From Boswellia sacra (taxonomy: Eukaryota; Streptophyta; Magnoliopsida; Sapindales; Burseraceae): a stretch of DNA of 64,000 nucleotides. The stretch is from the NCBI GenBank assembly GCA_013180625.2, contig SNVD02011186.1, forward strand, positions 62,001 through 126,000, in the 5' to 3' direction. Of this stretch, positions 1-64,000 are shown piece after piece. The position numbers and the translations under genes are program-made. The notes under the pieces were generated by a model. It did no database searches, was not told the origin of the DNA, and saw only the letters and a list, made by a program, of their open reading frames with translations. How positions within the stretch are numbered: position 1 is the first letter of the stretch; each line of letters begins with the position of its first letter.

Positions 1-762
1 TTTTTCATTTTTATCCATCCAGTGAATTTATATCATATTAGGTTGTATGAATTAGGTTATACAATTTAATTGTATACGTAGCATTGTCCTATATCTAATA
101 GGTTATTGTTTTGAGAGGTGATAAGAATGAACAGTAACATATATGCAATTGGTTGTTACATACCAATTTCAGTATATAGTTCTCTTTTCTTATTTAATTT
201 TTTTTTTGCTAAATTTTTTCATGCTACTTTTTTATAAATTTATATGTGAACTATTTGTCTAAATCTCCGGTTAATTTCACTCTTCTCAGTTGTTTTCTTA
301 GTTCTTACTTTAAATGGCCATCACAGAAAGTAAAGGAATATATGAAGGGTGCCTATGAATGTTTGGATTCAAAACTCTTTGCAAGCCAATTCTTGCTCGA
401 AGTTAAGATTACCAGAATTTAAGGATGAAAATCAAGAAAAATCCTTAAATAAATAAATAAAATGTTTGACTTAAGCAACAAGTTGATTGATGATAGGAAT
501 AATAAACAGCTACAAAGTCCCAACTGAAAAGTCATAACAAAAGGAGAAAAGAAATCCTTTAACTGAATGCTGGTAGAATTTTATTGCAGATTAGTGCATC
601 TTTGACCCTCAAACCAAAGTGGTTCCAGTAACCAAATTGACCGTTTATTCACTTTTTAGATATTTCTCAGACATTATGTTTGGTAAACTGAGACTATGAT
701 ATAGGGATGAGAATTGAGAGGCTTAAGACAAGAACAAGACTTCAACATTCATTGGTTCCATC
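1..762. other. AT-rich flank downstream of pathogen-related pseudogene
   Basis: No coding region or RNA gene is visible. The last 200 bases precede the stop codon of the minus-strand pathogen-related pseudogene, so part of this stretch would be its 3' UTR. Nothing else recognisable. Confidence 0.5.
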
Positions 763-2754
763 TTAGCCAGTGTTCCTGAGTAGAGGGCAGCTTGAGGCTG
801 CTGCTTCAGAAGATCTATCTATTTTAGCAACCCTAAGGAGACCTCCAAGAAACTCTCCACGATCGTAAAAGAACTCCACCTTCACAATTCTCATTGCTTC
901 ATCCATCTGTTTTACCAAGAAAAAGACTCTTTATTTTGCACCTCCAATGAAACGAAATATATGTAACACCCTAGTATGTGTAACCACAATTACCATGTAT
1001 TTAAGCATCTAAATTATTAGTACTTTTGTATAATTGTAAAGGTGATAAAGCAAATTAAAAATTATGATAGAGTGACTTTGAAAGGATTGAAAAATGGAGG
1101 GCTTACATAAAATTTCACCCAATCCTTATCTATATAAATGTGGGAGAACTCTGGAAAATTTCATTTTCTTTCTTGTCTCTGCAAAAACGTTTCCAGCCCT
1201 CTCTCTTTCTCTCAATTTGCTTTCTTCACTTGTGGAATTCAAGGAAAATTGAATAAGCTAGAAGGGAATTAAGGTAAATTCATCTTCTCCTTCTTCCTTT
1301 AGAGCCTAACCATGAAATTCTATAAGAAAAATGTTAGATTCTACAATGATTAATCTTGTATTTATGTTATATACATCATGGTACATGTTAGAAAAAATGA
1401 TATTATATGTGTTATAGTATATTGAAGGAGAAGGGATGATGTTTGGGAAGTAGCAAACATGATTGAGTGAAATTCCTGCAGAGCCTCTTTGCTGAACAGG
1501 GGTTAGTCCAAAAAATCCTATAAATTATAGGTCCACTTTCTGGTTTTTAAATTTTTATATGATAAACTAGACACATCAAGGAGTTTATAGAATTTTGAAA
1601 CACTCAAAAATTCGTAGTGTGTGAATTGTAATAAAGTTTTGAAGTTCTGGTTCGAAATTGTGAATTCCCCTGTTTTAGAACAGGCCATGGGGAATGAACT
1701 CGATTTGAGGGGGCAAATTTTTGTAAAATTTCTTGATTTTTAATATGAAATCCCTTGGATATGTTTTCTGTTAGACTGTAAATTTTCATGACTTTTTAAG
1801 ATGTGTATGAATTTTTATGAATTTCCAAATCTGGACTTAAAGAATTGTGAATGACAATTTTCAAAACAGAGCATATGGAGGAAATTTCATTTGACTGACT
1901 TAAACTCCTTAGAAAATCATGATTTTTCGGGTAATAACTCTTACATGTGTCTAGTTTTGGACTGAAAAGTTTGGTAGACATTTGATTATTGTAGAATTTT
2001 ATAAAATTCTTCAAAGTTGCACTGTTCAGTTGAGAGGTCTGCAGACAGATTTGCTGTGTGAATGAAATTAAGGATTTTCAAGGGGTATATGATCTTATTT
2101 TGACTCAATAAAATTCATGGACTATAATATGTATGTCTATTTGAGTTTCACGAAGTTTGGTGATGATTGGAAATGAATAACCTCTTATTATAATAATCCA
2201 ACCAATATGTGTGTGTGATAGAGTTTAATAAATGATGTTATTGGTTGGTTGAATTGTTGTTAACCTACAAGGGATTTAATGACTTCTAAATGGACACTGA
2301 TCAGTGTGTCATGACTATGGCAATGGTTACCTGAGAGGAAGGAGAAGAAGAAGAGATAAACTTTAAACAACTGCTTGTCAAGAAATACAGGACAACGAAA
2401 TTAAGAGGCGAGGCTAATCAAGTAAGTAGCTAAACCCTTCTGAGGACACAACAGATGTTAACTATTAATGAAATGTGTTTAATGATTGTGATTGTGAATA
2501 TATGTGAGTTGTGTGGATGGAATGTGTATGGGGCCATGAATACATGGACCTTGATATAGGAAATGATTTAATTGGGGTTTATAGTGATTTATGCAATGTG
2601 TGATTTGACACACTTTGATGTGTATGTGAGTTACATGTTGGTGTAAATTCTGTGTGTGTGAGATATAGAAATGTGAATATGCCCTCGTATATGTGAATTT
2701 GTTGTGATATGGCTTAAATAACATAATTTGTTGAGATTGTCGACGAGAATTTAG

Positions 2755-3982
2755 CCGAATGGCGTAGATGTCTTGTTGGCTTCTTTCCGGGATATGTGAT
2801 GCCTTTCCATGCTACACGTTCGATGGCGATGCGTGCATGGAAATCTAGTGGTCTTGAGGACGTCCATTCCACGGATAAGGGATTTCTCATCTTCTGTTTT
2901 AGAACTGAGGATGAGGTACATGCAATCATTGCTCGAGGTTCTTAGATGTTTGGAGGTAAATTCATTTACCTGCAGCAATGGCATCCGCATCTGGATTTCA
3001 ATCTTACAGCATTCTGGACACTACCAGTTTGAATCCGTTTGTATGGCCTGCCGTTTCCTTTGTGGACAGCCAAAGGCCTTAGCATTATCTCCAGCATGGT
3101 TGGAGAACCTCAATCTTGTGATAAGGCGACTTCTGATCTATCTAGATTAGAGTATGCGAGGGTTTGTGTTTTTATTGATGCAAGACGCCCTCGAGTTAAG
3201 AACTTTGAGTTCAGGTGCAAACTCTCTTCAGAGCCCATCAAAATTCAAGTTGAATATGAGTGGACTCCAAAACATTGCCCCAAATATTGCCAGTTTGGTC
3301 ATCGTTGTCCAGAACCGGTAAAGACTTCAAGTCCAGATAAGAATGAGGCTAGCACCTCTGATAGTACCCCTTTGAGAAAAGAAAAGGATGTGACCAAGGT
3401 CGCTGATTGCACCAAAATAGTTGCTATCCCAGAAGTTTTTGCAGTGCAAGTTGAGCCTCCGAAAGCTACTACACTTCCGAGTGCAGAGTCAGTTTCAGAT
3501 TCTGATTCTCCATCTCCTTTTGCGACCGACGAGGATAGACTTTTGGGCACTATGAAATGTTCTATAAATCGTGAGGCATCTATTTCCTAAGGGCGGATAC
3601 CTACTGAGTCTTCTCCCACTCGTTTTGAGCCTTTGATTGGGCTCAGTGAGGATGATCAACCTGATAGGATTGACCATACCCATTCGGACACCCCAGCTAT
3701 CCCGGTAAAGAAGGGTAAGAAGAAGAAAAACAAGAAGGGTTAAAGCTCTTGTATTTTTATGTTTTAGACCGTTTGTGATCATTTCTCTTTTATGTTGTTA
3801 AGGTCGTTTGTGGCTTTTTTACTTTGTTTAGGCTGCTTGTGGCCTTCATTTTCTATCCTTTTGTTGGATTGTATGTTTAGACTTTACGTCCTTTTGTAAT
3901 TCTTGGGGTATGCCCCTCGGATTTTTGTACATTATAACTTTTTTGGTTTTATATTACTAAGTAACTTTTCCAAAAAAAAAAG
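2755..3982 (+). mobile_element. LINE-derived fragment with DUF4283/zinc-knuckle ORF1 relic
   Basis: A plus-strand frame runs from about 2760 to the TAA at 3740-3742. It encodes a DUF4283-like N-terminal region (FPGYVMPFHATRSMAMRAW, then WTAKGLSIISSMVGEPQSCD), a truncated knuckle region (EYEWTPKHCPKYCQFGHRCPE) and a Lys-rich end (KKGKKKKNKKG). In-frame stops replace Trp twice in the DUF4283 part (TAG after ARGS, TGA after TLPV), and a TAA follows EASIS at about 3588. A 3' tail of about 230 bp and a run of ten A's at about 3973-3982 follow. DUF4283/zinc-knuckle proteins are typical of ORF1 of plant L1-type LINEs and related gag-like frames. No ORF2 (endonuclease/RT) lies between the ORF1 end and the poly-A. 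Target duplications were not found with confidence. Confidence 0.65.
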
Positions 3983-4659
3983 ATGTGTGTATATAAAGAA
4001 TGAAATACATGCCAAACATTCTAGGATACTAATTCCTCATGTGGATGACATGACAAATGAATTTCTATGAAATACCATGTGTTTTAGAGTTCCATGAATA
4101 TGTGTGAGTGGAAAATGAATGAGACCAGTTATATGAACATAGTTGTGCAACGATATGTTTGAAATACATCGAAGAGTAATGGAAGGGTTGGCACTAATAA
4201 AGAAGTCAATAGGTTTCTATGCGTGTAAGAATGATGTCAATGTGTAGATTATGCACATCCATAAGTGTTTTTGAGATATGTAGACTTATTGTATTTATTA
4301 ATGTATATGTGATTAATGAGAAGCCTACGTAGAACCTCAATTATGAAAGTGAACTGCAATATTTTGATGTGTGAAGGCATGCATCACTGTGTGATGTGTT
4401 ATGAATTTGAAATTACATGTCATGGCTTATATTGAATGTCGAATGTGAAATGTGATACCATTAAATGCCAGCATTATGGTGAATGAATTGTGATAAGTTG
4501 TGATTGGGTTAAAAGCTTGATATAAAGCTTCATTTATGTGACTGAAGTGTGAAATGTGATATGTGAGTGAAAGCCTCATATAGAGTTTCACTTATGTGAC
4601 TGAATGTGAAAACTGATATGTGAGTGGCATGCCACAACTTAGGATATTTGGCTCTCATA

Positions 4660-4915
4660 GCTTGAGAGGAGGTCTGGATCATGTGTTTCTCTAGACGAGA
4701 TTCGGTAGTATGGGCCTGGTATCACCCGGATTGTCAGACTAGCCTTGAGCTATTTTATGGGTAGGCCTCTAAATGTATCTGTACTGTTCTGTATCCCCAT
4801 GGCTTGAGAGGAGGTCTGGACCATGTGTTTCTCTAGATGAGATTCAGTAGCATGAGCCTAGTATCACCCAGATTATTAGACTAGCCTTGAACTGATTCAT
4901 AGGTAGGCCTACATA
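4660..4915 (+). repeat. two-copy 142-bp tandem repeat inside the solo LTR
   Basis: The block starting gcttgagaggaggtctgga at 4660 is repeated at 4802 with about 85-90% identity by eye (ctagacgagattcggtag versus ctagatgagattcagtag). Both units carry tatcacccggatt-like and tagactagccttga-like segments. Such internal duplications are common in long plant LTRs. Confidence 0.7.
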
Positions 4916-6837
4916 TGGGAACTGACTGTGAAATGAAAAGTCATACCTTGATTAGAGAGCATTGTTCCTAAGTGTCTGTGACTGTACTGTGGAAGCTTCC
5001 AAAATTATGTGAAATGGATATCCATATGAACAATGTAGCTAGCTTGTGGAAACTCATGTGTGAATGATTTATGTGTTTATGGGAGCACATGAGGATGTGT
5101 TAGATTTGTGGAAAGTTTATTTATAAATGAGACCTGTGTATATAAATGGGTGTATGTATGGATATATGTGATGAGCTTTGACATGAAAAAGCCATGTTTG
5201 ATTACCCATAGGCAGGTATTTATGGAATTAGAAATGTGGCTGGATAAGTAAATAATTGGTCTAGGAAATCTGCCAATGATACAGGGTTGGCACAGGAGCA
5301 CCATTAAATGGTGCAGGAGTTCATCTTTAACGGTCCTATAGAAGTATAGGCAGAGAATTGGCATTGCTGCGCCATACCTTTTGCGCTGGAACGCCACTTG
5401 CACCGACTTAAGTAAGAGAGAATAGAGAGTTGGCGTATGCGTGCCTCTCCCTTGGCGCAGAAGCGCAAAACTGAAATCTGTAACGGATTGAAAATCAGAA
5501 ACTTGGCGTCGCTGCACCAGTTCCCTCGCGCAGGGCGCGATCTTTGAACAGTGAAATCTATTTTCTGACTTTCTTAGTAGGGGCACTGGTGGCTTTTATA
5601 CCAAGAAATGAACGGTAATTGATGATTTATGGATTAAGTATTTAATAGTAATCATATTCTAAAATGATTATTGCCATTAATTGTTTTATTTTGAGTGTTA
5701 TGCTAATTTTTATAATTCTAGCTGCCTACTGAGTTTCATACTCACTAGTCTGTTATGTACCTCAGGTAATTGATCAGTTAAAGACTATGAGAGAATTTCG
5801 GCATAGCAATGACTGTGTTCCCTTGGCAAGTTCTTTTTCACTGCATTATTACTATATTGGGTGCGGGTTGTGACAATATGTCTGTTTGTTTTAGTCATCG
5901 TCTCTTTCTATAAAAGTACACTTTTCCTACAATGAGTTGAAGTGTGAGTCTAATTATAATTTTTCAAAAAAATTGCTATTAAATGTTCATGTTTGAACAT
6001 TCTTAAATCATTTATATGTGCTTGCAGTGCTCGACAACACCAATGCCAAAGAATTCTACCAAGTCTCCAGTTGGGGCACGTCCTTTAAAAGGACCCTCCA
6101 TGTAACCTTAGTGCCTGAACTTGTAAATGATAATTGGAGGTCCAGAGTAAAATTGGAGAATCTCCAAAGCAAACCCTCGTGGGAACGTTGTGATGACTAT
6201 GAGATGATAGAGTTGTTTCATCATCGAGGTCGTAGAACCTTAAATCCTTTGGCAGCAAGGTTTGCAATTGCGGGTTGTATCCTCTACCAAGCTTGCCTAG
6301 TTCTTCCCAATCCAGAGTTTTCCCTCTTGTAAATCACCAAAATTATGTATTAAAGTAATTGGCTGCGACGCCTGACCAGTGTTAATCAACTTGGTGTTAC
6401 CATTCACGCAGAAAGTATACTTCTCTGGATCAATTGTTTGAAAGTCTTCTGCTCTTGTCTTGTGCACCATCTCATATATTTTCCCATGTTTTGACAAGGT
6501 TCTGAACCTTTTCTTCAAGTGAACCTTGAGGCCATACCTTCCAGCTAGAATGACAGCTTAGATAGTTATTTATATAGTACAAAATATACAAATATGAGAA
6601 TTGAAGAAGAGAGAAACCTTGGTTGTGCCTTCTTCAAAGAGTTTGTTCACAACTTCATAGCTAGGAGCGGCACCAAACCTCCATTGGTTATTCTTCTCTT
6701 CTTCTCCTTGTAAAGAATCACGATATCTATCTCCCTCAACAGCTGAAGGTGCCATGTTCTAGGCTGCAAAACAAGATTAATATTGAAAATACATAAATTT
6801 TGTATATGTCGCAGAAGCTACGGATACATTAACCTTG

Positions 6838-6845
6838 TTATATAG
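6838..6845 (-). promoter_or_regulatory. TATA box of copy A
   Basis: The minus strand reads CCTATATAACAAGG about 85 nt upstream of the ATG at 6755. The TATA of copy B (CCTATATAG) sits at a comparable place about 95 nt upstream, so this is a retained ancestral promoter element in front of a dead gene. Confidence 0.5.
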
Positions 6846-7078
6846 GCAAAGAGAGTAGACAGTTTTGTCACACGACATACAGGCCTCATTCAACGTCAAA
6901 ATTTGAATAGAATTTTTTCATTAATGATAATTGACTGGATACAATGAATCTTGCCCATCAGATGAAATCATTCAGATAAAATGGTGATTAAATCCACAAT
7001 ATTCAATATTGAATTGCTTGACTGATCTAATATTGTCTTAGCTTTTGAAGATTGAATAACACAGTAAATTTTAATATT

Positions 7079-10000
7079 CACTACAAGGAAAGAGTCTTTT
7101 TACTGCAAGCATCTACGACGGTTTTTAAATTTCGAAGCAAATGGTAAACTCTACGGCGGTCAAAGACAACCGCAGTAAACCTCACATAATATACCACAAA
7201 CTTTTAGGGTTTTTTATTTTTTCGATTTGATGTTGGAGCAGCCGCTCCTCTTTTCACTCACTTCTCTTGCCTTCCTCATTTTCTTTCCATCTAAACGCCA
7301 TCTCTTTACCCTTCTCTCACTCATAATTTGCTTCTCCAGGCTACCAATGAATCTGCCGCCTCTCTAATGTGGCTAGTGGTCCCCAAATCCCCTTTTGCTT
7401 CTTCAACCTCACATCTCTGCACAAAACCCGTTTATCAACATCTCTCTTTGCTCCATGTCGTCATCGTAACACTTTCTTTAATGGTCTGAGAAGGAGGAGA
7501 ACGACTACTTTCACTATTTGTTTCATCATAGAAGAAAAAACACAAATTACCTAGATCAAGAATCTCGTAGAAGAGATCGTTTTCGATGGTACGGATGTTC
7601 AGATCTTAGTTCCCTAATTAACTGAGAAGTTGGCTATGAAGAAATCGGAGAGGTTTAAGTATCTTGTTGCTTGCATGATGTCTAATTTCGAAGTCACCTC
7701 CATGGCTGTCATGGCTATTTACTGCAGATTTTATTGGCAAATGGAGGTACTTTATTTCTTTCCTTAACATGTGATGCATCCAAGGTGCTTGTCTAAACGC
7801 CTATCTGAAAGTTTTGTTTTCATTTTTCTTTTTAATTTTGAATCCATGGCTCTTAGTTATTTGATTTTGGAATAGATCTGGAATTATACTAAGTTTCGTT
7901 TGTGTTTAAGGTAATTAAATCTAATTTTGCATGTTGAAGTTGAATTAAAGTGAAGATTTTGATAGTTAACACCAATAGTTGATATGAAAAAGTGATGCTT
8001 TCTGTTCCTAGTTAAAAAATTATGCTTCTGATTATTGAGATTGTTCATTGCAGATGAAGATGGAAGAAGGAGAAGCAAGAAAACAATGATGGAAAAAAAA
8101 TTTGATCTATTAATGTATATAATTATTACTATTTTGTACTTGACACAATTGCTTTTGGGTCAATATATCTAGCACTGATATTCTATCTTGTTGACCTCAA
8201 TTGTTTTTGAACATTTCCTCAAGCAGCACAATTTATTGACCATAAATTCCGATAGGAAAAATGAAGATAAAGCCACTCATTGCAGCTGCAACATAGAGAA
8301 TGATAATTGGCATGCAAGATTATACTTGGCATGAGCTTTTTCCAAAAGGTATTCTCTATCTTTCTAATTCTATTTTTCAAGCTTGAAAATTGCGTTTAAT
8401 GACTGTTAATAGATGTAAGGAAAATATGTTTCCCTAATGTAGTCAAGAGTAACGCTAGCATAGTTGTGGCTGTTTAGGCTTCTAAAATAATTGTACGTTT
8501 TTGCCACATTACTTGGAACATTTGCTTCAATATTTTACCTTTGAGTTATTTAGTTGGCTTGGGGCTCATTATCAATTAGTAGATGGTTTATTTGTCCATA
8601 ACTGCAATAATATTACTTCTTTTTAAGCTTAAACTTTAACTTTTACAGTTTTAAATCTACATCAGGATATTTTGTTTACTTTGTTTATAATTTGATTGAT
8701 TAGTGCTCAAAGAAATAATAAAATAGTGTGTTATGTAAATAGTAAACATTATGAAGAATGATGAAAATGCAAGAAGATGAAATATAATGAAGATAGAGCA
8801 ATTAAGCACTGAAATATAATTAATAATTCAAAGCATTCCCAAGCCGAATGCATACATGTGGTCAGATACAAATCTGAATTTCAGGACTTTATATAGGTAG
8901 ACCCGTCCAACATACTGGCCCACATTAGCCAATAAATTTTGACCATCAAAAAGTTGATTTTACTTCCACGCAACTCCTTCAATGCTTATTCTTTTGACAC
9001 ATCCACACAACAACTTCTCTTTTATTCACAAGTCTCAATTCTCTTTCATTGTTTCTACTTATAGTTTATAGTCATCTTTTATTATTACCACAACTACTTA
9101 CTTTCTTTTATTGGATTACTTTGAAATGATTACTTTGAAATGATTCTGATTAGATATTGTTGTGTATGGAGGAGTTGATCTTCAAATAGACCACAAAAAC
9201 AAAACCATCTGTACCTTTTTTTGCTTTTATTGGATAACCACTGTTTAGTGCAAATGTATTAACTTGTAACTCTTATCACTTTCCTTAAGAAATTCATAAG
9301 CTAATCCAAGAAACAAAAAATCACCATATCTACTTCTTTCACTTGCTTCTCCCTCTCACCGACCTTCTTTGTTCTACTCACTAAAGTTCTCTGTATTCAA
9401 AAGCTTTCTCTAATCTATCTCTTAGTAGCTAATTTCTTCTCCACTTGTTACTTTTACTCCCTCTTTCTTTCTTCTATTTGCTTCTTCTTTCCTCTTCTTG
9501 TACTCCTTTTACACTTTCTCTCGGTTTTTGGGTTAACATACGTATGCGTACATACATATATAAAGTCAATTGTCAAAGCTTTGTAAAAGGGCTTTAAATG
9601 GCATTTATTAACATTGTCTCAAACATTATATTTTATTTTGTATAATCAAAGCTTTGTAAAGAAGCGTAAGACAATGACTTTAAGTGGCATTTATTAATGT
9701 TGTCTCGTTCACTGTTCTAGGCCACATGTTTTTTTTTCTTTTTTTTTTTTATCACTTGCTTGCAAGATTTATTTACATAATAATAATCTTTGACCAAGTT
9801 AAATTTATGATAAATTTAGTTATATATGAGCAATTTAGTGGATGGGATGGAGTTGTTGTACATGACCTTCATGAAAATAATGGATTAATGGATATTTTTT
9901 AAGTTAGCTTTGTTATTAAAAATTCTAGTAATCATACTATTTTCTTATGTTTCCTGCAGTTAAATGAACCAAATTATGTAAAATTTCACATATAATTATA

Positions 10001-11624
10001 TATCATGCATTTAGATGGTTGGATTTTTTGGATTGTTGAGTAGAACATAATGTGTGTGTGTCTCTATGTTTGTGTTTTTTATTCGGCATCCACCTTATTA
10101 TAAGTTGCCTTCTGCCTGTCTTCAACTGGGTCAATGTCTAGAATGATATACATTATTCTTAAGGTTGATTGTGGAAACTGGATATATCTGCTTAGGTGAA
10201 TTAGGTAAAGGTTAAAGGAAAGATATGGCCTTCGGATTTGATTAGTACTGCTGTTTAGTGTTCACTGGAATTATGTGAACTTGGTGTTGGTTAACTGATA
10301 CTTGGGTGGTTTCTTGTAGCGAGGGCTGCCCTTTTGTCTATAATGATTAGTTGGTCACAGATTCAGACATTGGTTGCTTGACACCTCTGCTCTGCTTTTG
10401 TAACTCTTATTTATCATTAATCTATTTACTTTTGTTTCGTACCTGGAACTGGAATATAAACTACTTTCTCTTCTACTGATTAGTTGGGCTGAAAAAGAGT
10501 TATGTTTTGAAATTAAATTGTAGAGTTAATTGTGTTATATCTGTGTCATATAATGAGCCTTTGGAGATATTTGAAAACTGCTTGAGTTTTCAATCTCTGG
10601 CATCTTCATTCATTGTAAGTCAGTCACGGCATCCTTATGAAGTTATGGGATTTATAACACGCAGGAACCTTTTAAGCGTTTAAGAAACATGATGCACAAA
10701 CATTAGCTTCGAAGAACCGAATTTAGCAGTGCCTCCGCAAGATGTCTGCCTTCCTATTTGGCTGCAAAATTCAGTACGGAAAAGTCTACATGAGTGGGAA
10801 GGAGGAGAGTTGTTGATGGAAATCGCGACCAGCTGTTATGGCAGTATAGTAGTTCATAGTCCTATAGAGGTATATAAGTTCCACCACTACAAATTCACTT
10901 AATATCTTGACAAGGTTTTACAACAATCATCGTAATCATAGACTTTGTGGCAAACACAGGATATACGACAGGAACTTTCTTCATGTAAAGAAAGCAGAGG
11001 TGAGGTAAAAAGATAAGATCTCAACTATTGTTCTAAGACAGTATTGTATTTGACGTGTGTTTTCACTACTGTTGACTCTGGATGTCGGATTATACTACTA
11101 TTAATCTCCTTAATTGAGTTTCAACTCTTTATTCTGCAACTCAGAAGAACTAGATAAGTATATAATTAATTACTATTTGTTGCCCCTGGACACTTTTGAC
11201 TTATTGAATTCTATATGAATTCTCAATTTTGTCCCACTAGAACTGGATGATAACTATTTCATCTAGTAGACTTTTTACGGCAAGCCACTAGCCCGCGGTA
11301 AATAATTTTATGTCTGCTTTTTACGGCGGGCCATAAGCCCGCAGTAAATAATATGCCAACTTTTTACCGCGGATCATGAGCCCGCGGTAAATAATACGTC
11401 AGCTTTTTACGGCAGGTCACATGCCCGCGGTAAAAAGTTTTACGCAACGGCGGTCATTGTAACCGCGATAAAATCTTTTTACGGCGGACCAAAACCGCGG
11501 TAAAAAATAAAATTAGTTTTTACGGTACCATTTTATACGGCGGGCTAAAACCGCCGTGTGCCCGCTGTAGAAGGATTTTTATCGCGATTTCGACCCGCCG
11601 TAAAAAGCCTATTTTCTTGTAGTG
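7079..11624. mobile_element. non-autonomous CACTA (En/Spm) transposon, 4.5 kb
   Basis: The left end reads CACTACAAGGAAAGAGTC and the right end, reverse-complemented, reads CACTACAAGAAAATAGGC. Both are flanked by att (7076-7078 and 11625-11627), a perfect 3-bp target duplication as made by CACTA transposases. The interior has no transposase (TNP2) reading frame. The left interior, about 7230-7760, has 5'-UTR-like pyrimidine-rich sequence. It also has a coding-like stretch (about 7577-7745, frames with EEIVFDGTDVQILVP and FKYLVACMMSNFEVTS, one stop between) followed by what could be an intron, so it looks like a captured host-gene fragment I cannot name. The rest is AT-rich. It must have been moved in trans by an autonomous relative. 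Confidence 0.88.
11262..11605. repeat. CACTA subterminal repeats
   Basis: At least eight short units of the type ttttacggcgggccataag and cccgcggtaaataat occur in direct and inverted order next to the right end. Similar acggcgg/ccgcagtaaa units lie at 7120-7190 by the left end. Subterminal arrays like this are the transposase-binding regions of CACTA elements. Confidence 0.8.
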
Positions 11625-12390
11625 ATTAATGGATAGTTAATATGTATATTTATTCTATTTTCTCAATAATATATTTTATTTTGTATACAACCACCGTCAC
11701 ATTCTTGTAAAAAAGATAATATAAATATAAGATAATGGAGAATCCTTGTTAATTATACAGAGAAATCTAGGAGAGAGTGCCCTCAATGGACATAATTAAG
11801 TGCATTAAAAAAAAGTGCACTAAAAAATACTTACTTTTAAATAACATTATATATGTAATAATTAATAAAATGGTAAAGCTATTTTGTTATATTCTTGAAT
11901 ATAAGAATTATATTTAACTATGACAAATCATACAATTAGGTGAGTCTTGATACTCCCTTCCAAATACATCTATTTGCAATACTTATGCCATTTAAAATTA
12001 GCAGCTTCCAAGAAGGGACTTATAATCCATGATGTCAGGGTCACCATGCAGGATCTAGGGAGAGAATTTTGCTTGGTTCCGGTTGATCAGCCTGTGATAA
12101 GTCTCATTTAGAGAGCTGAAAATCAATCTTGGCTTGCCAAGTGATTAATTGATAGTTTGGTTTTGTTTGCATTACTTGTGGACTAGCTAGCTTTGTCTAT
12201 GGTTGATATGTCATACAAATCAACATCAGATTATTTTGTTTATTCAATCTTACAGCAATCCTTTTTAATATTAAACTTTTCTCATACTCCCTTCAAGGAT
12301 AGCCAGTAGTGCGCAAGGCTGCCTGAAAGTGATTGATTCATCATAAATTTGGGAGTGAAAGTGAACACTCATGGAGATATATATAAGACA
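11625..12390. other. spacer between two CACTA elements
   Basis: AT-rich and without a credible gene. A short stretch near 12025-12110 reads VRVTMQDLGREFC, faintly like the post-ARC motif of plant NLR genes, but it is too short to call. Confidence 0.4.
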
Positions 12391-15300
12391 CACTACAACA
12401 AATTGTACAATTAACCACTTTAAATTTACAACGGGATATATGGTGACTATGTAGAAAAAATTTATTAACCACATACAAGATTCTAACGTTGTGAAAAGTT
12501 ATTACAAATTGCATGCAACAACTTGGAAACATTATGTGGTTAATATTATTGTTTTTTACTACGTGAATTGGGTGGCATGTGGTTAATTATTAATAATGAC
12601 TACTTACCTCTACATGTGGTTAATGTTTACTTTATTAACAACGTGGACTCAGAGGCACGTGGTAAATATTTATTATTCTACAATAGGTATGAACACGTGG
12701 TTGATATTTATTTTATTCACAACAGGTCCTACAACACACGTGTTTGTTATTTTTAAAAGACCACAGTAATTATCATGTAGTTGATATTAATAATACTTAA
12801 ACATTGACTTATCCAAGGAGTTCAAAACACACGTATCTCAATTTTTGGTTCCCGCATGTGTAAAGTCGGCTCTTAACCTTTACATTGTAAAACCCTAATT
12901 ATTTTTCTCTTCCACTTGTGAAAGATGAGAGGAGTCACAAGTTTTTTCAACTTTAATTCCATTAAATGAATATTTCTTGTTCTTCATCTTTTTTGCTATT
13001 TAATTTCATTTTTCGTATTCAGTTTCAATTCCCTTCATCTGATCAGAGAGGACAATTTCAAGTAAAAAAGGTATGAACTCAATTTTTTTAGGGTTTTTGT
13101 CTTTGTTCTTTCTTTGACATGACTTTCGTTGGAATGCTATAAGAATTAATTACATAATAAAACCAGATTTTTTGAGGATTAAAAGAGGGTTGTTCTTAGC
13201 TGTCCATCGGTTGTAAAGAGTTTTATTGGTGTTGTAATTAAATTGAGTATCATTATGATTTTCTAGTTTTCGGGAATAAGAAGTATAGCAGCCGCTTTAA
13301 TTTGTGGACAAGGATGATTTATTTATTTAAAATGAAACATACAAAGTTCAGAAATAATCATTAACCATTAGGATTCTTTTATCGAAAGTGTTGCTCCTAA
13401 ATTAGGTGTGTATATTGTATAATATACTTTGGATCCAATTAAAACTAAAGTTGAGATCCACCATCATGCTCAACTACATACTAAAATATTTTAATATCAT
13501 TCAAGCCATTCATATATACATATATAATACACGCAGTTATATTAATTCATCATTGATAGCTTATATTATTAATATATAATATTGTTTGACTAAATTTACA
13601 GTGGAAGGTAGGTTGATTCTATTCTTTTTCCAGGTATTTTTTTTTTTTTTTGTGTTTTTTCCGAAGCAGCTGTTTCTCCTTCCCACAAGAGGCGCATCAG
13701 CTGGGCACATAGTTTTAAGGTATTTTGTTTTGTATATATTTTTTCTGTGTTTTTGTTTGTGATTTTTTTTATGGTGTTTGTACTGTATATAAGGGGAAAA
13801 CTAATAATTAATGAAAGATACTTTGATTTTATTTCCAAAATTGCAAGAAAGTATTTTTATTTTTGTTTTTAATCTTTTTAAAACTAAATCGAAAAACCTT
13901 TCAATGGAGAAAACCTTAAAAAATTAATGCATAAAATAAAATTATTGATATACAAGAATTTAACTTTACGGGTAATTTTGCTTTCTAATGAGTTTGAATG
14001 CCACTTTATTTTTCTTATGATATGCTTCTGGTGTTTATAATTTTAATACTTATGCGTCAATAATATGATGAACCTCTTTATATCTAGTTATTAATTTTTC
14101 TTCTTGGACCCTGAATCTTATCCCATTAGCATCGTTTGCATCAAACTAATCCTTCAGATTGTTTATTATCATTAGATAGAACACGATTAATTTGGTCTAT
14201 AAGCCAACTATTCAAGAAGATAACCGTTATTTTTTTTTAGAAACTTACAAATTTCTCTTGCTTGTGAATGACATAGCTAGGCTATTAATTATTCCAACAT
14301 GTGCAATATAGTTGTTCTTGTCGTTTTATTAAATGTTATTGTGCCCCAAAGCTATAGAATTATGTAGTCACCACTATGTAAGTTTTGTCTGCAAGTATTT
14401 GCACTTGATGACTTTACGCAACTAGGTTCAAGCCACAATATTTTATGATATCCTTCAACTTTTTAATTATTGAGATGTTTTCTTGGTAAAACTTTTATGA
14501 AGCTATAGTACTCTCTTTTTCATTTTATTGTCTTACAATGTGTGTGTACATTATTGGATAACTCTTTTTCTTCAGGCTTTTGGTTGTTAAATTGCATAGC
14601 AGTAGTTTATGGGGCCTGAACGAGAATATAATACTAGATGATGATGCATTAGAAATCTAAAATATGAAATTGTAAGTTTTAATATATCATTTTAGGTTTG
14701 ATAGTACGTTTGTAAAAAAAAAAAGAAAAATTGTTAGAATAGTCTTAGATACGATATGGCTAAAGTTTATATAATAATATCTCAAAAATTGTATAATATT
14801 ATTCATAAATTATATAATATTATCCATAAATTATATTTAATAATGAAAACTTTATTGAATAAAATAAAAGTGTAGTACATAATTAATTTTCAATATATCA
14901 ATATAAAAAATATTAAACTTATTACTTACTTATAAATCAAACTTTTTAAATCTAATATGATAGTTTACATCAGTAATGCTAGACTATTACTATATAAATT
15001 GTCACATTATATTACAAAGTCTAAATTATATATAAGTTATGAGTCTAATACTATTGTATTAACATATATTATGGTATATATTATGACTAGCTTTTATGTT
15101 ATTATAGTAATTTATACCGATTTCAAGGCATGTTTAACTTGATTCATATATAAAATTCCTGACATTGCACTTGCACTAACTCTTACTTATCTTCACTTGT
15201 TTATTTTATTGTCTCAACAATATGTTTCAAATACTCAATAAAAAAACAACAGTTTCAATCCAAATGTTGCAACCTTTTCTCAAGTAAGTTTATCTATCCT

Positions 15301-16412
15301 TACACAATTTATAAAATATAATTGTTAAATAAAACGTATGTCAAAAGTTAATATTGTTTTTTGTTTGTTGTTTATGATATAGATGTTCAAACCGAGTATT
15401 ACCTTTCGAGACGATTTCATTCTGAATGGAAAATGCAAGCTATTGCATTAGTTTGAAACAGGAGACGTGGTTGTTGAAGCTGAACTTGATACTACTAATC
15501 TTGAAGCTTTTGTTCATCACATGGTTCTTGGTCTAGATTGTTGGAGAGTTTGGGTCAAAAAAAGCAATTGTTAAGAGAGTTCCACTATACGACCTACAAG
15601 TGATATGCAAATCTTTGAAGACGCTTTAGGTAGTACAATAGTATGGCCTTCAAAATACATAACATTTGATGCTTAAGCAATCATTTGTTTAGTCTTTTAG
15701 GATAACATTACTTACTTTCCTTATGTTATCTTTAACATTTTAGGATTATTATTTGGTATTAAACTACATTACGTTAGATTCTTTATTGTTTATGTCATAC
15801 TTATAGAGATTTTTAAATTAAATGAGAATTGGTATTTTTATTAATTTTTATTGTTGTTGAGTATATCAGTGTTTGTTTATTAAAATTCATTTAGTGCAAA
15901 TTAAATTATTATAAAAAACCAAGAAAAAATAAATAATATTAAATATTAACAACTTACACAGTAAGTTAGCTGCCACATACACATAATAGTGGTTAATTAT
16001 AATTTTAATAAAGACAATCAACAACTTACATTCCCATGTGGTTGATAATATTATCTACCACGTCCATATATCATGTGGTCATTTAAAAATTTTAAAAGAC
16101 AACGTGTATATTATGTGGTGGATAAGATAATTAACCACATCAATAGTATTGTGGTTAATATAAAATTTGAATTAAGACAACTATCACATGCAGATGCAAG
16201 TAGTGGATGGGGGATAATCTACCATATACATTTGCACGTGGTTAATAATTCTAATCAACAACATATTAATTGCTTATTTACCACGTGTATTTACATGATA
16301 TAGAAGAACTAGGCTTTTAACCACTCCTTGATACACCACACACAAATATCAAGTGGTAGATATAATTCTACAACTTGAAATCGAGGTGGTAAATGTTATA
16401 TTTTGTTGTATG
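12391..16412. mobile_element. second CACTA-like element, about 4.0 kb, degenerate
   Basis: The left end is CACTACAACAAATTGTAC. The right end, reverse-complemented, is CATACAACAAAATATAAC, which matches if one C of the CACTA terminus is lost. Subterminal units of the type acatgtggttaat / accacgt are repeated at 12405-12790 and, in inverted and direct form, at 15960-16400. No matching target duplication is seen (aca versus cgt), so the right border is approximate. The interior is AT-rich with one recognisable relic at 15383-15676. No TNP2 transposase frame remains. Confidence 0.65.
15383..15676 (+). pseudogene. CACTA accessory protein relic (DUF8039-like)
   Basis: Reading through lesions gives CKLLH-stop-FETGDVVVEAELD, then FVHHMVLGLDCWRVWVKK, then FEDALGSTIVWPSKYITF before a TAA. 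The order of a Cys-containing start, a VVxEAxLD turn, a VH...L segment and a final ALGSxIxWPxxxI motif is what I know from the DUF8039-type domain found in plant CACTA and Ulp-carrying transposon proteins. There is a TAG where Trp is expected and at least one frameshift between WVKK and the WPSKY part. It is non-functional and serves mainly to identify its host as a CACTA element. Confidence 0.5.
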
Positions 16413-17415
16413 CGTGTAAAACTTTGCAACAAGTTGATTCATATATTTACAATTAAACACAGCTTCCTGGAAATTCTGACTAAAAAACAAGCTGCTGGCT
16501 GAGTCTTCATAACAGAACTGTCACCCTCTGATAAATTGACTGAATCAACTCAACGGCTAACTGAAGTACCCAGTATGAGCCTTGCATGTTCATTAATTTT
16601 AGTCCGTTCCGTAAGGATGAAGTAGCTCATTATTTTATAAAGGTATTGATTTAGTCCTCTTTTGGGCCAGGCCTAAAAAAACAACAATCTCTCATGGATA
16701 TATAAGACTAAATTATGATATCTAGACATAAATATAATCTGATTTATCGATATGATATAGACGTACATATTTTGTTTAATTAAGACTCAAACTGAGCATT
16801 AAAAAGGAAACCTTTTAGATGTAGTCAATAACTTTGATCTGCAAACTGATGAAATGTCCAGAATGAGCAGTTATTTCTTTTTTATTCCCTTTTTCTTTAT
16901 TTTCTGGTGGGTAGAGGATAAAGTAGTTTTTATTAATTAAAAACTTCTATCATTTTGAGAAGTTAAAAATCATTTTCTACAACCCCACAAGGATAGGGAA
17001 ACTTTGAAAGTGCTTCGAATTTTGGTAATTGAATTTATAATAAAACAATAGGATGGAGAAATTGGAATTTAGATCGCGTTTATAAAAATTTGAAAGTGAC
17101 TTTCAAGTTACTTGCTTCACAAGCTAATTCTTGTCCAAAAGCATTGAATTAAGCACAACCTGATTCATAGGCATAAGTAAACATTAAACTAAACAGACCA
17201 AATTACAATTTCGGAACAAATTAGAAAACAAGAAATCCTTGAGGTTGAGTCTTCAGCGGCTGGTTGAATTCTGAATGCAGAACTGTCATTTCATGTCAAC
17301 CGTAAACTGAAGTGGCCAGCATGACCATTTATTTATTCATTAAAAATTTTGTTCGGACGAAAAGCTTTGGAAAGAACAAGACTTTCAACAGTTCCAATTT
17401 TTCAAGCGTGACAGA
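16413..17415. other. spacer downstream of copy B
   Basis: No gene. Segments near 16495-16620 and 17245-17360 resemble each other (tgagtcttca, agaactgtcat, actgaagt, atgagccttgc versus atgaccattt), suggesting that 3' flanking sequence was duplicated along with the gene array. Confidence 0.4.
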
Positions 17416-18488
17416 TTAGCCAGTGTTCCTGAGGAAAGGGCAGCTTAGAGTTAAAGCTGCTGCCTCTTCAGTAGAGCTATCTATTTTAGCACCCTTCAGA
17501 AGAGCTCCAAGCAATTCTCCACGATCATAAAAGAACTCCACCTTCACAACTTTCATCTCTTCATCCACCTATTTTTCCCAAAAAAATAAAAAAAAAAATC
17601 TTATGATAAGTGAAAATTAATATCTATACAACACTAATTAAATTTCTTAAATTCGAACTTAATGATGACCACCAATCATAACCTGGAAATTCTTGGCAAT
17701 ATAGAAACAGTACCTCAAAAATGATGATGCCAAAGAATTCTACCAAGTCCCCAGTGGAGGCATGGCCTTTGAAAGGACCTTCCATGTAACCCCAGTGCCT
17801 GAACTTGCTGACAATAACTGGCGGTCCAGAGTAAACCTGGAGAATCTCCAAAGCAAACCCTCGTGGGAAGGTTGTGGTGAAAGCTGTATGAGATGATTCT
17901 GCTGTTTCTTCATCAGGGTCGTAGCACCTTAGCTCCTTCGGTAATGAAGTTTGAAAATGTGAGTTGTATCCTCCTCCAAGCTTTTTAATCTCTTCAATGT
18001 TCAGAGCCTTTCGTCCTGTAAATCAATCATGACGATCAACACATTCTCAAAATTTATTAATTCTTTGAATATATACTGCTTATAATTGCCTGCTGATCGA
18101 TGTAACTTAATTACCATTAAGGCTGAACATATACTTCTTTGGGTCAAGAATTTTAAAGTCTTGGATTCTTGTCTTGTGCACAATCTCAGTTTCCCATGCC
18201 TTCACAAGGTTCTGAACCTTCTCTTCAAGTGACCCTGGAGGCCATATCTTCCAGGCCAAATGATGCATACATGTTAATTAATTAGCTACTACTTAAACAT
18301 AATAATTAATCCCCATTCAAGAATAAGATATAGATAGAGAAGAGAGAGACCTTGGTTCTGCCTTCTTCAAAGAGCTTGTTCACAACTTCATAGTTAGGAG
18401 CCGCACCAAACCTCCATTGGGTATTCTTCTCTTCTTCATCGTTTAAAAATGCACGATAAATATCTCCCTCACCACCTGAAGATGCCAT
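17416..18488 (-). CDS. pathogen-related protein (copy B, intact)
   Basis: Four exons join in frame: 18351-18488, 18115-18247, 17714-18015 and 17416-17568 (138+133+302+153 nt, 241 aa). All introns are GT-AG. The product starts MASSGGEGDIYRAFLNDEEE. It has the family block NTQWRFGAAPNYEVVNKLF (about residues 22-40), WPPGSLEEKVQNLVKAWE spanning exon 2, AFTTTFPRGFALEILQVYSG in exon 3, FRHWGYMEGPFKGH, and ends CPFLRNTG. This is the plant pathogen-related protein family (barley PRP type), a soluble NTF2/SnoaL-fold protein of about 235-245 aa without signal peptide or membrane segment, induced by pathogens in some species. Its biochemical activity is not established. The length is normal and there are no lesions, so this is the best-preserved member of the three-gene array. 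The start has a TATA box about 95 nt upstream. Confidence 0.93.
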
Positions 18489-18578
18489 GTTTCTAAGCAG
18501 CTAACTTGCTAGCTAGTCACAGGGTAAGAATACAGAAAGTATATACTGAAATTGAAAAGTCACGGAAGGAACCTTAAC

Positions 18579-18586
18579 TATATAGG
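18579..18586 (-). promoter_or_regulatory. TATA box of copy B
   Basis: The minus strand reads CCTATATAGTTAAGG about 95 nt upstream of the ATG at 18488; transcription would start around 18550. The match to the copy A promoter (CCTATATAACAAGG) supports it. Confidence 0.55.
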
Positions 18587-18922
18587 TGGGGGGTAAAAAA
18601 GGTGCATATCATATCGTAATTGCTTAGCTAATAGCGATTAACTTATTAATCAGTATCAATATCACACTAAATCACCACGACTAAACATTTAAATACTATT
18701 AATACATGACTTTTATCTTATTTAGATTACTATAAAGTCTGTCCATCACATGGATTAACAATTTATTAATTAAAATGGGGATGATGATCATAAGACCAAG
18801 CACATTAATTGAACTTGGCAGAGGATACAACTTTCGTAGACTTAATATTTTAATCTCGAATAAAAATGGTTTTGATTAATTATTAATCAACTCCAAGGCT
18901 TTGGTTTAGTGATTAAAAAACA

Positions 18923-19053
18923 CCTTTCACCAAACCCGTGATACATCTCTCTTATTTTTTTTTAATCAAACTTATAAGGTATACAGAACCTTTCACCAGA
19001 CCCTTGATATACCTCTCTTATTTTTTTCTATCAAACTTATAAGGTATACACGT
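18923..19053. repeat. 66-bp tandem duplication
   Basis: The unit beginning cctttcaccaaacccgtgat at 18923 is repeated at 18989 (cctttcaccagacccttgat). Both contain ctctcttatttttt and atcaaacttataaggtatac. No function is evident. Confidence 0.8.
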
Positions 19054-19188
19054 ATCCTCCATTTAGAATTCAATAATAAAGAGATAGAGGGATTTATGAA
19101 TTTGAAAAATTATCAAATATTTATTCCTAATATTTCATAGGAATATATATTATTTCGGCTAATTTAATTTGTATTGTATTATGGTTTT

Positions 19189-19347
19189 CGTCGTTTCCTT
19201 GTTCGTTGGAATGGACAACCAGCCAATGATGATATTTGGCTTCCTGGGCTTCCTGAGGATGAGCTCCGTCGCATCAATTCCCATACTTTGGATTTTTACT
19301 TGTAGTCCCACTCGTCCGAAGATGAGTCTTTCTACGTCGGGGGAAAT
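19189..19347 (+). pseudogene. Ty3/gypsy pol C-terminal (chromodomain-like) remnant
   Basis: A plus-strand frame encodes RRFLVRWNGQPANDDIW, then LPEDELRRINSHTLDFYL, a stop (TAG), and HSSEDESFYVGGN directly before an LTR. The FLVRWxG...W...EL pattern is the chromodomain-like tail of gypsy chromovirus integrases. Everything upstream (gag, RT, RNase H, integrase core) is missing, so this is a 5'-truncated remnant. Confidence 0.6.
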
Positions 19348-19679
19348 TGATGTACCATGGCTTATTTTATTATTAGGATTATTATAGTCTTTTAGTGTTT
19401 ATTTAATTAGGGATCTTGACTTTTTCTAATTTGATTCAAACCAAATTGTTAGTTGAGGGATTTTGACTCAAATAAGGATTTTGAATTCCTAATTTGACTC
19501 AAATTCTAATATATCTTGATTAGTATAAACATAGGGTTTCATTGTTATTTTGTTAAACATTGATTATTTGATATATTAAAGGAATATTCAGACAGATTGT
19601 TGGTTGATTATGTGTGAGTGTAAGTAATTGTTGAGTGTGTATTTAATTTTGATTTGTTCTTGTTACGGGTTCCCCATCA
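19348..19679 (+). mobile_element. LTR (3' LTR of truncated gypsy element)
   Basis: 332 bp starting TGATGTACCATGG and ending GGTTCCCCATCA; the ends are the inverted repeat TGATG...CATCA. It follows the purine-rich stretch GGGGGAAAT, a plausible polypurine tract, and the pol tail. No second LTR is found in the window. Confidence 0.65.
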
Positions 19680-21665
19680 TAGAGGAGAGAAACCAAAGAT
19701 TGAGTTGCGGTTTGGAGGTTGCCGATTGCAGTTTGGGTTGCTATGGTCAGGAAAATATGAAAAACAGAGAGCTGGGTTGTTGTTGAGTTTTTAGGGGTTA
19801 TTGGGGAGTGTTTGGTTCTCTAGAAAATTTAAAAGAATGAGAATCTAGGTTTTTTATGAATTGGGATTTTTTTTTTTTTTGGTGTCTTGTGTTTTGTATG
19901 GTGCAAGAACGAGGTGAACGTGAGAGAAGATGGGGCTGAGTGTTGGTGATGAATGAGAGGAGATTGTCAAAATAGCTGGACACAGGGTATTTCAGCCAAA
20001 AATAGGTTCACACAAGGTTATTTTAGTCAAATATGGGTTAACATAAGGGTATTTTAGTTCTTATGCGCGCCTGATATTATCCCTTCGTGTAAGGGGTCCC
20101 TTTACCATTTAAGTTAACGGCAAAATTTAACATCAAACGGGCAATGGAATTTCTATTCTCCTAGAGGGGAATTTATCTTTGCGCCAAATCTCAGGGGTTA
20201 AATTATAATATTCTCAATTAATAATGTCTTTCGTTGAGCAGTGCATGTGCTGATGTGCCTCCTATTTTTCTTTAAAAAAAATAAAACAAAAGAAAAGAAA
20301 TATTTAATAGTATCTACGCATTTAGAGAATTGGAGTATGATTTTTTTCTTTTAATAAAATTATCCATCTTATTAAGAAAAAAATACGTATTAAAGTAAGT
20401 TATGACCAAAGAAATATTTATAATTTTCACTGAAAACTTTGATTAATTGGAGAGCACAACACTCATCTATGATGTAAAACACTAATGTTAATTAATCTAA
20501 TATTTCATGGCCACAAATTGAAGTATTAAAAGAACTATAAAAGTATTAAAAGTTTAAATTATGTCAATCAATTTAATAGTTTACAATTTGGGGTTAATTT
20601 TGTTTTTTCATTTAAATTCCTAAATTGAACTATTGCCATTGATTTTTTATATATAAATTTTTCAATAGATTTATACTATAATTAATTACAATTATAAAAG
20701 AATTATAATATTTGTTTCATGAGTTAGTTTTAGTTTTTATGTGTAAATTAGTTTTAGTTTTTATATGTAAATTTTTTAATAGATCTACATTATAGTTAGC
20801 TTAGGATAAATTTTATTTATTACATTTGAAATCAATTAATTAATTACAATTATAGCTTAGGATATAATGATTTAGTATATAAAAATGTATTTTAGATATA
20901 TAAAATATCAATATAATCAATTAATGAAATCAAAATTTTGGTATTTTTTAATTTAGATATGAACTCTGATATAGTTTGATTTCGCCACCCTTTTAAGCAA
21001 AGTTTTTGGCCTCGCCACTGGCCACCATAGGCGGCTAGAAGTAGAAGTTGAAAACCATAGATGGAGACTTGGTTGGTCAGAAATTCTGAGGTTGGTAGGC
21101 GCAGCCATTGGTTTTTTTTTTTTTTTTATAGAATAAAAAATATAAAAATAACAGTCAAAAGCATTTGTCTTTTTTATGATGGGATCTTTTTTTTAGTAGA
21201 ATTATTAATTGGTATTTGTGGTTTTACTGTGTTGTGAAGGGTCACAAAGTACTGGAAGTATATTTTGAGTAGTTTTATATATATATATATATAAGGAGAT
21301 ATTTGATGAGATTGAGAGCTGAGAGGAGAAGTGTTTTGTGCAGAAACGCACTTACTCGAAAACGTACACGGTAATTCAAAATTATTCAAGCTTTGTTTCA
21401 TATAATTTTTTGATAATTTTTAGCACTGAACCAATAAGACAACCAAAAATGTGGTACAATATATAATACAATACTGTTATGATCTTGATGAAACAGCCAC
21501 TTAATTATCATTTGAAGAAATAGTAATCTGAAAGTTGGTAAACTTTATTTCATGTGGATCATACACAGAGAAGCAAGTAAAAGAGTTTTTGAATCAGCTT
21601 ATACAAGCATGGATTATTTAACCATCCCATATTCGTCTTTCGTTATTAATTTTAGCCTGTGTTCT
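19680..21665. other. AT-rich spacer with old repeat sequence
   Basis: No supported gene. The part 19680-20250 has the moderate-GC look of decayed transposon ends, with phrases such as gggtattttagt and caaatctcaggggttaaatta. After 20300 it is simple AT-rich sequence with a short (TA)n at about 21278-21291. Confidence 0.4.
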
Positions 21666-22693
21666 TCAAGAAAGGCAGCTCAAAGCCAAGTGGTCTTCGG
21701 TGCCACTGACACTGTCCAATTTTGGACCTTTCATGAGACCTCCCAGCAATTCTCCACGGTCCAGAAAGAACTCCACCTTCACAATTTTCATTTGTTCATC
21801 CAACTATATATATTCCAACACAAAATAAGGAACTGAATTAATCCCATGACATGAAATTTTTTTTAAACAAATTAAATGTTAAAAAGATATGATTAATTAT
21901 ATATAGAGTACCTGGAAGATGGCAATTCCATGGAGTTCAACCAGCTCTCCAGTTGGGGCATGGCCCTTGAAAGTACCCTCCTTGTAACCCCAGTGCCTGA
22001 ACTTGTAAACAATCTCCGGTGGCCCAGAATAAACTTGGAGAATCTCCAAAGCAAACCCTCTTGGGAATGCTGTTGTGAAGGCTACATGAGATGAATCAGC
22101 GGTTTCCTCTGCTGGATTGTAGCACCTAAACTCCTCTGGCAACGACGTTTGCATAAATGAATTGTACCCTCCTCCAAGCTTCCGCTTTTCTTCCCATGTT
22201 ATAGGTTCCCTTCCTGGAAAATGTGTATAATTAAGTTAATTACTATAGCAATCAAATATTGATGATGCTTCATAGTACTGCAATAATGTTATAACTATAA
22301 ATATAAAAGAGTTGGTGGAGTTACCATTGAGACTGAAAGTATACTTCTTGGGATCAATTGATTTATTGTCTTCAAAATTTGTTTTATGGAACATCTCCAT
22401 TTCCCAAGTCTTCACAAGGTTTTGCACCTTCTCTTCAAGTGAGCCAGGAGGCCATATCTTCCATCATAAGAGTATATAAAATCAGACAAGAACAGATAAA
22501 TAAATATAAGTTAAGATAACAAGATTGAAGTTATATAGAGAGAAGGTGAAACCTTGGTTCTGCCTTCTTCAAAGAGCTTGTTAACGACATCATAGTTGGG
22601 AGGAGCACCAAATCTCCACTGGGTATTTTTCTCTGCTTCTCCATGCATATGAGAACGATACTTGTCTCCCCCATCAACACTTGAAGTTGCCAT
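21666..22693 (-). CDS. pathogen-related protein (copy C)
   Basis: Four exons join in frame: 22553-22693, 22325-22457, 21912-22213 and 21666-21803 (141+133+302+138 nt, 237 aa). The start MATSSVDGGDKYRSHMHGEA is preferred over an upstream in-frame codon because it aligns with copies A and B. Family motifs are intact: NTQWRFGAPPNYDVVNKLF, WPPGSLEEKVQNLVKTWE, AFTTAFPRGFALEILQVYSG and FRHWGYKEGTFKGH. The C-terminus differs: the frame ends LALSCLS where copy B ends CPFLRNTG. In the -1 frame the same DNA encodes FELPFLKNTG followed by TAA, so a one-base indel near 21680-21700 appears to have shortened the tail by a few residues. The core is complete, so the protein is probably functional. Intron positions and phases match copy B exactly. 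Confidence 0.9.
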
Positions 22694-22746
22694 CTTAATT
22701 CTCGGAAGATCAGTTATTGTCAATGAAGAGCTTCAAACGTATATCT

Positions 22747-22755
22747 AATTTATAG
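22747..22755 (-). promoter_or_regulatory. TATA box of copy C
   Basis: The minus strand reads GCTATAAATTAGA about 55-60 nt upstream of the ATG at 22693. Confidence 0.5.
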
Positions 22756-25746
22756 CAAACACGAAACCACCTAAAATGGATAGAGCAGTGTATTTCCGCC
22801 GATCACAAGCAGTTGAGAAACTAGAATCCCATTTCTATTAGGAATCGTTTGCTAAGTTGGTAATAGTCAAACTTGGTTATTTAGCCATCAAGCAGAATTG
22901 ACAATTTGGCATATCATTTGATAACATAAAGAAGGTCCACAGAGACGGCTATTATTGTTGCGTACCTCGGTGTCAGGCTCTCGAACCACAAATAAACTGG
23001 CAACTTATCTAAAGTATTATCAATTTCCTTCCTAACTTGTTTTTAAAATTTACAAAAGCGCTTTTTCTAATTGATTCTATCAAATCATTTGTAGACGAGG
23101 GTAAAATGTTAAAATACATTTTTTGTCACCATTGTCAATTGATTTTATCTTCAATAGTATAGAAAACCCTCCCGTTGCCAGGTCTAATAGGGATACCTTG
23201 ATCCTTAATTCTTGAAAGCAATACACTGATAATTGCTATTTGAGGTGGTTTAGACCAATTACCACCACTTAATCACACTAGGTCAACTTAATTGAGCTGC
23301 AAACCAAGATTCCCTTAATGAAGTGAGGAAGCTAATGAATCGTGATTTTATCATGAGGTGGTTTAGACCAATTACCACCACTTAATGAAGGCTCAATTTC
23401 CCTTTGTTGATCGTGTCTTGTATTTGAGTTGAATACTCTTTCATGGATTTGAGCCCATGGGCTTTGCATTTTGTGGTCATTGAGCCGGATTGATCTTTTA
23501 TGTAGGCCTAGACTTTGAACCAACTTAAGGATAGAATTTGATTTAATAGGATTAAATTGATTTCTCTTGTCAACTTAAAGATTTGTGGCTGAAAATTTAG
23601 ATAACGATAATGATTTTGTTAAAATGGAATGGAAATTCATAAATAATACGAGTGAATGGAGATTTATTGATGAGGCAAGTCAGGAATACCGTACAGCTAC
23701 AGTTTGTTGGGATGGTGAATAAGAAAGTGGTTTCTAGATGAATTCAATACCTAATGAGAGGGAATCGAAATAGTCATTTCGGGGCACTTGTCTCATTTCA
23801 AATTCCTGTAATCGTTTATACAGGACGGATTACTCTGTTCTTCTCTATCAGTGAACGAGTTGTTGGCCACCCTCTCTGCTAATCTTACATTGCCTAGAAT
23901 TCCTTCGCAATATTTTGGTAATTTATTTGTTGACCTTGATTGCGATTCAAACATTTGTTAATTAAAATTATTAGGAAGTAAGAAGAGTGTTTATACACAA
24001 AGAGGAATTAGATAGAAAAGCCAAAATCAAAGAAGGAAGGAACCATCAGAAACCAAAGAGTATCCCCAGAAGCAAAAATCGCTGTACGGTCCGCATCATG
24101 GTTCGATCTTCTCAAGAAGATCCCATCACTTGGCTCCTTCTTTCTCTTTGACCAACAAAATAGAATAGAAATAAAGAATAAAAAAGATAAAGACAAAGAA
24201 GAGGGCTCAGATGCTAATGGGTGTGAGAGATTTATCAGCACTTCATCACTCAGCGTGGTGCATGACATTCTCAGATTATTCATCACTGCCCACCAACCTC
24301 TGTTCTACACTAACATAGCATAAATTTACAAATCAGAAAAGAGAAGAAAGGATTTCAGGCTGAATAGACTCGATTCAGTTGAGAATTGGCAATGGGAGAA
24401 AGCCTATTTCCCTTATTTACATATATATAGAGAGGGGCGCCTGTGGGCGAAGCCAGCCTCAAGAAGAGATGCTTGGGATGGGACCAAACCCTAATGCTAC
24501 TCCTTTCTTGTTGTGATTACATTTTTACCCTTTCTTATTGTGATTACATTTTTACCCCCGGCGGCGCCCCCCTCCCGACCCACCCCCAAAAAAAAAAAAA
24601 AGAAAAAAATCTTCCAAATTTACGACTGCAAAATAATCGTGATTCGTGAATTACTAACTATATGTTATTTCACAAACAATTGAATTAATCATAATACAGC
24701 TATTTGATCTCTTTTGCGCCTAACTATGGTATCTTCAAAATGGAGAAAAGGTGAGACAATTTTAGCTCCACTGATGACTCGAGAGTAGATCCATTATTTA
24801 TTAACTTGTATTATACGCACAAATTCGTGAATGCAGAATAATTTATACTCAGCATCATTCATTTTTATTTATGGAATTAAGGTTTTGAAGTTAACTTGTA
24901 TATGTAATAAACTTTGCATCAATTTATTTGAATTTCCACCTTTATTAAGGCACTCATTTCGAGAATGAGTACGAATTTCGGCCGTTTGAATCATTTTGAG
25001 AAACAATTACTCCTGATTGAAATTTTTAAAATCCCAGAAGCAGGCTGGATCTCTGTAATTATACAAGAGATCAGATGCATTGGAATTAAACACCCTCATA
25101 ACGGTTTGAGAGACGCAGGAGACGGGATTGATTTAAATTTGGAGACGGGTACGAAAAAGGAGCGAAAAGAAAAAGGCATTCACTTGGCAATCCCTGCTTT
25201 AAACTTCTGACATTTTGGCTAACCCATCATCAAGGCCATATCCAATGGATGTTATCCAAAAATCCCACATTATCAATGTGAAAAATAAGAATGTTTTTGA
25301 GTTGCCATCATGCATAAAAATGTTTTGTTGCACAATAAGAATGCTATCGTCTGTAACAGGGTTCAATTCAATGTCATGATATATACCTGCCCAAAATCTA
25401 AAATTTTGTACAGTAACCCCTTTTGCTGCAAAACTATTAAAAAAAAATCTCACAAGTGGCAGTGTTATCAGAGTCTTCGCTATACATTTTCATGGTCAGA
25501 AGTAGCAAAGCTTGTTCCCGCAGGGTCTTCACCCTTAGAAACAAGAAATCATCAAATCTGCACACATTCTATCTTAAAAAGGGGGAGTAGAGGGAAGACA
25601 TGGAGGCCTGAGGAAAAGGGAAACGCGGAAAGCATTCATATTTTCCGCCTATACTTAACAAGTATATTCATGCTGTCCAGAAATCATGTCACCCACTGTG
25701 CCTTCGGAATTTTACCCCAATAAAATGTGGAATAAAGGTTTGAATG
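22756..25746. other. spacer between copy C and the LAZ1 homolog
   Basis: No supported gene. A minus-strand frame at 24008-24286 (92 codons) and a plus-strand frame at 24965-25210 have no recognisable family and may be chance. A pair of 20-bp repeats (tgtgattacatttttaccc) lies at 24513-24558. The 3' UTR of the LAZ1 homolog must lie just below 25747. Confidence 0.4.
23242..23386. repeat. duplicated 32-bp palindromic motif
   Basis: gaggtggtttagaccaatta continuing to ccaccacttaat occurs at 23242-23273 and again, identical, at 23355-23386. Each copy contains an imperfect palindrome (ggtggt...accacc around ttagaccaatt). Confidence 0.8.
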
Positions 25747-28700
25747 TCAGCTGCCTGTTTTAGTCCTTGGTACTTTGGATTGGTTATGTTGTCTCTTTCC
25801 ACTGGACATACCGCTGTCACTAACACTCCCTTGAACAGCATTATCATGAACTTCAGAAAACTCTCTAGTCCATGAATTCAAGGGTATAACGTAACTGTCA
25901 TCCTTCGAGTTTCTCTTTCGTTCCTCCTGGCGTTTCACATTTTCAGATATCTGATGGAAGGTTTTATTTATTTTAGCAATTCCCCTTTCAACTGGTTCGA
26001 CAACGTGTGAAACTGTGTACTTCATGTCATCAACAATCTGCAAGAACACATGGACAAAAGCAGGTCAAAGAAGTATCGAAAACAGGATGATCACTAAAGA
26101 AGTTCAAATATCCAAGAAAAGGGTAATAATCCAACAAATTCAGCATGAAATTCAACCACTATATCTAAAATTGTGCAAATTAATTATCTCACAATTTCAC
26201 CACTGCCCAGGACCACATCACGAACGCTTTGGGGAAAATTCAAACGCTTTTCTATCTCATCATGTCTAGCAATGCTCATTCTCGTAGTTCTTTCACAGTC
26301 TTGAACTTCCTCTGGATCTGGAGGTGAACCTAGAGATGCATAGTCAGACATAACAGCTACATTACGAACACATCTTTCTCCACGCTTGTAAGGTACTGCT
26401 GGGAAGACATATAGATGCACTACCGCTGCAATACCCATCTGTTTGACAAATTTGTATAAGAACCTTCAACCAATAGCCCCTTAAACATTTAGAAACTATG
26501 GATGAAATGATGAGACATCTCTTCTGAATATGTTGGTTGTTTTCATTTTCTGAAAACATTTTCATACTATTGTTTTCCGAAAATGATGTTGAAGCATGCA
26601 TTCTTTAACGTAAAAAAATTTAAATTTGTATTCATTTTCTAAAAACAAAAACACGAAATTTATTACTGAACAACCCCACTTACACACCTCAATACAGATA
26701 ATGTAGTCTTGTATTCTTGTTTTCAATTCCTGAGCCAAAGCCCCTTTGAAAGCTCCCATTGAAAAAAGAAAAGCAACAGCAACACCTTGCCACCAAGTCA
26801 GGAATACAATAGATTTGAATGTGAGAAACTTGGCCAATGGTTTAATTGGTTCCAACTTGTCTTTTGTGACAGAATAGAACTGTACAAGACAATACAGGGC
26901 CCAGGTCTGACTGAAATTAAGAACAACTGCCAAGTATGGATAGCTGCAAGCAAATCATATTTTCAATTTTCTGGTCATAAACAAATGATAACAGTAACAA
27001 TAATAACATCTAGTGCTGGCAGTGTTATTTTGTTAACGATCAAATTCCCAAAGCACATAGCCAGAAACATAAAATTAGTTAAAAATGAGATAAAATATCA
27101 AACAAACAAGTCTATTAAGAAAACCATAGCCACCCCATGAATTAAACCTAGGCATGGTCAAGAAAGGACCATGGTCAAACTCAGTTTTATATGAGATTTT
27201 AGAAGTGTAAAGAAGGACATCATACCCATATTTCCATTCAAATTTCCCTTCTCCATAAACCCCAAAAGCTTGAAGAATCATGGCTAACAACGCACAGATC
27301 ATTTTCAATATCATCTGGAAATTAAAAAAAAAAAGGTTAAAGTCCTTAATGACCATCAAATTTTAAAGGAAGATACAGAATGATGTAACTTTCTATTAAA
27401 TAACTCAACACATACATATTGAACGATGCCAACTTTAACAGCATGGTAGAACTCAGGACCAAGAGACCAGTCCTTTAGAAAGCAATTTAATGGGAAAGGA
27501 TGTTCTACAACCCCATAGGCATATGATTCTTCCAAAAGTGGCGTGCTGGAACTGATTTTGGTCTGGCTTTCCATGAATTCAATAGTACTTTCCTCCCCAC
27601 CTTTAAGCAACATTATTTTTTGTCAAATAGAAGGCAAAATTATTAATGCTCATATGACTATCACGAGCTATATCAAGAAACAGATAAACAAATATCACCA
27701 AAAGAAATTTTAAATACAAATAAAAAAGGGAAGCCTGGAAAGAAGAAACTGTTTACAAAAACTTGTTTCAGCAGCATCAAATCATTAATTTTTGAAACAT
27801 TTGCTTTTTCAGAGCATAAAAAACATGTGCAGACAGTAAAGTGCACACAAAGTGCACAAACTAATGTAAATGAATACCTGCTCACCTCACTGACCTACTA
27901 GAGGTGAAGAGATAGGCATACAAACGGTTATTCAGATTTGGTTGTCAGCAGAGGATAATATTGTTTTGTTTTATTTATTTCTTTTCCCTTTATTGGGGTA
28001 ATGCCTAAGTGTAGTACGACATTATAGTGCTTACCAAGAAATAGATGCTCTTCACCAAAACAACGCTGAACACAGCATACAGGCACACTTATAATTGGGA
28101 ATACGTAAATAAGCATATTAGAACTGGTTGCATATCACTCTATTAACCATGTTTGTGCTAGTATGTAATTCTATTTCCAAAATCCGGCAGTGTAAACGAG
28201 TTTCAACTTCTACCTAACACAAGAACTCAATAATTTTAAATATTCAATCCAATTATGACCTGATGATTCATGTAAATGGCAAGAGATATAAAAAGGTTGG
28301 GAATGTGTAAAATATGAATTTAGCAGGGTTAATTTTATGGATTCAAGAAGCAACAAATCATGATTCAAATTATTTGAGATCCAGATCAGAAAACCAATAA
28401 GTCAGGCACTTTAATGGTAAGCGTATTCCAAGAAACATTAAAGAATAATAGCTGTAAATATGCTAAAACACATCTACATTAAGATGTTCAGAACCAGTGG
28501 TGCATTTTACCTTAGAAATTTATTAAATTAGACATATTTGCACATTAGTAATAATGACCATGACAGGTCTTCTTAGACCCTGTATGCAGTTAAGCGTGAA
28601 ACCCTCCTCTGAAACCAAACAAAGACTCATCATAACTACAGACATAGCATGGCTGATATTGATACATTCTACACAACTATAAAGGACGATCACAGGAACT

Positions 28701-31041
28701 ATGGTGTCTGGATATTACTTAAAATGAGTCTTCCTGTACATAACAACATTTTGAAAATCAAGTCCAAATAATTTATTTCAAATTAAAAATGTAACTAATT
28801 ATGCATGGCTGCAGTTGAGAGACCAAATGCTTTTGTTAGTTTAGACATGTCAATTCTTTTACACAATATTATTTAGGTTGTATTGGAAATATGTTGAGCA
28901 ACAGTAAATATTCACATTACTCACAGCATACCTAAGCAAGCAATCAAATATCTTTCGAAACAGTAGAGAGCGAATGCTTCATAACAGTCTCGAATTACTT
29001 CGTAGTTGAATGCAGCATCTGAATTTAACAGTGACAAAAACTGCCCAAAAGATGAAACATATTTAACAATTAGTTACCGACCTAATGATACTCACTACAT
29101 AACCTGCAAGCTGAAGTTTTGGAAATTGGTTGGAAAGCAGATGCCAAAACATCAATGTTTGTCAACTGTAACAACATCAAGCAAGACACGGCTAGGAAAG
29201 AAGTCAAAGTGATAAAAACATTGACAATAAGACATAGATAAAAAACAATTTCTATAAGACAAAAGGGAAAAAAGGAAAAAAAATCATACTAATAAAAGAA
29301 ATAAAATCCAACCAACACGGCATTTAGCATACACCAAGTTTCATTTGACATGTAACAATTAATAGCCTTCAAGCGTAACAGTACAACTCATTCTCAGAGT
29401 GATTCGTGAATTGATGTGAAAATATCTTATCAAATAATGTACCCAATCAAGAAAATATTCTATAATCTGTCATGTATATTAGGATAATAGCAAACCTATA
29501 TATATATGCTAAGATCAACAGCCCCTCTTTTTTTTTCACACAATTTAATACACTACTTATGAATCACCGGATCAACAAGATTTCAATGGTTGAGATTAAA
29601 TTTGATACTAACCATTTTCAAGGTGTATTAAATATGCACACTGGATAATCATAGTTATTGAAAGTGCACTGATCCAATAGCTCAAAACTTATGTAAGATA
29701 TTATGTAAAAGATGTAGTGCATAGATAGATATATACATATTTTATGCCAGAATACTTACTGCAAAGCTTATAACAATGAAACTGACATTAATGAGACTAT
29801 CTAATAGTCAAAAAGTGCCAACCCCACATTTCTACAAATAGCTTTCTGAATGTTAGGGACAAATAGGTCATGCTTCTAAAAAATTTTGCTTCCAATACCA
29901 AGTACTAGTAATAATTTGAAAATACTCCTCTGAAAGACATTATGCAACGGAGTGGTCATAAAATTTTTTTGCCATTTAGTTACATCAATTACTTGGTGCT
30001 AATGCACATTAACAATGTATCACATGATCATTCTGCCATAGTTCAATAATATTCCTCTGCAAGTGAGCCACCTTCATCTTAGTATATTCTCATAATATAT
30101 CTCTGTATAAACATGAATAGAAGATAGACAATAATTACACTATGACTCAACAAGATGAAAATATTTGCACACTTCTTTGCAGAGGGCAAATCATCATCAA
30201 ACCAATGTGCTCTTCATTAATGCCCCTATGTTAGCTATATTACAAGATTAAATATAGCAACAAATACATCAATTATTATTTGCTTCATGTCTAATAAAAA
30301 CATATAGGAGTATATACACCAACAGCCATTTTCTTCATAATGAATACATTTATAAACATCAGCAAGAATAAACAGAACAGAATGTTTACAATTTTCACTA
30401 TATGATTAGGCAAACATAAATCTGCTGAAGATCCCAATTATAAAGTTATTTAGTTGCATCTGACTATCAATTCCATAGATATCAGTGAAAACCTTCAGAT
30501 TATGTGAGTTAGCACAAGGGAGTAGAATCAGTGGAGAAAGTTACAGTTATTTTCATACCGATTCAAGAGCATAAACAGGAACCATCAGAATGAGTCCAAT
30601 CAAGAACTTTTGCTCCTGAAATCAAACATCAACAAAAGGAAAACATTAATTGAAATAGAAACAGTTTAGACTTTAACTAGAAAAATTATACAAGATAGTA
30701 CAAAGCCATTTTGACAACAGAAGCAATAGGTGAGTACTACAAGTGAAAAATAAACATATAAAAAGCATCATTATATAAAAGGAAAACCAAACTTCAAAAT
30801 AGAGAAAATAAGCATGAACCTCGGGCTGATTATAACCAGCTAAATGTTCGAAGATAAGATACATCGAGAGAACAATAGCAACAACAACGAATATGCTTGC
30901 ACTGAAGATTGGCAAGGTGATGGCTTCAGCTGACTCTGACTCAGCACCCACTGTTGGTAACCACAGTTTCAGTGATCTGTTTGATGACTCCACCACAGTG
31001 AGAAGAAAAAATAAAGTATATAAGACGCCCCTCCATCCCAT
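25747..31041 (-). CDS. LAZ1H1: LAZ1 homolog (DUF300 / OST-alpha-like membrane protein)
   Basis: Eight coding exons join in frame to 484 aa: 30820-31041, 30559-30615, 28932-29040, 27416-27600, 27226-27314, 26688-26943, 26193-26438 and 25747-26037, all with GT-AG introns. The product starts MGWRGVLYTLFFLLTVVESS. It has a hydrophobic start, then the conserved segments ITLPIFSASIFVVVAIVLSM, YLIFEHLAGYNQPE, EQKFLIGLILMVPVYALES, YCFERYLIACL, FPLNCFLKDWSLGPEFYHAV, QTWALYCLVQFYSVTKDKL, FLTWWQGVAVAFLFSMG and YIICIEMGIAAVVHLYVFP. That gives about seven membrane spans and a hydrophilic C-terminal tail of about 150 residues rich in K/R/E. This is the LAZ1/TMEM184/OST-alpha (DUF300) family. In Arabidopsis LAZ1 and its homolog act at the tonoplast in brassinosteroid signalling and LAZ1 in hypersensitive cell death. 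The match is closest to the LAZ1 homolog 1 type. Length and all exons look normal. Confidence 0.93.
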
Positions 31042-32661
31042 TGAGCAGATTTGAAATTTTGTTTGATATTTCAATATGCTTGATCAAGGAATAAATACTA
31101 TTCCATTTAAGACTTCACTGTCAATCTGTTATATAAGAGCTGCAAATAATCCTCCGAAAATGCTTAGACATCCATTTTCTTTTTTTTTTCTTGCTTTAAG
31201 TTTTTTTTTCCTTCCAACCAATGACAAAATGACAGCTGCCCTCCAATTACAGCATATCAATGAGAAATCAGCCTATTTTATGCTACAACAATTTCTTCAA
31301 ACGATTCTGCACTGAGTATTGCCAAAAACTTCACTTGAAGAAAAGAATGACAGATTGCTTCTAGAACAAGGATACCTGTAGTGAGAATAGATGCAGAAAA
31401 CACATAAGAATTATAGAAAGCACTGCTGTAAATTGTTGAAAAGCCTAAACGTTTAAGCACAGACAAAAGTTTATTATGATCTAAACAATATAGGTATCTC
31501 AGTTTCAAAACAACATTAATGTCAAACAAGAATAAAGATCGCACTTGCTTTCATATAACTAGCATACATGTATTGGTGATCTATTTCTTGACATTTTGAA
31601 ATATGAAATTGACCATTGATGAGCCATTATCTACATGTGTGACTGTGTATTTATGCATCATAAGCCTCTCCATCTTACTTTGCTAAACTGATATTCGCAG
31701 CATTAAATTGTCAACTATCCAATACAAAAACTAATTGGATTGGCTCTATCAAGATCAAAAGACTGCCATAATGGAACACCAAATTGTAAACTAAGCCAGG
31801 TTACATCTACTTGGCATCAATAGTTTCCCCGTGGCTCTAAGCCTCTCCCCTTCGGTTAAATTAAGAAACTTTACAATTCACTGTCCGAAAAAAATGTACC
31901 AACAATTAAACTTTTCCCTATACAAGCATCTTCTATCCTCGATGAATGGAGATCATACAAAATATAGAAGCCAGAAACCAATAAAATGGCAGATCAAAGC
32001 ATAAGACAGAAATACCAAATTCTTTACATAAAAAACATAGAGGTGAGACAGTGAATCCTAAAAGTTCATCAACCAACAGCTTAAACGGCCTAAACACAGA
32101 AAGTCTAATAAATACAACAATGCACTTGGTCTAGCTCAACTCAACCTTAAATCTTCTACATTAATTCTGGAAGATACCTCTAAATCGGTGTTAATTCAGC
32201 TAAAATACCATAATTTCATTTTAGCTTAACACACCATATAAATCAAATTTAAACAAATATTGATACAGTTGAAAAACTGAAGCCACGCTCAGAGTAATTA
32301 CTGAAAACAATATCTTTCACTAAACTAAAGTTGAAACCAGCACTGGGCTCAGTTAACTACTAAACCAAAAATTAACAGCAAGACAAAATTTTGAATTCTT
32401 CTCGATTTCCAGTCACCAAACATAATAAAAACAAAAAATTCAATATCCGATTAGAACAACTACAGAAACAACAATTAACAATCAAAAGAAAAATCAAACG
32501 AAAACAACATACATTCGAAAATAAAAAGCCGCTCAAAACTCTAAATATCAATCAAACCATGAAAAATTGAAACAAAAAAAAAATACAAGTCAAACGACAC
32601 ATAAATCTGAGAGAGAGAGAGAGTAATCAAATGTAAACGAAACCAAATAAATGACTCACAC

Positions 32662-32805
32662 CTAAAGTCGAAATATTTTCCCAGGAAAATAAGAGCGATA
32701 TTTTCCGGGAAAATGAGAAGGATTTTTCTTCCTAGGTTTTGTTCGTATTTGTTGTATGAATGAAAACGGAAAGGTAAACTGATTTTTGCTTAGGCGGTTG
32801 GCAAA
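32662..32805 (-). other. likely 5' UTR exon of the LAZ1 homolog
   Basis: On the minus strand a good donor, CTTTAG|GTGTGAGT, ends at 32662. A matching acceptor, GATTATTTGCAG|CTC, lies at 31139/31140. This gives a non-coding first exon of about 145 nt, an intron of about 1.5 kb (containing a (GA/CT)n run at about 32607-32623) and a second UTR stretch 31042-31139 joined to the ATG exon. Inferred from splice signals only. Confidence 0.45.
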
Positions 32806-32831
32806 GTGCAGCGTGCAATAGGCTTTGTTTC

Positions 32832-32840
32832 TTTATAAAA
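32832..32840 (-). promoter_or_regulatory. TATA-like box of the LAZ1 homolog
   Basis: The minus strand reads AATTTTTATAAAGAAAC, which would place transcription start near 32805, just upstream of the proposed UTR exon. Confidence 0.4.
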
Positions 32841-33360
32841 ATTGATTGACCTACTGTCACGGTGATTGTGAGATTGGTTGTTATCACAACGACATCTTGT
32901 CCGTTGATCTTGATTACTTCTTGGGTCAGAGCTAACGTGACGGGCAACTCTCGTGTGGGTTGGACTGAGGTGTAGGGCTGTGGCGATCAAGTTTGTGACC
33001 GCTCTGTGAGTTTGTTTTGTGAATGTTCTCTGAAGGAGCAAAGTTTTTTCCACGTCTGCATGTCACGTGGTAACATGGAAAACCTTTATGTCCACGTCAT
33101 CAGTAGACCGGTAGGTCTATTTATTTTTATTTTATTTTTTTGTAATTATTTTTTAATATGCAATTTGGACCGTTAGGTTTTTGGTCATCTCAAGCAATTA
33201 AACGAGTTTACGGTTTTTTTTAAGTAACTTCAGATTTTTAATTAAAAGTATATATATGTACAAGAAAAACCCAAATTTTGTTTTTCTTGGCATTGACCTA
33301 AAAACAAAGTATATGTAATACTTAAAAAAAAAAAATTGTCGCCAAATAAGATAAAAAAAG

Positions 33361-33625
33361 CACATTATCTTTTGATTATAGTGGCCAAATTCAACCTAAT
33401 CCATATGATTAAGGACTAATAAATATGGCCAATTAGGTTAGTTTTGGGAATAATATATTCAAGTTGAGATGATGGGACGGTGAGGTAGATTCACCACCCC
33501 TTATTGGCACTATTTGTAAACAATTAGGAAGCAATTAAAGAATTAATCTAAGCAAGTGCATCGTCAATCATTTATGTGAGTAATTAACAAATTCCATCCA
33601 TCCATTCAATATATTCAATTCACTA
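33361..33625 (+). repeat. dispersed duplication block 1, copy 1 (partner 38543-38800)
   Basis: This block and the one at 38543-38800 share, in the same order, ttatcttttgattatagtgg, ttcaacctaatcca, caggttagttttgg-like, gagatgatg...gacggtgag, cccttattgg, ttatttgtaaacaatt-like and aacaaattccatccatccat. Identity is roughly 80-85% by eye. It continues with accaccttgacgtggcaat at about 34688 versus accatcttgacgtggcaatt at about 39030. Confidence 0.8.
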
Positions 33626-36099
33626 ATATATTTATATTTGAAGAATTTAATTTAATTTTCATGATCGATTATGAAATCTACAAGTTTTATTGATCATAAT
33701 TAATTGCTGTCTCCTTCAAGTTTGCTTTCAAAACGTGTATCATGCGCCTCAGTAATTATTTTTTTATTTTTAAAGGAATCCTAATACACTTTTTAATAAC
33801 CCAATTTCAATTAAAAAAAATTTAATTACTATTTGATATGCAATATAAATTACTTTTAATAACGAAATATAAAAGAACATAATTTTACTAAAATACAACT
33901 TCTTACTCATCATAGGTATTTAAAATCTTTGTAAAACACTCTATTTTCTTTCCTTACCGTATTCATATGAATTTCAGTACTTCTACATTTAATTCTTGCA
34001 GGCGCACATCAAATTTTATTTACTGTAAACATTGGGTTGTAGTAGAACTTCGTTTGGGTTATTAAAAAAAAAAAATCATCGATTCATTTAAGAGAAATTG
34101 GGTTCTACTCGAGCTTGATTTGAGTCACTAAAAAAATTATCCATTCATTCAATATAGATTGGGTTGTAATGAAACTTGAGAAACTCGATTTGGGTGATTA
34201 CCAAAAAAAAAAAATCATCAATTCATTCAAGAGACTGGGTTGAACTCAAACACAACTTGGGTTTGGGTAATCAAGAGCAAAGAAAAAAACATTGGTTCTT
34301 CAATGCGAGAGATCAAGGTGTTGCATTAGAATTACTTTCTCCATCTAATCATATATTAGGTTATCAAATTTTATTAAATCTTTAAAAAAAATTATAGTAT
34401 TTCATTTTCATTTGCTTGATGTCATATGGGTTGGGATACACTGATTATATCTGAACTTTGTATAACATTACTCTTTATTTAAATAAGGTATATATTAAAA
34501 AAAAATCTAGTGAAGTTGTAAAGTGGACTTCATATATTTAAGTTATGGTTGGGGATGTTTTGAGAAATGGGTGTTTAAAGTATAGGTGATGGTTTATATA
34601 GCTCGAACATATTTTAGTTTAAATGATACCAAAGCATTTCATTAACAAATAAGGGAAATTTTTTAAAAATAGTTATCCTTTATATTACCACCTTGACGTG
34701 GCAATAAAACAATTAATGCGAGAGTTCAAGATGCAAATTAATTAATAAGACTGATGAGATGAAAAATAAATTTTGGGATATTTTCTCAATATTTGAAGGA
34801 AAATCACCTTTATATTCCAAAATTTTAAGGAAAAAATAAATAAAAATGAATAAACGACGCACATTAACTAATAATTCAGAGCCTTGAGGATGTATTTACA
34901 CATTTAGTGCCTAAAATTTTCTCTTAAAAAATACAATGATGCTAGATTTACGACAAGCATATTACATAAACTCTTCAACATGACGTGATAGTCTAAGTGA
35001 CAAATCCTATTAGAGATATAATTTCACTCATCTATTTTTGTTTTTCTCTCCCTCTATAAATTTTCGTCATGTATGCTCCCACATCATGTTGTGAAGTTTA
35101 AGTTGTACAAGTATTATAAATCAAGCATTAATTAAAAAAATATAAGTTACAATATTTTAATCATATATATTTAAACATTATAAGCAAAATGTTAGTTATG
35201 TAAGACAGAATGTATTTTCTTTTTCTATTAAAAATTTCTAATCATGAATGAAACTGAAAGCATGTAGGTAAATTATGGAAATTAGAAATGTCACGTCATT
35301 TCAATGAAATAGGTTACATTTTTGTGATAATCTAAATTTAAGCTCAATGCAAGGTAAGATAGGATTTGATTTTGCAATAAGAAACATATGATTTATTTAT
35401 TAAATTATAACCATTGAATAATTATTCATTGTATTACGTACAAGCATGGTAGCACATACTATTATTTACCTGTTCACTGACATTAACATAATCTAAATAA
35501 TATACAAAAAAATGAATAGGAAAAGTATAAAAAATTTTAATACTGATAAAACAATAATAAATATCTTTTGAAAACTAAAATATTTTAAAAAATTTTAAAC
35601 TTCTAAAAGAATAATAAAAATTTTGAAAAAAATCAAATTGAAAAAGAATTATACTAAAATTTAGAAAAAAATAATTTTTATTTAAAAATATGAACATTAA
35701 TAATAGTCGAGCACTGCCATTAAACAAATTTCTACTAAAAACATAGTTAATTAAGAAATAAAAGTCAAATCCTACCTAACTAAAAATAAACTATAATTAA
35801 TAAAACACTATTAATTAGAAAATTAATTCTAATAACAATTCTTTAATTATAATTTTGAAAGTAAAAAATTCATATAAATAATCAAATTCAAATCCCAAAA
35901 TAAAATTCTATATCTAGTCCCATCATTTTGTTTTGGGAGGAGACGATTACAATTTATATTTGTCCCATCGTTTTATTTTGCCAGGGCAGGCCATTACAAT
36001 AAAACATCAAACCTTCCCTATATTTATTATTGATAAATGCTCGTATCACCACGTCTAAAATCAAGATAACCATCTTTGGTTCAGAGTAACATGTGGGAT

Positions 36100-36380
36100 C
36101 CTATTTAATATTTAAATATTATAATAAAATTACATTTTTAATTTCCTCCAATAACCTACAAATTTAATTTCAAATAAAAAATTTTTAATATTAATATGAT
36201 CTATAAGATTTCTCGTTTTCACTGGTTAAAAAAAAAAAAAAATCATCTTGTAATCTAATATAAGAATGACACACACTTGGTTAGTATTTCACTCAAATAT
36301 TGTGTAATTTTAAGCATGCACAAGATATGACATATTACCAATATATAAGTTATGATCGTATCGTGTCAAAGCTTATATGT
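36100..36380 (+). repeat. dispersed duplication block 2, copy 1 (partner about 38010-38190)
   Basis: tttcctccaataacctacaaattaaa-like sequence, then atcat(c/t)tgt, accaatata(t/a)aagctatgat-like sequence, recurs at 38020-38175 (tttcctccaatagcctatag; accaatataaaagctatgat). It is weaker than block 1 but in the same orientation. Confidence 0.5.
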
Positions 36381-36882
36381 GTGGGTCAAAATTTTAACAT
36401 TTGAATCATAGTAGAAAATATGAATAAACTGTTATAAAGATATATATAAACATATATTTAAATCAATTAAAATTGAAACAAAATTTTATTTTATTATTGT
36501 TTATGTCGAGCAAGTCATTCAAAATTGAAGATGATCCAATAACTGGTGAAGAAAATTTTTAACTATCATCATGTTGCAAATTACGGAGTATTATTAACAG
36601 TATTGCCTTAGGGTAATTTATGGTGGAAAGATTGTAGTTTCGGGCTTCCGAATTGCATATGGCATGAGGCACAATACTTAGAAGGATGATAAACAAACCC
36701 TCCCCATGAGCTATAAACACATCTTAATTAATTAAATTTGGAAAATTCCAAAGATTCTTATCTTTCCTAATCACATTTACGTAGAAATTTTGACAATTGA
36801 TATGGCACTTCAAGGTCTCAGGTCTAAAATGAAAGAATTTCCAGAATTACAAGGCGTAAAAGTCGTGAAAAACGAAGTCTAT

Positions 36883-36883
<1 letters not shown>

Positions 36884-36921
<38 letters not shown>
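36884..36921. repeat. (AAT)n microsatellite
   Basis: About eleven uninterrupted aat/taa units. Confidence 0.9.
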
Positions 36922-38542
36922 GTGATTAATAAACATTTAAACCAACAAATTAAGAGAAAAAGAGACTGAATGGGTGAAAAATTTCATTCGTGTATGGAAT
37001 ATATGGCATATTGTACTTTGAGATGTAATGACCTCAATAATCATTCAATTTAATATTAAAAATCAAAGACAAAAAGGTAATTATTCATTTGTAAATAATA
37101 ATCTATGAGTAGTCATAGTCTACAAACTTTTATATACAAATTGATGTGTTATATGGTGATCAGAGCAGTAGATATATAAAATCAATTTATTTAATAAAGA
37201 GTGATGATATATAAATAAATGAGTGATGCTACATCAATTTATATACAAATTTATATACAAAGTTTATAAGAGTAGCAGTACTCATAATATATATATTTTC
37301 CTAAATATGTTTCGTGCATGATTTTGTAAACCTCATTCAAAGTCCGTATTAATGCGGAAGAATTTTATATATATACTCTAATAACCTCTAAATCAAAACT
37401 AGATGAGATTTTGACTTAAAACACTAATTTCGTTAATCCATTTTCATCATATCGCAAAAATATTATATTTTATTTTCTAAATCAATAATATTATGATAAT
37501 TAATCCTTCCATCACAAAATTTAAACCTTTTTTATCTTTTCTAAATAAACCAATTTAATACAACTTTAATACACATTAGTGCGACACGTCATACTGGTTA
37601 TGGTTAGCAAAGAAGCATGCTACTTTACTTATATATATAAAAGCCAGTGGAACCAAAAAAGCCAAAAACTTTATTCATTATATTTTATTGAATAAAGTTG
37701 TACGTAATTATATACCATATATAATCATATGTTTCAAAAATTAAAACAAAAGTACTAATTATATTATATATCCATTTCAAAATAATTTTTTATAATAAAA
37801 GATTGAAAAAAGTATTTATAAATATATAACATGACAAAATAATAATAATAAATATTCTCTCAAATTTTTAAGGGAAAAAATTCTATCAAATTATAATATT
37901 TGAAGTAAAAATATGTTAATAATATACCTAATTTATTTTATCTTCATTTTTAAAGGAAGAAAATTTTCATTGGTAGAACGAAGCCACTTATATTACAAAG
38001 GGTGTTAATAACATTTTTTGTTTCCTCCAATAGCCTATAGATTAAATTTAAGGAAATCATTTACACTATAAATCAAACAATTTGAGTTTAAGGTTTTTGG
38101 CATTTGCCAAAAGAAAATTAAAATCATTTGTCATCTACCAATATAAAAGCTATGATTCTAACATGCTAAATACTTGTGGCATGAAACAATATATAATTTT
38201 TTAAAAAAATTATTTTAAACGATAAAATTATGATATAGTAGAGATACATTATATGTTTCATTTTTACAAGAGCTAATTATCTACCTAATATTTTTAATTT
38301 AGAACATTAATTTTAACTTCAAACTTAAGTTTATAGATGTAATACAAACTTCTAGTACTAGTGTTTAAATATTCTTAATATAAATTATATAGGAAAAAGT
38401 TGGCTGTAAATATATAAGCACGTATAAAGAAAATTTTATTTTATTATACATCATTTTGTTCGAATGTGTCACTCAAGACGTATACAAGATGACAAACATA
38501 CTTTATCAGCTACAAATCCTAAGCCCGTGTAAAAGCTCATTA

Positions 38543-38800
38543 TCTTTTGATTATAGTGGCTATATTCAACCTAATCCACATGATTATTGATTAATAAATG
38601 TGACCAATCAGGTTAGTTTTGGATTAATATGTCCAAGTTTGAGATGATGACGGTGAGCTAGAATCGCGAACCCTTATTGGGATTATTTGTAAACAATTTG
38701 GAGATAATTAAAGAACTAATTTAAACAAGTTTCGTCAACCATTTATGTGACTAATTAACAAATTCCATCCATCCATTCAATGTATTCAATTCATTTACCT
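38543..38800 (+). repeat. dispersed duplication block 1, copy 2
   Basis: Partner of 33361-33625, about 5.2 kb away in the same orientation. Confidence 0.8.
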
Positions 38801-40185
38801 TTTATGTTTTAAGAAAAAAAATAATTTTAATTATTGATTATGAAATCTTCGTAATTCAATATTGCTTTTAAAAATATGTGGCGTGTGTCATACGCGTGAA
38901 GGGTGATGCTATTTCTTTTTAAATCCTTTTAATTAAGATGATTAAAACAATTCATTAATAAATAGGACAAGGAAAGGATCCTTATTCTAATAAATAATGG
39001 AGAAATTTGGAGCTTGTTATCTTATGTACAACCATCTTGACGTGGCAATTATAACAATTAATGTGACAGTTTAAATGCAAAGTATAAAACTGATCGATGA
39101 ACATTAAAATTTGGAACTAAAATTTTAATGTGAACCGCTTAGTTCAAGTTTAAAAAGAAAAATGAATAAAATATTTATGCAAAATCGATTACTGGGAGAG
39201 GGTATAATTCACAAGCTTCAGAATTTTTTTTGGGTAATTAGGGATTGAATGAAAAAAATGAGATTTGTTTTTAGTTTGAAACCTTTGGAGTTTGGATTGG
39301 GATTGTTTCGTTTAATTGGTGATTGATAAAAATTTGTGTTGATGAAAATCTGGGTATTATTTTTAGGCTTGTAGTGAGGTATATCTAAAAAAAAAAAAAA
39401 ATGACGATCAAGAAAAGAGAAATCCGAAATTGAAGATAAAGAAAAGACAAAATTATAGAAACCAAAATTGAGGAGAGAGAATATACGGTATATTTTTATT
39501 TATTACATAATCTCCATTATTTATTTCTTTTGTATTTTTATGATTTAAGGGCAAATTAGTCATTTAGGCCCTCTGTCATGCTTTTGCTCCTCTTAGAAGA
39601 TGTTTTCTTTCATAGCCTCAACTGTGAATTTTTTAAAAAACAGAGATGAAGCTGTAATTTTGCTAAATGTGAGGGTAAACCCTGAAAATAAAATTTTAGG
39701 AAAATTTCAAAATAGACCAAAATAACGAGTCCATTACAAAAAGAACCCATTCCTGAAAATTTTGTAAATCATGGACCTTCGAACAATGAAATGACGAAAA
39801 AGCCCTTAATACAAAAAAAAAAGTTAAGACAAATGAGTCAAAGGCCACTGCATATCCGTTTCTTCTCAACATCTCTTGCAAAGCTCCTCCACAGCACAAC
39901 GTTTTTGTAAGAATCTCAATGTCTATGTCATTTGCTTGAAGATCTGAGTAATAGACTAGGTAAGACACCTTTTTACATATACATGATTCTTATTTTTTGA
40001 AATTTTTGAACTTTAAATTTTGTATTAATGTTTGTTGGCTAATGAGACGGACTGCGCTTAGAAACTACATTAGTGAGCTTAGGCGAAGTGTCTTTGACGC
40101 ATAAGTTGCAAAGAAAGCAATGGAAAACAACAATTTGTAAGAAAAATGTGATATGCTAGACGAGGAAGATGACGATCGATGCTGG

Positions 40186-40312
40186 ATTTGCGAACGTCGA
40201 GTGTCAAGTTGATCTGGGTCACTTGCTCGATGTCGTGTGTCCAGGAGAACTTAGTCGAGTGTCGAGTGTCGAGTTTTGTCGTGTTATCGAGTGTCGAGTT
40301 TCGTCGAGAAAA
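40186..40312. repeat. cluster of TCGAGTGTCGAG motifs
   Basis: tcgagtgtc(g/a)ag occurs four times in about 120 bp (gaacgtcgagtgtcaagt, agtcgagtgtcgagtgtcgag, atcgagtgtcgagt). A similar set of gctcgac / tcgagtgttgag motifs lies at 47148-47224, on the other side of the Mutator-like relic, so the two clusters may mark its ends. Confidence 0.5.
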
Positions 40313-41074
40313 CTATCATAATTCGAATTTTGTTCTCTTTTATGCAGTGTTTTAATGATTTTTTTATTCAATGATAAATTTTGACACGTTGTGAATGGGG
40401 CTTTTATCTCGCTAGAGCGTTTGCAATAATAACACTGTGTCAAAGTCTCTTTCGAGACTTAAGGGAACACAAAAGAGTCATGGGCACGTCTGGAGAAAGG
40501 AGTGACCATCTAATTATTCAATTGGGAATGAATGGGGGCAATCTGATCCCTCGCTTTGGGACCTAAACTACTCTCATCCCTTCAGAGATGGATTCGGGAA
40601 GTTAGGTATGAGACTTTCAAACTACTCGGATGTAAATCCGGCCTTCACTAAGGAAATACCAAATAGAACTAACTCGTGTTGTTCCTTAGTTCACTTAGAT
40701 GATTCATTTTATGCACATATTCTCATTTTTTTTTATCTTTATTAAGCATATGAGGTGATTATTCAATTAATGACAGTTGTATATTCATACATAGAAAGAG
40801 GGAGGAGAATAATTACATTTCCTTTCAAACATGGGGGAATGGGAAGAGGTTTACAACATTTGTAATAAAATAGTAACATGTTCCATACATTCGTCTATTG
40901 CATTCATTCTAAGTAATGATCTCTCACCATCAATGTGAGTCCACTATTACTTCATGGCATCATACAATTACGCTTCTCAATATTCATATATGCATAAATC
41001 ATACAAAGCCATAATCTACTATCATAGTATTCTAGCCTAGATTTTGATAAATTCTATAATGGTATTCTATCTAT

Positions 41075-41225
41075 TGTTATTCTAGCATAATTCATATCAA
41101 TTTATTAAAAATCATAGCATTTCTAGCCTAAACATGGTGTTCATGGCATATTCTAGCCTAATTCATAACATTCATGGCATATTCTAGCCTAATTATGGTA
41201 ATCATGGTATATTCTAGCCTAATTC
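41075..41225. repeat. attctagcctaa short repeats
   Basis: Five or more copies of attctagcctaa, alternating with catggcat or atggtaatcatgg, spaced about 30-40 bp apart. This is low-complexity repeat sequence of the kind found in LTRs. Confidence 0.6.
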
Positions 41226-41810
41226 AAGCAATCAACATCAATCATAACACGCAAGGGCAAAATGATAATTCTACCTATTATATGCTATTTTTTAGCATTC
41301 ATCAAAGCAAGTAAGTTTTCTTAGCCTGATTCTAACAATGTGCTCTTAAGCATGATTCTAAACATGTTCTCCTATATATGTTTCTGAGCATTCGCAAAGA
41401 AATTAAATTCCTAAACATGATTCTAAAAAAGGAAAGTTCGCGGACTTACCTCGACACGCTTATCCTTCTTGCAAAACAAATGAGGTTAGAACAATTCATA
41501 ATAACCCTAAACATGCTCCTAAGTATAAAATAAAACCTTAAACATGATTTTTCTAAGCAAAAATAAATAAATAAATAAAAGAGAGAATAGGAGGGAGGAG
41601 AGATTTCTACTCTTAAGACGTACTCTTTCTGAGTTTAGAGTAATAAAACGCCTAAAAAATTATACTGAAAAAGACTTCTCAAATTCTTGAGCGTGTCTTC
41701 AAGAGGGAGAAAGAGATGATTATACAATCGGTGTGTCTTGGGAAGTGTGACTAAGGTGTGCTTATATAAGCTTTCTTGGAGTGAAAATATGATAAAAAAT
41801 CGATGTGGGA

Positions 41811-42012
41811 TTCAGATGAATAGTATTGATAAACAGTAAAAGTGAACAGTATAATCGACTGATTGACCAGTTGTGAATAGTATTGATGAACAGTGAAAAT
41901 AAAAAGTGCCGGATGAACAGTACCGGCTGATTGTTTGACCAGCGACCGACTGGTTGACCTGTGGTGAACAGTAATGGTGAATAGTAAAAATGAACAATAC
42001 CTGATGAACAGG
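41811..42012. repeat. TGAACAGTA/TGAATAGTA interspersed repeat
   Basis: About ten copies of tgaa(c/t)agta or close variants in 200 bp, mixed with gactgattgaccag and gaccgactggttgacc. The motif makes short minus-strand frames of no significance. Confidence 0.7.
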
Positions 42013-42337
42013 CACAATGCAGTCCTTTTTGACCTTTATGTATTTAATTGCTTATAATTTTTTAGTTCAATTCCGATTTATGATCTATAAATTTTTATGA
42101 AAACTAGACATTTGTAACTTCGCAACGGTATATGACTCACCATCAGATCCTCTTGGATTAATTTTTGTGATTGTTTGAAGTCATACGTTAGTTCCCGAGA
42201 CCTTTCACCAACTTCGTCTCACCTTTCCTCTCTTGGCTTCCAAGGGCATTTTGGTCATTATCTTTACCCTATATTCATCTTTATTTCTTCATTGAGCCTA
42301 AAAATTTAATGTCTACACACATCTTCTACATGCAGAG

Positions 42338-45116
42338 ATGAAAACTTTGCGTATTTTGATGTTGTATAATGGTTCATCGAAGATGCAACATAATGGAAGT
42401 TATATGTATATGGGAGGGATGTCTAAGGCATTGATAATTTCTAGGTGTATTACTTATAATGAGTTGGTTGAATGTTTAAGTTTAGAAATGGGTTGGGATT
42501 TGAGTAATAAAAAACCTTAAGTTTGGCTGTTCAATTCTCCTCTAAGGGTCCTCCTCCATTGCCGACTCTTATTGAGACTGATGACGATGTATGTTTTTTC
42601 ATATAACATAGTCTGGAGGACCCGTTATCATACATAGCGCTCATCATCACAGTTGAAGATATGAACCAGCAAAGAAGAAGGTCAAGATCTAAACCTTCGA
42701 TGAAAAAGAGTTCTTCTAATCTTTCTTTGTTTCACTCAGCTACTGGAACTAACCAATTAACTGAGTCCACTCCTACCCTTGTGCAATCAACTTGTAATGA
42801 AGAAGTTTCAACAGTTTGCTATGCATGGAGAGGAGGAGCGATCGGGTGGTGCTAGAGAAGTTGGAATAAACCAGTCATTGCCATTTACCTTAATTAGACA
42901 CCTTGATAGCTTTAGAGAATTTGAGAGCTTAGCCAATGTCGAGAGTGATAGTGTTCATGGGGTTGGCGATGACGGGAATAACAATAGTGACGATGAGGAC
43001 GATGACCATAATGATGATCGTGATAATAATGATGATGTGGACTATGTTTTTGAATCAAGCGATCAGTGGGATGATGATTTAGATGGCAATGATCACGGTG
43101 GAAGTGAAAATGGGGCCACAAAGTTTTCGAATGATTTAAACCAAGAGGTGCCTAGAACCTTTCCTACCTCTATTCAATCAACTCCTCCTTGAACATCAAT
43201 AGCAAAAGAATCGGATCCAGTCGGGGGGCTTGTGGCACCTGATGGCGATATTGGACCTTCGAGCAATGATAATCAGGCAAACACATTTAGATGGATGCCT
43301 CTAATTGTGCATTCCATATCAATAGGTCATGATGATCCAACGTCGTTTGTAATTGACAGAATTGAGGTTGTAGTCGGACAAATTTTTAATAATAAAATCT
43401 AGCTTCGCGAGAAGTTATCAAATTTGGCATTATGACGCAACTTTCAGTTTAAGGTAACAAAATCCAACCCAACAAGGTTCAAAGCTGTATGCCATGCTGA
43501 AAATTGTAAGTGACAGATACGGGCAACCAAGATAGCAGATTTCAATTTCTTCTAGGTGTGAAAATTTAACAACTAGCACATATGTTCGGGAGCTGGGCTC
43601 CACCCTAATCACAAACAAGCAAAATTCGTTGTTATTGGGAAACATATAATGTCGAAATTCATGCAGGCATTGCGGATCTATCAACCTAGGGACATTATGC
43701 ATGATGCTAAAAAAGCATTAGCTGTTACCATCATATACCTTAAGGTACGAAGGGCAAGAGAAGTAGTGTTGGAGAAACTGCATGGATCTCATGAGGACTC
43801 ATTTTCACTTTTGCCTCAGTATATGTACATGGTTGAGAAAGCAAATCCCGGGACGAGAACTGCTTTGAAAACTGATGATAACAATCACTTCAAATACCTT
43901 TTTATGAGTTTGGGGGCTTCTATTGCCAGATTTACGAATTCAATTAGGTCGGTGGTTGCAGTTGATAAGTCTCATTTAAAGAAAAAATATAGAGGTACCA
44001 TGTTTTTGGCATCAAGTATGAATGAAAATATGCTAATATTTCCATTGGCATTTGGAGTTGGTCATTCAAAAAACGATGAATCCTAGAATTGGTTCTTGAG
44101 TCAACTGCGTGATTAGGTTGTCCACAATATTTGTGATTAGTGTTCATCTTAGACCGCTATTCAAGCATTGCAAATGCTATTTCTTGTGTTTTCCCTATGG
44201 CACTTCATGGGTTGTGCACCCATCACTTGAAGGGAAACTTGAAGGCAAGGTTCAAAGATAAGGCTTTATTAGACATGTTCACCAAAGCTACAAGGACCCA
44301 TCTTCGCACTGATTTTAACCACTATATGCACATAATTGAATCATACATACCCTCAGCTACAATGTTTCTTCGGGAGATAGGTGTGGAGAAATAGGCACAT
44401 TCACAATTCACCGGTTGACGTTATAATATAGTGACAACCAATATAGTCAAGTCAATGAACAGTTGCTTGAGACAGGCTCATTTCCTGCCCATTACAATTT
44501 TAACCGATTATTATCGAGCAAATCTTTAGAAATGGTTCTATGCACGAAGAAAAATATTTGTTTTTTCGCAATTACATCTTACTCCATGGGCTGACAAGTT
44601 GATGGAGGATCGTTTGAAAAAAGGTGATCAGATTAGACTTTACGGCCTATCTTTAACTATGTACGAGGTGTATGGTAAATAATGGGTCAACATTATCGAC
44701 ATGCATGCCTGGACCTGCATATGTAGAGTGTTTGATCTTGACCAATTGCCTTGTACATATGCATTAACTGTTTGCAAGCAAATGAGCTTACTCACGTGCC
44801 ACAATTGCTATGCTAATTGGTACACAAACAAATGCAACCTTCATGCATATGTATTACCTGTGGTTCCAGTTGGGGTAAGTGACGATTGGGTGGTTCCAGA
44901 TGAGGTAAAAAGTAGAGTCGTCCTGCCATCGGAAATGTGAAGGCCGGTAGAAAGACTAAGAAGAAAGAGGATCCTATCCTAGGAGAGTCCAGCACGTCAT
45001 GAAGTTGCGGTCATTGTGGGAGCTCAGGTCATAATCGGCAAACATGTCACAATCCTATACCTCTTGAATGGGTTGCTGGTGCCGACATAATAATTTATGA
45101 CTTCCTATTTCTACAT
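42338..45116 (+). pseudogene. Mutator-like (MuDR) transposase pseudogene
   Basis: Successive plus-strand frames, broken by many stops, give the layout of a MuDR transposase. The N-terminal domain is MLYNGSSKMQHNGSYMYMGG. An acidic Asp/Asn-rich linker lies at 42955-43120. The MULE catalytic part has VVAVDKSHLKKKYRGTMFLA and FPLAFGVGHSKNDES (about 43945-44085), then LDRYSSIANAISCVFPMALH and CTHHLKGNLKARF (44146-44260), then the MNSCLRQAHFLPI stretch. A SWIM-like DLDQLPCTYALTVC (about 44732-44775) and a CCHC knuckle, CGHCGSSGHNRQTC (about 45004-45045), follow. The first catalytic Asp (VDKSHLK) and the second (LDRYSS) are present. Stops at about 44083 (TAG), 44113, 44392 and later make it inactive. 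Confidence 0.85.
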
Positions 45117-46149
45117 AGAGTATAATGTATTTTTGTAATGTATTTACCAAATCATGTATTAAGTTCAAATTTATAACTATTGTATTTATAATGTACTAGT
45201 TTACCAAACTTGTGTATTTATAATACACACGTGTTATTGTGTGTGTGTGCATGTGTAGGTAATTTGAGCAAAATTAATGTTAATTTTTGTGTATACAATG
45301 TCTACATCTATATGTTATTTGGTATGTGCATGTGTAGGTGGTTTGCACAAAATTAAATAACAATATATACAAAATTACAAAACCATACGTTTAGAAATTT
45401 TTACCCATATGTACATAAAACAATAAATCATATGTACAAAATCAATAATTAATATGTATAAAAATATGCACACAATATGTATGCTATATGCACGAATTAA
45501 TAAATTGTAAGCATAAAATTTGTACTCCAGCCAAATGATATCGGCTCATGTATCCGGACGATCGGGAGATGTCACGGGAGTATCGACGGTATTTGATCTC
45601 GGGGCGGCCATAGCATCTGATCCTAGTGTGGCTACAGCCTTTAAGCTGTCGATAAGAGGAGTAGTACTGCATGCGAGGGGTCGGATCTGAATTCAACGAG
45701 TCCAACAGTAGTGCATTACCATCCTTTGTTGAAGCGTGCTCTCCGTGAACGACTGTACGTTCGCCACTGGAACACCTCCTGCGAGATACTCTATGAACAG
45801 TAGGCAGTACACTCCACAGGCCCCTCTTTCGGCCTTCTACTGAGGAGCTTCTGTGGTATCCTCCACTGGCCTAACATTGAAAGGGACAGTGGGGAGACAG
45901 TGGGGAAGTCCATGTCGTCGAATGCACTCAATGAAATCAAATGGGGTAGTATGTGCGTCAGGAAACTACAACACTCTTTCATTGTGTCCAGCGACGTGTT
46001 CGTGATGAAAAGTCATAAATCTAAAATAGTGATTTAGGTCCAAACGAGCTGCCATCTAGTGCTCGCCGTCTATGTTTATAAGAATATATAACTGTAAAAC
46101 AAAAAACGAAGCCATGTTAATGTACAACTTGGTCAAATGACATGATCAT
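45117..46149. other. interior of the Mutator-like relic
   Basis: 45120-45480 is AT-rich with tgtatttataat repeats. 45480-46140 has coding-like base composition on the minus strand (for example FDDMDFPTVSPLSLSMLGQW), but I cannot place it in a family; it would be the middle of the minus-strand gene whose start is at 46150-46720. Confidence 0.35.
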
Positions 46150-46720
46150 TTTTTACTAGATACTCATATAAATGAATTACCCATTCAAGATCCTCCCACG
46201 ATTGGCCTACGAGCGGACTATCTCCGTAAACGTAAGGATAACCTCCCAAGTTATACTTTTTACCCTCATGCTCCTCTTTTTCATCCTTCCTTGTCATATA
46301 CTTAGCTAGCCTCCTAGCTTAAGCTTTCTTCATGTCCCGAACGATCATCTTATAAGACTCAGTACCCTATGGATATTCACTGAATCTGTCCAATGTGTCC
46401 ACGAAGTTCAACCACTTAACAGAAATTAATCGACGTATATCCTATATAAGGAAAAGGCGCTCAAGCACATAATACAACGTCAGCTTTACCATGTCCTCAT
46501 CTAGGATTCGAGAAACATTTAATTTCTCAAACTTCTTATAAACACATTCAACAAAATTTGCTTCGACCCAAAATACTTGCCTCGCAATCTGCACTTGCCA
46601 CGATTGTCGGGAGTGCTTGGCATCTTCGTTTCAAACTTCATTCCCATAACGATACCAAACTCGTACACTGAAAAGCGTATAACCCTACCTATATTGAACA
46701 AGCATATGTCACCGTACGAC
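46150..46720 (-). pseudogene. DUF1985 (Ulp1-associated transposon protein) relic
   Basis: The minus strand encodes FNIGRVIRFSVYEFGIVMGM and CRLRGKYFGSKQILLNVF. After a frameshift come RILDEDMVKLTLYYVLERLF, a stop, LNFVDTLDRFSEYP with a TAG where the WG of the usual YPWG motif belongs, and ESYKMIVRDMKKA. This is the order of the DUF1985 domain (RFSxxEFxxxxGL, KYFG, DxDxVKLxLxYxLE, LDxxxxYPWG) that precedes a Ulp1-type C48 peptidase in proteins carried by some plant MULEs. No Ulp1 His-Asp-Cys site is recognisable in the remaining sequence. It converges with the MuDR transposase relic, as in Ulp1-carrying MULEs. Confidence 0.6.
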
Positions 46721-47144
46721 TAATGTACGATGATAACACTTTTTTATGACAATTTTTATAAATAATATGCAAAAGTAGACAACCCATACCTCGTATTAGA
46801 AACCACATCTCATCATCCAACCCATAACCATGAGTCTCCGGCTCTCTTAACAGCACATGGTGCACCAATTATGATGGAAAGATCAGGCGTGCGGATGTCC
46901 AAATGTGCCCAAAACATGTGCTCATAAACATCTTTTTTTTTTACGATCATTTAACTTGTCTCGAACCCACTGTACACACTCCAGACTGACCAAATTGGTT
47001 ATCACTGCATGGTATTGGTCGTCATATGGAGTATTCATGTTGAATGTATGCCCATGACTATTTGCCATTATCACCTGCAAAAAAAAAAAATTTCAATCAA
47101 TTTGAACCAAACATGTGTGTTTTTGGGTAGGGGAATCAAAGCCT

Positions 47145-47225
47145 GCTTAGACGCTCGACGGAGCTTGACAATGCTCGACAGACTACAATTCGTCGAGTAC
47201 TTGGCATAATATCGAGTGTTGAGCT
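47145..47225. repeat. cluster of CTCGAC/TCGAGT motifs
   Basis: gctcgacgg, gctcgacag, cgtcgagtac and atcgagtgttgagc occur within 80 bp. Possibly the right-end counterpart of the cluster at 40186-40312. Confidence 0.4.
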
Positions 47226-47235
47226 ATTCTAAATA

Positions 47236-47345
47236 GGCTTGGCAATGGGGCGAAGCGAGGAGGGTCTGGGGCGGCAAGTGCCCATCCCCACCCCGTTAAA
47301 CATTTTTTTGCCCCGCCCCACATCATTGTCCTAGAACACGGCGGG
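47236..47345. repeat. GC-rich fold-back segment
   Basis: gcaatggggcgaagcgagg and gtctggggcggcaag are followed by ccccgccccacatcattg, so the ends can pair (caatg...cattg with G-rich against C-rich). A strong GC island in AT-rich DNA, probably a terminal piece of a small non-autonomous transposon. Confidence 0.45.
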
Positions 47346-47568
47346 GCGATATTTGAAAGACAAGACCTAGACCCATCCCGCTCTGCTTAATTTAAATTAT
47401 ATTAAATTATTTAATCCAAAATATAAATATATTGATGATCATTATTTAAAAACTATAAAAAGCATTAAAACATTATAACTTGACTAAATTAATGTTAATA
47501 TATTAAAAGATTCATAATTATTAATTAAAATGTAACTTTTGTTAAAGTTTTTGTATTATTTGTAAAAG

Positions 47569-47880
47569 CACTACAAGAAAAAATGCTTATATTTAGTGGT
47601 TTTTATCGTCAAATATATACATATTTGGCGGTCTTTTGACTGACACCAATGACACCGCCAAATATAATCTATTTGGCTGTTGGTCAAACTGCTAAATATG
47701 AAACTTACTATATTTGGTGGCTTTTAACCGCCAAGTATGATTAGTCTAAAAAATTTAAAAAAAAAATCATACGTGACAGTTTTTAGCGGCCAAGTATATT
47801 TTTTAAGCAAATAAAAAAATATATAATACTTGGTTGTTTATTAACCGCCAAGTAATATATATATAATTTAAAATAAGGTT
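47569..47880 (+). mobile_element. terminus of another CACTA element
   Basis: It starts CACTACAAGAAAAAATGC and continues with alternating units of the type tttggcggt / accgccaaatat (47620-47860), the subterminal array of a CACTA family different from the one at 7079. No matching right end was found; it may have been lost or lie beyond the later insertions. Confidence 0.6.
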
Positions 47881-48703
47881 TTTAAAAAAATTTAAGAAGT
47901 GCATAATCTAGATTATGTACTCGATTTATCAACACAGAACCTTATGTATGTGATAAGTAAAAATAAGCCATTGTCTGGAATAAAATTTGATAGGCAGTTG
48001 TTCGACAACCTATAGCTAATATTACAAAAGGCTTAATGTCACATCTTTTTTAGCCAGGATACAATTGATGGGAAAAAAAGAATAAGAAAAAAGGAGAAAA
48101 ATATATTATTGAGGTACCCACAAGACAATAATATTTCTAAACATGACTTAAATATTAAAACTGTCTCAAGCCTTTGATAACCATGACTTCATATAAAAAA
48201 ACTTCTCGAGCTGCAAAGCAAGACCTGTGTAATATTTCCAAATTAACTAAAGATTTCCACATTACCAGATGCAATGTATTATGGAGCTACCTACCTATCC
48301 ATATTTGTCCATAACCTTGGTTTTGACATGAAACTCTTCACTAGAAGGGCCCAATTTTGCCAAGCCAAAATCAGATGTTGGATTCCTTGTAGTACTATAA
48401 AAGAAAATAACAAAAGAAGAAAAAAAATGAAATACTATTGGAAGATTTATACAAGTTAAGGTATCTAATAAACACATATCTTGAAAGCAACCCATCAATT
48501 ACAATGCCATTTGGAAACAAGAAAACAAGAGAAGCCATTTCCGTTTGCATAATTACAATGCTAATTTGAGTAGCCACCAGATTTGAGATTTTATTCCATT
48601 AATATTTATTCTCAATTTAGCACACGAATAGAGCCTATCCTTAAATTGACATAGATAGAAATGTTAGGATCAAACAAAAACCAACCCTATCAGGTAGTAT
48701 ATT

Positions 48704-50116
48704 TGATTACGCCCAAAATATACCGCGGTTATTGTAGTATACGTTGAGGTGTCGAATCCACAAGGAGGCCTTTGATAAAAGAGGTTAGTAAAACAAAAAA
48801 TATAAAAGATAATAAAGATATAAAATTTAACTTTGAAGTGATTGGTTCTAAAGAAAATACAATGTTTAATAATTGGAAACAATCGATGGTAATTAAGAAG
48901 TAAGGCATCGAGAATCACTTATATGTTTTGTAAATCTAATCCCACTTTGATTTAATAATTATAACTCAATTGAAAGTTTCACATCCCAAACAATCAATCG
49001 GAAAATATGTATAGTATAGCATAAATGATAAACACATGTATTTGATATGCATAAACTCTTTACAAGCAATATTTACCAACAACATTCATCCTTACAAGTT
49101 ATCCAAGAGCGACAATATATCACATGACAATATTGTAGTAAAGGATTAACTCATAAAACGAAACTACCAGTAACAATTATAATTCAACATGAATCACATA
49201 AAGAAAGCATGACTGAATTTATATGAAATTGAGAATTATAATTTCTGGATTAAAAAGAAATCACAAGATGAGAAAGAGTTTAACACATAAACAAACATAC
49301 AATCTTTATAGCCTTTGAGGTAGAATGAAAGTGGAGAAATAGATAAACTACACATACAAGTTCATCTCTAGCCTTACCAAGAGTTCTAGCCTAACTTACA
49401 ATTCATTCTTATCATTTCTAAAGAGAAAATACAAGAGAGAATTGCAATATACAATGATAAAATGTGAACTCAAATGATTTTTTTCTCTCCCCTTTCAATT
49501 CCTCAAGTTGTCCTTAAATAGGTGATGAAATGGAACTATTACACCAAACCTCCACCAATTTTTCCACAATGTCAGCCACCAACTTGCAGCTGCTTTTTGA
49601 CCACCAAATGGACTGAATTGGGCTTTGTGGAAAACATGAAAGTTGTAGCATTTTGTCTCAGCTTTCCAGGGCCACCAGATTCATGCAATTTGGACAAGTA
49701 TTCTCTGAGATATGGCCCAAATACTAGACATGGGTCGGGCTGAGAAACAACTACATTTTGGTTTTGTTGTGTCTCAATTTCGGCCCATCAAATGTTGGAT
49801 TTGGGCTTTTGATTGTTCTTCAACTTTGTGTAAAATTGAGACATGTTGCTCCAGGTTCAATAATCTCTCCATTTTGATCTATAGATTGAGAGTTGTGTCC
49901 ATTTTATTAAACCTGAAAAAAATGATTTCTATTAATCACAATTTAAGGACAATACTTTATTTCAAGATAAAGACTAAAGAAAATGCAAAAGAAATGAAAC
50001 AAATGTAAAAGAGGCATAAGCAAAATAATTATGCTAAAATATCATAAAAGCTTTATAATACTGTCCAATTAGCATTAATTATTTATGCTTAAGAGTGTAC
50101 TTTCATGCGTTTATCA
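48704..50116 (-). repeat. 3' LTR
   Basis: 1413 bp, TGATAAACGC...GGCGTAATCA on the minus strand; nearly identical partner of 59557-60969. The U3 TATA (CCTATTTAAGG) is at about 49511-49521. Confidence 0.95.
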
Positions 50117-50130
50117 CAATCCCCAGCCAG
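50117..50130 (-). other. polypurine tract region
   Basis: CTGGCTGGGGATTG directly precedes the 3' LTR on the minus strand, the expected place of the plus-strand primer. It is G-rich but short. Confidence 0.5.
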
Positions 50131-51408
50131 CTTATTGCTAGTCCCTAGCAATTCAAGCGTAAATAAAGCATGAAGAACTACTTCAGCATTTCAAACAAAA
50201 AGGCAGTTCAAGATCACAATTGCTATAAAGGTTATTTCAATCATAACTTCCAAAATTGAGCACATGTGAATCAAGCCAAACCTTCTTACCACGAACCGCA
50301 ACACATATAGCCTTGAAAATTACTCTATGTAAAAGCCTCAACTCCTTATCTTCACAGGTGAACGACTGTTTAAAAAGGCTATGATTTCTCTCATGGAGTT
50401 GGAAAATAGAATAAACACTCAAGGAAAGGTCACATTTAAGGACAGATAGACAACTAACATTGATCCAAAGATAGGAAAATCCAATGTTTAGAATCAAACC
50501 ATTCTTGCAACATGCTACCTTTAGGACTTCATTTATCTTGAGTGAATCAATACAGCTTGATGAGAAAAGACTGCTTCATAAAACTTCTATATTCTAAAAT
50601 TGAATGAAGACATTATTGAATCAAACTAACTTCTTCTCTTTTTTTTTCTCTTTTTTTTCTTTTTTTTATGTTTTTTTTCACAAGAATTGAAATTTCATCT
50701 TGAATCGTCCCTTAGCTCAATTCGAGTAATGACATTCTAAACAAGGATTAATCAATTCAAAGGATCAATGAAAGTTCGTAAGCTGTTTTCTCAACCTCTC
50801 CACTCACTCACAAAAGATGTGTGAGATTAAAAAAATGTGAACTTAAACATGAGAATTCTCTTGGCTATATACATTGAATCATCCATCTTACCACAAGGCT
50901 TAACATTGTGCTCAAAATAATTTCAGAAATCATTATTTGATAACCTAAATAGAAAAGATGACTCAAACCAATAATTTTGAAATCATACCTAGATAGAAAA
51001 ACAAACCCATTTAGACAAGAATTACCGAGAACACATGCAATAAACAGCTGTGCATGAAATACAAATCAAAAATAAAAAACAAATCAACTAGTTAGAATGC
51101 GTTTCAAGAGGTCAAAACTATACTCCCTACTCTGCCATTCTGGATCTAATAGATCTAGAATGCGTCTCAAGAGATAATGAACTCTTTACACAGCCATTCT
51201 CAGACCAATAGATTTTTTTTTTTTTTGAAATGCAATGCAAAACATATGCCTCCTATCTACCCCCAACCAGAGCGAAACATTGTCCTCAATGTTTAAATGT
51301 AGAAGGAGAAAGTATAAGAGATATCACCTGAAGCTTCAGTTATTCAAGAGAAACAAACCTGAAAAACACTTAATAAAATATTGTGAATGAAGCCAAAAGT
51401 AAGAAAAG
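50131..51408. other. non-coding region between LOG and the 3' LTR
   Basis: No supported gene. It contains a pyrimidine run (tctcttttttttct type) at about 50634-50682 and, at 51094-51216, two copies of a 63-bp unit (agaatgcgtttcaagag / agaatgcgtctcaagag ... ccattct). Confidence 0.5.
51094..51216. repeat. 63-bp tandem duplication in the retrotransposon 3' region
   Basis: Units begin at 51094 and 51157 with agaatgcgt(t/c)tcaagag and contain (t/c)agccattct-like and aatagat segments. Confidence 0.6.
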
Positions 51409-52053
51409 TTACAAACGAAGTGTCAGATCCAATTTTCTCTTATTGCTCATTCCCACTGACCAATTAATTTGAGATGCTTCAGGGTCAGGTTCATAAACAA
51501 AAGCTTGCAATTTATCAATTAGTTCATCAGCAGTTGAGGCAGAGACAAGGATCCGTTGTATTGATTATGAGATAAACCTTTGTTCCACAGCTTGATTAAC
51601 AAAACACAATAAACAATCAAAGAAATTATTGACATTCAACAAACCTATGGGTTTCTGGTGGATATTGAGTTGGGCCCAAGAGACAACTTGAAAGATTTCT
51701 TCTATTGTTCCAAAACCTCCTGGTAAAGTAATAAAGGCATCTGCATTTACAATCATGCGAGCTATGCGTTCATGCATGGATGAGACCTGTAATTCCTCTC
51801 CAACTGTTTTCCCAGCAACGTTAACTAAAGCTTTAGGAATAATGCCTAAAACTTGACTTCCTCTTGAGTATGCAGTTATTGACACACACCCCATTAACCC
51901 ACGGTTACCTCCCCCATAAATTAAATGAAGTTTTCTCTCAGCTAGAACCTTACCAAGATTATGAGCTGCTTCTAAAAAAGCTATATCATTACCAGGCTGA
52001 GATCCACAAAATACACAAATATTTCGGAATCGACGAGCTGAGGTTCCCTCCAT
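51409..52053 (-). CDS. LOG: retrotransposon-borne LOG (cytokinin riboside 5'-monophosphate phosphoribohydrolase), interrupted by one stop
   Basis: An intron-less frame starts MEGTSARRFRNICVFCGS at 52053 and is open for 162 codons to a TAA at 51565-51567. Family similarity continues in the same frame (ILVSASTADELIDKLQAF) to a second TAA at 51409-51411, so the full-length version is about 213 aa, normal for plant LOG. Family marks: ICVFCGS (12-18), IYGGGNRGLMG (45-55), GIIPKAL (70-76), MHER (93-96), the nucleotide/ribose loop LPGGFGTIEE (110-119), then WAQLNIHQKPIGLLNV (126-141). LOG enzymes release active free-base cytokinin from its riboside monophosphate in the cytosol. The usual Lys after MHER is Ile here. 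Cellular LOG genes have several introns; this one has none, pointing to capture through RNA. It sits after integrase, on the element's sense strand, 237 bp below the Cys-containing ORF. The single stop removes only the last helix region, so activity of this copy is doubtful; other copies may be intact. Confidence 0.88.
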
Positions 52054-52100
52054 TTTGATACAACTCACTAACTATGTATATGCAAATGAAGAACATGAGA

Positions 52101-52111
52101 TGTATTTATAG
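52101..52111 (-). promoter_or_regulatory. TATA box upstream of the retrotransposon LOG
   Basis: The minus strand reads GCATTCTATAAATACATCTC, a near-ideal plant TATA box about 50-55 nt upstream of the LOG ATG. Initiation would fall near 52075, leaving a 5' UTR of about 20-25 nt. It suggests an internal promoter for the cargo gene, separate from the LTR. Confidence 0.5.
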
Positions 52112-52290
52112 AATGCAAAAAGGTGGTACAATAATGACATCTATATAGGTAGTTCAACTGTTTGTCTGACAAACGTTGAAAATAAAAATAGAAACTCAAA
52201 AATAATAGCAAGAGTGCATATGTACAGGTAGTTGTGATTGTGGCTCACATCTTCCTCTGTTTTTACGTCCAGTAACGGCTGAAACACCTT

Positions 52291-52839
52291 CTATGAGTTG
52301 GGGATATGCTTCCCATCCAATTTTCTTATAAATTGGCAAACAGGGTCGTTTTGAGTCAGATTCCCGAGACTATAGCGTTCTTGCTCTTCCCGAAATTGTG
52401 TCCATAATCTTAAAATCTCTCGATGCACAAGTCCACAAGGATGCGTCTCAAGAGTCAACAAGATATTATCTAGAGACTCCTTACTCAGTCCATCCTTAAT
52501 GAACTGAATCTTATCTTCTCGATTGACAGACACATATCCTAAAGAGCGATATCGCTTGTTACAGGTCCATCGTGCACATTTGTGACAAACTTGTAATTTA
52601 TTTGCTCTTCGCTTTTTTGCGTAAGAGCTTTTACCCAAACCAGGCATGAAAGAAACAAAGGCTTTTAAACATTCACTAGATAATCGAACTTTGGCTTCAA
52701 TTAACCATCGTATATCAACAGGTAAACCCATGAGCATTAGCAATTTTAACCTTGCAAACCGTGCTTTGTAAATTTTGAGCAATGCATTTGGAGGAAGAAA
52801 AGGAAAATGTCTACGAAGGTTTGAAAGAATCGTATCCAT
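52291..52839 (-). CDS. 182-aa basic, Cys-containing ORF of the retrotransposon (nucleic-acid-binding-like)
   Basis: Complete frame from ATG (AAAATGGA context) to TAG/TAA-terminated HIPNS; not gag, pol or a known env. It is strongly basic. Residues 69-79 read GKSSYAKKRRA, followed by CHKCARWTC (Cys 85, 88 and 93, His 86) and then NREDKIQFIKDGLSKE. An arginine/lysine patch directly before a short Cys cluster and a following FIxxG segment is the layout of the small nucleic-acid-binding, silencing-suppressor-like proteins of carlaviruses and relatives. I see the resemblance in order and spacing only, and the Cys cluster is shorter than usual. No signal peptide or clear membrane span, which argues against an envelope protein. 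It lies between integrase and LOG. Function unknown; a zinc-binding RNA/DNA-binding protein is the best guess. Confidence 0.7.
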   Translation of the reverse strand: MDTILSNLRRHFPFLPPNALLKIYKARFARLKLLMLMGLPVDIRWLIEAKVRLSSECLKAFVSFMPGLGKSSYAKKRRANKLQVCHKCARWTCNKRYRSLGYVSVNREDKIQFIKDGLSKESLDNILLTLETHPCGLVHREILRLWTQFREEQERYSLGNLTQNDPVCQFIRKLDGKHIPNS

Positions 52840-53020
52840 TTTGAAAGGTAAAAGAATGCACGATTTTTGTTTGGGTTACAGTTTTTAGGGAACTGAAAAA
52901 CCGACTTAATTAGTCACGGAGTACCGTATCCGCCACTTAACCGGGAAGTAAAATAAAACACGCAAAAGAAAATAAAAGCAAAAACAGAAAATAAAGTAAA
53001 AATTATAGGACAAACATATA

Positions 53021-53215
53021 ATAAAAGCAAGACAATGAGATAAAGAAAGCAAAAATAAAGTTAAGATATGGTACATATAGATGATAGAAACAAAGACAAA
53101 GTCAAGATATGGGGTAGATAAATAATAAAAGCAAGACAATGAGATAATAAAAACAAAAATAAAATCACGATATGGTACAAAAGTCAAGATATGGTACAGA
53201 TAGATGAGACAGATA
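53021..53215. repeat. 103-bp tandem repeat between integrase and the Cys-containing ORF
   Basis: Units start at 53021 and 53124 with ataaaagcaagacaatgaga and end with gatatgg(t/g)... and agatagatga-like sequence; gtcaagatatgg recurs four times in all. Confidence 0.7.
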
Positions 53216-53223
53216 GAACCTGA

Positions 53224-54522
53224 TTAATTAGGATAGACAGGAGGCTCAAGAGAGATCTCCTCGAGACACATAAACTGACTTTCCCTTTCCACATAATTTT
53301 TCAACCGTTGCCCATTAACTTTGAAAATTCGTCCATCAGTTGGGTCCTCAATCTCCACCGCTCCATTGGAAAAAACATGCTTTACGATAAATGGTCCAGT
53401 CCATCGAGATCTCAACTTTCCAGGGTGTAAATGCAATCGAGAATCATAAAGATAAACTCGTTGATTTAGCTCAAAGTTTTTCCTCAAGATTTGTTTGTCG
53501 TGAGCCGCTTTCATCTTAGCCTTGTAAATCTTGGAGTTGTCATAGGCATCATTCCGCAATTCTTCTATTTCAGACAATTGTAACTTTCTTTGAAGACCTG
53601 CAACACTCAAATCAAAGTTAAGGGCTTTGACAGCCCAATAAGCTTTATGTTCTAGCTCAACAGGTAAATGACAAGCTTTCCCATAGACAAGGCGATAAGG
53701 AGACATCCCTAGAATAGTTTTATAAGCAGTGCGGTAAGCCCATAATGCATCAGAAAGGTGTAAAGACCAGTCTTTGCGATTCGGATTAACAGTCTTTTCT
53801 AGAATCTGCTTGACCTCCCTATTTGCGAGTTCAGCTTGCCCATTTGTCTGTGGATGGTATGCGGTGGAAATCTTATGAAGAATACCATACCTGCGCATCA
53901 AAGCTTCAAAAGAACGGTTACAAAAATGTGTCCCTTGGTCACTGATGATGACACGTGGCGTACCATACCTAGACAACACGTTTTCTTTTAAGAATTTTAC
54001 CACGGTTGTGTTATCATTAGTACGACAAGCCATAGCCTCCACCCATTTGGACACATAATCAACAGCTAGAAGAATATAAAGATAACCAAAAGATGGAGGA
54101 AAAGGTCCCATAAAGTCAATACCCCAACAGTCAAATATCTCAATAACAAGAATAGGGCTAAGAGGCATCATATGACGGCGAGATAAAGCCCCCAACTTTT
54201 GACATCTTTCACATGAACGACAAAAATTGTTAGTATCTTTAAACAAAGTGGGCTAATAGAGTCCACACTGTAAAATTTTTGCAGCAGTCTTTTTTATTGA
54301 GAAATGACCACCACAAGCAGTGCCATGGCAAAAGTTTAAGACACTAACAATTTCACTATCAGGAATGCAACGTCGCATAATTTGGTCAGCGCAATATTTG
54401 AAAAGATAAGGATCATCCCAATAAAAATTACGCACCTCAACCAAGAACTTACGCTTATCTTGTACACTCCAGTCAGATGGAACTTCTCCGCAAACCAAGT
54501 AATTTACAATATGGCATACCAA
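53224..54522 (-). pseudogene. retrotransposon integrase (end of pol), one nonsense codon
   Basis: Continues pol after a frameshift at about 54525. The N-terminal zinc-binding part has CHGTACGGHFSIKKTA, and a TAG at 54253-54255 replaces the Trp normally found after CGLY. The frame then runs open to 53224 with [11 protein letters not shown], the DDE core ([41 protein letters not shown]) and the C-terminal GPF-type module ([29 protein letters not shown]). No chromodomain follows, in keeping with Athila/Tat-type integrases. It would insert the element's cDNA into the host genome; this copy needs stop read-through. Confidence 0.9.
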
Positions 54523-57500
54523 GGTACTTGGCTTATAGTGAAAAGATGTTCATCAGGGAAATCATCTTGAATGGGTTGGACATTAGTGGAATCATGGAAC
54601 TCAAGACGGGACAAATGATCTGCTACAACATTTTTGACGCCCTTCTTGTCCTTAATGGTTAGATCAAATTCCTGCAAAAGAAGAATCCATCTAATTAGAC
54701 GGGCCTTAGCATCCTTTTTAGAAAAAAGGTACTTCAGAGCTGCATGGTCAGTAAACACAGTAATAGGTGAACCAATTAAATAAGAACGAAATTTGTCCAA
54801 GGCAAAAACAACAGCTAATAGTTCCTTTTCAGTAGTAGAATAATTCATTTGAGCATCATTTAAGGTTCTACTAGCATAGTAAACAACAAAGGGTTTGCCC
54901 TCCCTTCTTTGACCAAGGACTGCTCCTACAGCATAGTTACTGGCATCACACATAATCTCAAATGGAAGGCTCCAATCAGGTGACTGCATAATAGGGGCAG
55001 TGGTGAGTTTGGCAATTAATGTCTGAAATGCGTCCTCACAAGCTTGAGTCCACACAAATTCAGCATCTTTCAATAAGAGGTTACACAATGGTCTAGATAT
55101 AGAAGAAAAATTTTGTATAAACCTCCTATAAAAACCAGCATGCCCTAGAAAAGATCGGACATCTTTTATCGTTTTAGGTGTAGGTAATTTAGAGATCAAC
55201 TCGATCTTAGCCTTGTCAACCTCCATTCCTCTTTCTGAAATAATGTGTCCCAAAACAATCCCAGAAGACACCATGAAATGACATTTTTCCCAATTAAGCA
55301 CAAGTCCTTTTTCTTCACACCTACTCAAAACAGATTTTAAGTTAAGTAGACATGAATCAAAAGAGTTACCAAAAACAGTCAAATCATCCATAAAAACCTC
55401 CATGCATTTTTCAACCATGTCTGAGAAAATACTAAGCATGCAACGTTGAAAAGTAGCTGGTGCATTACATAATCCAAATGGCATCCTACGAAAAGCATAA
55501 GTACCAAAAGGGCATGTGAAGGTAGTCTTATCCTGATCCTCTAGAGCTATCTCTATCTGGTAATATCTTGAGTACCCATCGAGAAAGCAATAAAAGGGAT
55601 GACCAGCTACACGTTCCAAAATTTGGTCAATAAAAGGCAATGGAAAGTAGTCTTTTCGGGTGGCTGTATTTAATTTCCTATAATCAATGCACATCCGCCA
55701 TCCGGTTACTACTCTAGTTGGAACAGACACTCTTTTATCATTTTGAACCACAGTTACTCCAGATTTCTTAGGCACTACCTGTGTTGGACTTACCCATTGA
55801 CTATCAGATATTGGATAGATTATACCTGCATCTAATAGTTTTAAGACTTCTTTCTTTACCACTTCTTTCATTGTTGGATTAAGTCTTCTTTGGGGGTCTC
55901 TACGAGGTTGGGTACCTTCCTCTAGATGGATTCTATGGGAGCATATTAATGGAGAAATACCTTTAATATCAGCTATAGTCCATCCTAGTGCAGACTTATG
56001 TTCTTTTAACAAGTTTATCAATTTTTCATCTTGTTCAACACTAAGTTCTGAAGAAATAATAACAGGAAAGGTATCACCTGCTCCCAAGAAAACGTGCTTC
56101 AAACCTTTGGGCAATGGAGAAAGTTCAACTTTTGGAGCCTCTAAGTTAGAGGGTTTTGGCTTCTCTCTTCCACGAGGCAATTCTTCAAAGCGTGGTTGCC
56201 AAAATCGAGTCCTTTTATCCTGTGAGTCAAAAACACCAAACACATTAGTTGTATCATCAGGATAAAATAAATCTTCAAATTCAGAATCAAGAAGGTAGTC
56301 TAAAGAGTCAAAATCCTGTTTTCTATAAGCCTCCTCTGAGATAAGTGTGTCTATCATATATGAATGGTAGCAATCGTCCTCCTCTCGTGGTTGCTTTCCA
56401 ATATGAAAAATATTCACCTCAAGAGTCATATTACCAAATGACAATTTCATGAGACCGTTCCTGCAATTAATAAAAGCATTAGCAGTGGCAAGAAAAGGTC
56501 TCCCTAAAATAAGAGGAATTTTGGACTCCATATTAACCACAGACTGAGTATCCAAAACAAGAAAATCAACAGGGTAATAAAATTTATCAATCTGTAATAA
56601 AACATCTTCCACTATTCCCCGTGGTTTCTTGACTGATCGGTCGGCCAATTGTAGAACTACGGATGTGGGTTTGATCTCTCCAAGTCCTAATTGTAAGTAA
56701 ACCGAATAGGGCATGAGATTGACACTTGCTCCCAAGTCTAACAATGCTTGACTGATTTCATGTGTCCCAATCTGGCAGGAAATTGTAGGACACCCTGGAT
56801 CTTTGTACTTGGGTGGGGTTTTCTGTTCAATGACTGCACTTACCTGTTCCGTCAAGAATGCAGTCTTCTTGACATGGTGCTTTCTTTTGATGGTGCATAG
56901 ATCCTTGATAACTTTGGCGTAAGCCGGAACCTGTTTGATTACATGCAACAAGGGAAGATTAATCTTAACTTGTTTTAAGTGTTCTAGAATCTCACCTTGA
57001 ACTTTCGAGTTTTTCCCATTAGATCTGAGAGCTTGGGGAAAAGGCACTGGAATCGAAAATTTCTTTTCAAGTTCTTTCTCAAAAATGTCCTCCTTTTGTG
57101 GGAGAACATCTTTGTTTTCCATGGTAGTGTTGATTGGCAATGTAGGCTCATTTAAGATCTTACCACTTCGAGTAGTGATGGCATTTACCTCTTTGAGATT
57201 TTGTGTGTCAGAAGTAGAGGCTTGTGCCATGTGTTGCCCTTTTGGATTAGATTGAGTTTGAGATGGAAACTTACCTCGCTCTTGTATGGTCAAAGCACTA
57301 GTTAGCTTAGTGATTTGACTTTTGATCTCCTTGTTCTCTTCCACCACTTGTGTAAGAACTGTTTCAAATTTTTGGTTCGTCTTATTTTGGGCCTCCATAA
57401 ATGCTTGTAAGGTGTCCTCTAAGGAATTCCTAACTTGTGGTGCATTGTATTGAGGTGCTTGATAAGACTTGGGTGGTTGTTGTTCCTGTTTCCATTGGTT

Positions 57501-58634
57501 GTTGTTTTGGGGGTTAGATTTCCAACTAAAGTTTGGGTGGTTTCTCCAGCTAGGGTTATAGGTTTCAGAATAGGGTGAATAAGGCTTTTTGTACATCCCT
57601 AAGGCGTTACATTGTTCCTCGTACACCCCTCTTATCTCACTGTAAGTTGGACAATCCTGAGCTAAGTGTTCCACCCCTCCACAAATAAAACATGGATCTT
57701 GTGATTCAACTTTAGCAACTGTATGGGTGACCTTCCTATCTTTGGTTTTCAAGACTTCCAATTCCCTAGTTAAGACTTCTAATTGGGCTTTAAGGTTGTC
57801 CTCTTCCCTAAGATGGTAAATTCCACTAGATCGTGACCTATTTGTGCTATCTGTAGCACTAGGTCCAGTCCATGTGTGGGCTTTTTCAGCTAAGTCTTTG
57901 AGGAATTCTAAGGCTTCCTCAGGGTCTTTTTGAAGAAACTCCCCGTTGCACATCATCTCAACAAATTGGCGCTCCCTAATTGTTAGTCCCTCATAGAAGT
58001 AACTAACCAAGCGCCAATTTTCATACCCATGATGAGGACACATGTTTAACAACTCTTTAAATCTCTCCCAAGTTTGGTACAAGGTTTCACTATCTTTTTG
58101 GGAGAAAGAGGAAATTTGTCTTTTCAGGCCGTTAGTCTTATGTTGTGGAAAATATTTGTTAAAAAACACTTGGGTCATTTCTGTCCAAGTTCCTATGGAT
58201 CTCGGCCTTAAAGAGTATAGCCAACTCTTTGTCCTGTCTTTTAGAGAAAAAGGAAAAAATTTTAACCTGACAGAATCTATGGCATTGGCCTGACTATGAA
58301 AGGTGCCCACTACTTCTTCAAATTCTCTAACATGCACATACGGGTTTTCACTATCTAAACCATGAAAAGTTGGTAAAAGATGTATCATCCCAGGGTGAAA
58401 GTCCAATTTTGGTGTATTAGGTGGAAATATGATACATGATGGTGTGGCTGTGCGGGTAGGATGCAAGTAATCTTTTAGAGTTTTAACGGGGTTGTCCTCA
58501 TGTTGGCTCATTGTATCAGAATTAGAAGATGAAGATGAACCAAGAATTGATTTTTCTTCGGTTGCAAAATCTTGTTGTGGTTCTAGTTCTGATTTTTTCA
58601 TAAATCTCCCTCGTTTGTCTCTAGATTGCTTCAT
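54504..58634 (-). CDS. retrotransposon gag-protease-RT-RNase H polyprotein
   Basis: 1376-codon open frame from ATG at 58634. Gag (retrotransposon gag domain) covers about residues 95-250 (KSWLYSLRPRSIGTWTEMTQ, YFPQHKTN), followed by a CCHC knuckle CFICGGVEHLAQDC near 314-327. The protease near 630 has LLDLGASVNLMP, the DLGAS form typical of Athila-like elements. Reverse transcriptase follows, with MCIDYRKLN, FPLPFIDQILERVAGHPFYC and the catalytic FMDD near 1080. RNase H covers about 1200-1345 (MCDASNYAVGAVLGQ, YSTTEKELLAVVFALDKF, FTDHAALKYLF, ADHLSRLE). The frame ends after PWYAIL, where a single-base loss shifts it away from integrase. It makes the capsid and enzymes of the intracellular replication cycle. 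gag to RNase H is intact, so transcripts of this copy could still make particles. Confidence 0.95.
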   Translation of the reverse strand: MKQSRDKRGRFMKKSELEPQQDFATEEKSILGSSSSSNSDTMSQHEDNPVKTLKDYLHPTRTATPSCIIFPPNTPKLDFHPGMIHLLPTFHGLDSENPYVHVREFEEVVGTFHSQANAIDSVRLKFFPFSLKDRTKSWLYSLRPRSIGTWTEMTQVFFNKYFPQHKTNGLKRQISSFSQKDSETLYQTWERFKELLNMCPHHGYENWRLVSYFYEGLTIRERQFVEMMCNGEFLQKDPEEALEFLKDLAEKAHTWTGPSATDSTNRSRSSGIYHLREEDNLKAQLEVLTRELEVLKTKDRKVTHTVAKVESQDPCFICGGVEHLAQDCPTYSEIRGVYEEQCNALGMYKKPYSPYSETYNPSWRNHPNFSWKSNPQNNNQWKQEQQPPKSYQAPQYNAPQVRNSLEDTLQAFMEAQNKTNQKFETVLTQVVEENKEIKSQITKLTSALTIQERGKFPSQTQSNPKGQHMAQASTSDTQNLKEVNAITTRSGKILNEPTLPINTTMENKDVLPQKEDIFEKELEKKFSIPVPFPQALRSNGKNSKVQGEILEHLKQVKINLPLLHVIKQVPAYAKVIKDLCTIKRKHHVKKTAFLTEQVSAVIEQKTPPKYKDPGCPTISCQIGTHEISQALLDLGASVNLMPYSVYLQLGLGEIKPTSVVLQLADRSVKKPRGIVEDVLLQIDKFYYPVDFLVLDTQSVVNMESKIPLILGRPFLATANAFINCRNGLMKLSFGNMTLEVNIFHIGKQPREEDDCYHSYMIDTLISEEAYRKQDFDSLDYLLDSEFEDLFYPDDTTNVFGVFDSQDKRTRFWQPRFEELPRGREKPKPSNLEAPKVELSPLPKGLKHVFLGAGDTFPVIISSELSVEQDEKLINLLKEHKSALGWTIADIKGISPLICSHRIHLEEGTQPRRDPQRRLNPTMKEVVKKEVLKLLDAGIIYPISDSQWVSPTQVVPKKSGVTVVQNDKRVSVPTRVVTGWRMCIDYRKLNTATRKDYFPLPFIDQILERVAGHPFYCFLDGYSRYYQIEIALEDQDKTTFTCPFGTYAFRRMPFGLCNAPATFQRCMLSIFSDMVEKCMEVFMDDLTVFGNSFDSCLLNLKSVLSRCEEKGLVLNWEKCHFMVSSGIVLGHIISERGMEVDKAKIELISKLPTPKTIKDVRSFLGHAGFYRRFIQNFSSISRPLCNLLLKDAEFVWTQACEDAFQTLIAKLTTAPIMQSPDWSLPFEIMCDASNYAVGAVLGQRREGKPFVVYYASRTLNDAQMNYSTTEKELLAVVFALDKFRSYLIGSPITVFTDHAALKYLFSKKDAKARLIRWILLLQEFDLTIKDKKGVKNVVADHLSRLEFHDSTNVQPIQDDFPDEHLFTISQVPWYAIL

Positions 58635-58784
58635 ACATCACTCACAATTTGTCTCTCTTTTTGTTTTTTTTGTTTTTTTTGTTTTTGTTTTTTTTTTTTA
58701 CACAAGAAAGTTCTTAAATAAAGTCAAAAAGCAATAAGATAACAAAAGTTAGAGAGAATAATAACAACAATAATAATAAAACAA

Positions 58785-59400
58785 ACAAGGTGGCAAAGCC
58801 AACCTTTGACAAGTATATATAGAAAAAAAAAAATTAAAACAAATAACAAGTAAAGGCGGCAAAGCCGACCTTTAACAAGTAAAATAATAATAACAATAAT
58901 AATAATAAAACAAACAAGGTGGCAAAGCCGACCTTTAACAAGTAAAAGAAATAAGGCGGTAAAGCCGACCTTTAACAAGTAAAAGAAATAAGGTGGCAAA
59001 GCCGACCTTTAACAAGTAAAAGAAATAAGGCGGCAAAGCTGACCTTTAACAAGTAATAACAATAATAATAATAATAATAAAACAAACAAGGTGGCAAAGC
59101 CGACCTTTAACAAGTAAAAGAAATAAGGTGGCAAAGCCGACCTTTAACAAGTAAAAGAAATAAGGCGGCAAAGCCGACCTTTAACAAGTAATAACAATAA
59201 TAATAATAATAAAACAAATAAGGTGGCAAAGCTAACCTTTAACAAGTAAAAGAAACAAGGCAGCAAAGCCGACCTTTGAAAAGTAAAAGAGCAAGGCGGC
59301 AAAGCCGACCTTTGAAAGGTAAAAGAGCAAGGCGGCAAAGCCGACCTTTGAAAAGTAAAAAGAGCAAGGCGGCAAAGCCGACCTTTGAAAAGTAAAAGGA
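58785..59400 (-). repeat. leader tandem array, 14 copies with a CGGC-AAA-GCCG hairpin
   Basis: Between the primer site and gag, units of about 36-63 bp with the core aaggcggcaaagccgacctt and a taacaagtaaaagaaa tail occur 14 times (for example at 58854, 58917, 59126, 59293, 59366). Some copies are stretched by an (aat)n tract. Each core can fold into a four-base-pair stem, cggc/gccg, with an AAA loop. On the sense strand the units also give short repetitive upstream frames. Confidence 0.85.
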
Positions 59401-59534
59401 ATAAGGTTAGTCAAAGTTAGAAAAATTAGGCAAATTAGTCAAAGTTAGGAAAATTAGGCAAAATATTCCAAGTTAGGCCAAAAAAAAAAGAAAAGGAAAT
59501 AAAAAATACAAACCGTCTTTCGTCCATTTTACCT

Positions 59535-59551
59535 CCCCTGCAACGGCGCCA
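59535..59551 (-). other. primer-binding site (tRNA-Asp type)
   Basis: TGGCGCCGTTGCAGGGG on the minus strand, five bases after the 5' LTR. It matches the complement of the plant tRNA-Asp 3' end except for one position, the primer used by Athila and many gypsy elements. Confidence 0.8.
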
Positions 59552-59556
59552 ATTTT

Positions 59557-60969
59557 TGATTACGCCCAAAATATACCGCGGTTATTGTAGTATACGTTGA
59601 GGTGTCGAATCCACAAGGAGGCCTTTGATAAAAGAGGTTAGTAAAACAAAAAATATAAAAGATAATAAAGATATAAAATTTAACTTTGAAGTGATTGGTT
59701 CTAAAGAAAATACAATGTTTAATAATTGGAAACAATCGATGGTAATTAAGAAGTAAGGCATCGAGAATCACTTATATGTTTTGTAAATCTAATCTCCACT
59801 TTGATTTAATAATTATAACTCAATTGAAAGTTTCACATCCCAAACAATCAATCGGAAAATATGTATAGTATAGCATAAATGATAAACACATGTATTTGAT
59901 ATGCATAAACTCTTTACAAGCAATATTTACCAACAACATTCATCCTTACAAGTTATCCAAGAGCGACAATATATCACATGACAATATTGTAGTAAAGGAT
60001 TAACTCATAAAACGAAACTACCAGTAACAATTATAATTCAATATGAATCACATAAAGAAAGCATGACTGAATTTATATGAAATTGAGAATTATAATTTCT
60101 GGATTAAAAAGAAATCACAAGATGAGAAAGAGTTTAACACATAAACAAACATACAATCTTTATAGCCTTTGAGGTAGAATGAAAGTGGAGAAATAGATAA
60201 ACTACACATACAAGTTCATCTCTAGCCTTACCAAGAGTTCTAGCCTAACTTACAATTCATTCTTATCATTTCTAAAGAGAAAATACAAGAGAGAATTGCA
60301 ATATACAATGATAAAATGTGAACTCAAATGATTTTTTTCTCTCCCCTTCAATTCCTCAAGTTGTCCTTAAATAGGTGATGAAATGGAACTATTACACCAA
60401 ACCTCCACCAATTTTTCCACAATGTCGGCCACCAACTTGCAGCTGCTTTTTGACCACCAAATGGACCGAATTGGGCTTTGTGGAAAACATGAAAGTTGTA
60501 TCATTTTGTCTCAGCTTTCCAGGGCCACCAGATTCATACAATTTGGACAAGTATTCTCTGAGATATGGCCCAAATACTGGACATGGGTCGGGCTGAGAAA
60601 CAACTACATTTTGGTTTTGTTGTGTCTCAATTTCGGCCCATCAAATGTTGGATTTGGGCTTTTGATTGTTCTTCAACTTTGTGTAAAATTGAGACATGTT
60701 GCTCCAGGTTCAATAATCTCTCCATTTTGATCTATAGATTGAGAGTTGTGTCCATTTTATTAAACCTGAAAAAAATGATTTCTATTAATCACAATTTAAG
60801 GACAATACTTTATTTCAAGATAAAGACTAAAGAAAATGCAAAAGAAATGAAACAAATATAAAAGAGGCATAAGCAAAATAATTATGCTAAAATATCATAA
60901 AAGCTTTATAATACTGTTCAATTAGCATTAATTATTTATGCTTAAGAGTGTACTTTCATGCGTTTATCA
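59557..60969 (-). repeat. 5' LTR
   Basis: 1413 bp with TG...CA ends. A TATA box (CCTATTTAAGGAC) at about 60366-60374 predicts transcription start near 60335. Flanked at its outer side by the target duplication atatt. Confidence 0.95.
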
Positions 60970-61099
60970 ATATTGGATGCCTTAAAATCTCTGTAAATGA
61001 CTTACTCCTCTAAAGTATGTGGAAAAACCAGGCCTTGAGCTACTCTAATGGCCAGTTTAGGCCGTATATCCCAAGATAGTAGTTAAATGGCAGGATTTC

Positions 61100-61560
61100 C
61101 TGCAGAACAAAACAAAGAAAAAATCAATACAATATAGTAATGGAAAAATATTTCTCGTGTATACAAGAAATCTAGTTTACAAAATACAGTTTTTCAATAA
61201 TTAATCCTATTTCCATGAACAACATTTCAACTAATAAAAACGAAAAAAAGGAACTATGTCAACTAATTTAATTAGAATATGAAATGTTATAATCACAGAT
61301 GAAAAGTGAAAATGAAAAAAATAACAAATATAAAAAAATTATTACAGCATGAGTTGTGCAATAATATTACCATTGATTTCAAATTTACAATCTAAAGTTC
61401 CATATTAATTATAAAAGATTTTAAGATTCTACTTCCCTGCAAACGGATTCTTGAAGAACATACTCCTGACCAAGAGAATGTAGTGGTGGATCGAGACTTC
61501 AAGGCTGGTTGAAAGCACGATCTTGGAATCCAAATAGACGTCGAAACCCAACTCACCATC
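61100..61560. other. spacer between kinase fragment and CACTA element
   Basis: The first part would be intron of the kinase fragment. 61440-61555 has coding-like composition on both strands but no recognisable family. Confidence 0.35.
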
Positions 61561-64000
61561 CACTACAAGAGAAAGGACTTTTTGCTGTGCCTATTTACTG
61601 CAGGCCTCCAAAAATGCAGTAAAAATTAAAATTTTACGGCGGGTTATGAAGCCCGCAGTAGAAGTTATAGATTTTATTGCGTTTTTGGAGGCCTGCAGTA
61701 AAAAGATGCAATGTAATCTTTTTTTTTTTTGCCATTCCCTCGCTTCTCTCTCTCTCTCTCATGCTTCCCTCTCAAATCCCTAAATTTTTCCTTCCCTAAT
61801 TTTTTCCTCCAAAGTGTAATCTCTCTTACGCTTCCTGAAGAGCCCACGAAAATCTCTACAACTATGGTGGATCCCTGATTTCACAGCCTTTCAACCTCAT
61901 TAGTCCCATACTCGCCATTCCTCGCTACACTGTCCCTCGCTGGTTTGGCGAAAGCTCGGTCGTTATCTCCTACGAAACCGAAGACGCCCACCTTGAACAA
62001 ATCTCTTGTTTTTTAATTCCTGTTTTTTACACCCATCTCCGCCCTTCTCTCTCATCCTTCTCTCTAAATCCCTAATTTCATCTCTGAAATTCCCTCTCAA
62101 ATCTCACAGAAATTCCGTCTCAAATCTCAAATGTCACTTTCCTTCCCTCTCAAATTCTTAGTGATCCATTGGGAACTATAACCTTTGATTCATCATTATC
62201 TTTTGCTAACCTGTTCGATCTTGGCAAGGATATAGGAGATGCTGGTCAAGCTGGAGATGAGACTAGTATGAATGCTGAGGAGATTGAGAGAAGTGAGGAG
62301 GACGAAGCGAGGCTTGAGAGGGAGGAGAAGGAGCTTTCTACTATACTCAAAGGCATGATTTTATATCTCTTTTAATGTTCAACTTGGTAGATAAACGTAA
62401 AAATAAATTTTGCATGTACTATTAGCACCAAAATTCAGTTCTTCGTCCCTGTTCTTAATGTCGTAAGTATGATTGTGATAGTGATTTGAGTAAATTATTA
62501 CTTTGGGTGTCACTGAATCTTGACGGGGATTGTTGAAGTTTTTACAGTAAAAATTGATAATTTCAAATTGCATTTCGATATATTGAGTTACTTTGAATAT
62601 ATCTTTAGTTTAATTTTACGTGAGTGATAACAAGAAGGGACTTATATCATGGATCAAATCAAATTGAATTTGTCCTTGAGACAAGTCTAGTCGGAATAGG
62701 TGGTCCTTTGGGAATCTTTCTTTAGTTATAGAGGGCCTTTCATTAAGTTCTTGGGTTTAGCAAGAAGTGGGTCTTTATTTATGGATTTAGTGTAGGAAAC
62801 TAATATATTATAGATGAGGTGTTTTTCGAGTGGCATGGATGACTAAGAGTGAGTCATGCCATGATGGTAAATGATGTGGTAATTGTTCCGTGGTTGAGCA
62901 GAATGATGTTTCTGATAGTGGAGATTAAGAAAGGGAGTAGAGGGCATGGGGGTACATTGAGAAGCTTGTTTTGAAGTTTGTGGGTTCCACTAATTTGTGT
63001 TTATAGCTCTTCTTAAATGGGTTTTAATTTCTGCTCAAAGAAGTGTCTGGAATTTTTTTTTTATGTTTGCAGTAAATTTATAGTTTATAGTTTCTGTGTG
63101 ATTGGCCTTACGTCTTTTTATGTGATTTTTAGACAGATTATTGCTGGAGGTTGTAATGTTTTTAATATGCTTGCTTGCTTGCAGGTCCAAATAGAGCATT
63201 TGGTGACCTTATGGCAGTATTTGGTATCACTGATGCAATGCTTGATAGTTTGATTGCACTGAAGGATATGGAAGGGGTTGAAGGATTGCCCTCTCTAAGT
63301 GAAATTGAAGACATACGGTATTAAAAGAATACAAAAAAATCCACAAGAGCTGATATAAAACACCAGATAAGAGGAAGTTGCCAAAGCAAGAGTGAGAAAA
63401 CGGGAAGGAGGAAATGCAGTATAGCCCGTGTTTGGGTTCAACCTGGTGATGGAAATTTTATTGTTAATGATAAAGAATTTGATGTATATTTCCCAATGCT
63501 TGATCACCGCGCTGTTCTTCTTCGACCTTTTACTGAGACTAAGACCTTGGGTCTTTGGGATGTTAATTGTACTATTAAAGGTGGTGGTGTTTCAGGTAAG
63601 CCTAAGTTTCTGTAACTACAGATCATGTTATAACCCTTATATAAGTTTTGGTATCATTCTGGATTTCAAGTTAATTAATTCTTTGTCCCTGCTTTTATAT
63701 ATATTTATAGATCTTAACATTTTCAACTGCATTTTTCTTCTCCAATGCACTTTTTCAGTATAAAATTACTAAATCATGTACATTTTCTTTGTGGTTAGGT
63801 TCAGCAGCCCTGTGAATTGTTTTAAAGTTGCTCATTTTGTAGCAATATTTTTTTCATGACCTTTTTCCCCATAGTTCTTAGTTTGATTTTCTTTTCTTCC
63901 TTAAGTATAAGGAATAAACTTTTTGAGGATGTGTATATTTGAAATGTATGCTTTAGTTTAGTTCTATGTTATAGGTTTAGGACTGAAATTAAGGAACAAT
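61561..64000 (+). mobile_element. CACTA element (left part, runs off the window) with captured RPS9M exons
   Basis: It starts CACTACAAGAGAAAGGAC after the trinucleotide atc, followed by subterminal units ctgcaggcctcc, cagtaaaaattaaa, acggcgggtt and cccgcagtag, very similar to the element at 7079-11624. The interior from 61740 holds pyrimidine-rich UTR-like sequence and host gene exons. The right end and target duplication lie outside. Confidence 0.75.
62160..63595 (+). pseudogene. RPS9M: captured mitochondrial ribosomal protein S9 (uS9m) gene fragment
   Basis: Exon 1 part (about 62160-62352) encodes GTITFDSSLSFANLFDLG and ERSEEDEARLEREEKEL, and ends ILK. The donor is GC (AAAG|GCATGA). Exon 2 (63185-63595, acceptor TTGCAG) encodes PNRAFGDLMAVFGITDAML, GVEGLPSLSEIEDIRY, then TAA, KNTKKSTRADI, a frameshift with deletion, and TGRRKCSIARVWVQPGDG, NDKEFDVYFPMLDHR, TETKTLGLWDVNCTIKGGGV, ending at a good GTAAGC donor. 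TGRRKxxxARV...G and LxVxGGG are uS9 hallmarks. The Asp/Glu-rich N-terminal part is characteristic of the plant mitochondrial form. The stop after DIRY, the frameshift and the lost segment before TGRRKC make it non-functional. Its place inside a CACTA element makes capture the simplest explanation. Confidence 0.85.

What the first reader, a model, noticed from the sequence alone, without database searches (positions are those of the whole stretch)
51409..52053. A cytokinin-activating LOG gene carried inside a Ty3/gypsy retrotransposon
The sequence shows an intron-less LOG frame between integrase and the 3' LTR, on the sense strand of an element whose LTRs and target duplication are intact. The LOG loop LPGGFGTIEE and MHER motif are clear. 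LOG makes active cytokinin in one step and acts in meristems. Inference: an element that raises cytokinin in the cells it occupies could promote division or its own transcription, or the gene could be a passive passenger. I know of no described plant LTR element with a LOG cargo.
Basis: partly seen in the sequence, partly recalled or inferred. Interest (0 to 1): 0.92.

Follow-up and report, generated by a model that had tools for sequence, protein, structure and literature searches.

The report
Retrotransposon carrying a cytokinin-enzyme (LOG) gene
A family of plant jumping elements carries, in many copies with an unbroken reading frame, a captured relative of a hormone-activating enzyme gene next to a relative of a plant-virus silencing suppressor, which suggests that such elements may manipulate their host cell somewhat as viruses do.

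Summary
On the minus strand, a 12.3-kb Ty3/gypsy element (Athila-like) with 1,413-bp LTRs and an AATAT target duplication carries an intronless LOG frame between integrase and 3' LTR. This copy is damaged: its LOG frame has a TAA at codon 163 and its pol is broken. It is not a one-off: at least 295 LOG places lie in this genome. Element-type LOGs form one clade apart from cellular LOG7-like genes. Between families, LOG dN/dS is 0.27-0.35, below neutral simulations.

Four things seem new. (1) Beside LOG sits a 182-aa ORF related to carlavirus nucleic-acid-binding proteins (silencing suppressor and transcription factor). (2) Most element LOGs keep the catalytic Arg/Glu but have replaced a Lys and a Glu of the proposed prenyl pocket. 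(3) Most end in a basic patch plus an LxLxL (EAR-like) tail. (4) Some elements lack pol but keep gag and LOG. I read this as a selected host-manipulation cassette. The cytokinin step is untested, and the changed pocket casts doubt on it.

The parts
59557..60969 (-). 5' LTR, 1413 bp, TGATAAACGC...GTAATCA
48704..50116 (-). 3' LTR, 1413 bp; K2P 0.0057 from the 5' LTR
60970..60974 (-). target-site duplication AATAT, 5' side
48699..48703 (-). target-site duplication AATAT, 3' side
59535..59551 (-). primer binding site TGGCGCCGTTGCAGGGG; tRNA-Asp type with one mismatch (tRNA end recalled, not searched)
54504..58634 (-). gag, zinc knuckle, protease-like, RT and RNase H in one 1376-aa ORF
53224..54246 (-). 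integrase (rve); in this copy cut off from the RT frame by a frame change and a stop
52291..52839 (-). 182-aa ORF with a basic patch and Cys cluster, related to carlavirus NABP (PF01623, PF05515)
52103..52110 (-). TATAAATA 49 nt before the LOG ATG, conserved in the copies examined; candidate internal promoter (inferred)
51409..52053 (-). LOG frame, 214 codons plus stop; TAA at 51565-51567 interrupts it in this copy
51412..51432 (-). codons of the C-terminal LDLTLRL (LxLxL, EAR-like) tail, preceded by KRK
50117..50136 (-). stretch before the 3' LTR holding a weak polypurine tract (by eye)

Best explanation
The LOG frame is a long-held accessory gene (extra ORF downstream of pol) of Athila-like Ty3/gypsy elements. 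It was taken up once, as a spliced copy, from a LOG7-like cellular gene and then kept by selection together with a neighbouring NABP-like gene. Shown here: one clade, many copies, the order INT-NABP-LOG in all 38 loci picked from the window's own family that reach integrase, constraint between families, conserved catalytic residues, a shifted pocket, a conserved basic + LxLxL tail, and a conserved TATA motif before LOG. Inferred mechanism: LOG and NABP are made while the element is transcribed, perhaps in dividing cells. LOG works as a nucleoside-5'-monophosphate phosphoribohydrolase that either releases active cytokinin locally or acts on a neighbouring substrate, and its tail takes it to the nucleus and to TOPLESS-type co-repressors. 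The NABP-like protein dampens RNA silencing and/or alters host transcription, as carlavirus NABPs do. Together they would make a cell state in which the element is copied and passed on.
For: Copies: 150 LOG matches (the scoring cap) with the window query and 150 with a Populus query, 5 places shared, 295 distinct; 94 and 129 of 150 have no internal stop (recount 121). All 53 distinct A/B copies hold NABP and LOG side by side. All 30 loci picked by NABP alone, the window's among them, hold LOG and integrase. Selection: net dN/dS of LOG 0.35 (A/C, codon bootstrap 0.23-0.56) and 0.27 (B/C, 0.18-0.42); NABP 0.14-0.20. Neutral simulations with an A/C-like number of differences give medians 0.67-0.90 and nothing below 0.37 in 4 x 200 draws, against 0.335 observed. 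Tree: one element-type clade, SH-aLRT 100, branch 0.74, beside LOG7-like genes. In the 137 proteins without Lys100: Arg99 kept in 129, Glu122 in 132, Trp129 in 134; LxLxL tail in 95 of 105 full-length ones. Fold of a database relative (P0002): AtLOG3 top, TM 0.93 by target. NABP: 78 of 82 members match PF05515 and 78 of 82 match PF01623 at E 0.1 or better, best 1.1e-8. Carlavirus p12 as nuclear activator and silencing suppressor: PMC7588395 (abstract and passages).
Against: No expression, protein or enzyme data. Lys100 and Glu125 of the proposed prenyl site are replaced in the main clade, which may mean another substrate. A/B alone (0.37, bootstrap 0.21-0.86) cannot be told from neutral; within groups, A-A and B-B LOG pairs give 0.56 and 1.05. 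C copies were picked by LOG protein similarity, which lowers their within-group dN/dS (0.16-0.18). 20 of 53 A/B LOG frames are broken. INT-less and INT-bearing copies are mixed on the LOG tree (9 changes once rows of unknown state are dropped), so recombination may explain LOG in pol-less elements. The NABP model is poor (pLDDT 72.7, pTM 0.38), its best viral fold match is weak (E 0.78), the profile matches cover only part of the ORF, and some relatives (P0134, P0236) fall under the Pfam cut-offs. TOPLESS binding is not tested.
Confidence: 0.6

Rival explanations
1. Canonical cytokinin activator: the element-borne LOG hydrolyses iPRMP/tZRMP like cellular LOG, raises cytokinin in the cells it occupies and promotes division and its own spread.
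For: Catalytic Arg99, Glu121, Glu122 and Trp129 mostly kept; LOG fold. The Xanthoceras/Acer-type LOGs outside the main clade keep Lys100 and Glu125, so the captured ancestor was probably canonical.
Against: Lys100 to I/L/M and Glu125 to Q/H in the main clade, including the window; both are named as prenyl-site residues shared by AtLOG3, OsLOG and CpLOG (PMC4979012, passages).
Confidence: 0.3
2. Substrate-shifted nucleotide hydrolase: the pocket change retargets the enzyme to another (modified) AMP-like nucleotide, for example a silencing- or immunity-related one, and cytokinin is not its main product.
For: Lys100 is replaced in 50 of the 51 tree rows of one clade (SH-aLRT 95), nearly always together with Glu125, with catalysis mostly kept; the exception, P0110, has Lys/Gln.
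Against: No substrate known; the pocket roles were inferred in the literature from superposition; MmLOG has a divergent pocket and is still classed as a LOG.
Confidence: 0.25
3. Passive passenger: LOG was transduced once and is copied along without use.
For: 20 of 53 A/B LOG copies are broken, including the window's; A-A and B-B pairs have high ratios (0.56, 1.05), as expected after insertion.
Against: Between-family constraint, conserved tail next to a variable linker, one clade spread over several plant families.
Confidence: 0.08
4. Non-catalytic adaptor: the LOG fold is only a dimerising scaffold that carries the nuclear/EAR-like tail, a TOPLESS decoy or recruiter.
For: Tail in 95 of 105 full-length members; pocket altered.
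Against: Catalytic Arg and Glu are kept in 129 and 132 of 137, which a scaffold would not need.
Confidence: 0.07
5. Host LOG gene or processed pseudogene into which a retrotransposon inserted by chance.
For: None beyond co-location.
Against: Same order in all 53 distinct A/B copies and all 30 NABP-picked loci.
Confidence: 0.005

Closest known systems
Gypsy elements with a LOG/YgdH extra ORF in Citrus and Populus (Alvarado-Marchena 2022, PMC9289625, citing Steinbauerova 2011)
   Same: Gypsy elements with an extra LOG-domain ORF, in Citrus sinensis, C. clementina and (filter off) P. trichocarpa (section read). From recall only, Steinbauerova 2011 named two Athila-like elements with similarity to LOGL4; that paper is not held.
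   Different: The section I read gives no copy analysis, selection test, pocket or tail analysis, NABP neighbour or pol-less forms.
Phalaenopsis Gypsy elements with an AlkB m6A demethylase (PMC9289625)
   Same: A captured host-type enzyme kept as extra ORF in a non-chromovirus Gypsy family (abstract, passages and section 12 seen).
   Different: Enzyme activity is demonstrated there; different enzyme and lineage.
Cellular plant LOG (AtLOG3 2a33, LOG7 group)
   Same: Fold and catalytic residues.
   Different: Intronless, element-borne, pocket residues 100 and 125 replaced, KKRK-like patch + LxLxL tail.
Carlavirus NABP / chrysanthemum virus B p12
   Same: The neighbour ORF passes the cut-offs of PF01623 and PF05515; 78 of 82 members match each at E 0.1 or better; p12 is the first of 33 weak BFVD fold matches.
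   Different: Longer (182 aa); matches cover residues 54-91 and 38-120; found in a retroelement; function not tested.

Membership tests
LTR retrotransposon, Ty3/gypsy | two LTRs, TSD, gag, PR, RT, RNase H, then integrase | tested here: met
   protease match PF13650 E 7.4e-5, 23.8 bits against a cut-off of 24.3
Athila lineage | no second (archaeal-type) RNase H, which marks Tat; no chromodomain | tested here: met
   on the two pol ORFs; the 257 nt between them were not scanned; aRH criterion from PMC6317226 passages
Athila lineage | placement in the RT/RH/INT tree | not tested
   no reference set of plant lineages was available
Athila lineage | Athila ORF-1 domain (pfam03078), in 16% of Athila elements | tested here: not met
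   not a required feature
LOG family (type I) | PGGxGTxxE motif, catalytic Arg and Glu, LOG fold | tested here: met
   motif and residues in the window; fold on the relative P0002; residue roles from PMC4979012 passages
LOG family (type I) | proposed prenyl-site residues M, H, K, E, W as in AtLOG3/OsLOG | tested here: not met
   window M-H-I-Q-W; K100 and E125 replaced
LOG family (type I) | phosphoribohydrolase activity on cytokinin ribotides | not testable with these tools
   needs an enzyme assay
NCBIfam cytokinin riboside 5'-monophosphate phosphoribohydrolase equivalog NF058542 | score at or above the cut-off of 300 | tested here: not met
   107.8 bits (window), 124.4 (P0001), 131.8 (P0087); the model serves bacterial and archaeal annotation
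Viral NABP (Carla_C4, Viral_NABP) | profile score above Pfam gathering | tested here: met
   window 28.1 vs 20.9 and 24.1 vs 23 bits; of 5 named relatives rescanned, 3 pass PF01623 and 2 pass PF05515
EAR-motif proteins | LxLxL or DLNxxP | tested here: met
   LDLTLRL, beyond this copy's stop; 95 of 105 full-length relatives; definition from abstracts in the listing (PMC6283911, PMC9956375)
EAR-motif proteins | binding of TOPLESS-type co-repressors, repression | not testable with these tools
   needs an interaction assay

The most novel reading that the evidence does not exclude
Athila-like retrotransposons of many plants carry a two-gene host-manipulation cassette: a relative of plant-virus silencing suppressors/transcription factors, and a LOG enzyme with a changed substrate pocket and a nuclear, EAR-like tail. 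The cassette is old, kept by selection, exchanged between element families, and carried even by elements that have thrown away pol, so it benefits the element as a virus's accessory genes benefit a virus.
Probability: 0.35. Interest if true: 0.87.

Novelty: new variant of a known kind. Interest (0 to 1): 0.66.

Why it matters
If right, some plant retrotransposons are not only genome parasites copying themselves but encode tools aimed at the host's hormone, silencing and transcription systems, as viruses and other pathogens do. It makes an old question, what extra ORFs in plant LTR elements are for, directly testable with one enzyme assay, one localisation and one interaction test. It also warns annotators: some genes named 'cytokinin riboside 5'-monophosphate phosphoribohydrolase' in plant gene sets (for example LOGL10 of Populus) look like element genes.

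Tried and rejected
Searching IMG/VR with the window's NABP-like ORF and LOG, single queries that reach close relatives only, gave none. Chance insertion into a host LOG gene and a one-off passenger were rejected (see rivals). I considered whether the NABP similarity is only a basic-patch artefact: 78 of 82 members match each of two viral families and the next family, SHQ1, matches 9, but the model is poor and some relatives fall under the cut-offs, so homology is likely, not proven. I considered claiming independent selection of LOG in pol-less elements and dropped it, because INT-bearing and INT-less copies mix on the LOG tree: 10 changes, where five rows of unknown integrase state had been labelled as bearing it, and 9 when those are dropped. 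Dating: K2P 0.0057 gives about 0.2-1.1 My at recalled rates.

Not achieved: the host's own LOG genes (the pattern search did not complete), a coding-blind sample of copies, an integrase-picked sample, and the host species. Absence in print: no report of a carlavirus-type NABP in Athila elements appeared in the listings (9 of 9; 15 of 15; 12 of 57 shown), titles and abstract starts only; LOG in elements was sought (20 of 338 shown). Steinbauerova 2011 is not held, so a mention there is possible.

Full report
What is there. On the minus strand lies one LTR element: 5' LTR 60969-59557, a primer binding site TGGCGCCGTTGCAGGGG (tRNA-Asp type with one mismatch; the tRNA sequence is recalled), a 1,376-aa ORF with gag, a zinc knuckle, a protease-like domain, RT and RNase H (58634-54504), integrase (54246-53224), a 182-aa ORF (52839-52291), the LOG frame (52053-51409) and the 3' LTR 50116-48704. 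The LTRs are 1,413 bp each and differ by 8 substitutions and 2 gap columns; the duplication AATAT flanks both ends. No second RNase H and no chromodomain were found in the two pol ORFs (the 257 nt between them not scanned), which fits Athila rather than Tat by the criteria in PMC6317226 (passages). RT-tree placement was not tested, so I call it Athila-like.

This copy is not intact. LOG is interrupted by TAA at 51565-51567, and integrase is separated from RT by a frame change and a stop. I describe this only; intact LOG frames exist in other copies.

Copy number. The window's LOG finds 150 places, the number the tool scores, and a Populus relative (P0050) finds 150, of which 5 recur: 295 distinct, a lower bound. 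No internal stop in 94 and 129 of the 150s (recount). I read 58 A/B loci (L001-L058), 53 distinct after removing 5 duplicates. In 53 of 53 NABP and LOG lie side by side. Of these loci, 30 (L009-L038, the window's own copy among them) were picked by NABP alone: 30 of 30 hold LOG and 30 of 30 integrase; so do the 8 of 8 picked by LOG. LOG is intact in 33 of 53 and NABP in 43 of 53. In a second group, C (30 loci picked by similarity to P0050, out of 150), LOG is intact in 25 of 30 and NABP in 10 of 30.

Selection. With net distances between groups (intact LOG frames only: 24 A, 9 B and 25 C; up to 20 per group for the estimate, the first five for the bootstrap), LOG dN/dS is 0.37 for A/B (0.21-0.86), 0.35 for A/C (0.23-0.56) and 0.27 for B/C (0.18-0.42). 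NABP is 0.14, 0.20 and 0.19. Without conditioning on intact frames, raw A-B ratios are 0.43 for LOG and 0.20 for NABP; A-A and B-B LOG pairs are 0.56 and 1.05, as expected for changes after insertion. Neutral simulations of the same estimator, matched to the number of A/C differences rather than to dS, give medians 0.67-0.90, and none of 200 per setting (4 settings) fell below 0.37, against the raw 0.335 observed. A/B cannot be told from neutral this way. Within C the ratios are 0.16 (integrase-bearing) and 0.18 (integrase-less), but C copies were chosen by LOG protein similarity, which pulls these values down.

Origin and spread. Relatives come from named Xanthoceras, Reevesia, Diplodiscus, Populus and Parasponia (best 120 of 3,852 listed), and Acer and Paulownia. 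In a tree of 69 rows (66 representatives under 90% identical out of 165 length-filtered proteins, plus the window, AtLOG3 and AtLOG8), 57 element-type rows form one clade (SH-aLRT 100, branch 0.74) next to LOG7-like proteins of ordinary plants (short search, no bootstrap). That these proteins are element-borne in other species is inferred from high copy number, from consecutive Xanthoceras gene numbers for NABP and LOG (P0132, P0248) and from a Rhamnella prediction that spans both domains (P0204).

Pocket. By PMC4979012 (passages) the catalytic pair is Arg99/Glu122, and Met96, His97, Lys100, Glu125 and Trp129 form the proposed prenyl site. The 190 proteins were split by residue 100. In the 137 with I, L or M there, Arg99 is kept in 129, Glu121 in 132, Glu122 in 132 and Trp129 in 134, but Glu125 in only 1 (Gln 96, His 36). 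In the 53 with Lys100, Glu125 is kept in 50. Xanthoceras and Acer type LOGs keep the canonical pair and lack the tail; P0017 keeps the pair and has the tail; of the remaining 51-row clade (SH-aLRT 95), 50 rows have lost Lys100, and P0110 has Lys/Gln. Counting every state, the tree needs 15 changes at this residue pair, mostly among I, L, M and Q, H.

Tail. Of 105 full-length members of the 137, 95 end in LxLxL, 90 of these after a KKRK-like patch; of 43 full-length Lys100 proteins only P0017 and P0110 do. In 37 representatives, filtered beforehand for the motif, Lys/Arg at -10 and -8 are nearly fixed beside a variable linker. LxLxL is the EAR consensus (abstracts in the listing, where effectors HaRxL21 and Jsi1 that bind TOPLESS also appear). 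That the tail works this way is inference.

The neighbour. The 182-aa ORF passes the Pfam cut-offs of Carla_C4 and Viral_NABP. Of 82 members scanned (the window's and 81 of the 120 listed), 78 match each family at E 0.1 or better, best 1.1e-8. Of five named relatives rescanned, 3 pass the PF01623 and 2 the PF05515 cut-off. The predicted structure is of low confidence (pLDDT 72.7, pTM 0.38). The first of 33 weak BFVD fold matches is chrysanthemum virus B silencing suppressor (E 0.78); the seventh is the nucleic acid binding protein of red clover vein mosaic virus, also a carlavirus by recall. Chrysanthemum virus B p12 acts as a nuclear transcriptional activator and cytoplasmic silencing suppressor (PMC7588395, abstract and passages); [quoted passage not shown]

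Expression. TATAAATA lies 45-50 nt before the LOG ATG in 53 of 53 A/B copies and occurs once on this strand of the window element; ATAAATA is at the same place in 30 of 30 C copies, the full TATAAATA in 3 of 30. This suggests an internal promoter; it is not tested.

Pol-less elements. Of the 30 C loci, 16 have an integrase match upstream and 14 do not; 13 of the 14 form a separate upstream cluster, and the other, L068, has too short a flank to judge. Two of the 13 were extended (L089 with L085, L090 with L073): start of an LTR, a gag related to the window's (37-39% identity), no protease, RT, RNase H or integrase match inside the element, then NABP, LOG and the start of the second LTR; two short RT-like matches in L089 lie on the other strand, before the LTR. 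Four of the 13 keep only the last 27 residues of NABP; LOG is intact in two of those four (L069, L076). On the LOG tree, integrase-bearing and integrase-less copies are mixed (9 changes; 10, where rows of unknown state were counted as bearing it), so the 3' module is probably exchanged between elements by template switching.

Verdict. LOG as Gypsy-element cargo is known. The system described here, with shifted pocket, EAR-like tail, viral-type neighbour and pol-less carriers, is a new variant of that kind. The most likely reading is a selected accessory cassette; its biochemical action remains to be tested.

Noticed in passing
window 52291-52839 (-): 182-aa ORF related to carlavirus nucleic-acid-binding proteins, in at least 150 places here (scoring cap) and in Populus, Xanthoceras, Rhamnella, Acer and Orobanche (405 database matches, 120 listed).
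   Followed up: yes
L085 with L089; L073 with L090: Pol-less elements with LTR, gag, NABP-like ORF, LOG and LTR; such copies mix on the LOG tree with integrase-bearing ones.
   Followed up: partly
L061, L069, L076, L087: Elements that keep only the last 27 residues of the NABP-like ORF but keep LOG; two of the four LOG frames are open.
   Followed up: partly
window 42779-44086 (+) and 45378-46950 (-): Remnants resembling a MULE transposon (weak PF10551 match, E 0.015, under its cut-off) and, by eye only, a Ulp1-like protease stretch.
   Followed up: no
window 48298-48390 (-): A protein-kinase-like exon fragment (DFGLAKLGPS) lies just beyond the 3' LTR, noticed by eye.
   Followed up: no
window 58754-59441: Repeat with a 37-bp step, 12 overlapping matches, in the 5' untranslated part of the element.
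   Followed up: no
database proteins P0050, P0103, P0119 (Populus LOGL10): Gene sets name element-type LOGs as cytokinin phosphoribohydrolases, so counts of LOG gene families may be inflated.
   Followed up: no
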